From contig NZ_LFLS01000004.1 of NCBI RefSeq assembly GCF_001189915.1, forward strand, positions 1-64,000: a stretch of 64,000 nucleotides of DNA, written 5' to 3'. Position 1 is the stretch's first letter. Every line of letters starts with the position of its first letter. Positions 1 through 64,000 of the stretch are shown piece after piece. This DNA is from Herbaspirillum autotrophicum (lineage in GTDB: Bacteria > Pseudomonadota > Gammaproteobacteria > Burkholderiales > Burkholderiaceae_D). A model generated the notes under the pieces. That model saw only the letters and a list, made by a program, of their open reading frames with translations. It did not search any database and was not told where the DNA came from. A program made the translations under genes and the position numbers.

Positions 1-149
1 GGCTTTGCTGCTGCCTTCGCTACTGGCTTCTTGGCCGCAACTGCTTTTTTAGGAGCTGCTGCCTTGGCTGCTACTGGTTTCTTAGCGGCTGCCGCTGGTT
101 TTTTCGCAGCAGGCTTCTTCGCTGCCGGTTTCTTTGTTGCTGTTGCCAT
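1..149 (-). CDS. Histone H1-like Lys/Ala/Pro-rich nucleoid protein (partial, C-terminus outside window)
   Basis: Read on the minus strand this begins MATATKKPAAKKPAAKK and continues as a run of AAKKP-type repeats to the window edge, 49 residues without a stop. Such tails resemble the C-terminal domain of histone H1 and, in bacteria, the AlgP and Bordetella BpH1 type of DNA-binding proteins. The high lysine and alanine content points to non-specific DNA binding and compaction, which is known for the family but not shown here. The start is an ATG at 147-149 with a good AAGGAG site about 8 bases upstream. A 16-bp perfect palindrome (179-194) lies just before the ribosome site. A second gene with a similar N-terminus but an added SWIB domain lies at 11510. 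The 3' end cannot be seen. Confidence 0.8.
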   Translation of the reverse strand, partial: MATATKKPAAKKPAAKKPAAAAKKPVAAKAAAPKKAVAAKKPVAKAAAK

Positions 150-178
150 TTTGTTTCTCCTTCTTCACGTGATGGAAA

Positions 179-194
179 AAATCAAGCTTGATTT
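179..194. promoter_or_regulatory. 16-bp perfect palindrome in the H1-like gene leader
   Basis: AAATCAAGCTTGATTT reads identically on both strands. It lies 30-45 bases upstream of the start codon of the H1-like gene, just before its ribosome binding site. It could be a dimeric repressor operator or a hairpin in the leader that hides the ribosome site. No family can be assigned from sequence alone. Confidence 0.4.
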
Positions 195-242
195 AAGAAA
201 TCCTCCTGCTCCATCGCGATGACGCAGGCGGATTATTCATCG

Positions 243-390
243 GCACAAGCAAACCTCTGCTTGCGCTAATGAATTCGGCACCAGCTGAACTGCTGCATCC
301 CCTCACCTATGCAGCACTTCAGCTATCTCGGTTGTGGCTGCGCCCTCACGGGGCTCGAAGCACCGTGCCGCACACGCGGCACGCACAACC
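243..390. other. Densely hairpinned stretch between nrdB and the H1-like gene; possible structured RNA
   Basis: The 502 bases without a gene (150-651) are full of inverted repeats. Stems seen: 243-251 with 258-266 (8 of 9 pairs); 283-298 with 309-324 (15 of 16 pairs, starting AGCTGAACTGCTGCAT); and 330-336 with 384-390 (GGTTGTG/CACAACC), which encloses two further hairpins, 342-345 with 351-354 and 364-371 with 376-383 (CGTGCCGC/GCGGCACG). The last set would make a three-way junction. On the minus strand this lies directly after a strong terminator and before the H1-like gene, so it could be that gene's structured leader or a separate small RNA. I do not recognise it as a known RNA family. 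Confidence 0.4.
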
Positions 391-421
391 AAAAAAAACG
401 CCAGCGGATTACACGCTAGCG
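391..421 (-). terminator. Rho-independent terminator downstream of nrdB
   Basis: On the minus strand an 8-bp stem CGCTAGCG/CGCTGGCG (414-421 with 399-406, one G-T pair, 7-base loop) is followed at once by eight T residues (398-391). It is 230 bases past the nrdB stop and is the best-formed end for the nrdAB transcript. Confidence 0.75.
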
Positions 422-437
422 TCGGAATAGCACCCTC

Positions 438-457
438 GAAAAACCTTCAGGTTTTTC
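438..457. terminator. Symmetric A/T-flanked hairpin, possible bidirectional terminator
   Basis: A perfect 9-bp inverted repeat GAAAAACCT/AGGTTTTTC with a two-base loop. Either strand ends the stem in T residues, but the stem core is short, so it would be weak. It sits between two stronger minus-strand terminator candidates. Confidence 0.35.
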
Positions 458-462
458 AAAGG

Positions 463-499
463 AAAAGCCGCCTTACCCGACCTGGTCAGGTTAAGCGGC
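463..499 (-). terminator. Candidate first terminator after nrdB
   Basis: A 16-position inverted repeat (467-482 with 484-499, 13 of 16 pairs) is followed on the minus strand by TTTT. It is about 150 bases past the nrdB stop. The mismatches and near-absent loop make it weaker than the hairpin at 399-421. Confidence 0.45.
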
Positions 500-651
500 G
501 ATAACAGATAAGATCGCAGATAAGATCGATTCGCTCTGTCCATTAATTTGGTGAAAGCCTTTCAGTTTTTGACAGTCCGGGTATCTTGCAAGCTACCCGA
601 CTGTTTCTGTGCTTCACGTGTCTCGATGAAGAGCACTTACGAGACTGCACA

Positions 652-1833
<1,182 letters not shown>

Positions 1834-1955
1834 AGTGGATTCCTTTACTCATATCTGTTCGTACCACCCGGCTCTGGCCGGGCAAGAAGCGTTGCCGTCA
1901 CAACTGACGGCAACGACGGGCGGATCAACCGCCCTGGATCAGCGGGTCGCCGATC

Positions 1956-4865
1956 TTATTGGCAAGCTTCGCATTCCTCGAAGCCGGCGTCACCCGGACG
2001 CAACACGCACGCCGGACCGTCAGTTTCGATTTCAGCAGGTGCTGCCGCCACGGCGGAAATACCGCCGGTGCTGCCGTCAACTGACACGGCGTTGAGCGCG
2101 CCGGTCTTGGAGGTCGACTTCTCCATGTGGGTAGCGCCAATGGTGCGGAGGTAATAGGTCGTCTTCAGACCCCGCAGCCATGCCAGCTTGTATGTTTCAT
2201 CCAGACGCTTGCCGGAAGCACCGGCCATATAGATGTTGAGCGACTGTGCCTGATCGATCCACTTCTGACGACGCGATGCCGCTTCCACCAGCCACGACGG
2301 TTCGACTTCGAAGGCGGTAGCGTAGATATCGCGCAAATCTTGCGGAATGCGGTCGATCTTGGCCAGGCTGCCATCGAAATACTTGAGGTCGGAGATCATG
2401 ACTTCATCCCACAGACCGCGCGACTTCAGATCACGTACCAGGTATTCATTGATTTCTGTAAATTCGCCGGACAGGTTCGACTTCACATACAGGTTCTGAT
2501 AGGTCGGTTCGATGCAAGCCGAGACGCCGATGATGTTCGAAATCGTCGCTGTCGGGGCAATCGCCACGCAATTCGAGTTGCGCATGCCGAACTCGGCAAT
2601 GCGGGCCCGCAACGAAGTCCAGTCCAGTGTCGACGACATGTCGGCTTCCAGATAACCGCCACGCTCTTCAGCCAGCAGCTTCAGCGAATCCTGTGGCAGG
2701 ATGCCGCGATCCCACAGCGAGCCGCGATACGAGCTGTAACGACCACGTTCTTCAGCCAGTTCGGTCGAAGCCAGGTAAGCGAAATAGCAGACGGCTTCCA
2801 TCGAACGGTCGGCAAACTCAACGGCATCAGTCGACGCATATGGCACGCGCTTGATGTGCAGACAGTCCTGGAAGCCCATGATGCCGAGGCCGACCGGACG
2901 GTGACGCAGGTTCGAGTCACGTGCCTTCTTGACTGCATAATAGTTGATGTCGATCACGTTATCCAGCATGCGCATGGCAGTGCGGATGGTTTTTTGCAGT
3001 TTGACGTGGTCGATTTCGCCGTTGACCAGGTGGGCCGGCATGTTGACCGAGCCCAGATTGCAGACCGCGATTTCCGATTCGTTGGTGTTGAGCGTGATCT
3101 CGGTGCACAGGTTCGAGCTGTGGACGACGCCGACGTGTTGCTGCGGCGAACGGATGTTGCATGGGTCCTTGAAGGTGATCCATGGGTGACCGGTTTCGAA
3201 CAGCATCGACAGCATCTTGCGCCACAGATCCAGTGCCTGCACCTTCTTGAACAGACGCAGTTCGCCACGGGCAGCCTTGGCTTCGTAGCCCAGATAGGCT
3301 TCTTCGAAGGCTTTACCGAACTTGTCGTGCAGGTCAGGCGCATCGGATGGCGAGAACAAGGTCCACTCGCCCTTTTCCATGACGCGCTTCATGAACATGT
3401 CAGGAATCCAGTTGGCGGTATTCATGTCATGCGTACGACGGCGGTCATCGCCGGTGTTTTTACGCAGTTCCAGGAATTCCTCGATGTCCATGTGCCAGGT
3501 TTCGAGGTAGGCGCAGACTGCACCCTTGCGCTTGCCACCCTGATTCACTGCCACGGCAGTGTCATTGACCACTTTCAGGAATGGCACCACGCCTTGCGAC
3601 TTGCCGTTGGTACCCTTGATGTGGGCGCCGAGCGAACGCACTGGCGTCCAGTCGTTGCCCAGACCGCCGGCGTACTTGGCCAGCAGGGCGTTTTCCTTGA
3701 TGGCTTCGTAGATGCCGTCCAGATCATCGGCCACGGTCGTCAGGTAGCACGACGACAGTTGCGAACGCAGCGTGCCGGAGTTGAACAGGGTCGGGGTCGA
3801 GCTCATGAAGTCGAACGACGACAGCAAGTCGTAGAACTCGATGGCACGGGCTTCACGGTTGACTTCGTTGAGCGCCAGACCCATCGCCACGCGCATGTAA
3901 AACGCTTGCGGCATTTCGATGCGGGTACCGCGGATATGCAGGAAGTAACGGTCGTACAGCGTTTGCAGACCGAGGTAACCGAATTGCAGGTCGCGTTCCG
4001 GCTTGAGCGCTTCGGCCAGTTGCTTCAGGTCGAACTGCGCCAGCTTGGTGTCGAGCAATTCTGCATCGATACCCTTCTTGATGAATTTCGGGAAGTAATC
4101 CAGGTACTCGGCAGGTGCATCCGCCTGAGCCACCTCCTTGCCGAACACTTCCTTGCGCACGGTATGCATCAGCAGACGGGCAGTAACCTGACTATAAGCA
4201 GGGTCTTTTTCCATCAATGCGCGCGCTGCCAGAATCGACGACTTGTGCAATTCTTCCACCGGTACGCCGTCGTACAGGTTCTTGAAGGTTTCGGCCAGAA
4301 TGGCATCGGCGTCAGCATGCTTTTCCAGACCGACACAAGCGGCCGTGATCAGATTGCGTACTTCGCTGATATCCAGCAGACGGGTCTTGCCGTCTTCCAC
4401 CACGTGCAGTTGCGGCGCCACGATGTCGGCCTTGCCGGCACCTTGCTGTGCGCGCTCTTCCATCCGCTTGGCGCGATACAGCACATAAGCGCGGGCCACA
4501 TCATGTTCGCCCGAGCGCATCAGCGCCAGTTCGACCTGGTCCTGGATATCTTCAATATGGAACGTACCGCCGGTTGGCTGACGACGCACCAGCGCCGACA
4601 CCACGTTGGTCGTCAACTGCTCGACCATTTCGCGCACACGCGCCGAAGCCGCACCCTGGCCGCCGTTGACTGCCAGAAAAGCCTTGGTGACTGCGATCGA
4701 GATTTTCGATGGTTCGAAACCGACTACCGCGCCATTGCGGCGGATGATCCGGTATTCGCCCAGACCTGATGACGATTTGACCGTCGCTGAGTCGGCGCTG
4801 GCCGAGGTTGGGACAATGCCGTGTTCTGCTGGCGATTTGGCGGAAATTTCTTGTGTAGAGCGCAC
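1956..4865 (-). CDS. nrdA: Ribonucleoside-diphosphate reductase, class Ia, large (R1) subunit
   Basis: R1 holds the substrate and allosteric sites. This 969-residue protein has an N-terminal ATP-cone (about residues 38-130, the dATP/ATP activity switch). Active-site residues are visible: Cys373 (SSCYLTT), Asn585/Cys587/Glu589 (NLCTE), Cys602, the Tyr904-Tyr905 radical relay (KTTYYLRT), and the C-terminal shuttle pair Cys965/Cys968 (CEACQ). It is about 200 residues longer than the E. coli protein; part of this lies in the N-terminal region and part in an Ala/Ser-rich linker before the C-terminal cysteines. The start is GTG with AGGAGG four bases upstream. It is first in the nrdA-nrdB operon, with a leader of about 200 bases downstream of paired NrdR boxes. 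Confidence 0.97.
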   Translation of the reverse strand: MRSTQEISAKSPAEHGIVPTSASADSATVKSSSGLGEYRIIRRNGAVVGFEPSKISIAVTKAFLAVNGGQGAASARVREMVEQLTTNVVSALVRRQPTGGTFHIEDIQDQVELALMRSGEHDVARAYVLYRAKRMEERAQQGAGKADIVAPQLHVVEDGKTRLLDISEVRNLITAACVGLEKHADADAILAETFKNLYDGVPVEELHKSSILAARALMEKDPAYSQVTARLLMHTVRKEVFGKEVAQADAPAEYLDYFPKFIKKGIDAELLDTKLAQFDLKQLAEALKPERDLQFGYLGLQTLYDRYFLHIRGTRIEMPQAFYMRVAMGLALNEVNREARAIEFYDLLSSFDFMSSTPTLFNSGTLRSQLSSCYLTTVADDLDGIYEAIKENALLAKYAGGLGNDWTPVRSLGAHIKGTNGKSQGVVPFLKVVNDTAVAVNQGGKRKGAVCAYLETWHMDIEEFLELRKNTGDDRRRTHDMNTANWIPDMFMKRVMEKGEWTLFSPSDAPDLHDKFGKAFEEAYLGYEAKAARGELRLFKKVQALDLWRKMLSMLFETGHPWITFKDPCNIRSPQQHVGVVHSSNLCTEITLNTNESEIAVCNLGSVNMPAHLVNGEIDHVKLQKTIRTAMRMLDNVIDINYYAVKKARDSNLRHRPVGLGIMGFQDCLHIKRVPYASTDAVEFADRSMEAVCYFAYLASTELAEERGRYSSYRGSLWDRGILPQDSLKLLAEERGGYLEADMSSTLDWTSLRARIAEFGMRNSNCVAIAPTATISNIIGVSACIEPTYQNLYVKSNLSGEFTEINEYLVRDLKSRGLWDEVMISDLKYFDGSLAKIDRIPQDLRDIYATAFEVEPSWLVEAASRRQKWIDQAQSLNIYMAGASGKRLDETYKLAWLRGLKTTYYLRTIGATHMEKSTSKTGALNAVSVDGSTGGISAVAAAPAEIETDGPACVLRPGDAGFEECEACQ

Positions 4866-5101
4866 TGAGCCTCCTGAATCTGTGAATGTCGGGCAGCAGA
4901 GCTGCCCACCTTACTAATAAGAGTCCCGATTTCCGGGGGTCTCTGAAATGCCGAGGGGCCGCTGACGCTGGAAAACCTGCGCTGGCGGAACCTGCAATAT
5001 GAATCGGTGTTGAGAGATACAGTCGGGATGTTGCAGCATTGAATGCAACCATTTACCTTCTTGAAGCACCACCTGTACAAACTGAAGAAGTCTTTCCAAA
5101 A

Positions 5102-5147
5102 ACACTACATCTAGTCACTACCCAACGATTTGCACTAATTCTAGTAG
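5102..5147. promoter_or_regulatory. Paired NrdR boxes upstream of nrdAB
   Basis: Two similar 16-mers, ACACTACATCTAGTCA (5102-5117) and GCACTAATTCTAGTAG (5132-5147), share the CACTA..(A/T)TCTAGT core of the NrdR box. Their starts are 30 bp apart, close to three helical turns, as is usual for NrdR operators. They lie about 240 bases upstream of nrdA in the ampD-nrdA gap. The rest of that 304-base gap is the nrdA leader, in which I see nothing else firm. NrdR represses RNR genes when bound to ATP/dATP; nrdR itself is not in this window. Confidence 0.7.
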
Positions 5148-5169
5148 CAGCAAGTGGCAGATGCAACCG

Positions 5170-5838
5170 CTATTTTCGGATATTTTTATTTGCTTCCTGC
5201 TTGACTTTCGGCGACCCAGAACGGAAGCGCAGTTGCGCGTGGCGGGGCCGGCGCTGCCAGTCGGCGGCATAGCGGTCCCAGTCGAAAAACGGACCGGGGT
5301 CGGTCTTTCTGCCGGGGGCAATATGTTCGTGCCCGGTGACATCGGCGAAGCCGTAGCGATGCTGCAAAGCAATGGTGAGTTGCAGCAGTACCGCATATTG
5401 TGCGTCGGTAAAGGGTTCGAAGTCGGTCCCCTCCAGCTCGATGCCAATCGAAAAGTCATTGCAGCGCTCGCGGCCATTGAAGCTGGAAATGCCGGCATGC
5501 CATGCCCGTGCACTGGCGGAGACGAACTGCAGCAACTGGCCGTCGCGCTGAATCACGAAATGCGCCGATACCCGCAGACTGCGCAACTGATCAAAATAGG
5601 CATGCGCCTCGTAATCGAGCCGGTTGCAAAACAGGTCGCCGATGAACGGCCCGCCGAACTGGCCCGGCGGCAAGCTGATGTTATGAATCACCAGCAACTC
5701 GGGCACGGCGTCATCGGGACGTCCATCGCAATTGGGCGAAGCATGCTGCTGCGCCTGCGGGCACCAGCCATCGGCATCAATGGTCAGCGGTGCGGCGTGC
5801 AGGTCCGGAACAGAGTGGCGGTCAGGCCGTTGCGACAT
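5170..5838 (-). CDS. ampD: 1,6-anhydro-N-acetylmuramoyl-L-alanine amidase AmpD
   Basis: AmpD cleaves the peptide from 1,6-anhydroMurNAc in the cytoplasm during peptidoglycan recycling, and its loss derepresses AmpC beta-lactamases in other bacteria. The 222-residue product carries the family blocks LLVIHNISLPPG, GRERCNDFSIGIELEGTD and the zinc/catalytic region TGHEHIAPGRKTDPGP; the expected zinc ligands are His52, His170 and Asp180. The ATG at 5836-5838 is chosen because it falls one base after the stop of the upstream gene, so translation is likely coupled; a longer upstream start is possible but would overlap that gene. The last 20 residues are Lys/Arg-rich and beyond the usual domain. Confidence 0.95.
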   Translation of the reverse strand: MSQRPDRHSVPDLHAAPLTIDADGWCPQAQQHASPNCDGRPDDAVPELLVIHNISLPPGQFGGPFIGDLFCNRLDYEAHAYFDQLRSLRVSAHFVIQRDGQLLQFVSASARAWHAGISSFNGRERCNDFSIGIELEGTDFEPFTDAQYAVLLQLTIALQHRYGFADVTGHEHIAPGRKTDPGPFFDWDRYAADWQRRPRHAQLRFRSGSPKVKQEANKNIRK

Positions 5839-5839
5839 A

Positions 5840-6100
5840 TCAGGGAGCAGACAAGCGTAGATGTTCGACGCTGCAAAATACCTGGCCGCTGGCATCGGTC
5901 ACCGCTTCGGATGCCGGGAAGTGGATATTGCAATGGGCGCACTGCACCATATGCTCCACCTCGGGCACCTGCGACTTCGACTGCCGCGACCCGGCGCTGC
6001 CGGCGGCACCACCCATGCCGCCCGGCATGATGGTTTTCTTTGCACGTTTGAGCCAGACCACAACGGCCAGGGCCACTACCAACCAAATCAGATATTTCAT
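5840..6100 (-). CDS. PP0621-family small membrane-anchored protein
   Basis: An 86-residue protein with one N-terminal transmembrane segment (residues 3-17), a Gly/Ala/Ser linker, and a C-terminal zinc-ribbon-like part with CAHC and a later Cys (FCSVEH). It matches the pattern of the uncharacterised PP0621 family, often next to ypjD and ampD in betaproteobacteria. Its start overlaps the stop of the CcsA/YpjD-like gene by ATGA, and its stop is one base from the ampD start. No biochemical role is known. Confidence 0.8.
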   Translation of the reverse strand: MKYLIWLVVALAVVVWLKRAKKTIMPGGMGGAAGSAGSRQSKSQVPEVEHMVQCAHCNIHFPASEAVTDASGQVFCSVEHLRLSAP

Positions 6101-6906
6101 ACCAGTACCCGGTGCAGCACGACTTCAAGCACAAAACGGCTGCCCACATAGGCCAGCAGCAAAATGGCGAAACCGGTCAGCGTAAAACTGAGCGCGGTAC
6201 GACCGCGCCACCCTTGCCAGCGACGTCCCGCCAGCAATAAACCAAACAAGGCCCACGACAACAACGTAAAGATTGTCTTGTGGTCCCAGCGGAATGCCTT
6301 GCCGAACAATTGCTCGGAAAACACCACGCCCGACAATACCGTCAGCGTCAACAGGACAAACCCGAAGGCGATCAGACGAAACAGAATTTTTTCCATTGTC
6401 AGCAAGGCCGGCAGCCGGTCCAGCGCCAAACCGAACCAGCCGGCCTTGGCCGGTCCCGGCCGGGTATGCAGACGCGATTCCTGCAACACCATCAAGACCG
6501 CATGAAAAGCGGCAATGGTCAGCGTGCTGTAGGCCAGTATCGACACCGCGATATGACCGAGAAACCAATCCGACTTGCCGGTCAGCATCACCATGTTGCC
6601 GGGGAAGATGGTCGGCAGGATGACGGCCACGGCCGCCACCGGTAGCACCAGCACGCGCAGACTGTCGAGCGAGAAGTTGCGATTTTCCAGCCAGTAAGCG
6701 GCCACCGATACCCACATGGTGGCCGACAGCATCACGCCGAATCCAACCCGCACCGCTTCCGGCGCGAACATGTCGGACAACAGGGCTCCGCCATGCAGCA
6801 GCCAGCCGAGCAGTGTCCCCAGAGAAATCGGCAAGCGCCGCTCCGAGGGCAGGAAGGCGCAGGTCAGATACAGCAGCGCGGCCAGGATAAAAAAATAGGT
6901 TTGCAT
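6097..6906 (-). CDS. CcsA/YpjD-like cytochrome c assembly family inner-membrane protein
   Basis: The 269 residues form about eight hydrophobic segments. The C-terminal block WDHKTIFTLLSW...GWRGR is typical of the CcsA/CcmF/YpjD group. CcsA members handle haem for cytochrome c maturation, but the stand-alone YpjD-type genes near ffh have no firmly shown role, so the function is left open. The start is the ATG at 6904-6906 with only a weak ribosome site. It is the first gene of a coupled trio with the PP0621-type gene and ampD. In many betaproteobacteria ypjD and ffh are direct divergent neighbours; here a three-gene ABC transporter lies between them. Confidence 0.85.
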   Translation of the reverse strand: MQTYFFILAALLYLTCAFLPSERRLPISLGTLLGWLLHGGALLSDMFAPEAVRVGFGVMLSATMWVSVAAYWLENRNFSLDSLRVLVLPVAAVAVILPTIFPGNMVMLTGKSDWFLGHIAVSILAYSTLTIAAFHAVLMVLQESRLHTRPGPAKAGWFGLALDRLPALLTMEKILFRLIAFGFVLLTLTVLSGVVFSEQLFGKAFRWDHKTIFTLLSWALFGLLLAGRRWQGWRGRTALSFTLTGFAILLLAYVGSRFVLEVVLHRVLV

Positions 6907-6979
6907 CGGCTAGGTTCTGTCAGCAAGATGGTAAGTGCGAACAGGTCCGAGTTTACACTATGTCGCAGCACAACAGACG

Positions 6980-7002
6980 CCGGCCCCTGATTCCGGGGCC
7001 GG
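6980..7002 (-). terminator. GC-rich hairpin ending the ABC transporter operon
   Basis: CCGGCCCC (6980-6987) pairs perfectly with GGGGCCGG (6995-7002) over a 7-base loop. It lies 39 bases past the stop of the ATPase gene and before ypjD. The following minus-strand bases are only mildly T-rich, so this is a probable rather than a textbook terminator. Confidence 0.55.
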
Positions 7003-7040
7003 TATCTGCCTGCTTCTGTACAGCGCGTCAGTCTCGGGCG

Positions 7041-7844
7041 TCAGTCGACCGCTGCGGCGCGCATTTCGTCATGATGATGGCGCTGCTGCTCCTCCATCAC
7101 GAGTTGGCCGAGTTCGCGCTTGAGGGCATTGAACTCGGGATCGGCCGGATCGCGCAGACGCGGCAAGGTAACCGTGATGTCGCGCTTGATGGTGCCGGGA
7201 CGATAGGTCATCACGACAATGCGGTCGGCCAGATAGATGGCTTCCTCGATGCTGTGCGTCACGAAGACGATGGTTTTCTTGAATTCATCCCAGATGCGCA
7301 GCAACTCATCCTGCAAGTTGCGGCGCGTCAGGGCATCGAGGGCGCCAAACGGTTCGTCCATCAGCATGATCGGTGAATCCAGCGCCAGTACCCGGGCAAT
7401 CGCCACGCGTTGCCGCATGCCGCCCGACAAGTCTTTGGGAAAGCGGCTGCGGAAATCGATCAGCCCCAGTTTCTCCAGCAATTGCGAGACCCGCTCCTGG
7501 ATCGCCTGCTTGCCCACGCCCTTGATTTCAAGACCGAATGCCACATTTTCCTCGACCGTCATCCACGGAAACAAGGCGTACTCCTGGAACACCATGCCGC
7601 GATCCGGCCCCGGTTCCGTCACCGTCTTGCCATTGGTGACGATGCTGCCGGTGCTGGGCAGGGCAAAACCGGCAATCGCGTTGAGCAGGGTCGACTTGCC
7701 GCAGCCGGAGGGCCCCAGCAGACAGACGAACTGGCCGTCCGGGATGGTCAGGTTGATGTCCTTGAGCGCCACCACTTCGCGATCACTGCTTTTGAATACC
7801 TTGTTGACGCCGGATATGACGATTTGCGATGCAGATGCGCTCAT
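7041..7844 (-). CDS. ABC transporter ATP-binding protein, nitrate/sulfonate/taurine type
   Basis: A 267-residue ABC ATPase of the SsuB/TauB/NrtD group that powers uptake through the adjacent permease. Walker A is GPSGCGKST (about residue 43), the signature is LSGGMRQR, Walker B is IMLMDEPFGALD and the switch His lies in VFVTHS. It is the last gene of a three-gene operon (binding protein, permease, ATPase); its ATG is one base after the permease stop. The family handles small anions or amines such as sulfonates, taurine, nitrate or thiamine precursors. The substrate cannot be told from the sequence. Confidence 0.9.
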   Translation of the reverse strand: MSASASQIVISGVNKVFKSSDREVVALKDINLTIPDGQFVCLLGPSGCGKSTLLNAIAGFALPSTGSIVTNGKTVTEPGPDRGMVFQEYALFPWMTVEENVAFGLEIKGVGKQAIQERVSQLLEKLGLIDFRSRFPKDLSGGMRQRVAIARVLALDSPIMLMDEPFGALDALTRRNLQDELLRIWDEFKKTIVFVTHSIEEAIYLADRIVVMTYRPGTIKRDITVTLPRLRDPADPEFNALKRELGQLVMEEQQRHHHDEMRAAAVD

Positions 7845-7845
7845 C

Positions 7846-8661
7846 CTAGCTCTCCAATCCGCGGTGCCACCGCAACATGTAATTGTTCAGACGGCTCATT
7901 CCCATATCGATCGCCAGTCCCAGCAAACCGATCGTGATCATGCCGGCAATGATCTTGTCGGACCAAAAGTACTCGCGTGCTTCCATGATCCGGAACCCGA
8001 GGCCATTACTGACCGCAATCATTTCGGCCACGATCACCACGATGAACGCGGTGCCGATACCGATCCGCACACCCGACAGGATGTACGGCACCGACGCCGG
8101 CAGCATCACCCGCATGAACAGCGTGCGCTGGCTGGCGCCGAGATTGCGCGCTGCCCGCAGATAAATGCTGTCGACCTGCCGCACGCCGGCGATGGTATTC
8201 ATCAATACCGGGAAAAACGCACCGAGCGAGATCAGGAACAGGGCTGGCGGATTGCCCAGACCGAACCACAGAATCGCCAGCGGGATATACGCAATCGGCG
8301 GAATCGGCCGGATCACCTGTACCGTCAGGTTCATCAGCGCGTAAACCCGCTTGCTGGATCCCATCAGCAAACCGAGCGGCAATGCCAGACCGGCACCGAT
8401 CAGAAAACCGACTACCACGCGATACAGACTGCCGATCGCATCGTGAATCAGCTCCCCCGAAAACAGCCACGCCAGCCAACTGCCGCTGTCGGGACTATAG
8501 GGCGTCAGTGGCGACAGATATTCAAACCACTTGCGCACCACTGCCCATGGCGACGGCAACACCAGCGGATTGATCCAGCCCAGCGATGAAGCGGTTTGCC
8601 AGATGGCAATCGCCAATACCGGCACCAGCAATCCGCTCATGCCCTCCTTGAACTTGCTCAT
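7846..8661 (-). CDS. ABC transporter permease, nitrate/sulfonate/taurine type
   Basis: A 271-residue inner-membrane protein with about six transmembrane segments and the EAA-type loop AARNLGASQRTLFMRVMLP near residue 170, which contacts the ATPase. The start is set at the ATG at 8659-8661, preceded by AAGGAATACGCAC; an upstream in-frame start would run into the binding-protein gene. The gap to that gene is 11 bases and the ATPase follows after one base, so all three are one operon. A single permease gene implies a homodimeric channel. Confidence 0.9.
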   Translation of the reverse strand: MSKFKEGMSGLLVPVLAIAIWQTASSLGWINPLVLPSPWAVVRKWFEYLSPLTPYSPDSGSWLAWLFSGELIHDAIGSLYRVVVGFLIGAGLALPLGLLMGSSKRVYALMNLTVQVIRPIPPIAYIPLAILWFGLGNPPALFLISLGAFFPVLMNTIAGVRQVDSIYLRAARNLGASQRTLFMRVMLPASVPYILSGVRIGIGTAFIVVIVAEMIAVSNGLGFRIMEAREYFWSDKIIAGMITIGLLGLAIDMGMSRLNNYMLRWHRGLES

Positions 8662-8672
8662 GTGCGTATTCC

Positions 8673-9632
8673 TTATTTGATGTTCAGGCTCTTTTTGGCT
8701 TGATCCAGCAAATCGGTCTTCACCCAATCCTTGGCGACCGGCGGTTTGGCCATTTTGCCGGTACCGTATTTGGCCATGGTGTCGGTCGTGACCTGAATGT
8801 GTTCCGGCGTGATGTCATAGGAGTAAGGCGAATTGCCGATGGCATCGAGGAAGTCTTCCTTGGTGATCTGATTCTTGAAGATCACTTCGCGCACATACTT
8901 CTCGGCGACGTCCTTGCTGTCGATGAAGGTCTTGGTCGCCTCGACGAAGCAACGCATGAACTTCTCGGCCAGCGGCCGTTTCTCTTTATAGAATTTTTCG
9001 GTCATGACCATGGTCCGTACCGGTTCGCCGATCGGGGTATCGTACGGCTTCATGACTTCGAAACCGAAACCCTTGTTGATGGCCTGCGAGGATTGCGGTT
9101 CGCTCTGCATCATGGCGTCGATGTTTTTACCGAGCAATGCCTGATTCAGATCGGCAAAGGCCAGGTAAACAATTTGCACGTCTTTCGGCGTCAGGCCGTT
9201 TTGTCCGAGTTCGGCATCCAGCAGTACTTCATGAATACCGCCGCGGGTCACCCCCACTTTTTTACCCTTGAGATCCTTGACCGACTTGATACCGGAATCC
9301 TTGGCTGCCACCAGACGTGCACCGCCCTTGGCAAAACCGGCCACGACATAGATCGGCGCGCCATTGGCACGTCCGGAAATAGCCGCTTCGGAGGCAGTCG
9401 CACCGACATCGAGTTCACCGGCCAGAATCGCCTGCATGACATCCGGGCCTTTGGCGAAGACATGTTCTTCGACCTTGATGCCACATTTCGGTGCAATTTC
9501 CTTGATGTACGACACGGCGCCATAATGCGCGAATTTCAGATTACCCAGACGCACGACTTCTTGTGCCTGAGCGGATGCAGCCAGGGCCGCGCTGGCAGTC
9601 AACAGGGTTGCTGCAATCAGTTTTTTATTCAT
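8673..9632 (-). CDS. ABC transporter substrate-binding protein, NMT1/SsuA-like
   Basis: A 319-residue periplasmic protein with a clear Sec signal (MNKKLIAATLLTASAALAASAQAQ, cleavage after AQA). The mature part reads like the SsuA/TauA/NMT1 group: VRLGNLKFAHYGAVSYIKE at the start and GELDVGATASEAAI, LKGKKVGVTRGG and VVAGF later. It captures the ligand for the permease encoded downstream. The ATG is preceded by AAGGAGAGAG. It is the first gene of the operon, and a 332-base gap separates it from the divergent ffh. Ligand unknown; the residue pattern alone does not separate taurine, sulfonate, nitrate or aromatic acids. Confidence 0.88.
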   Translation of the reverse strand: MNKKLIAATLLTASAALAASAQAQEVVRLGNLKFAHYGAVSYIKEIAPKCGIKVEEHVFAKGPDVMQAILAGELDVGATASEAAISGRANGAPIYVVAGFAKGGARLVAAKDSGIKSVKDLKGKKVGVTRGGIHEVLLDAELGQNGLTPKDVQIVYLAFADLNQALLGKNIDAMMQSEPQSSQAINKGFGFEVMKPYDTPIGEPVRTMVMTEKFYKEKRPLAEKFMRCFVEATKTFIDSKDVAEKYVREVIFKNQITKEDFLDAIGNSPYSYDITPEHIQVTTDTMAKYGTGKMAKPPVAKDWVKTDLLDQAKKSLNIK

Positions 9633-9780
9633 TGATCTCTCTCCTTATGGTTATAAGTACAAAGTATTGCTCTTGTATCTCGCCCCTCTTTTGGAGGAGC
9701 AAGTCAGATTAGAACCTATCCGTACGCTCTCTGCTGGCGACGTTACAGAATCCTCGCCACTGTATACACAATTAAACAGG

Positions 9781-9835
9781 CGAGAACAAGTCAGGAGTTT
9801 CCCTTACTCAAGCAACGAGAACAAGCCAGGAGTTT
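9781..9835. repeat. Two 20-bp direct repeats in the transporter/ffh divergent gap
   Basis: CGAGAACAAGTCAGGAGTTT (9781-9800) recurs at 9816-9835 with one change (T to C), 35 bp start to start. A shorter related piece, GAGCAAGTCAG, is at 9697-9707. The copies lie in the 332-base gap (9633-9964) between the ABC transporter operon and ffh, so they may be regulator sites for the transporter, or a chance duplication. The only other signal I see in this gap is a TAAAAT -10-like box at 9893-9898, suited to ffh. Confidence 0.45.
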
Positions 9836-9964
9836 ATCCGGCACTTCGCGGCCACTCCGTTTCAGCAAAGCGGCAGGCTGCCTTTGATCAGGTAAAATGA
9901 CCGATTACCACGCCATCCGGTCGCCGATCGGAGGGCCGCCTCCTTTTGAAGATATCCGCACATC

Positions 9965-11332
9965 ATGCTCGACAATCTGACCCAACGCCTTGCCAAAGTC
10001 GTTAAAACCATGCGCGGTGAAGCGCGCCTGACTGAAACCAATACCGCCGAAATGTTGCGCGAAGTGCGGCTGGCCTTGCTGGAGGCCGACGTTGCCTTGC
10101 CGGCAGTGCGTGAGTTCATCGCCAAGGTCAAAGAAAAGGCCGTCGGCGAAGAAGTCATCGGTTCGCTCACGCCGGGACAGGCGCTGGTCGGCGTCGTGCA
10201 GCGTGAACTGGCGAGCCTGATGGGTGCCGATCTCGGCCCGGAAGCGTCGCAATTGAATTTCGCCACCCAGCCGCCCGCCATCATTTTGATGGCAGGTCTG
10301 CAAGGTGCCGGTAAAACCACTACCGTCGGCAAGCTGGCCAAGTATCTGCGCGAAAACAAAAAGAAAAAGGTCCTGACGGTTTCCGCCGACGTCTATCGCC
10401 CGGCCGCTATCGGCCAGTTGCAGACCGTCACCGAACAGGTCGGCGCCGATTTCTTCCCGTCGCAGCCGACCGACAAACCGGTCGACATCGCGCTGGCAGC
10501 GCTGGATTACGCCAAGCGGCATTTCCATGACGTGCTGATCATCGATACCGCCGGTCGTCTGGGCATTGATGAAGCGATGATGCAGGAAATCCGTGCCGTG
10601 CACGCCGCCGTCAAGCCAATCGAAACCCTGTTCGTGGTCGATGCCATGCTGGGTCAGGATGCCATCAACACGGCCAAGGCCTTCAGTGACGCCCTGCCCC
10701 TGACCGGTATCGTACTGACCAAGCTCGACGGTGACTCACGTGGCGGTGCTGCATTGTCGGTACGTCATATCACCGGCAAGCCGATCAAATTTGCCGGCGT
10801 GGCCGAAAAACTGGATGGCCTGGAAGCCTTCGACCCGAGCCGCATGGCCAACCGTATTCTCGGTATGGGCGACATCCTGGCGCTGGTGGAAGAAGCGAAA
10901 AAGGGTGTCGACGTCGCTGCGGCACAGGATCTGGCGCACAAGATCAAGGGCGGCGGCAAATTCGATCTCAACGATTTCAAGGCCCAGCTCGGTCAGATGA
11001 AGAAAATGGGCGGCCTGTCCAGCCTGCTCGACAAGCTGCCGGCGCAGATGCAGCAAGCGGCCGGCAATGCCAATATGGATCAGGCCGAAAAACAGGTGCG
11101 CCGCATGGAAGGCATCATCAATTCCATGACCATGCAGGAACGCAGCAAACCGGAACTGATCAAGGCTTCCCGCAAGCGCCGTATCGCGACCGGTGCCGGT
11201 GTTCAGGTGCAGGAAGTCAACCGCATGCTGGCACAGTTCGAGCAAATGCAATCGATGATGAAGAAGCTCAAGGGCGGCGGCATGATGAAAATGATGCGCG
11301 GCATGAAAAACATGATGCCGGGCATGCGCTGA
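9965..11332 (+). CDS. ffh: Signal recognition particle GTPase Ffh
   Basis: Ffh binds 4.5S RNA and signal sequences and, with FtsY, delivers ribosomes to the membrane. The 455 residues show the N domain helices, the G domain with GLQGAGKTTT (G1, about residue 107), DTAGRLGID (G3) and TKLDGDSRGGAA (G4), and a Met-rich M domain ending MKNMMPGMR. The start is the ATG at 9965. A TAAAAT -10-like box at 9893-9898 may drive it. The 4.5S RNA gene is not seen nearby. Confidence 0.97.
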   Translation: MLDNLTQRLAKVVKTMRGEARLTETNTAEMLREVRLALLEADVALPAVREFIAKVKEKAVGEEVIGSLTPGQALVGVVQRELASLMGADLGPEASQLNFATQPPAIILMAGLQGAGKTTTVGKLAKYLRENKKKKVLTVSADVYRPAAIGQLQTVTEQVGADFFPSQPTDKPVDIALAALDYAKRHFHDVLIIDTAGRLGIDEAMMQEIRAVHAAVKPIETLFVVDAMLGQDAINTAKAFSDALPLTGIVLTKLDGDSRGGAALSVRHITGKPIKFAGVAEKLDGLEAFDPSRMANRILGMGDILALVEEAKKGVDVAAAQDLAHKIKGGGKFDLNDFKAQLGQMKKMGGLSSLLDKLPAQMQQAAGNANMDQAEKQVRRMEGIINSMTMQERSKPELIKASRKRRIATGAGVQVQEVNRMLAQFEQMQSMMKKLKGGGMMKMMRGMKNMMPGMR

Positions 11333-11509
11333 CAGCCGCGCAAGCCGCTTTCTACAGGCGAAAAACAAGGATTTGGCAAACGGTGTTGCCTGGCGGAAGT
11401 TTTGGGTGTGAAAGCCTCAAAAAACACTTGCATCGCCGGGAAAACCCCACCACTATTAGCGTTGCGTGATTGACGCACCTAACCAATTCCTTGTCAAGGA
11501 GGCTTACAG

Positions 11510-11887
11510 ATGGCCACAGCCAAAAAACCAGCAGCCGCAGCGAAGAAGCCCGCAGTAAAAGCCGCTCCAAAAGCAGCACCGAAAGCAGCAGCCAAACCGG
11601 CAGCAGTCAAGAAAGTTGCAGCAGCAAAGCCGGCACGTACTCCGAATGCAGCCTTCATGAAGCCCCTGACACCATCCCCGGCACTGGCGGAAGTGGTTGG
11701 CGCCAAGCCGCTGCCACGCACCGAAGTGACCAAGAAGGTTTGGGAATACATCAAGAAACACAATCTGCAAAATCCGGAAAACAAACGCAATATCGATGCC
11801 GATGACAAACTGAAAGTTGTTTTTGGTGGCAAGAAGCAAGTATCGATGTTTGAAATGACCAAGCTGATTTCCGGCCATCTGAAATAA
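11510..11887 (+). CDS. SWIB/MDM2-domain protein with histone H1-like N-terminal tail
   Basis: A 125-residue chimera. Residues 1-45 are AAKKP/KAAPKAA repeats like the H1-like gene at the window start. Residues 50-125 form a SWIB/MDM2 domain (LAEVVGAKPLPRTEVTKKVW...NPENKRNIDADDKL...FEMTKLISGHL). SWIB domains are known from eukaryotic chromatin remodellers, chlamydial proteins and small proteobacterial proteins; the bacterial role is thought to be nucleoid-related but is not settled. ATG with AAGGAGG upstream. The 177-base gap after ffh suggests its own promoter, and a perfect terminator follows. Confidence 0.92.
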   Translation: MATAKKPAAAAKKPAVKAAPKAAPKAAAKPAAVKKVAAAKPARTPNAAFMKPLTPSPALAEVVGAKPLPRTEVTKKVWEYIKKHNLQNPENKRNIDADDKLKVVFGGKKQVSMFEMTKLISGHLK

Positions 11888-11916
11888 GCGTTACAGGTTT
11901 TGCAAGCTTGATTGCA

Positions 11917-11953
11917 AAACAAAAACGCCCGCGCAATGCGGGCGTTTTTGTTT
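11917..11953 (+). terminator. Strong Rho-independent terminator after the SWIB gene
   Basis: A 16-bp perfect stem (11917-11932 with 11938-11953) with core ACGCCCGC/GCGGGCGT, a 5-base loop and a T-rich 3' arm (TTTTTGTTTTG). The A-rich 5' side could let it work on both strands. Confidence 0.9.
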
Positions 11954-12044
11954 TGTCGGACGACTGCCATGGCAGATAGGCCGAACTTAGTGCCTCGCCA
12001 TGCGGTCTAGTGCTTATCGATACCATGGATGGAAGGATGTAATC

Positions 12045-12470
12045 ATGACATTTCACAATCGACAATCCTCTGCGCACAGTCACCTGCGCAGTCTGGCGCT
12101 GGTCGTCATGCTCGGCCTGCTGTCTGCGGGCAGCGCTCAGGCCGCCGGCAGCAAATCGACAGCAGCCGACGCCAGATACCAGAAAGAGCGCGCCGCCTGC
12201 CTGAACGGCCAATCCAATGAAGACAAGAAAACCTGCCTGCGCGAAACAGAAGCCGCGTATCTGCAGGAAAAACAAGGCAAGCTCGGTGATGCCGATCAAA
12301 CCCAATACCGGCAAAACGCACTGGCACGCTGCCGCTCCCTGCCAGAGCAGGATCAGGCCGATTGCCGGCGTCGCATCGACAATCCGACCGCCGTTGAAGG
12401 CAACGCCCAGGAAGGTGGCATTCTGAGAAAATCGGTCACCATCATTCAGGAACCCGCCAGCAAGGAATAA
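12045..12470 (+). CDS. Secreted hypothetical protein with four spaced cysteines
   Basis: A 141-residue protein with a signal peptide (hydrophobic SLALVVMLGLLSAGSAQA, cleavage after AQA near residue 33). The mature part is charged, Gln/Lys/Arg-rich and probably helical, with four Cys residues that could form two disulfides (ERAAC..KKTC and LARC..QADC). I do not recognise a family. The start is the ATG at 12045, with AAGGA seven bases upstream; a longer frame upstream lacks a ribosome site. It is convergent with the lytic transglycosylase gene, 14 bases apart. Confidence 0.75.
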   Translation: MTFHNRQSSAHSHLRSLALVVMLGLLSAGSAQAAGSKSTAADARYQKERAACLNGQSNEDKKTCLRETEAAYLQEKQGKLGDADQTQYRQNALARCRSLPEQDQADCRRRIDNPTAVEGNAQEGGILRKSVTIIQEPASKE

Positions 12471-12484
12471 TGCGGGGTTGGCGC

Positions 12485-13180
12485 TCAGGAAATATCACGC
12501 TGCCGCGAGAGCATCGGTTTAGCCTGATATTCCCAGCGCCGCCATGCCTTCAGCACTGCGTCCGGATAAGCTGATTCGCCGCGACTGCCGTTATAACGCC
12601 CCAGCGCCAGAAAGTAATCGCCGGCTTCCTGATCCAGATACATGCGCAAGATGGCGCAGCCATAGCGTAAATTGCTTTGCATATGGAACAGCTTGCTGCG
12701 GTCTCCATCACCGACCACACGCGTCCAGAATGGCATCACCTGCATATAGCCGGTAGCCCCTGCCGATGAAATCGCATACTTGCGAAAGGCAGACTCAACT
12801 TCAATCACGCCCAGCACCAGTGCCGTATCCAGCCCGGCGCGACGAGATTCATACCAGGTGGTTTCGAGAAATTCGATACGGGTCTGCAGATCGGGAATGA
12901 TGTCGCGCAAACGCATGGACATGTCACCGAGCCAGTTCAGATAACGGATGCGCTGATCAATATCGGGGAACTGTATTTGCGGCGGACTGCCGTCAGTGAC
13001 GGCGCGGGCCAGTGCCATACGCACGCCATCGGCAATGGCTTCTTCCTGTTGATTACCGGCATGAGCAGAACCTGTCGCCAGCAACAGCGACAGGCCGCTC
13101 AGGCACAACACACGTCGCCGACGCGTGCCGTGCCAGTCGGCACGATCAGGCCAGTTTGCCTTGGATGAAGGCGAGCGCAT
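12485..13180 (-). CDS. Lytic transglycosylase, SLT domain
   Basis: Periplasmic lytic transglycosylases cleave the MurNAc-GlcNAc bond with 1,6-anhydro product formation. The SLT core is visible: [14 protein letters not shown] with the likely catalytic Glu129 in ESAF, then [13 protein letters not shown] and [10 protein letters not shown]. An N-terminal signal sequence ([22 protein letters not shown]) precedes it. The start is uncertain; the ATG at 13178-13180 overlaps proS by 35 bases, and it is chosen because it keeps basic residues before the hydrophobic core. It follows proS on the same strand, a pairing common in Burkholderiales. Confidence 0.88.
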
Positions 13181-14870
13181 CTTGCAGCGGCACATTGGTG
13201 GCAGCAGCATCACGTCGTCCCTGATATTCAATCTGGCCATCCTTCAGCCCGCGATCACCGATCACGATACGATGCGGTACGCCAATCAGTTCCCAGTCAG
13301 CAAACATGGCACCCGGACGTTCGCCGCGATCATCCAGCACGACATCCACGCCGGCCGCCACCAACGCTTCGTACAACTTGTCGATTTCGGTCTTGACCGC
13401 TTCGCTGCGGTCATAGCCCATCGGACACAGCACCACTTCAAACGGCGCCAGCGACAATGGCCAGATGATGCCCTTATCATCGAAATTCTGCTCGATGGCG
13501 GCACCCAGAATACGGGTGACGCCGATACCGTAACAGCCCATCTGCAGTGGCTGCGGCTTGCCGGTTTCATCCAGATAGGTTGCCTTCATCGATTCCGAGT
13601 AAGTGGTACCGAGCTGGAACACGTGGCCGACTTCAATGCCGCGCTGAATGGCCAGCACGCCCTTGCCATCCGGCGACGGATCACCTTCGACCACGTTGCG
13701 CAGATCGGCCACGATTGGCTCCGGCAAATCGCGGCCCCAGTTGGCGCCGGTATAGTGGAAATCGACTTCATTGGCGCCACAGACGAAATCACTCATGTTG
13801 GCGACGGTACGGTCGGCCACCACCTTGACCGGCTTTTTAGTACCGATCGGGCCAAGATAACCCGGCGGGGTGCCGAACCATTCAACGATTTCCGCTTCGT
13901 TGGCAAAGCGATAACCACTCAGGCCGGCAATTTTCGAAGCCTTGATTTCATTGAGTTCATGATCGCCGCGCAACAACAACAGCCAGACTTCCTTCTCGGC
14001 CGGCGCCGCTTTTTCCACCGTCAGCACAATCGACTTGATGGTTTGTGCCAGCGGCAGTTGCAACAATTCGGCCACCGCTTCGCACTTGGCTTTGCCCGGT
14101 GTCGCGGTTTTGGTCAGCGCCGCCGTTGCCGCCGGACGCGCCGCATTGAGCGGCATGGCTTCTGCGGCTTCCATATTGGCCGCGTAATCCGAGGTCGGGC
14201 AATATACCAGAGCATCTTCGCCGGTCGCCGCAATCACGTGGAATTCATGCGAACCGGAACCGCCGATGGCGCCGTTGTCTGCCGCCACGGCACGGAACTG
14301 CAAACCGAAACGGGTAAAAATGCGGACATAGGCGTCATACATGATCTGGTACGACTGCTTCAGGCCATTCACATCCTTGTCAAAGGAATAGGCATCCTTC
14401 ATAGTGAATTCGCGGCCGCGCATCAGTCCGAAACGCGGACGGCGCTCATCCCGGAATTTGGTCTGGATATGATAAAAATTGACCGGCAGTTGCTTGTAGC
14501 TGCGCAATTCGGTACGCGCCACATCGGTGACCACTTCCTCAGAGGTCGGCTGGATGGCGAAATCGCGACCGTGACGGTCTTTCACGCGCATCAACTCCGG
14601 CCCCATCTTGTCCCAGCGTCCGGTTTCCTGCCACAGCTCGGCCGGCTGCACCACCGGCATCAGCAATTCGACGGCGCCCGAGCGGTTCATTTCCTCGCGC
14701 ACAATGGCTTCCACCTTGCGGATCACGCGCAATCCCATCGGCATGTAGGTGTAAATGCCGGACCCGAGACGCTTGATCATGCCGGCCCGCATCATCAGCT
14801 TGTGACTGACGATCTCGGCATCGGAAGGAGCTTCTTTCAGAGTAGAAATAAAAAAACGGGAGGCGCGCAT
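13146..14870 (-). CDS. proS: Prolyl-tRNA synthetase (bacterial type, with INS editing domain)
   Basis: Charges tRNA-Pro. The 574 residues show class II motif 1 ([14 protein letters not shown]...), motif 2 ([25 protein letters not shown]) and motif 3 ([10 protein letters not shown]). Between motifs 2 and 3 lies the bacterial INS editing domain (about residues 225-395, with [11 protein letters not shown]). A C-terminal anticodon-binding domain follows. The start is the ATG at 14868-14870. A TATAAC -10-like box about 30 bases upstream (14899-14904) could serve it. Its tRNA substrate, tRNA-Pro(CGG), is encoded at 20598. Confidence 0.97.
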
Positions 14871-15102
14871 GACGATGGGTTCTTTTTAAAAGAGGAAGGT
14901 TATAATCGACGTAATTTTAAAGGATTAGCTGGCTGATGCGCCCACTCTTTGCACAATTGACCCATGTTTCACCCACATCCAGTATGAGATGTGCCGGCTC
15001 CTGATGTGCGCCCACGCAAAACATTAGCAACGCACACAGTAATGATGCGGGCCGGATTGGGCAAAAGAGGACGCCCTGCCGCAGAAAGTTTTGAGGACCC
15101 CT

Positions 15103-15672
15103 ATGCTGGATCGAGAAGGCTTTCGCCCGAACGTCGGCATCATCTTGCTCAATGCCCAGAATGAGGTATGGTGGGGCAAGCGAGTAAAAGAGCATTCGTG
15201 GCAATTTCCACAAGGCGGCATCAAGCATGGAGAGACGCCGGAACAGGCCATGTTCCGGGAGTTGGAAGAAGAAATCGGTCTGAAGGCGGAGCATGTCAAG
15301 ATCATCGGTCGCACCCGCGACTGGTTGCGCTATGAGGTTCCCGATCATTTCATCAAGCGCGAAGTGCGTGGCCATTACCGCGGCCAGAAACAGATCTGGT
15401 TTTTGCTGCGCATGGTAGGCCGCGATTGCGACGTCAATCTGCGCCTGACGTCGCATCCCGAATTCGATGCCTGGCGCTGGCATGACTACTGGGTACCGCT
15501 GGACGTCGTGATTGAATTCAAACGCGAGGTCTACCAACTTGCCCTGAAGGAACTATCCCGTTTCCTGGCACGTCCGCAAGCAGTATTGCGACGTCCTGCA
15601 TCATTGTTGCCCGGCGCTGCCTGCGACAATGAAAACCACGCCGAGTCACCGACTCCGCACACTGATAAGTGA
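15103..15672 (+). CDS. rppH: RNA pyrophosphohydrolase RppH (Nudix)
   Basis: Removes pyrophosphate from 5'-triphosphorylated mRNA and so starts RNase E-dependent decay. The 189 residues begin [17 protein letters not shown] as in RppH, and the Nudix box [23 protein letters not shown] spans residues 38-60 with all acidic ligands present. The ATG at 15103 has GAGGA seven bases upstream. The tail beyond residue 155 is basic, Ala/Pro-rich and probably disordered. It is divergent from proS and followed after six bases by the CNP1-like gene. Confidence 0.95.
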
Positions 15673-15678
15673 ATACCC

Positions 15679-16272
15679 ATGTTTTTGCCATGCCTGTTTG
15701 ATCGTGCAAGTGACACCAGCGCAAGCTGGCGTCGTGGTCTGTTGCGCAGTGCCGTCGCCAGCATCTTGCTATGCTCTGCTGCGGCCAGCTTTGCGCAACA
15801 ACTGGGAAGTTTCGAAGAAGAGTTCGACGACGAAGAAAAGCCGTGGCAGGAAATTGCGGTGCAATTGCCACCGGCACCGCAGGCAGCCAATATGGCTGAG
15901 TTCTATGTGAGTCCGACAGCGACCTCCACCTCGGCGGTCGATTTGCATTCGCTGACAGTAGGCAGCGACGGCATCATCCGCTACACCATTGTCACCAAGA
16001 TGGCGGGCGGTGCCATCAATACCACTTATGAAGGGATTCGCTGCCAGACCGGCGAGAAAAAGCTGTACGCCTTCGGACAGGCAGACGGCACCTGGTCGCG
16101 TTCGCGTCAGAACAGCTGGAAGCGGATTGCCGACGTCGGCCCCAACCGGCAGGATGCTGCGTTGTATAAAGATTATTTCTGCCAGGGCTTAATGATCAAC
16201 GGCACCGAAAAAAGCATCATTGCCCGCTTGCGCGATAAACGTCCCATCGACTACACCCGCAACAGCGACTGA
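15679..16272 (+). CDS. CNP1-like family protein, exported
   Basis: A 197-residue protein with an N-terminal hydrophobic signal (SAVASILLCSAAASFAQ) and an acidic stretch EEEFDDEEKPW after the cleavage site. The rest (AEFYVSPTATSTSAVDLHSL, TYEGIRCQTGEKKLYAFGQADGTW) matches the CNP1-like family found between rppH and proB in Burkholderiales. The family is named after a Neisseria cryptic protein and has no known function. Six bases separate it from rppH, so they are probably one transcript. Confidence 0.85.
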   Translation: MFLPCLFDRASDTSASWRRGLLRSAVASILLCSAAASFAQQLGSFEEEFDDEEKPWQEIAVQLPPAPQAANMAEFYVSPTATSTSAVDLHSLTVGSDGIIRYTIVTKMAGGAINTTYEGIRCQTGEKKLYAFGQADGTWSRSRQNSWKRIADVGPNRQDAALYKDYFCQGLMINGTEKSIIARLRDKRPIDYTRNSD

Positions 16273-16276
16273 CAAA

Positions 16277-16323
16277 AAATCATGGCCGGCGACAATCAGA
16301 ATCCTTGCCGCCGGCCATGATTT
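16277..16323. terminator. Bidirectional terminator between convergent CNP1-like and proB
   Basis: A perfect 15-bp stem AAATCATGGCCGGCG (16277-16291) / 16309-16323 with a 17-base loop. The preceding A-run and following TTT suit termination from both sides; the 3' arm reaches the proB stop codon. Confidence 0.8.
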
Positions 16324-17441
16324 CAGAGCAACACCAGATTATCGCGATGAATCAATTCTGATTCTTCCACAAACCCCAGTATCGCCAGAATTTCCGATGA
16401 CGAGTGACGAATGATGCGACGCGCGTCAGAGCTGGCATAGTTGCTCATGCCACGTGCAATCGCACGACCGGCACTATCGACGCAAGTAATCACATCACCG
16501 CGGCCGAACTCGCCAATCACTTCGGTAACGCCGATAGGCAGCAGGGACTTGCCGTCGGCCGTCAGCTTTTGCACTGCGCCGGCATCGAGCACTACCCGGC
16601 CAGCAGTTTGCAAGTGATCTGCCATCCACTGTTTGCGCGCCGTCAGTTGCGCGGTTTGCGCCGTCAACTGGGTACCGATGGCTTCGCCTCCGGCCAGTCG
16701 CGTCAAGACCTGATCTTCCCGCCCCCACGCAATTACGGTGTGAGCGCCTGAAGTAGCGGCACGCTTGGCCGCCAGTATCTTGGTCAGCATGCCGCCACGG
16801 CCGATACCGGTACCGGCGCCGCCTGCCATGGCTTCCAGGGACAGATCACCAGCCTTGGCTTCATGCACGAATTGCGCCGCCGGATCCTTGCGCGGATCTG
16901 CGGTGTACAAGCCGCGCTGATCGGTCAGAATGATCAAGACGTCGGCCTCGATCAGATTGGCCACCAACGCGCCGAGCGTATCGTTATCACCGAACTTGAT
17001 TTCATCGGTGACCACGGTATCGTTTTCATTGATGATCGGTACCACGCCGAAGCGCAGCAGCGTGAACAAGGTCGAACGTGCATTGAGGTAACGCTCGCGG
17101 TCTGCCAGATCAGCGTGGGTGAGCAAGACCTGCGCCGTGCCCAGACCGAAAGAACGAAAGCTGCTCTCGTAGATTTGCGCCAGCCCCATTTGCCCAACCG
17201 CCGCGCAAGCCTGCAATTCATGCACGCCCGTCGGTCGCTTTTCAAAGCGCAAGCGCTGCATGCCTTCGGCAATCGCGCCGGAACTGACCAGTACCACTTC
17301 CTTGCCGAGCGCGCGCAATTGCGCAATCTGCTCAGCCCATTTGGCAATCGCTGCGCTGTCCAGACCTTTACCATCATTGGTCACGAGCGACGAGCCGACT
17401 TTGATAATGATGCGCTTGGCTTGCTGTATTACGGAATGCAT
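16323..17441 (-). CDS. proB: Glutamate 5-kinase
   Basis: First step of proline synthesis: ATP-dependent phosphorylation of L-glutamate. The 372 residues hold an amino-acid-kinase domain ([16 protein letters not shown] at the start; [42 protein letters not shown]) and a C-terminal PUA domain (from about residue 280, [11 protein letters not shown]...). Feedback inhibition by proline is known for the family. It lies 75 bases after obgE, behind a terminator-like hairpin. proA is not adjacent. Confidence 0.96.
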
Positions 17442-17474
17442 AGGGTTATCTGAAGAAGCGCCACAGAACCTGGC

Positions 17475-17506
17475 AAAGAAAGACTGCCGTCGGACGACGA
17501 CAGTCT
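17475..17506 (-). terminator. Terminator between obgE and proB
   Basis: AGACTG-C-CGTC (17481-17491) pairs with GACG-A-CAGTCT (17496-17506), ten pairs with one C-A mismatch and a four-base loop. On the minus strand it is followed by TTTCTTTG. It would end the obgE transcript before proB, perhaps incompletely. Confidence 0.6.
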
Positions 17507-17515
17507 CAACAGAAA

Positions 17516-18640
<1,125 letters not shown>

Positions 18641-18643
18641 CTA

Positions 18644-18679
18644 AAAATCAAAAAGGCCCTACCAGAGGCAGAGCCTTTT
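18644..18679 (-). terminator. Terminator after rpmA
   Basis: A 13-bp stem with G-T pairs (18651-18663 with 18667-18679), a 3-base loop and a T-rich minus-strand tail (TTTTTGATTTTT). It would limit read-through from rplU-rpmA into obgE, a ribosomal-protein attenuation point often seen here. Confidence 0.75.
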
Positions 18680-18725
18680 AATGAAAGGCTTGCGCCTTAT
18701 GTAATGACTTGCAGTGAGCCGGTGA

Positions 18726-18983
18726 TCAGGCTGCGACGACAGTCACGTACTGGCGCTTTGCAACGCCTTTGATAACAAACTGAACCTTGCCTGGTGTCAG
18801 TGCGAACAGGGTGTGATCCTTGCCCATACCGACGTTTTCACCAGGATGAACCTTGGTGCCGCGTTGACGGATGATGATGCCGCCTGCGTTGATGGCCTGG
18901 CCACCGTAGACCTTGACGCCGAGTCGTTTCGACTCTGAATCACGGCCGTTGCGCGTAGTGCCGCCGCCTTTTTTATGTGCCAT
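18726..18983 (-). CDS. rpmA: 50S ribosomal protein L27
   Basis: 85 residues starting [24 protein letters not shown], the N-terminal tail that reaches the peptidyl-transferase centre. The N-terminus matches the type not needing proteolytic trimming. AAGGAG precedes the ATG. It is 33 bases downstream of rplU in the same transcript. Confidence 0.98.
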
Positions 18984-19016
18984 TTAATGACTCCTTGATC
19001 TAAGTTTGACCTGCGC

Positions 19017-19328
19017 TTAAGCGCTGATCGAGACGATTTGCAGTTCGGTGTAGTTTTGACGATGGCCTTGACGCTTCTGATAATGCTTACGACGACGCAT
19101 TTTGAAGATCTTGACTTTATCGTGGCGACCTTGAGCTACTACGGTAGCAAGCACCTTTGCACCCTCGACCAACGGCGCACCGAATTTCACGGTATCGCCT
19201 GCGCCCACTGCGAGCACTTGATCCAAAGTGATTTCGGAGCCAATGTCTGCCGGTATCTGTTCTACTTTAAGTTTTTCACCAGCAGCAACTTTATATTGTT
19301 TGCCGCCGGTTTTTATGACCGCGTACAT
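19017..19328 (-). CDS. rplU: 50S ribosomal protein L21
   Basis: 103 residues starting [24 protein letters not shown] and ending with the conserved [23 protein letters not shown] block that contacts 23S rRNA. It is first in the rplU-rpmA operon. A near-consensus sigma-70 promoter lies upstream (19418-19446), giving a leader of about 80 bases. AGAGG precedes the ATG. Confidence 0.98.
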
Positions 19329-19417
19329 GTGAAACCTCTATCGAATAATTGAGTAAATTTTCTTTTCTCTCCTGCTTGCGCCCTTGAAAACAGCCAGGCG
19401 AATCGGGAAAACCTCCA

Positions 19418-19446
19418 ATTATACATAGACTTAGCACGGCCGTCAA
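19418..19446 (-). promoter_or_regulatory. Sigma-70 promoter of rplU-rpmA
   Basis: On the minus strand TTGACG (19446-19441), a 17-base spacer and a perfect TATAAT (19423-19418). Start of transcription is expected near 19411. This is the best-matching promoter in the window, as expected for a ribosomal protein operon. Confidence 0.85.
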
Positions 19447-19538
19447 AAGTCCTTGACTTCCCCATACAACACCGGACTATTCATGTCACTGAAGCAATTC
19501 GGTCAACAGACAGGCAGGTGTGTTCCTGCGTGTCATCG

Positions 19539-19544
19539 TATAAT
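19539..19544 (+). promoter_or_regulatory. -10 box for ispB
   Basis: A perfect TATAAT 32 bases upstream of the proposed ispB start. No good -35 hexamer lies 16-18 bases before it, so an activator or other contacts may be needed. Confidence 0.45.
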
Positions 19545-19576
19545 CACCGCAATCACGATTTTTCACAGGTTTCGCC

Positions 19577-20566
19577 TTGTCTGCCGCACTCCACTCCGCT
19601 ACGCACAATACCATCACCCAACCGATTGCCGCCGATATGGACGCCGTCAACGTCGTTATCCGCGAGCAACTTTATTCGGAAGTGCCGCTGGTCAATCAGG
19701 TTGCCGAATACATCATCAGCGCCGGCGGCAAGCGCATCCGCCCGGTACTGGTATTGCTGATGGCCAACGCCTGCGGCTATCGCGGCGCTACGCACCACTC
19801 GCTGGCGGCGGTGATTGAATTCATTCATACCGCAACCCTGCTGCACGATGATGTGGTTGACGAATCGTCAATGCGGCGCGGCAAGCAGACTGCCAATGCC
19901 CTGTTCGGCAATGCCGCCTCGGTGCTGGTGGGCGACTTCCTGTATTCGCGCGCCTTCCAGATGATGGTCGGCGTCAATAATGCCCGCGTCATGCAAATCG
20001 TGGCCGACGCCACCAATGTGATCGCCGAAGGTGAAGTGCTGCAGTTGCTGAACATGCACAACCCGGACGTCAACGAAGCGGCATATCTGCAAGTGATCCG
20101 CTCCAAGACCGCCAAGCTGTTCGAAGCTGCCGCGCAGCTCGGCGCGCTGATTGCCGGCGCCTCCGATGCCGACATCGACGCCGCCGGCGAGTACGGCCGG
20201 TCGCTTGGCACCGCGTTTCAACTGATCGACGATGTGCTGGATTACTCCGGCAATGCCGCCGAAATCGGCAAGAACGTCGGTGACGACCTGCGCGAAGGCA
20301 AACCCACCCTGCCGCTGATTTATCTGATGGAACACGGCACACCGCAACAACGCGATCTGGTACGGGCTTGTATCGAAAACGGCGACGAGCAGCATTTCGA
20401 CCAGATTCTGGCCGCAATCACCTCCTCCGGCGCCCTCGATTACACCCGCCAGGAAGCAGAAAAAGCGGCACGCCGCGCCGCCGATGCGATCAGCGCCTTG
20501 CCCAATAGCGAGTACAAAGATTCTTTGCTAGAATTATCGACGTTCGCGGTTGATCGCAATCACTGA
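19577..20566 (+). CDS. ispB: Polyprenyl (octaprenyl) diphosphate synthase
   Basis: Makes the long isoprenoid side chain of ubiquinone from FPP and IPP. The 329 residues contain both Asp-rich motifs, DDVVD at 91-95 and DDVLD at 218-222, with the GGKRIRP substrate block at 50-56. In Burkholderiales this position is the octaprenyl synthase; chain length cannot be read from the sequence with certainty. The start appears to be TTG (19577) with CAGG upstream. The alternative ATG at 19637 has no ribosome site and would still keep the domain. It is divergent from rplU and followed by tRNA-Pro. Confidence 0.93.
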   Translation: MSAALHSATHNTITQPIAADMDAVNVVIREQLYSEVPLVNQVAEYIISAGGKRIRPVLVLLMANACGYRGATHHSLAAVIEFIHTATLLHDDVVDESSMRRGKQTANALFGNAASVLVGDFLYSRAFQMMVGVNNARVMQIVADATNVIAEGEVLQLLNMHNPDVNEAAYLQVIRSKTAKLFEAAAQLGALIAGASDADIDAAGEYGRSLGTAFQLIDDVLDYSGNAAEIGKNVGDDLREGKPTLPLIYLMEHGTPQQRDLVRACIENGDEQHFDQILAAITSSGALDYTRQEAEKAARRAADAISALPNSEYKDSLLELSTFAVDRNH

Positions 20567-20597
20567 GCACCATTCCCCGCACAGTGATTCTGGTTAG

Positions 20598-20674
20598 CGG
20601 GGTGTAGCTTAGCCTGGTAGAGCGCTACGTTCGGGACGTAGAGGCCGGAGGTTCGAATCCTCTCACCCCGACCA
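20598..20674 (+). tRNA. tRNA-Pro (anticodon CGG)
   Basis: A 77-base cloverleaf. The acceptor stem CGGGGTG/CACCCCG, anticodon loop TTCGGGA (anticodon CGG, reads CCG) and GGTTCGAATCC T-arm are all visible, and CCA is encoded at 20672-20674. It lies 31 bases after ispB and may share its transcript. Confidence 0.97.
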
Positions 20675-20703
20675 ACATTACATCAACTATATACGGCGAC
20701 TCT

Positions 20704-21990
20704 TTGAATACCGTGCCCTTATGGGTGCAGATTCTTGCACTGATTATCCTGATCCTGTGTTCGGCCTTCTTCGCGATGGCCGAAACGGCGCTGATGGCAG
20801 CCAATCGGCATCGCCTGCGACACATGGCCAGACGCGGCAACAAACGCGCCGCCACCACCTTGTGGTTGCTGGAGCGCACCGACAAGCTGCTGTCACTGGT
20901 ACTGATCGCCAACACCCTCATCAATGCTCTGGCCACGGCGCTGGTCACGGCGATTGCCATCTCCACCTTCGGCAATCACGAAAAAGTCATCACTATCGCC
21001 ACCGCCTGCGTCGCCTTTCTGCTGATCGTCTTTGCTGAAATCGGCCCCAAGATCATCGGCGCCACCTATCCCGAACGCATTGCGCTGCCGACCAGCTTCA
21101 TTCTGAAACCGTTGATGGCTATCGCCAAACCGCTGATCTGGTTCGTCAATCTGTTCGTGTCGACGTTTCTCGGTTTGTTGCGCATCAAGACCGGATCTCA
21201 TGCCCGAGAGCAACGTTTCTCGCCGGAGGAACTACGCTCGATTGTGCTTGAGGGCGGCAATTTCATTCCGCAAAAACACAAAAGCATTTTATTGAATCTG
21301 TTTGATCTGGAAAAAATCTCGGTGGAAGACGTCATGACACCGCGCGCCCAGGTCGAGGCGCTCAATCTTGCCGTCTCCGTCGATGAAATCCGGCACCAGC
21401 TGGCGACCTGCTATCACAACAAGTTGCCGGTCTACGAAGGCGAAATCAACCAGATCATCGGCATTTTGCATGTACGCAAGGCGGTGACGCTGTTCAATCA
21501 GGAAGATGAAATCACCACCGAAGATTTCCGCGCCTTGCTGACTCCTCCCTATTTCATCCCGCAAGACACGGACGTCTTCACCCAACTGCAATATTTTCAG
21601 GAAAACCACGAGCGACTCGGCATCATCGTCGACGAATATGGCGAAGTGCAAGGTCTGGTAACGCTGGAAGACATCATCGAAGAGATGATCGGCGAATTCA
21701 CCACCTCCACGCCGGGCGCTGCCCGGGCTGACAGTTTTGCCTGGGATGACAATGGCGTGTGCCTGCTGGAAGGCGCCACCACCTTGCGTGACGTCAACAA
21801 GCGTCTGGGCCTGGCGTTTCCTCTGGATGGCCCCAAAACCCTCAACGGCTTGCTGCTGGAATGGTTGCGCGACATTCCGGAAGCCAACGTCTGCGTCAAG
21901 ATCGCCGGCTGTGTGATCGAGATCGTGCAGGTTCAAAATCAGTCAATCAAAGTGGTCAAGCTGATCGCGCCTGCCAGCACGGCAGCATAA
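20704..21990 (+). CDS. CorC/HlyC-type (CNNM) membrane protein with CBS domains
   Basis: A 428-residue protein: a DUF21/CNNM membrane domain with about four hydrophobic segments (residues 1-150), a CBS pair (about 205-325, VMTPRAQVEALNL...LVTLEDIIEEMIGE), and a C-terminal CorC_HlyC domain (about 345-420). Relatives include magnesium/cobalt efflux proteins (CorC, MpfA), so a role in divalent cation balance is likely but not proven. The likely start is TTG at 20704 with a poor ribosome site. It precedes the pil genes, as in other Burkholderiales. Confidence 0.88.
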   Translation: MNTVPLWVQILALIILILCSAFFAMAETALMAANRHRLRHMARRGNKRAATTLWLLERTDKLLSLVLIANTLINALATALVTAIAISTFGNHEKVITIATACVAFLLIVFAEIGPKIIGATYPERIALPTSFILKPLMAIAKPLIWFVNLFVSTFLGLLRIKTGSHAREQRFSPEELRSIVLEGGNFIPQKHKSILLNLFDLEKISVEDVMTPRAQVEALNLAVSVDEIRHQLATCYHNKLPVYEGEINQIIGILHVRKAVTLFNQEDEITTEDFRALLTPPYFIPQDTDVFTQLQYFQENHERLGIIVDEYGEVQGLVTLEDIIEEMIGEFTTSTPGAARADSFAWDDNGVCLLEGATTLRDVNKRLGLAFPLDGPKTLNGLLLEWLRDIPEANVCVKIAGCVIEIVQVQNQSIKVVKLIAPASTAA

Positions 21991-22182
21991 GCCCTGCCAT
22001 ACGCCTGCACCGCGCTGCCGGCAAGGGCCAGCTGGTCAGGTTTATTCACATTGCAATATTTACAAAAAGACAATAAATGTGCATCATCGGAGCAATCAAA
22101 GTTGCTTCGGGGTAATTGATTTTTGTACACCGCCGCAATTTTCCTCACCGCCGCGTGCACGAATCAATTTACCTGTTCGCCT

Positions 22183-23895
22183 ATGCCTGCCTATCCCAGC
22201 GAATCTGATCTGCCCATGACCGGACTGCCACGTTCACTGGTGCAAGCCGGTCACCTGAATGCCGCGAAGGCAGACTTGCTGCTCAAGAAGTCCGCCATGG
22301 ACAACATCCCCTTCATCGATGTCTTGCTGCAAAGTGGCGATATCGAATCGCGTGCGCTGGCCATGTATTGCGCCGATACCTTCGGCTATCCCTTCATCGA
22401 TCTCACCACATTCAACGCCAGCTTTTGTCCGAGTCAACTGATTGATGCCCGGCTGCAGCGCAATCAGCGGGTCGCGCCACTGGCAAAACTCGGCAACCGG
22501 CTGTCGGTCGCGATGTCGGATCCAACCAATACGCAGGCATTGGACCAGATCAAATTCCAGACCCAGATGACGGTCGAACCGATCGTGGCGGAGCACGCGC
22601 CGCTATTGCGCCTGATCGCCCAGATTACACAAAGCACCGAGCAAACCCTCAATGACATCGTCGGCAGCGAACGCGAAACGCCGGTGGCCGCCGGTCTGGC
22701 AGCCATCAACATGAGCAACGCCGACGTCGACGATGCGCCGGTCGTCCGCTTCCTGCAAAAAGTATTGACCGACGCCATCAACATGGGCGCCTCCGATCTG
22801 CACTTCGAGCCATTCGAACGCTTCTACCGCATCCGCTTCCGGGTTGACGGCGTACTGCGCGATATTGTGCAACCGCCGCTCGCCATCAAGGACAAGCTGG
22901 CATCCCGCATCAAGGTGATTTCCAATATGGATATTGCCGAGAAACGCGCGCCTCAGGATGGCCGGCTGAAACTGGCCATTTCGAAAACCCGTGCCATCGA
23001 CTTCCGGGTCTCGACCTTGCCCACCCTGCACGGCGAAAAAGTGGTGATGCGGATTCTCGATTCGCGGCAGGCCCAGATGAGCATCGAAACCCTCGGCTAT
23101 GAACAGGATCAGAAAGATCTGTTGCTCGATACCATCCAGCGCCCCTACGGCATGATTCTGGTGACCGGACCGACCGGCTCCGGCAAAACCGTATCGCTGT
23201 ATGCCTGCCTGAATATTCTGAACCAGCCCGGCATCAATATCGCCACCGCCGAAGATCCGGCCGAGATCAGCCTGCCCGGCATCAATCAGGTGAATGTCAA
23301 CGAACGCGCCGGCCTGACCTTCCCGGTGGCGCTGCGCGCATTCCTGCGGCAAGACCCGGACATCATCATGGTGGGCGAGATCCGCGACCTGGAAACCGCC
23401 GATATTGCCATCAAGGCAGCCCAAACCGGACACATGGTGTTCTCCACGCTGCATACCAACGATGCGCCATCGACCCTGACGCGCCTGATCAACATGGGTA
23501 TCCCGCCTTTCAATATCGCCTCATCGGTCATCATGATTACCGCGCAGCGGCTCACACGTCGCCTGTGCACTTGCAAACAGCCGGCGGAAATTCCTCACCA
23601 TGTGTTGCTGGATGCCGGGTTCGAAGAATATGAACTGGACGACACCTGGTGCGCCTATGCCCCGATGGGTTGTGACAACTGCAGCGGCACCGGCTACAAG
23701 GGCCGGGTCGGCATCCACCAGATCATGCTGATCACCCAGGAAATCGAACGCCTGATTCTGGCGCAGGCCACCAGCCAGGAAATCGAAGCGCAGGCCCGTC
23801 TGGAAGGCATGGAAACATTGCGCCAGGCCGGGTTGAAGAAGATCAGGCAAGGCCTGACCAGTCTGGACGAAGTCATCAGTTGCACCAATCTGTAA
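22183..23895 (+). CDS. pilB: Type IV pilus assembly ATPase PilB
   Basis: Hexameric cytoplasmic ATPase that drives pilus extension with PilC. From the ATG at 22183 it has 570 residues. It has an N-terminal MshEN/T2SSE-N domain, then Walker A GPTGSGKT at 329-336, Asp box (TAEDPAE), Walker B (DIIMVGEIRDLETADIA) and His box (HTNDAPSTLTRL). A C-terminal zinc motif has two Cys pairs (CTCKQP and CDNCSGTGYKGRVG). The start is uncertain; frames upstream (22123) and downstream (22216) are possible and none has a strong ribosome site. pilC follows after 19 bases. Confidence 0.95.
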   Translation: MPAYPSESDLPMTGLPRSLVQAGHLNAAKADLLLKKSAMDNIPFIDVLLQSGDIESRALAMYCADTFGYPFIDLTTFNASFCPSQLIDARLQRNQRVAPLAKLGNRLSVAMSDPTNTQALDQIKFQTQMTVEPIVAEHAPLLRLIAQITQSTEQTLNDIVGSERETPVAAGLAAINMSNADVDDAPVVRFLQKVLTDAINMGASDLHFEPFERFYRIRFRVDGVLRDIVQPPLAIKDKLASRIKVISNMDIAEKRAPQDGRLKLAISKTRAIDFRVSTLPTLHGEKVVMRILDSRQAQMSIETLGYEQDQKDLLLDTIQRPYGMILVTGPTGSGKTVSLYACLNILNQPGINIATAEDPAEISLPGINQVNVNERAGLTFPVALRAFLRQDPDIIMVGEIRDLETADIAIKAAQTGHMVFSTLHTNDAPSTLTRLINMGIPPFNIASSVIMITAQRLTRRLCTCKQPAEIPHHVLLDAGFEEYELDDTWCAYAPMGCDNCSGTGYKGRVGIHQIMLITQEIERLILAQATSQEIEAQARLEGMETLRQAGLKKIRQGLTSLDEVISCTNL

Positions 23896-23914
23896 TCACC
23901 ACCGGAGCTTCGGC

Positions 23915-25147
23915 ATGCCCCCTGTACGCGACCGACCCGAACCACAACCGACGACTGCCGACTTGCTCTATCGCTGGGAAGGCAAGGACAAGCGCGGCAA
24001 ACAGGTCAGCGGCGAGTTGTATGCCAGCGGCAACGCTGCAGTCAACAGTACCTTGCAACGTCAGGGCATCTGGGTCACGCGCGTCAAAAGAAAACGCGTC
24101 TATTTCGGTCAGGATGTCACGGAAAAAGACATTACCCTGTTCACCCGTCAGCTCACCACCATGCTCAAGGCCGGGGTGCCGCTGCTGAAAGCGTTCGACA
24201 TTGTCGGCAAGGGGCAAACCAAACAGGTTTTGGCGCGCCTGATCCGGACCATTCGCGACGATGTCGAAACCGGCACCAGTCTGCACCAGGCATTTCGCCG
24301 TCATCCACGCTATTTCGACGCCCTCTACTGCAGTCTGATCCATGCCGGCGAACAAGCCGGCATGCTCGATAACATGCTCGCCAACCTCTCGTCCTACAAG
24401 GAAAAGGTACTCGCGATCAAAGGCAAGGTGCGCTCGGCCATGATCTATCCGCTGGCGATCATGGCGTTTGCGCTGAGCGTGACCGCCATCATCCTGATCT
24501 GGGTCGTGCCATCGTTTCAGGAAGTGTTCAAGAATATGGGAACCGATTTGCCGACACCAACGCTGGTGGTAGTGGCAGTCTCGGGTTTTCTGATCCGGCA
24601 CGGACCGATTGCACTCGGCGCCCTGCTGGCCGGTGCCTGGTTTGTTCGGCGCCGCATCCGGCGTTCGCCGGCGCTGCAATCCAAAGTTGATAAATTCGCA
24701 TTGAAATTACCCGTATTCGGCACGGTCTTGCGCAAGGTGGCGCTGGCGCGCTGGTGTCGCACACTGGCAACCATGTTCAGCGCCGGCGTGCCGCTGGTCG
24801 ATGCACTGGAACCGGTCGGCGCCGCCTCCGGCAACGCGGTCTATGCCAGCGCCAGCAAAACCATTCAATCCGCAGTCAGCAGCGGCAGCAGTCTGACCAC
24901 CGCCATGGAAAACACGCATGCGTTTCCATCACTGGTCAGTCAAATGGCCTCCATTGGCGAAGAATCCGGCTCGCTCGATCAAATGTTGAGCAAAGTGGCC
25001 GATTTCTACGAAATTGAAGTCGATGATGCCATCAATGCGCTCACCAGCCTGATGGAACCCTTTATGATGCTGGTACTGGGCGTGCTGATCGGCGGCCTGG
25101 TCATCGCCATGTACTTACCGATTTTCAAACTAGGATCTGTCGTGTAA
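23915..25147 (+). CDS. pilC: Type IV pilus inner-membrane platform protein PilC
   Basis: The integral membrane platform that couples PilB/PilT rotation to pilin insertion. The 410 residues contain two GspF/T2SSF domains (about 75-200 and 275-400), each with the FTRQLTTMLKAGVPLLKA / WCRTLATMFSAGVPLVDA type opening, and three transmembrane segments. The ATG at 23915 follows CGGAG-like bases. Its TAA overlaps the pilD ATG by one base. Confidence 0.96.
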   Translation: MPPVRDRPEPQPTTADLLYRWEGKDKRGKQVSGELYASGNAAVNSTLQRQGIWVTRVKRKRVYFGQDVTEKDITLFTRQLTTMLKAGVPLLKAFDIVGKGQTKQVLARLIRTIRDDVETGTSLHQAFRRHPRYFDALYCSLIHAGEQAGMLDNMLANLSSYKEKVLAIKGKVRSAMIYPLAIMAFALSVTAIILIWVVPSFQEVFKNMGTDLPTPTLVVVAVSGFLIRHGPIALGALLAGAWFVRRRIRRSPALQSKVDKFALKLPVFGTVLRKVALARWCRTLATMFSAGVPLVDALEPVGAASGNAVYASASKTIQSAVSSGSSLTTAMENTHAFPSLVSQMASIGEESGSLDQMLSKVADFYEIEVDDAINALTSLMEPFMMLVLGVLIGGLVIAMYLPIFKLGSVV

Positions 25148-25995
25148 TGCAGGACATTTTTCTCTCAGGCAGCCCCGGCCATCTCTGGACCAGTATTCTG
25201 GCCGGCGTATGCGGCCTGTTGATCGGCAGCTTCCTCAACGTGGTCATCTATCGCCTGCCAAAAATGATGCAGCGCGAGTCGGATAATTACGTGGCCAACG
25301 CCAACGGCGTGCCACCACCGCATACCAGCCGTTATAACCTGCTGCTGCCGCGTTCGGCTTGTCCGCATTGCCAGCAACCGGTCACGGCCATGCACAACAT
25401 TCCGTTGTTGAGTTACCTGTGGCTGCGCGGCCGCTGCGCCCACTGCCGCACCGCCATTCCGGCCAGCTACCCTGCCGTGGAGTTGCTGACAGCACTGGCA
25501 GCCGGGGCGCTGATCTGGCACTTTGGCTTGAACCTGACCGGCATCAGCGCGGTAGTCCTGACTTGCTTCCTGATCGTCTTGAGTGTCATCGACCTGCGCA
25601 CCTTCCTGCTGCCCGATGATCTGACATTGCCGCTGTTATGGCTCGGCTTGCTGCTCAATCTGAACGGCTTGTTCGCACCGCTCGGTGCCGCAGTGATCGG
25701 GGCTGCCGCCGGCTATCTGGCACTATGGGTGATCTTTTGGATATTCAAACTGCTGACCGGCAAAGAAGGCATGGGCCAAGGCGACTTCAAACTGCTGGCG
25801 GCGCTCGGCGCATGGCTGGGATGGCAGGCACTGCCATTTGTACTGCTGTTTGCCTCCTGCATGGGTGCAATTGTTGGTATTGTATTGCTGGCGCTGAAGA
25901 AGCATCGGGCTGACACTCCGATTCCGTTCGGCCCTTATCTCGCAGCAGGTGGTCTGCTGGCCCTGCTGTACGGCAACATGATTGTGGACTTCTAA
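25147..25995 (+). CDS. pilD: Prepilin peptidase / N-methyltransferase PilD
   Basis: Bitopic aspartic protease that cleaves and N-methylates type IV prepilins and type II pseudopilins. The 282 residues have the zinc tetra-Cys cluster (Cys72, Cys75, Cys97, Cys100) and catalytic Asp149 (SVIDLRTFLLPD) and Asp213 (GMGQGDFKLL). There are about eight transmembrane segments. It overlaps pilC by one base and abuts coaE. No pilin gene is in the window. Confidence 0.96.
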   Translation: MQDIFLSGSPGHLWTSILAGVCGLLIGSFLNVVIYRLPKMMQRESDNYVANANGVPPPHTSRYNLLLPRSACPHCQQPVTAMHNIPLLSYLWLRGRCAHCRTAIPASYPAVELLTALAAGALIWHFGLNLTGISAVVLTCFLIVLSVIDLRTFLLPDDLTLPLLWLGLLLNLNGLFAPLGAAVIGAAAGYLALWVIFWIFKLLTGKEGMGQGDFKLLAALGAWLGWQALPFVLLFASCMGAIVGIVLLALKKHRADTPIPFGPYLAAGGLLALLYGNMIVDF

Positions 25996-26664
25996 GTGAC
26001 GACTTCTTCGCATAACAAGGCCGCTGCGACGCCGCCCCCGACATCGCGGTTTGCGGTAACCCTTACCGGTGGCATCGGCAGCGGCAAGACTACCGTGGCG
26101 AACATGTTCGGCGAACTCGGTGCGGCGCTGGTCGATACCGACGCCATCGCCCATCGCCTGAGCGCCCCCGGCGGTCTCGCGATTGCCGCCATCAGCGCCA
26201 CCTTCGGCACCGAATTCATCAATCAGGAAGGCGCCATGGATCGCGCCAAAATGCGTGCCCACGTTTTCAGCGACAGCACTGCCCGCAAAAAACTGGAAGC
26301 CATCCTGCATCCGTTGATCCGCAGCGAAACGGCGCGCGAAGCAAGTGAGGCGCAGGGTGACTACGTGATGCTGGTGGTACCGCTGCTGGTCGAATCGGCG
26401 GACTGGAAAAAACGCGCGGGACGCGTGCTGGTGGTCGATTGCAGCGTCGAGACGCAAATCGCCCGGGTGATGCTGCGCAACCAGCTGTCGCGCACTGAAG
26501 TCGAAGCCATTATCGCGGTGCAGGCATCGCGCGCGCAGCGACTGGCAGCAGCTGACGATGTGATCGAAAATGATGCCGATGCGGCGGCGTTGAAACCGCA
26601 GATTGCCCGCTTGCATGCAGAGTATGCGAGGCTGGCAAAAACAAATGACGTACAGCATTTGTAA
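25996..26664 (+). CDS. coaE: Dephospho-CoA kinase
   Basis: Last step of coenzyme A synthesis. The 222 residues carry a P-loop [14 protein letters not shown] (after a 20-residue Ala/Pro leader), the DTDAIAH substrate block and VVPLLVES. The start is GTG directly after the pilD stop codon, so translation is probably coupled. The conserved pilD-coaE-zapD-yacG order supports the call. Confidence 0.95.
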
Positions 26665-26780
26665 TTTTGCGCTGCATGGGTCAGAATCACGTAAATCCCA
26701 AGCATGTTTCGACAATACTGGCTACTATGGCGTTGATCGGTGCTTGGTCGAATCCGGTTCAACTTTAAAGGGACGCAGCT

Positions 26781-27536
26781 TTGATCGTTTACGAATACCC
26801 TTTCAACGAGCGTATTCGCACGCTGTTGCGGTTAGAGGATCTGCACGAGAAATTCGTGTTCTTCCTGCATCAGGAAAGTCCGCTGCAACATCATGTCGCC
26901 CTCTCCACGATTTTCGAAATTCTCGAAGTCGCGGGACGCGCTGACCTCAAATCCGATCTGCTGCAAGAACTGGAACGTCAAAAGCAAATCCTGCTGGCCT
27001 ACCAGTCCAATCCCAACGTCGAACCCGAAATGCTCAATGCGATCCTGGCCGAGGTCGATCGCGCCAGCGCTGCGTTGTCGGCATCACAAGGCCGGACCGG
27101 GCAGAATATCCGCGAAAACGAATGGCTCATGAGCGTGCGCGGTCGCACCATCATTCCCGGCGGCGCCTGCGAATTCGATCTGCCGTCCTACTACGCGTGG
27201 CAAAAACGGACACCGGAACAGCGCTTCAATGACATCTCCAACTGGTTTGCCTCGCTGCAACCGCTGTGCGACGCGATTTCCATCGTCTTGCGCCTGCTGC
27301 GCGAATCGGGCCATCCGGTCAAGATCAATGCCGAAGGCGGCAGCTACCAACAGATGCTGCAAGGCAAGATTTATCAGATGCTGCGTCTGGTGCTGGATGA
27401 AAATCTGGGCGCAATCCCGGAAATATCAGCCAATAAATATATGTTGTGGGTGCGTTTTACGTCCCAGGATGGCGACATGAAACCGAAGCCGTTCGAGGGT
27501 GAAGTCCCGTTCGAACTGGCGCTTTGCGGATTTTGA
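26781..27536 (+). CDS. zapD: Cell division protein ZapD
   Basis: ZapD cross-links FtsZ filaments and stabilises the Z-ring. The 251 residues match the family throughout: MIVYEYPFNERIRTLLRLEDL at the start, FFLHQESPLQHHVAL, and the C-terminal LWVRFTSQDGDMKPK block. The start is TTG with AAAGGGA eight bases before, so the length is typical. yacG follows after 12 bases. Confidence 0.95.
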   Translation: MIVYEYPFNERIRTLLRLEDLHEKFVFFLHQESPLQHHVALSTIFEILEVAGRADLKSDLLQELERQKQILLAYQSNPNVEPEMLNAILAEVDRASAALSASQGRTGQNIRENEWLMSVRGRTIIPGGACEFDLPSYYAWQKRTPEQRFNDISNWFASLQPLCDAISIVLRLLRESGHPVKINAEGGSYQQMLQGKIYQMLRLVLDENLGAIPEISANKYMLWVRFTSQDGDMKPKPFEGEVPFELALCGF

Positions 27537-27548
27537 GACAGAACTGAA

Positions 27549-27737
27549 ATGGTAACGATAGTAGATTGCCCGACATGCGGCACCAAGGTCGAATGGACCG
27601 AGAAGAACAAGTTTCGCCCGTTTTGCTCCGATCGTTGCAAGCAAATCGATCTGGGCGCGTGGGCCGAAGAAAAGTACGCCATTCCGGCAGTCAACCTGCC
27701 TGAAGAACTGGATGACGAGGGCAAGCCGCTGCAGTAA
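27549..27737 (+). CDS. yacG: DNA gyrase inhibitor YacG
   Basis: A 62-residue zinc protein with the four ligands Cys7, Cys10, Cys26 and Cys30 (DCPTC...FCSDRC) and the [16 protein letters not shown] tail. E. coli YacG binds GyrB and blocks DNA binding. It is last in the pil-coaE-zapD-yacG run and convergent with the Nudix gene. Confidence 0.94.
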
Positions 27738-27792
27738 TCGCCGGCTCATGCCGCTGAACCTTGTTCATCCGGCACCTCAACGCAGCATCACC

Positions 27793-28194
27793 TCAATCGC
27801 GCAAGCGGGTAATCCATTCAATCAATGGAATCGTGGCCGGCAACAGCGGCGTCACATCGACGCTGCCTTGCCAGGCGAATGCTTGCCCTTCCAGGCTTTG
27901 CGGCTCGCCTTCCCACTCCCGGCTGATGTAGAAATGCAGGCGCACGTGCGCATGTGGATACACATGCTGCACGCCACACCAAGGTTCAGCCGAGATGATC
28001 CGGATGCCCAACTCTTCCAGAAACTCGCGTTTGAGCGCATCGCTGATGGCCTCGCCCGATTCAACCTTGCCACCCGGAAATTCCCAGTAGCCGGCATATG
28101 GCTTGCCTTCCGGGCGCTGTCCCAGCAAGACATCGCCGTTCGGCTTCATCAGAATGCCGACCGCGACATCAATGGGGGCTGCAACAGCTGTCAT
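27793..28194 (-). CDS. MutT-like Nudix hydrolase (8-oxo-dGTP diphosphatase type)
   Basis: 133 residues with the Nudix box at about 41-63 (GGKVESGEAISDALKREFLEELGI) and the MutT-like WEFPGGK. It probably removes oxidised dGTP from the nucleotide pool; the exact substrate is inferred. The ATG at 28192-28194 overlaps the stop of the upstream ATPase gene (TGATG), so a longer upstream frame is not used. Confidence 0.9.
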   Translation of the reverse strand: MTAVAAPIDVAVGILMKPNGDVLLGQRPEGKPYAGYWEFPGGKVESGEAISDALKREFLEELGIRIISAEPWCGVQHVYPHAHVRLHFYISREWEGEPQSLEGQAFAWQGSVDVTPLLPATIPLIEWITRLRD

Positions 28195-29066
28195 CAGGCG
28201 CTTCTCTTGCCGGCGTAATCCTTGGCAAACTGCCATGCCACGCGGCCCGACCGGGAGCTGCGTTGCAAGGCCCAGCGCAAGGCATCACCACGGGCTTCTT
28301 CGATCTGCGCGGCATCACAACCGAAATGACGCAGCCAGTGCGCGACGATGTCCAGATAATCATCTTGCTTGAATGGATAGAACGTCACCCACAAGCCGAA
28401 ACGCTCCGACAACGAGATCTTTTCTTCGACCGTTTCACCCGGATGCAAATCGCCGTCATCGGTATGGGTATAGGTCGAGTTATCCGACATGCGTTCCGGC
28501 ATCAGATGGCGGCGATTGGAGGTGGCGTAAATCAGGACGTTGTCCGATTGTGCCGCCACACTGCCGTCGAGCGCCACCTTGAGCGCCTTGTAACCGCTTT
28601 CACCTTCTTCGAACGACAAGTCATCGCAGAAAATGATGAAGCGCTCCGGCCGTCCCGAGACCAGGTCGACGATGTCTTGCAAGTCATGCAAATCATCCTT
28701 GTCGACTTCGATCAGACGCAAACCGCGATCCCCATACTGATTCAGGCAAGCCTTGATCAGCGACGACTTGCCGGTGCCGCGCGCGCCGGTCAGCAACACG
28801 TTGTTGCCGGGACGCCCTTCAACGAATTGCCGCGTGTTCTGATCGATCTGTTCCTTTTGCGGGCCGATATTATGCAAATCCGACAATGCAATATTGGAAA
28901 TATGTCCGACCGACTGCAAATACCCCCCGCCCTGACCTTTGCGTTGCCGCCAGCGAAACGCCACGCCGCTGTTCCAGTCAGGTTGCTGGCCGCTCTGCGG
29001 CAAAATGGTTTCCAGCCTGGCCAACAAAGCCTCGGCACGTTGCAAGAATTGATCTAATTGAGTCAT
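28194..29066 (-). CDS. DUF815-family AAA-type ATPase
   Basis: 290 residues with Walker A GARGTGKSS at 94-102, Walker B FIIFCDDLSF and YATSNRRHLMPE in the sensor position. DUF815 proteins are single-domain AAA-like ATPases of unknown function, here coupled to a Nudix gene, as in many betaproteobacteria. The N-terminal 40 residues are helical and may mediate partner binding. Confidence 0.88.
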   Translation of the reverse strand: MTQLDQFLQRAEALLARLETILPQSGQQPDWNSGVAFRWRQRKGQGGGYLQSVGHISNIALSDLHNIGPQKEQIDQNTRQFVEGRPGNNVLLTGARGTGKSSLIKACLNQYGDRGLRLIEVDKDDLHDLQDIVDLVSGRPERFIIFCDDLSFEEGESGYKALKVALDGSVAAQSDNVLIYATSNRRHLMPERMSDNSTYTHTDDGDLHPGETVEEKISLSERFGLWVTFYPFKQDDYLDIVAHWLRHFGCDAAQIEEARGDALRWALQRSSRSGRVAWQFAKDYAGKRSA

Positions 29067-29183
29067 GGCAAAAGAAAAGAGTTAATCGACAAAGCCCATT
29101 CTGACGCATCGCAAGCAAGCGTAGCTTGAATAAAATTTGTCAAAGCACAAGGCGCATGCGACCACCATATCGAAGAAAGCAAT

Positions 29184-29296
29184 TTCGTTCAGCGCCGTAG
29201 CGAGCACGTCAAGCTCGCCGCGAGAAGCGCAGCCGTACTCAGGTACGGCGAGCATCGCAGTGGCGAGATTGTCGCGCGCAGCAGGCGCTCAACGAA
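29184..29296. repeat. 113-bp structured element bounded by inverted repeats
   Basis: TTCGTTCAGCGCC (29184-29196) is matched by GGCGCTCAACGAA (29284-29296), 12 of 13 in inverse orientation. Inside is a perfect hairpin GCCGTAC/GTACGGC (29232-29238 with 29243-29249) and GC-rich partial repeats. It ends one base from the argJ stop codon. This layout is like dispersed intergenic repeats (REP/ERIC-like) and could act as a transcription end for argJ. Only one copy is in the window, so dispersal is not shown. Confidence 0.45.
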
Positions 29297-29297
29297 T

Positions 29298-30533
29298 TCA
29301 GGAACGGTAGTCGGCGTTGATGGATACATAGTCGTGGGACAAGTCGCAAGTCCACACGGTAGCAGCGGCGTTGCCGCGCGCGAGTTTCACGCGTACGGTA
29401 ATTTCGCTTTGCTTCATGACGCGCTGGCCATCGGCTTCCTGGTAGTCGGGATTGCGACCACCGTTTTTGGCGACCCAGACGTCATCGAGATACATATTGA
29501 GTTGCGAGACGTCGAGATCGTCGACGCCGGCGTAACCAATAGCGGCCAGGATACGGCCAAGATTCGGATCGGATGCGAAGAATGCGGTTTTCACCAGTGG
29601 TGAATGGGCGATGGAGTACGCAATCTTGCGGCACTCTTCAACGCTGCGGCCGTCTTCCACGGTCACGGTAATGAATTTGGTGGCGCCTTCGCCGTCGCGG
29701 ATGATTTGTTGCGCGAGGTGTTGCGAGATGGCGGTCACGGCTTCTGCCAGCGCGGCGTATTCCGGGCTGGCGGCACTGGTGATCTCCAGTTCGCCGGCAC
29801 CGGTGGCGATCAGCATGAAGGAATCATTGGTGGACGTGTCGCCGTCGATGGTGATGCAATTGAACGACTTGTCGGCGGCATCTTTGACCAGTTGATTCAG
29901 GATGGCCTGCGGCACTTTGGCATCGAATGCGAGGAAGCCGAGCATGGTTGCCATGTTGGGCTTGATCATTCCGGCGCCTTTGCTGATGCCGGTGAGGGTC
30001 ACGCTCTTGCCGGCAATCGTCACGGTACGCGAGGCCGCTTTCGGCTGCGTATCGGTAGTCATGATGGATTCGGCAGCGTTGAACCAGTTGTCGGCGCGCA
30101 GATTGGCGATGGCTTGCGGCAAGCCGGCAGTGATGCGATCGACTGGCAGCGGTTCGAGAATCACCCCGGTGGAAAACGGCAGAATTTGTTGCGGCGAGCA
30201 ATCGAGCAGTCCGGCCAGCGCGGCACAGGTGGCGTTGGCATTGGCCAGACCGGCTTCACCGGTGCCGGCATTGGCATTGCCGGTGTTGATGACCAGCGCG
30301 CGGATGGCCTGAGTGGCATCAACTTGCGCCAGATGAGCCTTGCAGACTTGCACCGGGGCAGCGCAGAAACGATTGAGCGTAAACACGCCGGCCACCGTCG
30401 CGCCAGGTGCCAGTTTCAGTACCAGCAAATCTTTGCGGTTGGCTTTGCGTACGCCGGCTTCGGCGTAACCCAACTCAATACCGGCAACAGGTTTCAGATC
30501 GGCGGAAACGGGAACGGGAGAATTGACGGCCAT
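29298..30533 (-). CDS. argJ: Bifunctional ornithine acetyltransferase / N-acetylglutamate synthase
   Basis: Recycles the acetyl group in arginine synthesis; the bifunctional form also makes N-acetylglutamate. The 411-residue precursor self-cleaves before Thr196 in [16 protein letters not shown] into alpha and beta chains. [13 protein letters not shown] is a further family block. The C-terminus [10 protein letters not shown] is typical. Whether it is mono- or bifunctional cannot be told from sequence alone. Confidence 0.96.
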
Positions 30534-30587
30534 GATGTTTTATCTGCAAGGTTAAGAGAGATCAGTATTGTAAACGTATCGACGGTG

Positions 30588-31370
30588 CTACATCAGGTTC
30601 TTGGCGACCACGAACCAGGGCCGGCGCGCAATCGGGATCAGATGGGCGGCGCTGTCGATGGGAATCAGCGATTCGGAAACCGAATTGAATACATTGCCGC
30701 CGATCACGCCGGCCCAGCCTTGATCCGGGTGTACTTCAAATACCAGGTCGCAGTGCCCGGGCAAGCCGGGTCGAATATCGTCAATGCTGGTGGCCTGATT
30801 CGATTCACGCGGGGCGCAGATCAGGTCGCCGGGGACGATGCTGGTGCTGGCAACCGGTTGCAGGACAAACAAGGGATTCGGCAGCGTTTGTCGTTGTTTC
30901 AGATAGCTGAGATAGTTGAAATGCACATCGCTGGCCTGAAACGCCTCTTGCGGCACGCCGCCCTGTTGCATCAGATAAGAAATGAACGCGGCTGACCATG
31001 CCTGCTGGGTATCGGCGCCGGTAAAATTCTTGCCGACGGCTTGCCAGTACAAACCCACGCGCTGTACGGCTTCGCCTTCATCTTCGAGCAAACCAAGGCG
31101 GGGAGCGCTGAGTACTTCGCCGCGCATATCGATTTGCTGGCGATCGAAAAAGGCCCATTCGGTTTCCGCTGCGGCCAGCAGAGCGGTACGGCTCGGCGGT
31201 TTTTCCACAACGGCAGCGGCGATCGCCGGCGGCCTGACAGCAAGCGACTGCGCCGGCTTGTCAGGAGCAGGACCCGGGCTGCCGCACGCAGCCAGCAACG
31301 TGGCGGCAAACACCGAAAGCATGGCGGCGACACCGCGCCGGATCTGTACAAACATAGGTGAGCGACTCAT
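30588..31370 (-). CDS. DUF2272-domain lipoprotein
   Basis: 260 residues with a lipobox LLAAC near residue 29, so it is probably acylated and exported. The DUF2272 region (about 70-255) includes [22 protein letters not shown] and [10 protein letters not shown]. Its residue pattern resembles cell-wall-acting NlpC/CHAP-like folds, but no catalytic set can be claimed. It overlaps the upstream SMR gene by ATGA, so the two are co-translated. Confidence 0.8.
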
Positions 31371-31687
31371 TCAGGAGAAACAATCTTGAGACCGATGATA
31401 CCGACGATGATCAGCGCCAGACATGCCAGACGCGGTGCCGATGCTGATTCGCCGAACAAGGTGATGCCGAGGATCACGGCGCCAACCGCGCCGATGCCGG
31501 TCCAGATGGCATAGGCGGTGCTGAGCGGCAGACTCTTGACCGCCAGCGCCAGCAAACCGACGCTGATCACCATCGCGGTAATCGTTCCCACGCTGGGCCA
31601 GAAGCGACTGAAGCCCTCGGTATATTTCAAGCCAACGGCCCACGCCACTTCAAACAATCCCGCCAACACCAGAATAATCCAGGCCAT
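31367..31687 (-). CDS. sugE: SugE/Gdx-type small multidrug resistance family exporter
   Basis: 106 residues with four transmembrane helices. [19 protein letters not shown] with the key Glu13, [19 protein letters not shown] and [12 protein letters not shown] are close to E. coli SugE. SugE/Gdx proteins export guanidinium by proton antiport as dual-topology dimers. AAAAGGA precedes the ATG. I looked upstream for a guanidine riboswitch and saw none. It sits between the secA terminator and the DUF2272 lipoprotein gene, which it overlaps. Confidence 0.9.
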
Positions 31688-31713
31688 TCCTTTTCTCCTG
31701 CCATCCGTAAAAC

Positions 31714-31745
31714 AAAAAAGCCGCACCCGGTTTCCCGAGAGCGGC
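31714..31745 (-). terminator. Rho-independent terminator after secA
   Basis: GCCGC...GCGGC hairpin (31720-31745 with a GAAA-type loop and one T-T mismatch) followed by TTTTTT on the minus strand. It separates secA from sugE. Confidence 0.85.
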
Positions 31746-31756
31746 TTTCCGGCTCG

Positions 31757-31797
31757 GAACCGGTTCGAGATCTTACTACGAGATCGCAAACCGGTTC
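31757..31797. terminator. Second hairpin before the secA terminator
   Basis: GAACCGGTTCGAGATC (31757-31772) pairs with 31782-31797 with about three mismatches around a 9-base loop. It lies between the secA stop and the main terminator and may protect the mRNA 3' end. Confidence 0.4.
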
Positions 31798-31808
31798 AGC
31801 GGCCCGGG

Positions 31809-34571
<2,763 letters not shown>

Positions 34572-34656
34572 GCTTGGATTCTAAAAATGCGCCGAAAAAT
34601 GACTCCGTACGGAAACAATCCGCATACGGAACCGGAAGGAGGCCAATAAACCTCGG

Positions 34657-34662
34657 ATTTTA
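34657..34662 (-). promoter_or_regulatory. -10 box for secA
   Basis: TAAAAT on the minus strand about 85 bases before the secA start; a matching -35 is not evident. The leader between it and the start can form a weak hairpin around CCGTATGCGGA. Confidence 0.35.
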
Positions 34663-34812
34663 GCACGCCAGCCTGTGGCGACAGTGGTTCCGCCCCCTGA
34701 CCTACGCCGGCACGCAGCAAACTCGTTCATTCGCACGACATATTGTCAGAAGACAGCCCAATAGATTGGGACTGAGGTCAAAGATTCAATACTGCGCTCA
34801 ATCAGACAAAAA

Positions 34813-35793
34813 TTACTTGCCAGCAACAAATACCGGCAACGGCTTGGGCGGTGCCTTGCCGGGTGGCGCGCCCAGCGCCAGAAACTTGCGCGGATCCTGA
34901 GCGACGCCGCGAATGCGCACTTCGAAATGCAGATGCGGTCCGGTCGAGCGCCCGGTAGTGCCGATTTCCGCGACACGCTGGCCGCGCTTGACGATATCGC
35001 CGACTTTGACAAACAACTGCGAGGCATGGGCATAGCGGGTGATGATGTCATTGCCATGATCGATTTCCAGCATGTTGCCGAACTGGTAATGATATTCCGA
35101 GGCGATCACCACGCCGGCGGCGGCGGCAACGATAGAAGTACCGGTCGGGCCGGGAAAGTCCAGGCCTTCGTGAAAGGCATTATGACCGGTGAACGGATCG
35201 AGCCGCCAGCCGAAACTGGACGAGTTGTATGCCACATTGACCGGCTGATTGGTGGGCAACAGACGCGATTTGATCTTGTCCGACATCAGCGTCGACTCCA
35301 CCGCATTCATGTAATCCGAGCGGCGTCCGACATCGAGCGACAGCGCATCCAGCATCTTCTGCAACTCACTCATGCCGAGCTCGCGGCCGGGACCGGCCAG
35401 CGTCGAGTTTTCCATGCCGCCACGACCAGGCAATTCCTTGAAATTGAATTCTTCGGGCCGCACGCCAGCCAGCCCCTGGACCCGCTCGCCCAACGCGTCG
35501 AGACGCATCAGCTGGGCCTGCATTTCACCAAGCTTGACCGCCATCACGGCCAGGTTTTCTTTCAGGAACTTGTCTTTGCGATCATCTTCCTGCTGCGTCA
35601 TCGACACCAGCAGCTTATGCAGCATCGGCGACGATTCGCCATTGCTGGCCTGACGCAACACGGCATAAGACAAGGCTGCCGACGCGGCGACGATCACTGC
35701 CAGCAACACCAGCACCAGCGCCACTACATGTTTGGAACCGAGCGTCACCGACCGTGCTCTGGCCAGACGCGGGTGCATCAGAATAATTTGCAT
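34813..35793 (-). CDS. M23-family (LytM-type) metallopeptidase, membrane-anchored
   Basis: 326 residues with one N-terminal transmembrane helix (about 22-46), a helical region, and a C-terminal LytM domain with zinc ligands in HEGLDFP (HxxxD) and GPHLHFEVR (HxH). Such proteins are peptidoglycan endopeptidases or, when degenerate, amidase activators; here the ligands are intact, so activity is likely. AGGAG lies five bases before the ATG. It precedes secA by 241 bases and is divergent from dciA. Confidence 0.9.
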   Translation of the reverse strand: MQIILMHPRLARARSVTLGSKHVVALVLVLLAVIVAASAALSYAVLRQASNGESSPMLHKLLVSMTQQEDDRKDKFLKENLAVMAVKLGEMQAQLMRLDALGERVQGLAGVRPEEFNFKELPGRGGMENSTLAGPGRELGMSELQKMLDALSLDVGRRSDYMNAVESTLMSDKIKSRLLPTNQPVNVAYNSSSFGWRLDPFTGHNAFHEGLDFPGPTGTSIVAAAAGVVIASEYHYQFGNMLEIDHGNDIITRYAHASQLFVKVGDIVKRGQRVAEIGTTGRSTGPHLHFEVRIRGVAQDPRKFLALGAPPGKAPPKPLPVFVAGK

Positions 35794-35846
35794 CTTTACT
35801 CCTTTGACTCCGATCTCTCAAGGGTGGGATGTGATAAGGTTCAGCG

Positions 35847-36353
35847 ATGAAGTATCCATCAACCTTTACCCCCTTCAGACAGGGTGGTTCGACCTCGTAC
35901 GCAACGCGCAAACCCAAGGACGCGACCGATTTTTTGCGTGCCAACGACACCATGGCTTCGCTGATGCCTGCCCTTACCCGCATGGCAGCGCTACAGAAAA
36001 ATTGCTCGGCGGTATTGCCCGCCATGTTCAAAGCGTGTGACGTGATGCAGTTCGATACCGGACAACTGGTGCTCAGTACGCCCAATGCGGCGCTGGCAAC
36101 CAAGCTCAAACAGCAGTTGCCGAAACTGCAAGATCAACTGCTCAAGGATGGATGGCAGATTAACGCCATTCGTATCAAAGTGCACGTCGGCAAGAATTAT
36201 GTTCCGGCAGTTGCACAAAAACAATGTTTTCTGACCGATCATGCCGTTTCTGCCTTTGCCGATCTGAGCGGCGCGCTGGAAGATTCGCCGCGCAATCAGG
36301 CATTGAAGACTGCGCTGGAAAACATGGTACGCCGCCATCGCGACATCAAATAG
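35847..36353 (+). CDS. dciA: DciA-type replicative helicase loader (DUF721)
   Basis: 168 residues with a DUF721 core (residues 45-120: CSAVLPAMFKACDVMQFDTGQLVLSTPNAALATKLKQQ) and a charged tail. DciA loads DnaB helicase in bacteria lacking DnaC/DnaI. AAGG lies upstream of the ATG. It sits between lpxC and secA, as is common in Burkholderiales, and points opposite to both. Confidence 0.85.
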   Translation: MKYPSTFTPFRQGGSTSYATRKPKDATDFLRANDTMASLMPALTRMAALQKNCSAVLPAMFKACDVMQFDTGQLVLSTPNAALATKLKQQLPKLQDQLLKDGWQINAIRIKVHVGKNYVPAVAQKQCFLTDHAVSAFADLSGALEDSPRNQALKTALENMVRRHRDIK

Positions 36354-36430
36354 CAGGAAAAGGGAAGAAAACGCCCGTCTGTTCGTGCCCTGAGGCAACC
36401 CGGCGCAATCCGGCCGGAGCGCAGGCGAAG

Positions 36431-36457
36431 GGCCTGATCCGCACTGCGGAACAGGCC
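36431..36457. terminator. Hairpin between convergent dciA and lpxC
   Basis: GGCCTG-A-TCCGC pairs with GCGGA-A-CAGGCC (one A-A mismatch, 3-base loop). There is no T-run on either side, so it is at best a Rho-assisted or RNA-protecting end for the two converging transcripts. Confidence 0.45.
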
Positions 36458-36472
36458 GAATCAACGATCAGC

Positions 36473-37408
36473 TTAGTTGAGCGCCCACTCTTGCTGGGCT
36501 TGGATGACATAGGTCGGCGGAGCCGATTCCAGCGTATCGAAAGACACGATCTCATAAGCATCAGGCTGCTCCAGCAAGGCACGCAGCAACTGATTGTTGA
36601 GGCCGTGGCCGGATTTGTGAGCGTCGTAGCTGGCCAGCAGCGGATGACCGATCAGGTATAAATCCCCGATGGCGTCAAGGATCTTGTGCCGCACAAATTC
36701 ATTGTCGTAACGCAAGCCATCGGCATTCAGGATCCGATACTCATCCATCACGATTGCATTTTCGAACGAACCGCCGCGCGCCAGTCCCATGCCGCGCAGC
36801 GTTTCCACATCCTGCATGAAACCGAAGGTGCGCGCGCGCGCAATTTCCTTGACGTAAGACTCGAGCGCAAAATCGATTTCCGCCGTCTGGCCGGTGCCGT
36901 CGACTGCGGGATGATTGAACTCGATGAAGAATTTCAGCTTGAAACCGTTGTAGGGCGACAGACGGGCCCACTTGGCCTTGTCGCCTTCACCTTCGCGCAC
37001 TTCGACCATCTTTTTGACGCGGATGAATTTCTTCGGCGCATTCTGCTCTTCGAGTCCGGCTTGCTGCAGCAGGAACACGAACGAAGATGCGGAGCCGTCC
37101 ATGATGGGAATTTCTTCGGCAGTCAGATCGATATACATGTTATCGATACCGAGACCGGCGCAGGCCGACAGCAAATGCTCGACCGTGGAGACACGGGCGC
37201 CATCTCTGGACAAGGTGGATGCCATGCGGGTATCCCCGACGCCGGTTGCAGATGCGGGGAATTCGACGACCGGGTCCAGATCGATGCGGCGGAACACGAT
37301 GCCGGTGTCGACTGCGGCCGGGCGCAAGGTCAGTTCAACCTTGGTTCCCGAGTGCAGACCGACGCCAACCGTCTGGACACGTTTTTTAATGGTGCGTTGT
37401 TTCAACAT
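36473..37408 (-). CDS. lpxC: UDP-3-O-acyl-N-acetylglucosamine deacetylase
   Basis: Committed step of lipid A synthesis. The 311 residues from the chosen start ([21 protein letters not shown]) show His78 in STVEHLLSA and the later [14 protein letters not shown] zinc site with the [12 protein letters not shown] block. A further upstream ATG would add 21 unrelated residues. TATAAT (37420-37415 on the minus strand) lies only six bases before the ATG, so the transcript could be leaderless if that box is used; read-through from the dcw unit is another option. Confidence 0.95.
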
Positions 37409-37477
37409 CCCGCCATTATAGCCAAGATGCCTTACGCTCTGTGAGCGGCTTGCAGAGTGTTGCAAAAACATCCGCGC

Positions 37478-37523
37478 TGACGGACCGCGGGCGTCCGGCC
37501 ATATTGCCCGCGCTGTTCCGTCA
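37478..37523 (-). terminator. Long hairpin after the peroxiredoxin gene
   Basis: TGACGGA and CGCGGGC (37478-37492) pair with GCCCGCG and TCCGTCA (37506-37523), 14 pairs in two blocks. On the minus strand a GTTTTTG run follows several bases later. It separates peroxiredoxin from lpxC. Confidence 0.6.
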
Positions 37524-37543
37524 AGCGGATCGCAACCGGCAGA

Positions 37544-38050
37544 TCAGCCCAGTTGTGCCAGCAATGTTTCGGCGTTCGAAACTTCGAACTTGCCTGGTGC
37601 TTCGATGTTCAATTGCTTGACCACGCCATCTTCGAGCAACATCGAATAGCGTTGCGAGCGTGTACCCATGCCGAATTTGCTGAAATCGGCATCCAGGCCC
37701 AGCGCTTTGGTGAACGTGGCGCTGCCATCGGCCAGCAAACGGACGATGCCGGTGGCTTTTTGATCGCGGCCCCATGCGCCCATCACGAATGCGTCGTTGA
37801 CCGACAGCGCCCAGATCTCATCCACGCCCTTGGCCTTGAATTCGTCTGCGAGCTTGATGTAACCAGGCAAATGCTTGGCCGAACAGGTCGGTGTGAAAGC
37901 GCCGGGTACGGCAAACACGGCAATTTTCTTGCCCTTGACCAGATCAGCTACGTTAAAAGTATTCGGACCGAGCGCACAACCAGCGGTTTCGGTTTCGATG
38001 AATTCTGCCAGGGAGCCTTCCGGGAGGCGGTCGCCAACTTTGATTGTCAT
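37544..38050 (-). CDS. Peroxiredoxin, Prx5-like (AhpE/TSA-type, redoxin fold)
   Basis: Reduces peroxides with thiol electrons. 168 residues with the peroxidatic motif PGAFTPTCS (Cys57) and the downstream GRDQKATGIVRLLADG block of the Prx5 group (atypical 2-Cys or 1-Cys with glutaredoxin). A second Cys at residue 25 is unlikely to be the usual resolving Cys. It lies between ftsZ and lpxC, behind its own terminators, and is probably separately expressed. Confidence 0.92.
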   Translation of the reverse strand: MTIKVGDRLPEGSLAEFIETETAGCALGPNTFNVADLVKGKKIAVFAVPGAFTPTCSAKHLPGYIKLADEFKAKGVDEIWALSVNDAFVMGAWGRDQKATGIVRLLADGSATFTKALGLDADFSKFGMGTRSQRYSMLLEDGVVKQLNIEAPGKFEVSNAETLLAQLG

Positions 38051-38080
38051 GATGATTTCCTTCGGTGAAATGAAGCGGGT

Positions 38081-38107
38081 AAAAAAATGCCGCGCACCAG
38101 GCGCGGC
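38081..38107 (-). terminator. Terminator of the dcw cluster after ftsZ
   Basis: On the minus strand a perfect 7-bp stem GCCGCGC/GCGCGGC with a 5-base loop is followed by ATTTTTTT (38088-38081). A second hairpin (38110-38140) lies just before it. It is 85 bases past the ftsZ stop and closes the 18-kb leftward run. Confidence 0.88.
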
Positions 38108-38191
38108 TCGGGCACTGCTACGATAAACCGTAGTATGCCCTGATCTTGCAACAACTGCTGACCCCGCACCGAAATGCAGGATCGTTTGCCA

Positions 38192-39385
38192 TCAGTCAGC
38201 TTGCTTGCGCAGAAATGCCGGAATGTCGTAAGTTTCCATGCCATTCTTTTCCAGTGCACGCACAGTGTCGGAAGCCGACTCGCGACGCCATACCGCCGGC
38301 GCCTTCAGGCCACCGAAAGCGGCGCCGGTCTGTGCCGCGCCGTGACCGGCGTGCGTACCACCAGTGCCAGCCATCATCGGCTCATTGTGCGTACCGGTAC
38401 GCAGCATTGGCGTTTGCACCAGTTGCACGTTTTTGCGCGCACGGCCCAGACCAGTTGCCACCACGGTCACACGGATGTCGTCGCCCATGCTGTCGTCGTA
38501 CGCGATACCCTGCGCGATCGATGCATCGGCGGCGGCGAACGCGCGCACGGTTGCCATGACTTCCTTGATTTCCTTACCCTTGAGGTTACGGCTGGCGGTC
38601 ACGTTGACCAGCACGCCGCGCGCGCCGGACAGATCGATACCGTCGAGCAGCGGTGAAGCCACTGCCTGCTCGGCTGCCACGCGGGCGCGATCAACGCCGC
38701 TGGCAGTCGCGGTACCCATCATTGCCTTGCCTTGTTCACCCATGATGGTCTTGACGTCATTGAAGTCGACGTTGATATGACCCGGCACGTTGATGATTTC
38801 AGCAATACCGGCAACGGCATTGTTGAGCACGTCATCGGCATGACCCAGCCACTCGATCATGCTGTCGTCTTCGTAGATCTCTTCCAGCTTTTCGTTGAGG
38901 ATGATGATCAGGGAGTCGACGTGCTGCGCCAGTTCTTCCAGACCCTGATCAGCGATGTCCATGCACTTCTGACCTTCGTACGAAAACGGCTTGGAAACCA
39001 CCGCCACTGTCAGCGCGCCCAATTCCTTGGCCACTTGCGCCACCACCGGTGCAGCACCGGTGCCGGTACCGCCGCCCATGCCGGCAGCGATAAACACCAT
39101 GTGCGCGCCGCGCAGTGCATCTTCGATACGCGCGCGTGTTTCTTCTGCCAGACGACGGCCGACATCCGGCTTCATGCCTGCACCCAGACCGGTCTCGCCG
39201 ATCTGGATCACGTTGTCGGCCTTCGACATCTTCAATGCCTGGGCATCAGTATTGGCTGCAATGAACTCAACGCCGGACACGCCCTTGTTGATCATGTGCT
39301 GCACTGCATTGCCACCCGCACCGCCGACGCCAACGACCTTGATGATAGTGCCAAGCGTGGCATTGTCGAGCATATCTATTTCCAT
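38192..39385 (-). CDS. ftsZ: Cell division GTPase FtsZ
   Basis: Tubulin-like protein that forms the Z-ring. 397 residues with the GTP signature GGGTGTGAAP, T3-type VGVGGAGGNA and the C-terminal tail DIPAFLRKQAD, which binds FtsA and ZipA/ZapD. The start is the ATG at 39383-39385 with AAAGGAG upstream; an earlier in-frame ATG has no ribosome site. A strong hairpin lies in the ftsA-ftsZ gap (39421-39457). Confidence 0.98.
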   Translation of the reverse strand: MEIDMLDNATLGTIIKVVGVGGAGGNAVQHMINKGVSGVEFIAANTDAQALKMSKADNVIQIGETGLGAGMKPDVGRRLAEETRARIEDALRGAHMVFIAAGMGGGTGTGAAPVVAQVAKELGALTVAVVSKPFSYEGQKCMDIADQGLEELAQHVDSLIIILNEKLEEIYEDDSMIEWLGHADDVLNNAVAGIAEIINVPGHINVDFNDVKTIMGEQGKAMMGTATASGVDRARVAAEQAVASPLLDGIDLSGARGVLVNVTASRNLKGKEIKEVMATVRAFAAADASIAQGIAYDDSMGDDIRVTVVATGLGRARKNVQLVQTPMLRTGTHNEPMMAGTGGTHAGHGAAQTGAAFGGLKAPAVWRRESASDTVRALEKNGMETYDIPAFLRKQAD

Positions 39386-39420
39386 GATGACTCCTTTAAA
39401 TATATGTTGGTGCAGCTTGC

Positions 39421-39457
39421 AGTTGGTAGTCATCACGCGGTGTGACGACTAGCAACT
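39421..39457. other. Strong hairpin in the ftsA-ftsZ intergenic mRNA
   Basis: AGTTG, TAGTC, TCAC (39421-39436) pair with GTGA, GACTA, CAACT (39442-39457) through one mismatch and, in the minus-strand RNA, a G-U pair, around a 5-base loop. The flanks add GCAG/CTGC. It starts about 35 bases upstream of the ftsZ start. It could stabilise the ftsZ message or separate its level from ftsA. Confidence 0.5.
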
Positions 39458-39530
39458 GAGAACTGCGAATTGCTCAATTTAACTAAACAAAAATACTGCC
39501 TGAATAATCTGAATGCCTGAACCGTGAAGC

Positions 39531-40763
39531 TTAAAAATTGCCGAGAAACCATTCTTTCATGCGTTGCCAGATTGCTTTTACCGAACCTTCCTGACGAGTC
39601 ACGATGTACCCGCGCAGATACTGCTTTTTCGCTTCCAACAACAACCCCAGTACCGTTGAATAACGCGGGCTGCGCACGACATCTGCAAGCTGACCGCTAT
39701 ACTCCGGCGTCCCCAATCGCGCTGGCTTGAGGAAAATATCCTCGGCCAGCTCTATCATTCCCGGCATCATCGCCGAACCACCTGTCAGTACGATGCCCGA
39801 AGACAACACCTCTTCGTAGCCCGACTCGCGCACGACCTGATGCACCAATGCAAACAACTCTTCCACCCGCGGCTCGATCACCGCTGCCAGCGCCTGTCGC
39901 GACAAGGTGCGCGGATTGCGGTCACCGAGGCCCGGCACTTCCAGCGTCTCGGTCGGGTCTGCCAATATCTGCTTGGCAACGCCGTAACGCAGTTTGATTT
40001 CTTCCGCTTCCAGCGTCGGCGTGCGCAAGGCCATGGCAATATCGTTGGTGATCTGATCACCGGCAATCGGAATCACTGCGGTGTGACGAATCGCACCTTC
40101 CGTGAATACCGCCACATCGGTGGTACCGCCACCAATGTCCACCAGCACCACACCGAGTTCACGTTCATCCGGCGTCAGCACTGAATCAGCAGAAGCCATC
40201 GGCTGCAAGATCAGATCCGACACTTCGAGTCCACAACGGCGCACGCACTTGACGATGTTTTGCACGGCAGAAACGGCACCGGTGACGATGTGCACTTTAA
40301 CTTCCAGTCGGATGCCGCTCATGCCGATTGGTTCACGTACATCTTCCTGATTATCGACAATGAATTCCTGCGGCACCGTATGCAGCAATTGCTGGTCAGT
40401 CGGGATGTTCACCGCCTTGGCCGTTTCGATAACGCGCGAGACGTCGGCAGCGCTGACTTCCTTGTCCTTGATCGCGACCATGCCGCTCGAATTGAAGCTG
40501 CGGATATGACTGCCGGCGATCCCGGTGTAGACATTTCTGATCTTGCAGTCGGCCATCAGCTCGGCTTCCTCGAGCGCGCGCTGAATCGATTCCACGGTCG
40601 CCTCGATATTGACCACCACGCCCTTTTTGAGTCCCTTCGACTCGGACTGGCCAAGGCCGATCACTTCATGGCGGCCGTCTGGCAATACCTCTGCCACCAC
40701 CGCCACCACTTTGGAGGTGCCGATGTCGAGGCCGACGATCAAATTTTTTGCGTCTTTTGTCAT
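39531..40763 (-). CDS. ftsA: Cell division protein FtsA
   Basis: Actin-like membrane tether for FtsZ. 410 residues: IVGLDIGTSKVVAVVAE at the start, VLVDIGGGTTDVAVF (phosphate 2) and GIVLTGGSAMMPG (adenosine), and a C-terminal amphipathic helix (IWQRMKEWFLGNF) that binds the membrane. It begins 10 bases after the ftsQ stop. Confidence 0.97.
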   Translation of the reverse strand: MTKDAKNLIVGLDIGTSKVVAVVAEVLPDGRHEVIGLGQSESKGLKKGVVVNIEATVESIQRALEEAELMADCKIRNVYTGIAGSHIRSFNSSGMVAIKDKEVSAADVSRVIETAKAVNIPTDQQLLHTVPQEFIVDNQEDVREPIGMSGIRLEVKVHIVTGAVSAVQNIVKCVRRCGLEVSDLILQPMASADSVLTPDERELGVVLVDIGGGTTDVAVFTEGAIRHTAVIPIAGDQITNDIAMALRTPTLEAEEIKLRYGVAKQILADPTETLEVPGLGDRNPRTLSRQALAAVIEPRVEELFALVHQVVRESGYEEVLSSGIVLTGGSAMMPGMIELAEDIFLKPARLGTPEYSGQLADVVRSPRYSTVLGLLLEAKKQYLRGYIVTRQEGSVKAIWQRMKEWFLGNF

Positions 40764-40773
40764 ATCGTTCCGC

Positions 40774-41544
40774 TCATTTTTTCTTTCCGTTCAATGCAGC
40801 CAGTACCAGACCGTCCGCCTTCAATGCCAAACCATTCGGATAGCGCATGTCCACGTTTTCAATCTTCCCCTGCAAGCGCTCCAGCAATTGCGGATACACC
40901 GATACCAGGCGACTGATGCGTTCTTTCAACAGTGCATCACCCTGCTCGCGTCCCAACTCCACCGTCATGCCGTTATCGAGCTTGACGCTCCAGGCGTAAC
41001 GATTCGACAAGTGCACCGCTTCCGGCGTCAGCCGGATCGGCGCAAACCAGTTACGAAATTGCGCAAACCGTGCCACCACTTCCTTCTCGCTGCCGTCCGG
41101 TCCTTCGAACTCCAGCAATTCGCCGTCGTCTTCGGCTTCGGCCAGATTGGCGGTGAAGACATCCCCCTTCACCGACAACAGCCGCCCATCATCACCCCAG
41201 GTGCCCAATGCGCGGTGTTCTTCCACGGTCACGATCAGCTTGTTCGGCCATTCGCGTCGCACCATCGCCTTGCGCACCCAAGGTACCGACTCAAATGCCG
41301 CGCGTACGGCATCCAGATCGGCAGTAAAAAAATTGCCTTTGATACGTGGCACCGCACTGGCGCGGATGGTCAGTGAATTGACCCGCCGCAACGGTGTGTC
41401 GGCCATGCCCTCGACCCGAATCGTCTTGAGCGTAAACATCGGCCGCTGCGCCACCCACCACAAACCGCTCGCCAGCAACACCAACAACACCAACGCGATC
41501 AGGGCGTTGGTGGTTGCGTTGAGCAGTTTGACGTCATGCCACAT
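40774..41544 (-). CDS. ftsQ: Cell division protein FtsQ
   Basis: Bitopic divisome protein that binds FtsB/FtsL. 256 residues: a short cytoplasmic tail, one transmembrane helix (about 12-30), the POTRA domain (FTLKTIRVEG...) and the beta domain. The length and position between ddlB and ftsA are typical. Confidence 0.94.
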   Translation of the reverse strand: MWHDVKLLNATTNALIALVLLVLLASGLWWVAQRPMFTLKTIRVEGMADTPLRRVNSLTIRASAVPRIKGNFFTADLDAVRAAFESVPWVRKAMVRREWPNKLIVTVEEHRALGTWGDDGRLLSVKGDVFTANLAEAEDDGELLEFEGPDGSEKEVVARFAQFRNWFAPIRLTPEAVHLSNRYAWSVKLDNGMTVELGREQGDALLKERISRLVSVYPQLLERLQGKIENVDMRYPNGLALKADGLVLAALNGKKK

Positions 41545-41573
41545 AGTCGCTATCTGTTGTTAACCGTTGACTT

Positions 41574-42572
41574 CTACGCTGACGCCGGCGGCGTCCAATC
41601 CTTGGATGGCGTGCAATCAAGCGCCGCCAGCTTCAGGATTTCGCAACACAAATCTTCATAGCTCAAACCGTCCTCACGCGCCGACATCGGCACCAGCGAA
41701 TGTCCGGTCATGCCCGGCGACGTATTGATTTCCAGCAAAAACGGTTCGTTATCGCTTTCGCGCAACATGAAGTCGACCCGCGACCAGCCACGGCAACCGA
41801 GGGCATTGAAAGCCTGCACCGCCAGTTCCTGGATCCGCTGCGTCAGCGCGGCATCAAGCGGCGCCGGGCACAGATACTTGGTTTCATCGCCGAAATACTT
41901 GTGCTGATAATCGTAATTGCCTTCCGGTGCACGGATTTCAATCACCGGCAAGGCGCGCGCCTGACGGCCTTTGCCGAGTACCGGCACGGTCAGTTCGCGG
42001 CCGCGCACGAATTCTTCGGCCAGCACCACGTCGTCATATTTGGCGCACAGGGCAAAGCCTTCCTGCATGTCGGAATAACCGGCGACCTTGCTGATGCCGA
42101 TGGTCGAACCTTCGTGCGGCGCTTTCAGCATCAATGGCAAACCCAGTACATCCGGCACCTCACGCAAGGTTTCGCGTGACGTCGCGAGACCGTCCAGCAC
42201 CACGAAGCGCGGTGTCGGCAATTCATGGCCGAGCCAGATGCGCTTGGTCATGATCTTGTCCATCGCAATCGCCGATGCCATCACGCCGGGTCCGGTGTAC
42301 GGAATGCCCAGTTGTTCCAGCGCGCCTTGCAGGCTGCCGTCTTCACCGTAGCGACCATGCAAGGCGATAAACACGCGATCAAATTTCTCTGCCGCCAGTT
42401 CCGCCAGACTGCGCTCGGCCGGGTCGAACGGATGGGCATCGACGCCCTTGCTGCGCAAGGCTTGCAATACGCCGGTGCCAGACATCAGGGATACTTCACG
42501 CTCGGCCGAACGACCACCGAACAAGACGCCCACCTTGCCGAACTGCTTTGCCAGGTTCTGTTCTGTACTCAT
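41574..42572 (-). CDS. ddlB: D-alanine--D-alanine ligase B
   Basis: Makes D-Ala-D-Ala for MurF. 332 residues of ATP-grasp fold: [17 protein letters not shown] at the start, [30 protein letters not shown] with metal ligands at the end. The ATG is placed at 42570-42572, overlapping the murC stop (TGATG), with GGAGG five bases before. murB, often between murC and ddlB in other bacteria, is absent. Confidence 0.96.
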
Positions 42573-43996
42573 CACGCCTCCCGCGCGGCCGGATCCGCCG
42601 CTTGCGCCGTCAGTTTGGCCGGTACGCCGCTGATCGAACCTGCGCCCATGGTCATCACCACATCGCCATCGCGCACCACGGTCAAAATAGTGTCGGGCAT
42701 ATCGGCGATATCTTCCACAAACACCGGTTCCACCTTGCCGGCCACGCGCAGCGCATGCGCCAGCGAACGGCCGTCAGCGGCAACAATGGCTTGTTCGCCG
42801 GCGGCATAGACCTCGGCCAGTACCAGCACATCGGTGGTCGACAACACTTTGACGAAGTCTTCAAACAAATCGCGCGTGCGGGTGTAGCGATGGGGCTGGA
42901 ACGCCAGCACCAGACGCCGCCCCGGATAAGCACCACGCGCGGCTGAAATGGTGGCCGCCGTTTCCACCGGGTGATGACCATAGTCATCCACCAGCGTGAA
43001 CGAACCGGCCGGCTTGCCTTCGGCATCGCGCAAGGCGACATCGCCATAGCGGGTAAAGCGCCGGCCGACGCCATTGAATTCGGTCAGGGCTTTTTGCGTT
43101 GCGGCATCGTCGACATCCAGCTCGCGCGCAATCGCAATTGCGGCGCACGCGTTCTGGACATTGTGCATGCCGGGCTGATTCAGGCTGACCTGCATCGGCG
43201 CGTAGCCGTCCTGGATCGCCGTGAATTCCATCTTGCCTTCGACCGCTTTGGCATCAATGGCACGGATATCGGCATCTTCATGGAAGCCGTAGGTCAGGAT
43301 CGGCTTGGAAATCATTGGCATGATTTCACGCACATGCGGATCATCCAGGCACAACACCGCGACGCCGTAGAACGGCAAGCGCTGGGTGAATTCGACAAAC
43401 GCCTGCTTGAGCTTGGCGAAGTCGTGGTTGTAGGTTTCCATGTGATCGGCATCGATATTCGTGATGACTTCGATCACCGGCGTCAGATTCAGGAACGAGG
43501 CATCCGACTCGTCGGCTTCGGCCACGATGAAGTCGCCCGAACCGAGTTTGGCGTTGGCGCCGGCGCTGGTCAGACGACCACCGATCACGAAGGTCGGATC
43601 CAGTCCGCCCTGCGCCAATACGCTCGCCACCAGACTGGTGGTGGTGGTCTTGCCATGGGTACCGGCAATCGCGATCCCTTGCTTGAGACGCATCAGCTCA
43701 CCCAGCATGACCGCGCGCGGCACGATCGGCACATGCTTCTTGCGCGCCGCCAACACCTCCGGATTGTCGCCCTTGACCGCAGTCGAGGTCACGATAGCGT
43801 CGGCATTCTCGATATTCTCTGCCGCATGGCCGTAGACAATCCGCGCGCCCAGTTGTGCCAGCCGTTGGGTAGCGGCATTGCTGCCGAGATCGGAACCGGA
43901 GACGCCATAGCCGAGGTTGAGCATCACTTCAGCGATGCCGCTCATGCCAGAGCCGCCGATGCCGACGAAATGGATATTTTTAACGCGATGTTTCAT
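42572..43996 (-). CDS. murC: UDP-N-acetylmuramate--L-alanine ligase
   Basis: Adds L-Ala to UDP-MurNAc. 474 residues: [17 protein letters not shown] (N-terminal Rossmann part), [14 protein letters not shown]-loop, [10 protein letters not shown] and the C-terminal domain with YGHHPVE. It overlaps murG by ATGA and ddlB by TGATG. Confidence 0.97.
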
Positions 43997-45072
43997 TGCT
44001 TCACCAATCTTTCCAGTACCTGCGCGATCGCTTCGTTGGCGTCGCGCCGGCCTTGTTCATATGCTGCCTGCGCCATTTGCAGGCAGGCTGCGCGGTTCAG
44101 CGATTGCAGCAATGCTGCCAGGCTGTCCGGCGTCAATTCTGTTTGCGGCACATGCAATGCTGCTTGCTTGCCCGCCATCCACTTTGCGTTGTCACGCTGA
44201 TGCGAGGTGGTCGATGCCACCAGCGGCACCAGCACGCTGGCCACACCGGCGGCCGTCAATTCCGACACCGTAATGGCGCCGGCACGGCAAATCACCAGAT
44301 CGGCATCCGCATAACGACGCGGCATGTCATCAATGAAATCCACCACTTCCGCCTGCACTTGCGCGTCGGCATAGGCCTTGCGCAATACTTCAACATGTTG
44401 CTTGCCGGACTGATGCGTCACCACCGGACGCAGATGTTGCGGCAAGCGCGCCAGTGCTGCCGGCACACAATCATTCAACGCTTTGGCGCCAAGACTGCCG
44501 CCTACCACCAGGATGCGCAACGGTCCGCTGCGGCCGGCATAACGTTGCTGCGGCAACGGCAACGCCAGAATTTCCTGACGCACCGGATTGCCGGTCACTT
44601 CAGCCTTGCCGGCAGCGCTGCCGAAATCGGCCGGGAAACCGAACAGCACCCGCGTCGCCAACGGCGCCAGCGTCTTGTTCGACAACAACAAGGCGGCATC
44701 GGCATTCACCAGCACCAGCGGCACGCCGCGCAATCTGGCCATGGCGCCACCCGGCACCGTGACATAACCGCCCATGCCCAACACCACATCCGGCTGGCGC
44801 TTGGCCAAAATCCGCCAGCAACTGCCGAAACTGGCCAGCAAACGCCACGCACCGCGGGCGGTATGCATCAAACCCTTGCCGCGCAAACCGGCAAAGGTGA
44901 TCGAATCCATCTCTACCCCGTGGCGCGGTACCAGATCGCGCTCCATGCCATGCGTGGTGCCAAGCCAGGTAACGCTCCAGCCGCGCGCGCGCATGGTGTC
45001 GGCAATCGCCAGTCCCGGGAAAATATGGCCGCCGGTACCGGCCGCCATGATCAACAGTCGCTTGTGCGTCAT
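43993..45072 (-). CDS. murG: UDP-GlcNAc transferase MurG
   Basis: Adds GlcNAc to lipid I to form lipid II at the inner membrane face. 359 residues with [15 protein letters not shown] near the start and the C-terminal donor site block [23 protein letters not shown]. It overlaps ftsW and murC by ATGA. Confidence 0.97.
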
Positions 45073-46331
45073 AGGCGACCTCCGCGCATCAAGACCCGGT
45101 TTTCATAATCGATGCGCAACAAGATCGCCAGACCGACGCAATTGAGCAGCACACCGGAACCGCCGTAGCTCATCAACGGCAAGGTCAATCCCTTGGTCGG
45201 CAGCAAGCCCAGATTGACGCCCATGTTGATGAAGGTCTGCACCCCGATCCAGATGCCGATACCCTTGGCCACCAGTCCGGCAAATGTCAGATCCAGCGCA
45301 ATTGCCTGACGACCGATTTCAAATGCGTGCTTGATCAGCCAGTAGAACAACAGCACCACTACCAGCACACCGGCAAAACCCAACTCTTCACCGATCACCG
45401 CCAGCAAGAAGTCGGTATGCGCTTCCGGCAGATAGTGCAATTTCTCGACACTGCCGCCGAGCCCGACGCCAAACAACTCGCCGCGCCCGAAGGCAATCAG
45501 CGAGTGCGATAACTGGTAAGCCTTGCCGAGGGCGTTTTCTTCCACCCAAGGGTTGAGGTAAGCAAAAATCCGTTCCCGACGCCATGGCGACAACACGATC
45601 ACCAGCGAGAAAATCCCTACCAGCGTGGCGCCGATGCCGCCAAACCAGACGCCATTGATACCGCCCAAAAACAAGATACCCATGGCGATGCAAACGATCA
45701 CGCCGAACGCGCCGAGGTCAGGTTCCAGCAGCAACAGCAAACCGACCACGCCGACCGCCAGTGTCATCGGCATGAAACCCTTGGTCAGCTTGTGCATCAC
45801 TTCTTGTTTGCGCACCGTGTAATCGGCGGCGTACAAGACGATGAACAGCTTCATCAATTCCGACGGTTGCAAGTTGAATACCTTGAACGACAACCAGCGC
45901 TTGGCGCCATTGACGCCCTTGCCGACGCCCGGAATCAACACCATGGCCAACAGAATCAGCGTGCCGACAAACAGATACGGCGCCCATTTTTGCCAGGTTT
46001 CGATCTTGATCCGGAACACCAGCAAACTCACCACCAGCGACACGCCGATGAACATTGCCTGCCGCACCAGAAAGTGCGAGGTCTTGTAGTTGGCGTACTT
46101 GGGCGAATCGGGCAATGCAATCGACGCCGAATACACCATGACCATGCCGAACAACATCAACAACAGCACCACCCACACCAGCGGCTGGTCGTACTCCATC
46201 ATTTTGGAGCGCTGTTCGAAACCGGTGGTCCCCTTCATGCCATTGCGCTGCGGGTCGCGGGATACCGTAAACGGCGACTGCGCCGCTTTCAGCCCGAACC
46301 ATGCACCAATCGAAGGGAACGAAAATTTCAT
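45069..46331 (-). CDS. ftsW: Septal peptidoglycan polymerase FtsW (SEDS)
   Basis: Lipid II glycosyltransferase working with FtsI. 420 residues with about ten transmembrane segments and the SEDS blocks [17 protein letters not shown] (polymerase loop) and [13 protein letters not shown] 45-residue N-terminal tail precedes the first helix, so a start at the inner Met is possible, but the ATGA overlap with murD favours the longer form. Confidence 0.96.
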
Positions 46332-48364
46332 GCCACCACCTCACCGCGTGACAACGCCAGTTCCCGCACGGCATCAACGAATACCTGGGCCCGATGCGCA
46401 TAGTTGCGGAACATATCGAGACTGGCGCATGCCGGCGACAGCAACACTGCCTCGCCCGGCTGCGCCATCTGGCCGGCCTTTTCCACCGCTTCTTCCAATG
46501 TTGTGCAATCGATCAGGTCGATCCCGGTATCGGCAACGGCAGCGCGGATCGCCGGCGCATCGCGGCCGATCAGAAATACTGCGCGCCCGTATTTCGATAA
46601 CGGTTCCGCCAACGGCGAAAAATCCTGGCCCTTGCCGTCGCCACCGGCAATCAGCAGCAGCCGGTTTGGCTTGCCGCCATGACCGAGCCCGTTGAGGGCC
46701 GCGACGGTAGCGCCGACGTTGGTTCCTTTGCTGTCGTCGTAATATTCGACATCTTGAATCGTCGTGATCAGTTCGACCCGGTGCGGCTCGCCCGTGTATT
46801 CCCGCAAGCCATGCAACAACGGCGCCAGCGGCAAGTCGATGGCGCGGCACAGCGCCAGTGCAGCCAGCGCATTGAGGGCATTGTGCAAACCGCGGATACG
46901 CAATGCATCCACCGGCATCAGACGTTTGACCACCACCGGCAATTCCACCGGTTTTTGATCTTTCTTGCTGCGACGTTTGCCTTCCGGCTTTTCGTCATCC
47001 TCTTGCACCACCGCATTGGCCAGCCACAGCATGCCGTTTTCATCGTACAAGCCAAAGCTGTTGGCCTTGGCCGGTGCGGCCAGACCGAAACTGCTGAGCA
47101 CCGCATCGGGCGCTGCCATCTGCATGACCAGCGGATCGTCGCGATTGAGCACGCGCACGGTGCGTTCGCCGAAAATACGCGCCTTGTCAGCGGCGTAGGC
47201 TTCCATGCTGCCATGCCAGTCCAGATGGTCCTGGGTCACATTCAGCACCGTAGCGGCATCGGCCTGCAAACTGTAAGTGGCATGCAACTGGAAGCTGGAC
47301 AATTCCAGCACCCACACCTGCGGCAAGATGCCGCGATAGATTTTGGCCGGCGGTGCCGGCGGCGGTGGCGGCACAAACGTCAGCGGCGCATCATCGTCGA
47401 GCGGTGCCGGTACTGCTTCCGGCTCATCGTCAAATTCTGATTCGGGCAATGCCTCTGTAATATCTGCATCTGCTTCGGCAACCACCGTTTCCACATCAGG
47501 CTGCTCCGGCGACGGCTCTGCGAGCGCTGCCGTGGCGACCTCATGCTCGTCTGCCACCGGCTCTGCCGCTGGCGCGATTGGCGCATCCGCCTGTGCAATG
47601 TCTTCTATTGTTTCAGTGCTGGCCGTCTCGGATGTTTCCGGCAGCACCGACGTGCTGGCAGTATCAGGCGTGATCGCCAACGCTTGCGTTTTGGCTGCGG
47701 CCTCTGCTACGGCCTGCTCTTCTGCCGCAACCTGCGCTTGCAGTTCTGCGGCAGCCGCAGTTTCAGCAGCCAGCGTTTCCGCAGCCTGCGCCGCTTCCAG
47801 TGCATCCTGCTCGGCGCGCACCACTGCGTAGGCCTGATCTTCGATCAGTGCTTCGCGCAACACATCCAATGCTGCCGGGCTGATATTACCGGCGACCTTG
47901 ACGCTCAGGCCGGCGCGCTGGCACAGCATGCCGGTCAGGCTGGTCACGGTGGTCTTGCCGTTGGTGCCCGTAATCGCCAGCACTTTCGGCATGTAAGCTT
48001 GCTCGTCGCGCAAGGCGGCCAGCGCCTGCGCAAACAATTCGATTTCACCCCACAGCGGAATGCCTTTTTCGGCTGCCGCGTTTGCCAGCAATCCGAGATC
48101 GCGCTCCGGGAACAGACCGGGACTGACGGCAACGAAGTCAATCTCTGCCAGCAACCCTGCATCAAGCGGCTGGCCACCGACGAATCCGGCCTCGGGAGCC
48201 GCTGCACGCAAGGCATCCAGACGCTCGGTCAGCGTCGCTGCATCGCGGGTATCGGCAACGCGCACACGGGCACCGCAGTGGACCAGCCACCGCGCCATCG
48301 CCAGACCGGATTCACCGAGTCCGAGTACCAATGCGTGCTTGTTTGCGTAATTCATCAATTTCAT
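46328..48364 (-). CDS. murD: UDP-N-acetylmuramoyl-L-alanine--D-glutamate ligase with large central insertion
   Basis: Adds D-Glu to UDP-MurNAc-L-Ala. MurD features are all present: [13 protein letters not shown] (N-terminal), [11 protein letters not shown]-loop at 131-140, [10 protein letters not shown] at 351-360, [23 protein letters not shown] and the C-terminal ligand domain (DDSKGTN, GGDGKG). At 678 residues it is about 200 longer than usual. Residues about 171-345 (DNA 47330-47850) are an insertion rich in Ala, Glu, Asp and Pro, ending in a proline run, placed between [10 protein letters not shown] and [11 protein letters not shown] second, lysine-rich insertion of about 20 residues is at 454-474. 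Frame and flanking motifs are intact, so it is not a frameshift. Translation may start at Met1 or Met4. Confidence 0.95.
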
Positions 48365-48392
48365 TCAAATAAACCAACAACAACCATGCCGG

Positions 48393-49562
48393 TCAACGCA
48401 GCTTCAGCGTCGACAAACCGAACAACACCAGCATCATGGTGATAATCCAGAACCGCACTACCACTTGCGTTTCTTTCCAACCTTTTTGTTCATAGTGATG
48501 GTGCAGGGGCGCCATCAACAAAATCCGCTTGCCGGTGCCATAGCGCTTTTTCGTGAATTTGAAATACGCCACCTGCAACATCACCGACAAGGTTTCCACC
48601 ACGAAAATGCCGCCCATGATGAACAGCACGACTTCTTGTCGCACGATCACGGCGATGGTGCCCAGTGCGCCGCCAAGTGCCAGTGCGCCGACGTCACCCA
48701 TGAATACTTGCGCCGGATAGGCGTTGTACCAGAGGAAAGCCAGCCCGGCACCGGCCATCGCGCCGCAGAAAATCAGCAATTCGCCGGCGCCCGGAATATG
48801 CGGGATAAACAGATACTTGGCGTAGTTGGCGCTACCGGTCAGATACGCAAAAATACCCAGCGCCGAACCGACCAGCACCGTTGGCATGATTGCCAGACCA
48901 TCGAGGCCGTCGGTCAAATTCACGGCATTACTGGTGCCGACAATCACGAAATACGTCAGTGCAATGAAACCCCACACGCCGAGCGGATAGCTGATGGTCT
49001 TGAAGAACGGTACGATCAGATCGGCCTTCGGCGGCAAATCCATGCTGAAACCGGACTGCACCCAGCTCACAAACAATTCCAGCACCTTCATGTTGGTGCC
49101 TTCGGAGACCGAAAACGCCAGATAGAACGCGGCCACCAGACCGATGATCGATTGCCAGAAAAACTTGTCGCGCGAACGCATGCCGTTCGGGTCCTTGTAG
49201 ACCACCTTGCGGTAATCGTCAGCCCAGCCGATGGCGCCAAAACCGAGCGTGACGATCAGCACGATCCAGACAAAACGGTTACTCAGGTCAGCCCACAGCA
49301 AGGTCGAAATACCGATACCGATCAGAATCAGCACGCCGCCCATGGTGGGGGTGCCGGACTTGATCAAATGTGTTTGCGGACCATCGGTGCGCACCGCTTG
49401 TCCGACTTTCAGACGCGTCAACATGCGGATCACGGCCGGCCCCGCAATCAGGCCGATCAGCAACGCCGTCAGCGTCGCCGATACGGCGCGAAAGGTAATG
49501 AAACCGAAAACGCGCAGGAAACTGAAATCCTGCTGAAAATTCTGCGCCAACCAAAGCAGCAT
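48393..49562 (-). CDS. mraY: Phospho-N-acetylmuramoyl-pentapeptide transferase MraY
   Basis: Makes lipid I from UDP-MurNAc-pentapeptide and undecaprenyl phosphate. 389 residues, about ten transmembrane segments; [22 protein letters not shown] and the HHHYE motif are visible. The ATG at 49560-49562 has GGAGA upstream and is one base after the murF stop. Confidence 0.97.
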
Positions 49563-49563
49563 G

Positions 49564-51003
49564 TTAATGATTCTCCTGTTGCGGTTGCGCGCCAGATTGC
49601 GCGCCAACCAAATGCTGCACTACACGTTCCATTTTCATGAAACGCGACCCCTTGACCAACACTGTGGCACCAACCGTGGCGGCCTGCGTGGCGGCGCCGT
49701 TGATGGCTTCGATGTCTACAAAATGTTGCGCCCCGGCGCCGCTTGCCGGGGTTGCTGCCGCCGCATTGAAGGCAGCGACGGCGTGCCGGCTCAACTCGCC
49801 CAACACGAAGAAATGATTGATTCCGCGCTGTTGCGCGTAAGCCCCGATTTCTTCATGAAAACGCTGCCCTTCGTTGCCGACCTCGCCCATATCGCCCAAC
49901 ACCAGTACGCGCGGTGCGGCGGCTTGCGCCAACACGTCAATCGCGGCCCGCACCGAATCCGGATTGGCGTTATAGGTATCGTCGATCACCAATGCGCCAC
50001 TGGCAGCCGTCTTGCGCTGCAAGCGGCCATTGACCGGCGCGAATGCTTGCAAACCCTGCACCACGGCTTGCGCGGCAATGCCGGCGCCGAGCGTGCACGC
50101 AATTGCCGCCAACGCATTGCGCACATTGTGTTCACCGGCGGCGGCCAGTTGGATCTCGAACGCCTGCGCCTGACGTGTGCCGTCGGCGCGCACACGCACT
50201 TGCAACAGACTGCCGAATGCCTGCGGCTGATAATTGGCGCTGACATCAGCAGCGTCTGACAAACCGAATGTCAACACGCAGCGACTGCCGGCGGCGCGCT
50301 GCCACAAGGCGGTATATTCATCGTCGGCAGGAAAGACGGCGACGCCATCGGCGGCCAGCGCTTCAATCACGGCACCGTTTTCGCGGGCGACGGCTTCGAC
50401 TGTCGCCATGAATTCCTGATGCTCGCGCTGAGCGTTATTGACCAGTCCCAGCGTCGGCCGCGCAATGTCTGACAACACGGCAATTTCGCCCGGATGATTC
50501 ATGCCCAGCTCAATCACTGCCGCCTGATGCTGCGGCTGCATGCGGAACAAGGTCAGCGGCACGCCGATTTCATTATTGAAATTGCCGCGCGTGGCCAGAT
50601 AACGATCCTCGCCAAACGCTGCTGCCAGAATCGCGGCAATCATTTCCTTGACCGTGGTTTTGCCGTTGCTGCCGGTGACGCCGATGACCGGCACCGCAAA
50701 CTGACGTCGCCAGTGTTGCGCCAGACGGCCCAGCGCGACGCGGGTATCGCTCACGACGATGGCGGCCACTTGCAGATCCTGCGGCAGCCGGTCGACGATC
50801 ACCGCCGCCGCGCCTTGTGCCACGACCGCCGGCAAGAAATCATGGGCATCGAAACGATCGCCGCGCAAAGCGACGAACAGATTGCCCGGCACCACGGCCC
50901 GGCTATCGGTAGTAATACCGCGCAATGTCGCGCTGGCATCACCGCTTACCTCAAGCACCAGATCGCCCAGCCATTGCTGCAACTGTGTGAAAGTCACCTG
51001 CAT
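49564..51003 (-). CDS. murF: UDP-MurNAc-tripeptide--D-alanyl-D-alanine ligase
   Basis: Adds D-Ala-D-Ala to complete the pentapeptide. 479 residues: [16 protein letters not shown]-loop, [31 protein letters not shown] and VLGDMGEVG. The start overlaps the murE stop (TGATG) and the stop is one base before mraY. Confidence 0.97.
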
Positions 51004-52532
51004 CAGGCACCTCCCATCATGGTGGCGCGCGCCGCCAGTGCCAGCGCGACGTGATCGGCATCCAGGAATGGAAATTTCTTGCCGCCGATTTCCTGATAGG
51101 TTTCATGTCCTTTGCCGGCCAACAGCACCACATCCGGCTTGGCGGCATGCCTCACGGCCCACAGAATGGCGCCGGCGCGGTCGGTCATGACCCGTGGTTC
51201 GCGCTTGCTCATGCCGCTCTTGATATGTGAAATGATGATGTCCGGGTCTTCGCTGCGTGGATTGTCGCTGGTCAGAATGACGTGCTCCGCCAGTTCCGCA
51301 GCGCAACCCATCTGCGGCCGCTTGCCCGGATCGCGGTCACCACCGCAACCGAACACGCACCACAGTTCGCCGTTACGCTGCTGCGCAACCAGCCGCAACG
51401 CGTTCAGGGTCTTTTCCAGTGCGTCCGGCGTATGGGCATAATCGATCACGATCAACGGTGCATCGTGGCCGCCAAACTGTTGCATCCGGCCCGGCACCGG
51501 CGTCAGCGTCGCCAAGGTCGTCAGCGCGCTGTCCCAGGCAATGCCCTTGGCCAGCAACACCCCCAGAATACCCAGCACATTACTGACGTTGAAGTGTCCG
51601 ACCAGTTGAGTCTTGACTTGCCCCGAACCGAACGGCGACTCAATATGAAACGCGGTGCCGGCATGACTGCTGCGAATCGCCGAGGCGCGCAGGACTGGCA
51701 CCTCGCCAGCTGCGGCATCGGTCAGCGAATAGCCGGTGACCGGTGTATTGCGTGCTTGCAGATACGGCACCAGCCGCTGCCCCATCGGATCATCCAGATT
51801 CACGACCGCATGCTGCAAACCCGGCGAGTCGAACAACTGCACTTTGGCCGCTTCGTAGGCCAGCATGTCGCCGTGATAATCGAGATGGTCGCGCGTGAAA
51901 TTGGTAAACAAAGCGACATCGACGTGCAAACCGTTCATGCGCCCCTGATCCAAGCCGATTGAGGATGCTTCGATGGCCAGCGCCCCGACATGGGCGGTGC
52001 GCAATTCGGCCAGCTTGCGTTGCAGCAGCACGGCATCGGGCGTGGTGTAGCCGGTCACATCGAACGCCTGCGGCTTGCCGTTGCGGAACACGCCGACGCC
52101 GAGCGTACCGATCACGGCCGCCGGCGCTGCCGGTGTTGCCAGCCGTGACAAGGCCATGCCCAGCCAATAAGCGCAGGAAGTCTTGCCGTTGGTGCCGGTG
52201 ACGGCAACTGTATACATGGCACTGTCAGGCTGGCCGTAATAAACATTGGCAACAAAGCCGGCGGCCTGCTTCAGTCCGGGCACGGCCAGATGCGGCAAGG
52301 CATCCTTGTCGTCCCATTCGAAACCACCGGCTTCGTATACGATCGCACTGGCGCCGCGCTCAATCGCATCGGGAATGAAACGACGGCCATCGGCGGTGTC
52401 GCCGGGATAGGCAAAAAACACATCGCCCGGTTTGACGTGGCGGGAATCAGCAACCAGCGCCGGCTGCGCGCCGGCGGTAACCTGTTGCAGCCAGGTCAGC
52501 ATATCTTGCACGGAAAGCGTGTCAGCAGACAT
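51003..52532 (-). CDS. murE: UDP-MurNAc-L-Ala-D-Glu--meso-DAP ligase
   Basis: Adds the third amino acid of the stem peptide. 509 residues: VAVTGTNGKTSCAYWL P-loop, TNFTRDHLDYHG, and DNPRSEDPDIII, whose DNPR motif marks the meso-diaminopimelate-specific form. The ATG at 52530-52532 overlaps the ftsI stop (TGATG) and has GGAG upstream. Confidence 0.97.
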   Translation of the reverse strand: MSADTLSVQDMLTWLQQVTAGAQPALVADSRHVKPGDVFFAYPGDTADGRRFIPDAIERGASAIVYEAGGFEWDDKDALPHLAVPGLKQAAGFVANVYYGQPDSAMYTVAVTGTNGKTSCAYWLGMALSRLATPAAPAAVIGTLGVGVFRNGKPQAFDVTGYTTPDAVLLQRKLAELRTAHVGALAIEASSIGLDQGRMNGLHVDVALFTNFTRDHLDYHGDMLAYEAAKVQLFDSPGLQHAVVNLDDPMGQRLVPYLQARNTPVTGYSLTDAAAGEVPVLRASAIRSSHAGTAFHIESPFGSGQVKTQLVGHFNVSNVLGILGVLLAKGIAWDSALTTLATLTPVPGRMQQFGGHDAPLIVIDYAHTPDALEKTLNALRLVAQQRNGELWCVFGCGGDRDPGKRPQMGCAAELAEHVILTSDNPRSEDPDIIISHIKSGMSKREPRVMTDRAGAILWAVRHAAKPDVVLLAGKGHETYQEIGGKKFPFLDADHVALALAARATMMGGA

Positions 52533-54310
52533 CACATGCTCTCCTCGATGACATCCTTGGGGATGATGATGTTGGTCACGCTCGAATCCGGCGCAACGTT
52601 CAATGCCCGCAACGCATTGGCGGCGACATTGGCAAAGACCGGACCGGCCACGGTGCCGCCGTAGTGGCTGCCGTTGCTGGGTTCATCGATCATGACCGCG
52701 ATGATGATGCGCGGGTCCGACATCGGTGCGATACCGGCGAACGACGCTACATACTGTTTGACGTACTTGCCGCCGACGATCTTGTACGCAGTACCGGTCT
52801 TGCCGCCCACGCGATAGCCCGGCACCTGCGCTTGCGGCGCAGTACCGCCCGGCGCCACCACTGTTTCCAGCATGCGTCGCATCTGCAATGCCGTATTTTC
52901 GGAAATCACGCGATGCCCTATCGGAGAATCGTTCACCTTCTGGAACGATAAAGGAATGATGTCGCCGTTGCGCGCAAAGATCAGGTACGCATGCGCCAAC
53001 TGGATCAGGGAAACCGAAATACCGTGGCCGTAACTCATGGTGGCCTGTTCAATCGGTCGCCACGACTTGAACGGCCGCACCCGGCCGGCAACCGCACCGG
53101 GGAAGCCGAACTTGGGTTGTTGTCCGAGGCCGACGTTGGTAAACATTTCCCACATTTCCTGGGGCGGCATTTGCAGCGCTATCTTGGCAGTGCCGATGTT
53201 GGACGATTTCTGGATGATTTCGGCCACTGTCAGCGGTCCGTGCGCGTGCGAATCGCCAATCGTGGCGGTACCGATGGTCATTTTGCCGGGCGAGGTCTGA
53301 AAGACGGTGGCCGGCGTCACGCGATGGGTATCCAGCGCCAGCGCCACCGTGAACGGTTTCAGCGTCGAGCCCGGCTCAAACGTGTCGGTCAGCACCCGGT
53401 TGCGCAATTGGGCGCCGGTCAATACCGAGCGGTCATTTGGATTGTAGGTCGGCAAATTGGCCAGCGCCAGCACTTCACCGGTCTTGACGTCGAGCACGAT
53501 GATGCCGCCGGCCTTGGCCTTGTTTTTCTCGACCGCCTCCTTCAATTGCGTGAAGGCAATATATTGAATCTTGCTATCGATCGACAGAGTCAGGTCCTTG
53601 CCGTCGTGCGGTTCACGCACCGCTTCGATATCTTCAACAATGCGACCCAGACGGTCCTTGATCACGCGCCGGCTGCCGGTAATGCCGGCCAGCGTCTTTT
53701 GCGAGCCCAGTTCCATCCCATCTTGCCCGGCATCTTCAACGTTGGTGAAGCCGACCACGTGGGCCATGACTTCGCCTTCGGGATAGAAGCGTTTGTATTC
53801 CTTGCGGGTTTCGATGCCGGCGATGCCCAGCTTGACGATCTTGTCGGCGGTGTCTTGCTCGACCTGCCGTTTGAGATAAACAAAACTGCGGTCGGAATCC
53901 AGCTTTTTGCGCAATTCGGCTTCACTCATGCCCAGCAAACCAGCCAGTTCACGCAATTTTTCGCGCGGCGCTTCCTGTACATCGTCCGGAATCGCCCAGA
54001 TTGCCTTGACCGGCACCGACGACGCCAGCACCTGACCATTGCGGTCGGTAATCTTGCCGCGCGTGGCCGGCAACTCCAGCGTCCGGGCGTAGCGCGACGC
54101 ACCTTGTTTTTGCAGGAAGTCGGTAGAAATGCCTTGCAGCCAGAGGGCCCGGCCGGCGAGCGTCAGAAATGCCGCGAACAACACGAACAAGACTACCCGT
54201 GAACGCCAGGTCGGCAATTTGACTTGCAACACCGGGCTGGCCGAAAAGGCTACGCCTTTGGACGCGGCAACGCGGGCGTTGACATTGGTGCGGGGAGGCA
54301 TGCGCGTCAT
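52532..54310 (-). CDS. ftsI: Septal transpeptidase FtsI (PBP3)
   Basis: Cross-links septal peptidoglycan with FtsW. 592 residues: a cytoplasmic tail, one transmembrane helix (about 37-58), a dimerisation domain with RGKITDRNG, and the transpeptidase domain with STLK (Ser315-Lys318), SSN (369-371) and KTGT (504-507). Start and stop overlap ftsL and murE. Confidence 0.97.
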   Translation of the reverse strand: MTRMPPRTNVNARVAASKGVAFSASPVLQVKLPTWRSRVVLFVLFAAFLTLAGRALWLQGISTDFLQKQGASRYARTLELPATRGKITDRNGQVLASSVPVKAIWAIPDDVQEAPREKLRELAGLLGMSEAELRKKLDSDRSFVYLKRQVEQDTADKIVKLGIAGIETRKEYKRFYPEGEVMAHVVGFTNVEDAGQDGMELGSQKTLAGITGSRRVIKDRLGRIVEDIEAVREPHDGKDLTLSIDSKIQYIAFTQLKEAVEKNKAKAGGIIVLDVKTGEVLALANLPTYNPNDRSVLTGAQLRNRVLTDTFEPGSTLKPFTVALALDTHRVTPATVFQTSPGKMTIGTATIGDSHAHGPLTVAEIIQKSSNIGTAKIALQMPPQEMWEMFTNVGLGQQPKFGFPGAVAGRVRPFKSWRPIEQATMSYGHGISVSLIQLAHAYLIFARNGDIIPLSFQKVNDSPIGHRVISENTALQMRRMLETVVAPGGTAPQAQVPGYRVGGKTGTAYKIVGGKYVKQYVASFAGIAPMSDPRIIIAVMIDEPSNGSHYGGTVAGPVFANVAANALRALNVAPDSSVTNIIIPKDVIEESM

Positions 54311-54575
54311 TTGGCCCCCGCAGTCAGATATTGGGTGCGGGCTGCGGTCAGCGCGGTCATGTTGAGATCGCGCTTGGCCAATGCTTCAATGCGGGAATTC
54401 TTGCCCAGCGTGGATTGATCGAGCTGCAATTGCGCCCAGTCGATATCCAGCTGGCGCGCGGCCGACTGCGCACGCTCCAGTTCGATGAACAGGCGGCGAG
54501 CCTGATATTGGGCGTTCACTACCGACAGTGCGCACAGCACCAGCACTACGGTGATCAGGAAGCTGAGGCGGCCGG

Positions 54576-54579
<4 letters not shown>
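54307..54579 (-). CDS. ftsL: Cell division protein FtsL
   Basis: 90 residues: one N-terminal transmembrane helix (about 5-22) and a periplasmic coiled coil ([24 protein letters not shown]), as expected for the FtsQLB partner. It is identified mainly by position between rsmH and ftsI, with ATGA overlaps on both sides. Confidence 0.93.
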
Positions 54580-55538
<959 letters not shown>

Positions 55539-55550
55539 CTCGTCGTGCCG

Positions 55551-55979
55551 TCAGAATGAAAAATTACTCAACACATCGGGCATGCCCGCAGCAACTGCCT
55601 GCGATTCGCTTTCCGCAAGCTGCGCGGCATCCCAGATTTCGAAATGGCTGCCCATGCCCAGCAACATGACGTCGCGCTGCAAGCCAACCGCGCTGCGCAA
55701 TTCAGGCGCAATCAAGATACGGCCGGCCGAGTCCAGCTCGACATCCGAGGCGTTACCAAGAAAAATGCGCTGCCAGGCGCGTGCCGACATTGGCCACGCA
55801 GCAATCTGTTCGCGGTGACTTTCCCAGACAGGACGCGGGAAAAACAGCAGGCAACCATGCGGATGACGGGTCAGCGTGACGCGACCTTCGCACTGCACGG
55901 CCAGGGCGTCACGATGCTTGGCCGGAATTGTCATCCGTCCTTTGGCATCGAGATTGAGTGCTGACGCGCCCTGAAACAC
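55551..55979 (-). CDS. mraZ: Transcriptional regulator MraZ
   Basis: AbrB-fold regulator that represses the dcw promoter in several bacteria. 142 residues with two SpoVT/AbrB-like repeats; the [23 protein letters not shown] opening and the [15 protein letters not shown] repeat are typical. The start is GTG (55977-55979) with AAGGG upstream. Its putative operator ladder lies 65-110 bases upstream. Confidence 0.96.
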
Positions 55980-56044
55980 TGTGTTGACCCTTTTTGCTAT
56001 GCAACCGACATGGTTTGCGTGTCGTGTCAGAAGGGAGCAAATTC

Positions 56045-56089
56045 AAACATTTCGCCCCACAAAAAAACACTTTTTGACACTGCCGCCCA
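56045..56089 (-). promoter_or_regulatory. MraZ operator: ladder of TG pentamers with 10-bp period
   Basis: Read on the minus strand, pentamers starting with TG fall every 10 bases: TGGGC (56089-56085), TGTCA, TGTTT, TGGGG (56059-56055) and TGTTT (56049-56045). MraZ is known to bind TGGGN repeats separated by five bases. Two boxes fit fully and three are degenerate. They cover the expected transcription start. Confidence 0.65.
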
Positions 56090-56117
56090 CTTTAGAGGAT
56101 GCACTAATACAGGTCAA
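56089..56117 (-). promoter_or_regulatory. Sigma-70 promoter of the dcw cluster
   Basis: TTGACC (56117-56112), a 17-base spacer and TAAAGT (56094-56089) on the minus strand. The -10 touches the first TGGGC box, so MraZ binding would block the promoter. The leader to mraZ would be about 100 bases. Confidence 0.65.
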
Positions 56118-56180
56118 GAGATATTCATCGGTGAAAAGAGTAACTTTTTTAATAAAGTCAAAGACTTAGCGCACATACCT

Positions 56181-56266
56181 AAAGCACGTCGAAAGTGCTT
56201 TCCCCTAAAAAATTAACAACTTATGCATGATACTGAATGTAGAACCTCAGATAAACACATGTGTTT
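56181..56266. promoter_or_regulatory. Two inverted repeats upstream of the dcw promoter
   Basis: AAAGCAC/GTGCTTT (56181-56187 with 56195-56201) lies about 65 bp upstream of the dcw -35. A perfect 14-bp palindrome, AAACACATGTGTTT, is at 56253-56266. Both are candidate regulator sites for the divergent dcw/hup region; no regulator can be named. Confidence 0.4.
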
Positions 56267-56347
56267 GCGCCTGATCCGGGGCAAAAAAAATCTGCAGATT
56301 GCCGGTCAGCAAGCGGCAAATCGTTGTCGGGACTGGCTTGCACGCGG

Positions 56348-56505
56348 GCACCTCAAATCAGGAAAAAGTGCTTCGGTGCGATCCGCCGGCACCACCTTCG
56401 GGGTGCAGGGAAGAACATTCCGGGGAGGATAAATCAAGTGCCGGCGAACGACTTTCGGGCCTCAAAAAGTGCCTTCGGGGAGTCAATAATGAAGGCCTCA
56501 GGCCC
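56348..56505 (+). other. Repeat-bearing, UUCG-rich structured stretch upstream of hup
   Basis: This fills most of the remaining gap in the 627 bases between mraZ and hup. AAAAAGTGCTTCGG (56363-56376) recurs as AAAAAGTGCCTTCGG (56464-56478). TTCGG occurs four times, after C or T each time. Possible stems: GCACC/GGTGC (56348-56352 with 56375-56379), CGCCGGCAC/GTGCCGGCG (56384-56392 with 56438-56446, perfect) enclosing a CACC/GGTG hairpin, and GGGCCT/AGGCCC (56457-56462 with 56500-56505). UUCG loops suggest a plus-strand RNA. It lies upstream of the hup promoter, so it would be a separate RNA or a DNA regulator region. Not recognised as a known family. Confidence 0.4.
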
Positions 56506-56543
56506 GCCCCATCAGGACATTTCACGTAATGAGTCAATTCATC

Positions 56544-56574
56544 TTGCAGTTTCGCCACGTTCCAATGCTAAAAT
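56544..56574 (+). promoter_or_regulatory. Extended -10 promoter of hup
   Basis: TGC-TAAAAT (56566-56574) forms an extended -10 element; TTGCAG at 56544-56549 could be a weak -35 with a 19-base spacer. Transcription would start near 56581, giving a leader of about 26 bases. Confidence 0.6.
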
Positions 56575-56606
56575 CTCGGCACCTTAACAGTGAAAGGAAT
56601 TTTAAA

Positions 56607-56891
56607 GTGAACAAATCTGAATTGGTTGACGCAATCGCTTCTGATACTGAAATCTCCAAGGCCGCAGCTCAACGCGCGCTGGACTCGGTTGTTGAGAACA
56701 TCATCAAAGCTGTGACCAAGGGCGACACAGTGCAATTGGTTGGCTTCGGCTCCTTCTCCACAGGCAAGCGCGCTGCACGTATCGGCCGCAACCCGCAAAC
56801 TGGCGAAGAAATCAAGATCGCAGCGGCAACGACCGTCAAGTTTTCCGCAGGAAAATCGTTCAAAGAAGCAGTGAACAAAAAGAAAAAGTAA
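56607..56891 (+). CDS. hup: DNA-binding protein HU
   Basis: Nucleoid-associated histone-like protein. 94 residues: [27 protein letters not shown] at the start, [26 protein letters not shown] with the Pro-tipped DNA-binding arm, and a Lys-rich end. The start is GTG with AAAGGA eight bases upstream; the frame stays open upstream but gives no HU-like residues. An inverted repeat follows. Confidence 0.96.
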
Positions 56892-56899
56892 TGATTAAA

Positions 56900-56936
56900 T
56901 TTGAATGCCGTGAACCAGGAGTTCACGGCATTCAAA
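56900..56936 (+). terminator. Perfect 16-bp hairpin after hup
   Basis: 56900-56915 pairs with 56921-56936 (core ATGCCGTGAAC/GTTCACGGCAT) around CAGGA. A/T-rich ends but no long T-run. It should stop or protect the hup transcript. The following stretch, 56937-57151, is GC-rich and shows no gene or signal I can support. Confidence 0.75.
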
Positions 56937-57151
56937 TACCCCTCCGGTTTTACGCAGCACCCTTCCCCGCTTCGCCATCGCTTCCGTTCTGCCCGTTCCC
57001 CTGCCGTAGCCACGATATCAGCGCTGCCGTTGCCTGACGCCTGTGCATCTCGCCAGTCTTGCTGCGACCGCGCCAATCACGTCCTGCCGCCGTTCCACCC
57101 GACTTCCCGCATACGCTTTGCCACGATACCGATCAAGCACCGCCCAAAACA

Positions 57152-57175
57152 AAGGCCCCGGATTAACGGGGCCTT
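57152..57175 (-). terminator. Terminator after the hydrolase gene
   Basis: AAGGCCCCG/CGGGGCCTT with a 6-base loop, followed on the minus strand by TGTTTTGG. It lies 27 bases past the stop of the 3-hydroxyisobutyryl-CoA hydrolase-like gene. Confidence 0.8.
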
Positions 57176-57202
57176 GGTCATGATGCCGTGCTGCCGGGAA
57201 AA

Positions 57203-58354
57203 TTATCGTCCCAGATCAGCCAGCGGATGCTTGTCCGCGCTATACGGATCGGCAAAAAAACCTTCCACCCATGCAGCATTGGCATCGGCCAGACTGGCCG
57301 GCTGCCATTTAGGTTGCTGATCCTTTTCGATGATCAGGGCCCGGATGCCTTCGGCAAAGTCCGGCCGGGCAGCGCAATGCAGCGACACCACGAATTCCAG
57401 TCGGAATACTTCCGCCAGCGACAACCGCCGCACGCGCCGCTGCAATGCATACGACAACCATGCAGAACCCGGCGCACCGGCGCGCAGCGTGGCGATGGCC
57501 TTGTTGAGCCAGGCATCGTCGGTTTCATGCGCCAGAATCGCCGCCACCACTTCCGGCAACGTTGGTGCCGCGCACAAGGTATCGATCAAATCCAGATTGG
57601 CGCGCAGCGTCGACGGCGCAAACGTCACATCCGCCGGCACCTGCGCTTGTGCCTGTTGCAGCACCCGCGCCAGCAATACTGCGTCGGCGTCATGCTGACC
57701 ATCCCAGGCCTGCTGCAGCAGCGATTCGATCACGCTTTGCTTGGCAGCATGCGCGATGGCGTAGTCGGCCAGACCGGTAAATCTGGCGTCGGCGGCATTC
57801 ATCGAGGCCCCGGTCAATGCCAGAAACAGGCCGACCTTGCCCGGCATGCGGCTGAGGAACCAGCTGCCGCCGACATCGGGATACAGGCCAATCGTGATTT
57901 CAGGCATCGCCAGACGTGAACGCTCGGTCACCACCCGGTGACTGCAACCGGCCATCAGACCGATGCCGCCGCCCATCACGATGCCATGCCCCCAGCACAA
58001 GACCGGCTTGGGGCAGGTATGGATCATGTAGTCGAGGCGGTATTCATGTTCGAAGAAATCGCAGGCATACCGGTTGCCGCGAATATCATCGCGGTCGTCA
58101 GCGGCATGATGCGCGCGCATGGCCTGATACAGATTCTGCAAATCGCCGCCGGCGCAAAAGGCTTTTTCGCCTTGCGCCTGCAACACCACCAGCACGATCG
58201 CCGGATCGCTGGCCCACTGCCGCAGTTGCCGGGTCAGCAAATGCGTCATTTCCAGTGAAATTGCATTGAGGGTTTTCTCTGCCGCCAGCGTGGCGACACC
58301 AATACGGTGGCCGCTGCGCGTGGCCAACTCTTCAAACAGCACCGGAAGGCTCAT
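57203..58354 (-). CDS. 3-Hydroxyisobutyryl-CoA hydrolase-like enoyl-CoA hydratase family protein
   Basis: 383 residues of the crotonase fold with the HIBYL-CoA hydrolase layout: AFCAGGDLQNLYQA (oxyanion hole), YRLDYMIHTCPKPVLCWGHGIVMGGGIGLMAG, and RLAMPEITIGLYPDVGGSWFLSRMPG with the catalytic-type Glu and Asp. HIBYL-CoA hydrolase acts in valine breakdown. Other enoyl-CoA hydratase/isomerase activities cannot be excluded. AGGAT lies upstream of the ATG. No other valine pathway genes are near, and rnpB lies upstream. Confidence 0.85.
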   Translation of the reverse strand: MSLPVLFEELATRSGHRIGVATLAAEKTLNAISLEMTHLLTRQLRQWASDPAIVLVVLQAQGEKAFCAGGDLQNLYQAMRAHHAADDRDDIRGNRYACDFFEHEYRLDYMIHTCPKPVLCWGHGIVMGGGIGLMAGCSHRVVTERSRLAMPEITIGLYPDVGGSWFLSRMPGKVGLFLALTGASMNAADARFTGLADYAIAHAAKQSVIESLLQQAWDGQHDADAVLLARVLQQAQAQVPADVTFAPSTLRANLDLIDTLCAAPTLPEVVAAILAHETDDAWLNKAIATLRAGAPGSAWLSYALQRRVRRLSLAEVFRLEFVVSLHCAARPDFAEGIRALIIEKDQQPKWQPASLADANAAWVEGFFADPYSADKHPLADLGR

Positions 58355-58389
58355 GAACTGATCCTGATCGTCTCTGGTTTTTTTGAATA

Positions 58390-58407
58390 CCCCGCCGGGC
58401 GGCGGGG
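58390..58407 (-). terminator. GC hairpin after rnpB
   Basis: CCCCGCC (58390-58396) pairs with GGCGGGG (58401-58407) over a 4-base loop, 15 bases past the rnpB 3' end. The T-run is short (TATTC on the minus strand), so processing may also define the RNA end. Confidence 0.55.
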
Positions 58408-58421
58408 TGTCTGAATAAATT

Positions 58422-58766
58422 GAAGCAAGCCGATAGGCCGGATTCTGTTACGACGGTTACCCGTTATGACAGCCATTCCTCTAGGCGCTGAATTACTCCA
58501 GCGCTCAAGCTTCCTACCCGCACGCTCCGCGAGCAGCATCAATGCGTGCCTATTTGGAATTGCTCCGAGTGGAGGTTACCGCGTTTCACCGTAACTTAAT
58601 ACGCTCGTCTCTGTGGCCCTGTTCCTCGCCTTATACACAATCACACCAACTGCTTGTGATTGCGAGTTTCGGCGGACGGCCGTTAACCGTCACCCTGCTC
58701 TATGGAGTCCGGACCTTCCTCCCGCCGCCGCATTACACGGCAGCCAGCGGCTGTCTGGCTTGCTTC
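58422..58766 (-). ncRNA. rnpB: RNase P RNA, bacterial type A
   Basis: The catalytic RNA that trims tRNA 5' leaders. Minus-strand hallmarks: GAAGCAAGCCAGACAGCCGC at the 5' end, GGGAGGAAGGTCCGGACTCC (conserved region I), GAAACGCGGTAACCTCCAC, and AGAATCCGGCCTATCGGC at the 3' end. The first ten bases pair with the last ten (58757-58766 with 58422-58431), which sets the ends to within a few bases. About 345 bases is normal for type A. Confidence 0.95.
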
Positions 58767-58773
58767 GGGGGCT

Positions 58774-58801
58774 ATTGTAGCGTAGACCACACAAGTGCCA
58801 T
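58774..58801 (-). promoter_or_regulatory. Promoter of rnpB
   Basis: TACAAT (58779-58774) eight bases before the RNA 5' end, with ATGGCA (58801-58796) 16 bases upstream as a weak -35, both on the minus strand. The -10 placement matches the expected RNA start. Confidence 0.6.
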
Positions 58802-58986
58802 GAAAAATTACCGCAGATTTTATGCAAATCTGTTGTGCATTAATTCAAATGTCAGGTAAATTTTGCCCTTACCCGGAGCCAGCTTTATCGCTTGAGAGCC
58901 GCCACCAGCTTGCTGCATGGCAACTTCCGAGAAACGCTGACGATGCGCACGATCCGGCCGGATATTCTCACTAAAAAATCAATAAT

Positions 58987-60141
58987 ATGAACCTGCGCCA
59001 CCGTCTCCGACATCTCTTGTTCGCCTTCGGCCTCGCCGCCTGCGGTATATTGGCATCGGCACAAGAAGCGCCCAGAACGGTACTGATCGGCTTCGCCGGC
59101 CCGCTGTCAGGCAGCGCCGCAGCCATGGGCAAAAGCATGGAGGTAGCGGCCCAGATCGCCATCAGCGACGCCAACGCCCAAAAACCGAAAATCGCCGGCC
59201 AACCGGTGTTGTTCAAGCTGCTGTCGCAAGATGATCGCGGCGATAACCGGACCGCGGCGCTGGTCGCCGATTACCTGGTGAAATCCAACGTCGTCGGCGT
59301 GGTCGGTCACTGGAATACCGGCGCCAGCATACCGGCATCCAAGATTTATCATGCCGCCGGCATCCCCGAAATCGCACCGGGGTCTACCGGCCACCAATAT
59401 ACCCAGTCCGGGTACACCAACACATTCCGGATCGTCGGTCACGATGACGATGGCGGCACCTACGCCGGGAACTACACGGCGGATCAACTGAAATTGAGCC
59501 GCGTCGCCGTCATCGACGACGGTACCGGCTTCGGCGTCAGCCTCGCGGACCGCTTCACCAAAACCGCGATTGAAGCCGGTGCGGCAGTCGTCGGCAGAGA
59601 GAGCGTCAACAACAAGACCGCCGATTTCAACGCGGCACTGGGAAGTCTGCAAACGAAGAAACCCGAGCTGATTTTCTTTGGCGGATTGGGGCCGCAGGCC
59701 GCGATACTGGCGCGCAGCATCAAACGTCTCAATTTGTCCGCAAAACTGTTGGCTGCTGATGGCACCGTCGGCCCGATGTTTTTGCAACTGGCCGGACCCG
59801 ACGGCAATGGCACCCTGGGCATGGCCCCGGGTCAACCCCGAGAAAAAATGAACGGCTGGAAGATATTCGAAAAGAAATACCACGCCATTGACAGCAATGA
59901 AATTGAATTCTATGCCCCGTTTGCCTATGACGCGACGTTGACACTGGTAGCTGCCATCAGGCAAGCTAACTCACTGGAACCAGGAAAAGTGGTCAACGCC
60001 TTGCACAACATCCGCTACAACGGCCTGACCGGCAACATTGCTTTCGATCACGAAGGTAATCTGAGCAATGCTGCGTACACGATTTACGAAGTTCAACAAC
60101 AGAAATGGGTCGCCATCAAGACCTTCAGCAATACCAGATAG
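58987..60141 (+). CDS. Branched-chain amino acid-type ABC substrate-binding protein (first of two)
   Basis: 384 residues with a signal peptide (LLFAFGLAACGILASAQ) and a LivJ/LivK-like periplasmic binding fold: VLIGFAGPLSGSAAAMGKS, VVGVVGHWNTGASIPASKIYHAAGI and VAVIDDGTGFG. It should bind a branched-chain or other small amino acid or amide; the ligand is unknown. No ribosome site is obvious at the ATG. No livH/M/G/F genes follow; instead a paralogue lies 160 bases downstream. Confidence 0.88.
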   Translation: MNLRHRLRHLLFAFGLAACGILASAQEAPRTVLIGFAGPLSGSAAAMGKSMEVAAQIAISDANAQKPKIAGQPVLFKLLSQDDRGDNRTAALVADYLVKSNVVGVVGHWNTGASIPASKIYHAAGIPEIAPGSTGHQYTQSGYTNTFRIVGHDDDGGTYAGNYTADQLKLSRVAVIDDGTGFGVSLADRFTKTAIEAGAAVVGRESVNNKTADFNAALGSLQTKKPELIFFGGLGPQAAILARSIKRLNLSAKLLAADGTVGPMFLQLAGPDGNGTLGMAPGQPREKMNGWKIFEKKYHAIDSNEIEFYAPFAYDATLTLVAAIRQANSLEPGKVVNALHNIRYNGLTGNIAFDHEGNLSNAAYTIYEVQQQKWVAIKTFSNTR

Positions 60142-60149
60142 GCAGGTTG

Positions 60150-60185
60150 CTGTCAGCGCCAATACTACTCAATCATTGCTGACAG
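60150..60185 (+). terminator. Hairpin between the two binding-protein genes
   Basis: CTGTCAGC (60150-60157) pairs perfectly with GCTGACAG (60178-60185) around a 20-base loop. No T-run follows, so it may be an attenuator or an mRNA end protector rather than a full terminator. Confidence 0.35.
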
Positions 60186-60301
60186 ACAGACCATAGAAAA
60201 CATACGGAACGGCAATCTCTGACGGGGGCGAACAGGGATTGCGCATACGCTCCATCAACTCGTCCCTCACGTTGAGCACGTATATTCAGGGGGAAACCGA
60301 A

Positions 60302-61483
60302 ATGCGTCTGCGCCACCACCACACGACCATCCGATTCTTTACCGCGCGTACCGTGGCGACCTTGTTCGCCTGGTTAACGTTGTTGCCGCTGCTGCCTGCA
60401 GCGTGGGCGCAAGAACAGGAGGTCCTGATCGGCTTTGCCGGTCCGATCAAAGAAGCCAACGCCCGCAGCGGACGCAATGCCGCGCAACTGGCGATTACCG
60501 AAGCCAACCGTCGTGATGTGCGCATTGGCGGCAAAAAAATCACATTCCGGCTGATCGATCAGGATGACAAGGCCGATCCGCAAACCGCCGTATTTGTCGC
60601 GAATTTCTTTGCCAAAGCAGTGCCACGGGTGACCGCTGTCATTGGTCATTCCAACAGCGGTGCCAGCATTGCCACCGCAAAAATCTACAACGATGCCGGG
60701 ATCGCGCAGATATCGCCGACTGCGTGGAGCAATAAATTTACCGATCCCGGCCATGACACGGTATTTCAAATGCTGGGAGACGATGAAAACGGCATTTCCA
60801 ACACTATCGACCATGCCATGAACATCATGCAGTTGCGTCGCTTTGCCGTGATTGACGACGGCGCCATCCTGGGCAACAGCATGGCCGACATTTTTGTCCG
60901 GCTCGCCACCGCCAAAGGCGCTGCCATTGTTTATCGCGACAGCATCAGCAACAAAACCTTTGATTTCAACGCCACATTGAATCGTGCAAAGAACAGCGGC
61001 GTCGACATGATTTTCTTCACTGGTCGCGATACCCAAAGTGATCAGTTGGTACGCAACATGGTGCGCCTCAAAGTACCCGCCAAATTACTGGTGACCGACA
61101 GCGTCATCACGCAAAAATTTCTGCAAAGCGCCGGCACCTTGCCGGATGACTATGTGTTTGCCATCATTCCCAGCGAGCCGCTGGGCAACGTCAGCGGCGC
61201 CCGCAACTTTGCAAAAGCCTACCAGGCAGCCTACGGCGAACCTTTCTCGCTGGACGCCATGCAAAGCTACGACAGCACCAATTTCCTGATCGCCGCCATC
61301 AGAAAAGCCAATTCACTGGAACCGCGCGCCATCATCGATGCCTTGCATGCACTGGAAATTCCGGGCGTGAGCGGCACGCTGGCCTTCGATGCCCGCGGCC
61401 GCCGGCGCAATCCTGTCTACACGCTGTACACGGTCCGGCAACAGCAATGGGAAGCCATCAAGTTTTTCAAAAATCCGCGCTGA
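60302..61483 (+). CDS. Branched-chain amino acid-type ABC substrate-binding protein (second of two)
   Basis: 393 residues; the signal peptide ends in LPAAWAQ. It is clearly a paralogue of the preceding gene: EVLIGFAGPI, VTAVIGHSNSGASIATAKIYNDAGI, FAVIDDGAILG, DFNATL and AIRKANSLEP line up. GGGGGAAACC lies upstream of the ATG at 60302, so an earlier in-frame start is rejected. It differs from the first copy in the Ser-Asn for Trp-Asn-Thr ligand loop, which may change specificity. No cognate permease or ATPase is in the window. Confidence 0.88.
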   Translation: MRLRHHHTTIRFFTARTVATLFAWLTLLPLLPAAWAQEQEVLIGFAGPIKEANARSGRNAAQLAITEANRRDVRIGGKKITFRLIDQDDKADPQTAVFVANFFAKAVPRVTAVIGHSNSGASIATAKIYNDAGIAQISPTAWSNKFTDPGHDTVFQMLGDDENGISNTIDHAMNIMQLRRFAVIDDGAILGNSMADIFVRLATAKGAAIVYRDSISNKTFDFNATLNRAKNSGVDMIFFTGRDTQSDQLVRNMVRLKVPAKLLVTDSVITQKFLQSAGTLPDDYVFAIIPSEPLGNVSGARNFAKAYQAAYGEPFSLDAMQSYDSTNFLIAAIRKANSLEPRAIIDALHALEIPGVSGTLAFDARGRRRNPVYTLYTVRQQQWEAIKFFKNPR

Positions 61484-61693
61484 ACGGCCGCGCATGCAAC
61501 TTGCCGGCCGGCGCTGTGCGTTCAGATAACGGCAATCAATGCAAAAAATGCATATGACAGGCAAGCTGCACCTGCGTATAGTTGAAAACTCAGCCGCAAT
61601 TGCGCTGGATGCGCGGCTTTGCCATGCGAGTCCGGCACATGACGGCATTATCTTTATCGCCCTATTTTTCTTCGCATATCTCAGGATCGTGTA

Positions 61694-62962
61694 ATGCATA
61701 TCTGTGTACTTGGCGCCGGCATCATCGGTGTGACTTCTGCCTATCGTTTACTGGAAGAAGGTCACGAAGTCACACTCATCGATGCCCGTCCGGTGGCCGG
61801 CAACGGCACCAGTCTCGGCAACGGCGCTCAGTTAAGTTACTCCTACGTCGCGCCGTTGGCCGATCCATCGGTCTGGACGCATTGGCCGCATTACCTGTTC
61901 AGCGCCGATTCGCCGCTGACGCTGCGGCCCACCATGGATCCGGCGCAATGGCGCTGGCTGCTGAGTTTTCTCGGCGCCTGCAATGCCGCCAGCGTGCAAC
62001 GCACTACCGTTGAATTGCTGCGCCTGGCATTCCTCAGCCGTGATCAGCTCAATCAGATTCGCACTGCGCTGCCGTTCGATTTTTCTTACAGTACTGCCGG
62101 CAAACTGGTGATGTACACCGACCCGTCCGGTCTCGACGGTGCCCGCAAGCAAGTCGCCTTCCAGTCGCAGTACGGCTGTCAGCAAGAAGTCATCAGCGCC
62201 GAGCGCTGTCTGCAGATTGAGCCGGCGCTGGCGGCGGCCAATCGTCAGTGGGCCGGCGGCGTCTACACCCCGAGTGAAGAAGCCGGCGATTGCGCCCAGT
62301 TCTGTCAGGGCCTGGTCAACGTCATGCATGCGAAATCCGGTTTCCGCTTTTTGCACTCCGCCAGCATTGGTGCGCCGACGCTGGAACGCGGTGCGCTGCG
62401 TTCGGTGCAGGCCGGCAATCAGACCGTCAGTGCCGACGCCTTTGTCCTGGCGTTGGGCGCCGACAGCGCCGCCTTTGCCCGGCAGGCCGGATTCCGTTTG
62501 CCGGTTTATCCGCTCAAGGGCTACAGCATCACGGTGCCGCTCGACGACGCCGTTGCGCAAACTGCGGCACCACAAGTGTCGATCACCGATCTGTCGAAGA
62601 AAATCGTCTATGCCCGTCTCGGCAATCGTTTGCGGGTCGCCGGCCGGGTCGAGATCGTCGGCATGGACACCAGCATTCCCGCGCGCGCCGTCAACGAACT
62701 CAAGCAAGGCGTACGCGAACTGTTCCCCGACAGCGCCCGCAACACCGACGATGCGCGTCTGTCGCCGTGGGCCGGGTTCCGTCCCGCCACCCCGAGCGGT
62801 ATTCCGATCATCGGTGCGTCACCGGTCGCCAATCTGTTTCTGAATGTCGGCCAGGGCAGCCTCGGCTGGACGCTCGCCTGCGGCAGTGCGGAACTGCTGG
62901 CGGCGCAAATCGCCGGTCGTAAAACCGCGATCGATGACACCGCATTCCGGTTCGCGGCATAA
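61694..62962 (+). CDS. dadA: D-amino-acid dehydrogenase DadA-like (FAD, DAO family)
   Basis: 422 residues with an N-terminal FAD site (MHICVLGAGIIGVTSAYRLLEEGHEVTLID) and a DadA-like C-terminal block (WAGFRPATPSGIPIIGASP...LNVGQGSLGWTLACGSAELLA). DadA oxidises D-amino acids, chiefly D-Ala, to oxo acids, passing electrons to the membrane. AGGAT lies upstream of the ATG. Next to two amino-acid-type binding proteins and a hydrolase, it suggests an amino-acid scavenging neighbourhood. No alanine racemase (dadX) is next to it. Confidence 0.88.
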   Translation: MHICVLGAGIIGVTSAYRLLEEGHEVTLIDARPVAGNGTSLGNGAQLSYSYVAPLADPSVWTHWPHYLFSADSPLTLRPTMDPAQWRWLLSFLGACNAASVQRTTVELLRLAFLSRDQLNQIRTALPFDFSYSTAGKLVMYTDPSGLDGARKQVAFQSQYGCQQEVISAERCLQIEPALAAANRQWAGGVYTPSEEAGDCAQFCQGLVNVMHAKSGFRFLHSASIGAPTLERGALRSVQAGNQTVSADAFVLALGADSAAFARQAGFRLPVYPLKGYSITVPLDDAVAQTAAPQVSITDLSKKIVYARLGNRLRVAGRVEIVGMDTSIPARAVNELKQGVRELFPDSARNTDDARLSPWAGFRPATPSGIPIIGASPVANLFLNVGQGSLGWTLACGSAELLAAQIAGRKTAIDDTAFRFAA

Positions 62963-63022
62963 TCAGCGTTAACCGGGTCAGTCCCCGACTCACCATTTCG
63001 CTTAGCTTTGGCAGACGCCGAC

Positions 63023-63880
63023 ATGACGCTTCAATACCATCTGTTGCTGATCGATCCGCAAAATGATTTTTGCGATTTGCCGGCCGCTTATCTGCCGCCG
63101 GCAGCCGACGGCAACACCATGCAGCCGGCGTTGCCGGTACCCGGCGCCCATGCCGATATGTTGCGACTGGCAAACCTGATCCGCAGTGGCGCCGCCGGCA
63201 TCGATGGCATCAGCATCACGCTCGATTCACACCACCGCCTCGATATCGCCCATCCGACCTTCTGGCGCCAGGGCGATGGTGCTGCCGTCGCGCCCTTTAC
63301 CGAAATCAGCGCCGCTCAGGTGCGCGCCGGCCAGTATCTGCCGCGTCGCATTGAAGCGCTGCCGCGGGCGCTGGCGTATCTGGATCAACTGGAAAGTGCC
63401 GGCCGTTACCGCCTGATGGTGTGGCCGGTACATTGCGAGATCGGTTCCTGGGGCCACAATGTGCACCGCGATCTGCATGATGCCTGCAATTACTGGGAAG
63501 ACAGCGGTGTACGCAGCGTCGAAAAAATCAGCAAAGGCAGCAATCCGTGGACCGAACATTATTCCGCCTTCATGGCCGAAGTCCCCGATCCCACCGACCC
63601 GGCGACGCAACTCAATCGCGCGCTGATCGCGCAACTGGCGCTTAATGACCGCGTTTACATCGCGGGCGAAGCGGGCAGCCATTGTGTGCGCGCCAGTACC
63701 GAACATATCGTCGACAACCTGCCACCCGATCAGGCTGGCAAACTAATACTGATCAGCGATTGCATCAGTCCGGTGAGCGGCTTCGAATCCCGCTATCAGG
63801 ATTTCCTGAATGCCATGCAGGCACGTGGCGTGCGCCTTGCCGACAGCGCCGAAGTCTTGTCAGAACTGTTGACACGTTGA
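63023..63880 (+). CDS. Isochorismatase-fold cysteine hydrolase (nicotinamidase-like)
   Basis: 285 residues, with catalytic Asp11 (LLIDPQNDFC) and nucleophile Cys221 (AGEAGSHCVRAST). A DxHH...H set (Asp68, His70, His71, His77) resembles the nicotinamidase metal site. It is longer than PncA (about 210), with extra residues before the Cys. It may hydrolyse nicotinamide or another amide; not assignable. The ATG at 63023 is preferred over a TTG 15 bases upstream; neither has a clear ribosome site. It is 60 bases after dadA. Confidence 0.8.
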   Translation: MTLQYHLLLIDPQNDFCDLPAAYLPPAADGNTMQPALPVPGAHADMLRLANLIRSGAAGIDGISITLDSHHRLDIAHPTFWRQGDGAAVAPFTEISAAQVRAGQYLPRRIEALPRALAYLDQLESAGRYRLMVWPVHCEIGSWGHNVHRDLHDACNYWEDSGVRSVEKISKGSNPWTEHYSAFMAEVPDPTDPATQLNRALIAQLALNDRVYIAGEAGSHCVRASTEHIVDNLPPDQAGKLILISDCISPVSGFESRYQDFLNAMQARGVRLADSAEVLSELLTR

Positions 63881-63941
63881 GCGCGCCACGGTGATACGCA
63901 CAAGGTATTGCCGCCAAGCGTCAAAGCTATTGGACATCACC

Positions 63942-64000
63942 ATGCACCTCACGTATGGTCAACCGCATACCAATAACATTACCAACCCGGAGCACACCCC
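63942..64000 (+). CDS. Possible start of a further gene, cut by the window edge
   Basis: An ATG at 63942 opens a frame with no stop to the window end (MHLTYGQPHTNN...). The ribosome site (GGACATCACC) is poor and 19 residues are too few to recognise. It could be a chance frame. Confidence 0.2.
   Translation, partial: MHLTYGQPHTNNITNPEHT

Follow-up and report, generated by a model that had tools for sequence, protein, structure and literature searches.

MurD, the UDP-N-acetylmuramoyl-L-alanine--D-glutamate ligase, is an essential enzyme and a well-studied drug target. The MurDs of P. aeruginosa and A. baumannii (PDB 8dp2, 7ti7) are chains of 442–446 residues with no room for an insert, and the P. 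aeruginosa protein, unlike the Herbaspirillum MurD described here, aligns without extra residues from the GN helix to the LELSSFQ strand. Bordetella pertussis offers another lineage-specific change to Mur ligases, in which, according to PMC6420597, MurE and MurF are fused through a linker of ~20 residues, so that two enzymes are joined and no insert is placed within a domain; the same paper proposes that MurG may scaffold a Mur complex in Bordetella. Mur ligases are suspected to act as a complex whose architecture is unsettled, and PMC4929429 reports no binding among MurD, MurE, and MurF in the absence of MreB or MurG.

We analyzed a 64,000-nucleotide stretch of the Herbaspirillum autotrophicum genome (assembly GCF_001189915.1, contig NZ_LFLS01000004.1, positions 1 to 64,000 of the forward strand; hereafter the window), in which murD carries a long acidic insertion (Table 1). 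Among the open-access PMC matches listed, judged by title and start of abstract, no MurD insertion in these bacteria was found, which is not proof of absence.

Results

An intact MurD with an in-frame insertion

The murD profile TIGR01087 matched the window ORF at 362.7 bits (cut-off 211.95) in two separate stretches, and the intact MurD motifs reported by the initial annotation are borne out by a continuous frame of 678 codons in which the catalytic residues are kept. Residues K137, N160, E354, H380, K394, R529, D544, K546, T548, S643, and F652 all fall in invariant columns of a 64-sequence alignment, and we take them to be the P-loop, carbamoylated Lys, Mg/ATP-binding, and D-Glu-binding positions. 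The carbamoylated Lys is Lys198 in E. coli MurD, as given in PMC4816537. The window protein has the three-domain Mur ligase fold, and the matches listed for a structure search with its whole predicted model are Mur ligases, pseudomurein ligases, and cyanophycin synthetases. A search of the genome for MurD gave one MurD match at E ≤0.001, its other match lying within the murE ORF (42% over 53 residues), and a second murD copy without the insert was not found at E up to 0.001. Since no second MurD was found in the genome, the window protein likely has D-glutamate-adding activity. Most of the Herbaspirillum MurDs compared begin MNY, which corresponds to codon 4 of the called ORF, and the true murD start may therefore lie at 48355, within 48353–48364.

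Table 1. Features of the window murD gene and its product (AF2, AlphaFold2)
Feature	Residues	Window position	Strand	Basis
murD, UDP-N-acetylmuramoyl-L-alanine--D-glutamate ligase		46328..48364	(-)	678-codon continuous ORF; TIGR01087 over cut-off
Net insertion (169 aa)	178-346	47327..47833	(-)	Comparison with the 27-residue linker of relatives without insert
Predicted single helix	165-229	47678..47872	(-)	AF2 blocks 171-220 pLDDT 96-98, 221-230 pLDDT 83
Acidic stretch, predicted disordered	232-313	47426..47671	(-)	AF2 pLDDT under 50
Pro-rich strap	323-346	47327..47398	(-)	AF2 blocks 321-350 pLDDT 68, 91, 96
Lys/Arg-rich loop	454-474	46943..47005	(-)	Common to Burkholderiales MurDs with and without insert

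We defined the linker as the segment from VAGN to WV (residues 157–352 in the window MurD), which spans 196 residues compared with 27 in relatives without the insert, leaving 169 extra residues in frame, placed after the helix that follows GNIS and before the LELSSFQL strand. These limits lie close to the residues 171–345 proposed earlier, and the acidity noted there is evident in the composition of the insert, which holds 37 Asp/Glu against 4 Lys/Arg for a net charge of −33. The G+C content of residues 171–346 is 0.63 compared with 0.61 in the core, and third-position G+C is 0.58 compared with 0.71. Nothing elsewhere in the genome matched the insert at E ≤10, no family matched three insert segments in Pfam or the insert segment in PHROG at E up to 1, and nothing in 46000–48700 exceeded an Rfam gathering score; a foreign domain as the insert was rejected on the absence of Pfam, PHROG, and own-genome matches at these limits. 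An assembly or sequencing error, raised by the annotation as a possible artifact, is ruled out, since 29 of the 33 readable genomes of the genus have an expanded linker. The insertion is thus confirmed as real and in frame.

Predicted structure of the insertion

An AlphaFold2 model of the window MurD, computed with 64 aligned MurDs (mean pLDDT 84.8), divides the insert into three parts. The native helix is predicted to run on by ~52 Ala-rich residues (178–229), and disorder is predicted for only about half of the insert, with 82 residues (232–313) below pLDDT 50. The earlier description of the whole insertion as disordered therefore holds for residues 232–313 and fails for the N-terminal third, a continuous helix, and for the C-terminal end, an ordered strap; likewise, the predicted disorder sought in a partner-binding region was found in 232–313 and not throughout the insert. 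A sub-clade B MurD of the genus was modeled with a helix at residues 162–229, disorder at 234–353, a small helix at 358–371 (block mean pLDDT 61–78), and an ordered Pro-rich strap. The two models have the same plan of a 65–68-residue helix, acidic disorder, and an ordered Pro-rich strap despite very different inserts, although they are not independent, as their alignments have most rows in common. AlphaFold2 readily gives confident helices for Ala/Glu-rich sequence. In the usual beta-alpha-beta arrangement, the end of the helix and the start of the strand would face away from the ATP site. A coiled-coil dimerization arm is unsupported, since none of ten arms examined carried a heptad or amphipathic signal (lowest p 0.086 against shuffles).

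Constraint and shared character

Close pairs within the two Herbaspirillum clades gave omega values of 0.040 for the arm, 0.070 for the strap, 0.072 for the core, and 0.217 for the middle in clade A, and of 0.205, 0.080, 0.083, and 0.290, respectively, in clade B; these figures are rough, as there are few pairs (4 and 6, those of clade A overlapping in members and none including the window), segments were bounded by column, and gaps interrupt the linker alignment, where dS exceeds that of the core. With the same reservation about the numbers, the arm and strap in clade A are constrained like the core and the middle is relaxed. No conserved motif was seen in the middle of the insert in the clade A alignment, window included. 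In clade B, NL(G/D)DFM.VSR.A(D/E)E.AL or a near form of it precedes the strap in 17/17 sequences, the departures being Ser at the first position in two and Val at the fourth position in one. This conserved segment, predicted as a short helix, lies at residues 357–373 of L104 and at the same place in the 16 other clade B MurDs; none was seen in clade A.

All 76 distinct linkers of at least 60 residues are net negative; a Pro run occurs in 61 of them, an aromatic-x2-3-LPxxW ending in 66, and both in 58. Aromatic-type residues (W/C/F/Y) amount to 1.35 per 100 over 92 inserts, duplicates included. An arm of at least 35 residues free of Pro and Gly is present in 28 of 29 Herbaspirillum linkers, in 3 of 33 from family f49, and in none of the 13 named Sphaerotilaceae-type linkers. 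We scored 22 distinct Herbaspirillum straps against a profile built from 36 of 44 f49 and Sphaerotilaceae-type straps, which were picked by their P..F..-type ending. For seven clade A straps, including that of the window, 0–1 of 300 shuffles of the same strap scored as high, and 0–5 of 300 when the Pro run was held fixed. The window strap reached 12.0 bits (1/300 shuffles as high, 0/300 with the Pro run fixed), and the L088 strap was weaker at 4.7 bits (13/300 and 20/300). Scores for the L109 and L010 straps were not significant against this profile, and those of 12 clade B straps stood at shuffle level. Single strap scores are modest because the pooled shuffles reach 14.9–15.0 bits at most, with the 99% level at 5.8 and 8.8. 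At the level of sequence, part of the genus has a DxAPLxLxxPPP strap in common with f49, which could reflect common origin, transfer, or convergence.

Linker expansion across Burkholderiales

Aligning MurD across relatives, as the annotation had proposed, located changes of insertion length in the genus, in f49, and in genus g6, and confirmed its expectation that near relatives differ. Thirty-four Herbaspirillum genomes were searched and linkers were read in 33 (G026 yielded a fragment only); 29 linkers are expanded to 105–268 residues and four are normal at ~27 (G017, G022, G029, G030). Fifteen named Herbaspirillum records (L001–L015) represent the same genomes, with 15/15 linkers identical, and add no evidence; two further records titled Herbaspirillum (L019 and L021) have normal linkers. 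In one sister pair (L109/L118, support 95), the first linker is of Glu-Pro type and 105 residues long, and the second is normal. Among the fetched loci of the family genomes, part of which were chosen for a long open frame, linkers of the other genera measure 27–32 residues in 32/32 read loci (31 genomes, G060 twice), and those of g6 measure 41–57 residues in 22 of 23, the remaining one (L127, G222) having 31. The linker is 27 residues in all 50 readable loci of the 52 other named Oxalobacteraceae/Burkholderiaceae loci, and in the order sample linkers were readable in 12 of 29 loci.

Long linkers recur outside the genus. The MurDs of Aquabacterium, Roseateles, Mitsuaria, Rubrivivax, and Albitalea, which we take to be Sphaerotilaceae-type by family label, belong to a group defined after the lengths were known, in which 13/13 linkers span 124–181 residues. 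These proteins have an acidic insert where the window MurD has one, and in most of them it comes with a Pro-rich strap and the aromatic-xx-LPxxW ending. They differ in their identity to the window protein (44–48% in the best segment, compared with 63–80% for L001–L015), in lacking the long Pro/Gly-free arm, and in the palindromes found in some f49 inserts. For family f49 we took roughly one genome from each genus (of 120, 117 matched, 110 were fetched, and 105 could be read) and obtained 33 linkers of at least 80 residues, 5 of 40–79, and 67 under 40; we infer that the family is Comamonadaceae/Sphaerotilaceae-like because two linkers exactly match those of named loci (L183 to L063, Albitalea terrae; L164 to L057, a Burkholderiales MAG).

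A phylum-wide sample gave a murD match at E up to 1e-40 in 145 of 150 genomes, and two of these, both Burkholderiales (G000 and G348), were the sole genomes with a best match beginning at profile position 152–153 inside a longer frame. The match was broken elsewhere in four genomes (G592, G619, G637, G650), and the full-length matches, for those read, spanned at most ~1,460 bases. On a 257-row FastTree MurD tree built with the linker removed and containing some long branches, the long state (≥80 residues) requires at least 17 changes by parsimony, 8 of them forced by well-supported branches, and any expansion (≥37 residues) requires 23, with 14 forced; these counts do not separate gain from loss. 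With inserts also present in a second family, f49, and at least 8 forced changes of state, the insertion site is an expansion hotspot in Burkholderiales, where the linkers read range in length from 25 to 268 residues.

Repeats, palindromes, and other MurD variants

The murD inserts of four f49 loci (L160, L164, L179, L181) fold into long palindromes, and the exact CCCTCTCCC/GGGAGAGGG palindrome occurs at 27, 45, 26, and 7 sites in the respective genomes. Among the sites listed, copies inside murD are those of L164 (G487) and L179 (G461), and a reversed-pattern control occurred at 0 sites in G461 and 1 in G487, compared with 26 and 45 for the palindrome itself. The palindrome in these two murD genes is a dispersed repeat read in frame within an essential gene. 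Rickettsia palindromic elements are dispersed palindromes that are likewise inserted in frame in coding sequence, and they differ from those of the two f49 genomes in their sequence and in the bacteria that carry them. As a source of the Herbaspirillum insert the palindrome was rejected, with 0 copies in the window genome, the sole genome of the genus searched. Short tandem codon repeats occur in some Herbaspirillum inserts, for example as SDEA and GQES runs; the idea that the window insert arose by tandem duplication was rejected, as just two short low-score arrays were found. The loop looks permissive and filled by more than one route, because palindromes occur in f49 inserts and codon repeats in some Herbaspirillum inserts.

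Nine f49 MurDs (L171, L175, L177, L184, L185, L194, L198, L224, L260) combine a 27-residue linker with an in-frame acidic/Pro-rich stretch before the N-domain. Their N-terminal extensions share an AAxFVA(R/K/Q)(I/L)FA-type motif and are found in 9 of the 72 f49 MurDs whose linker is under 80 residues and in none of the 33 whose linker is longer (Fisher p 0.054, uncorrected for kinship). An MraY-MurD fusion, considered for long upstream frames found mostly in f49, was rejected, as seven of the nine frames inspected by eye read like another frame of mraY; the remaining two, L175 and L260, hold an N-terminal extension. A further f49 MurD with a normal linker (L214) has an apparent acidic expansion elsewhere, before the P-loop.

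The Lys-rich stretch at residues 454–474, which the annotation had described as a second insertion, exists as such but is a loop found also in MurDs without the acidic insert. In 234 of 257 sequences in which the loop could be read (23 were unreadable), its median length is 29 residues in 73 long-linker MurDs and 30 in 133 normal-linker MurDs, with a median net charge of +1 in both. Across these sequences the net charge of the loop shows no correlation with insert length (rho −0.05, p 0.49), and loop length shows a weak one (rho 0.18, p 0.006, uncorrected for kinship). The suggestion that the two oppositely charged stretches contact each other is not supported, as the basic loop is present regardless of the insert.

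Discussion

We tentatively read the insertion as a spacer plus acidic tether for weak contacts with candidate partners. As modeled, the helix after GNIS would continue as a stiff Ala-rich arm of ~52 extra residues, an acidic disordered loop of ~90 residues would hang from the arm end, and the Pro-rich strap would bring the chain back, ordered, to the LELSSFQL strand. Given a Rossmann-like sheet topology, the arm should point away from catalysis and take no part in it, and the appendage may hold an acidic multivalent loop several nanometers from the enzyme as a spacer and electrostatic tether. The loop could then make weak contacts with neighbors, for which the MurG/MreB-centered cytoplasmic Mur assembly is a candidate, and selection would keep the arm and strap while keeping the loop in charge and not in sequence. 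The constraint on the clade A arm and strap, the acidity throughout, and, more weakly, the N-terminal extension contrast in f49 argue for this reading. The scaffold role suggested by the annotation may hold: the conserved arm and strap are in keeping with it, and the repeated changes of state and the in-frame palindromes of relatives suit a permissive loop as well. It is opposed by the four of 33 genus genomes without the insert, by a hypervariable middle in which no conserved motif was seen in clade A, by the less constrained arm (0.205) of clade B, whose strap is unlike the f49 profile, and, as regards a role for the arm, by its absence at 35 or more residues from most long inserts elsewhere.

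The spacer-and-tether reading is narrowly favored over a close rival, somewhat less probable in our estimate, in which a permissive loop far from the active site has tolerated low-complexity codon expansions and mobile palindromes that have no specific function, selection removing just the insoluble or basic variants. The repeated changes between long and other states on the tree (17 by parsimony, at least 8 forced), the spread of lengths at one site, the in-frame palindromes of a kind dispersed in the f49 genomes that carry them, the SDEA and GQES repeats, the relaxed middle, and the absence of the insert from four congeners are all consistent with such tolerated growth, and it also counts in its favor that bacterial linkers are commonly acidic and of low complexity. 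It does not readily account for an arm (clade A) and strap (both clades) constrained like the core, for clade A straps that resemble f49 straps beyond shuffles, or for the NL(G/D)DFM.VSR-type motif in every clade B sequence. We consider it improbable that the acidic segment is instead a solubility or crowding device, acting without a partner as an entropic bristle to maintain MurD in solution or to repel nucleic acid: the uniformly negative long linkers and their few aromatics would fit, but the ordered arm, the strap, and the conserved clade B helix would be left unexplained.

Direct regulation, in which the insert would fold back and tune MurD turnover by autoinhibition or domain closure, appears less probable still. 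The ordered strap adjoins the catalytic strand and the clade B helix at 358–371 could dock on the core, yet the insertion site would lie opposite the ATP pocket by topology, and the basic loop shows no accompanying change in charge. Least credible, and to a degree that we set it aside, is co-evolution of the acidic insert and the Lys-rich loop as a charge pair, which draws on their opposite charges in the window and the slight rise in loop length, and is contradicted by the near-identical loop lengths and equal median charges with and without the insert and by the lack of charge correlation.

Beyond the preferred spacer-and-tether reading, Burkholderiales might repeatedly have fitted MurD with a localization module, so that different lineages bring one essential ligase to the Mur assembly in different ways, and the DxAPLxLxxPPP strap of Herbaspirillum clade A and f49 would be one module, either transferred from family to family or evolved anew to fit the same docking surface; we regard this broader proposal as unlikely. 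If it were true, the module would comprise a stiff arm or none, an acidic tether, and a docking strap, or, in other genera, an N-terminal tether bearing an FVAxIFA-like helix. MurDs with and without the arm, tether, and strap within one genus, with short-form sisters, provide a natural series for the study of assembly control, and MurDs of the window type are a tractable case of low-complexity sequence built into an essential enzyme.
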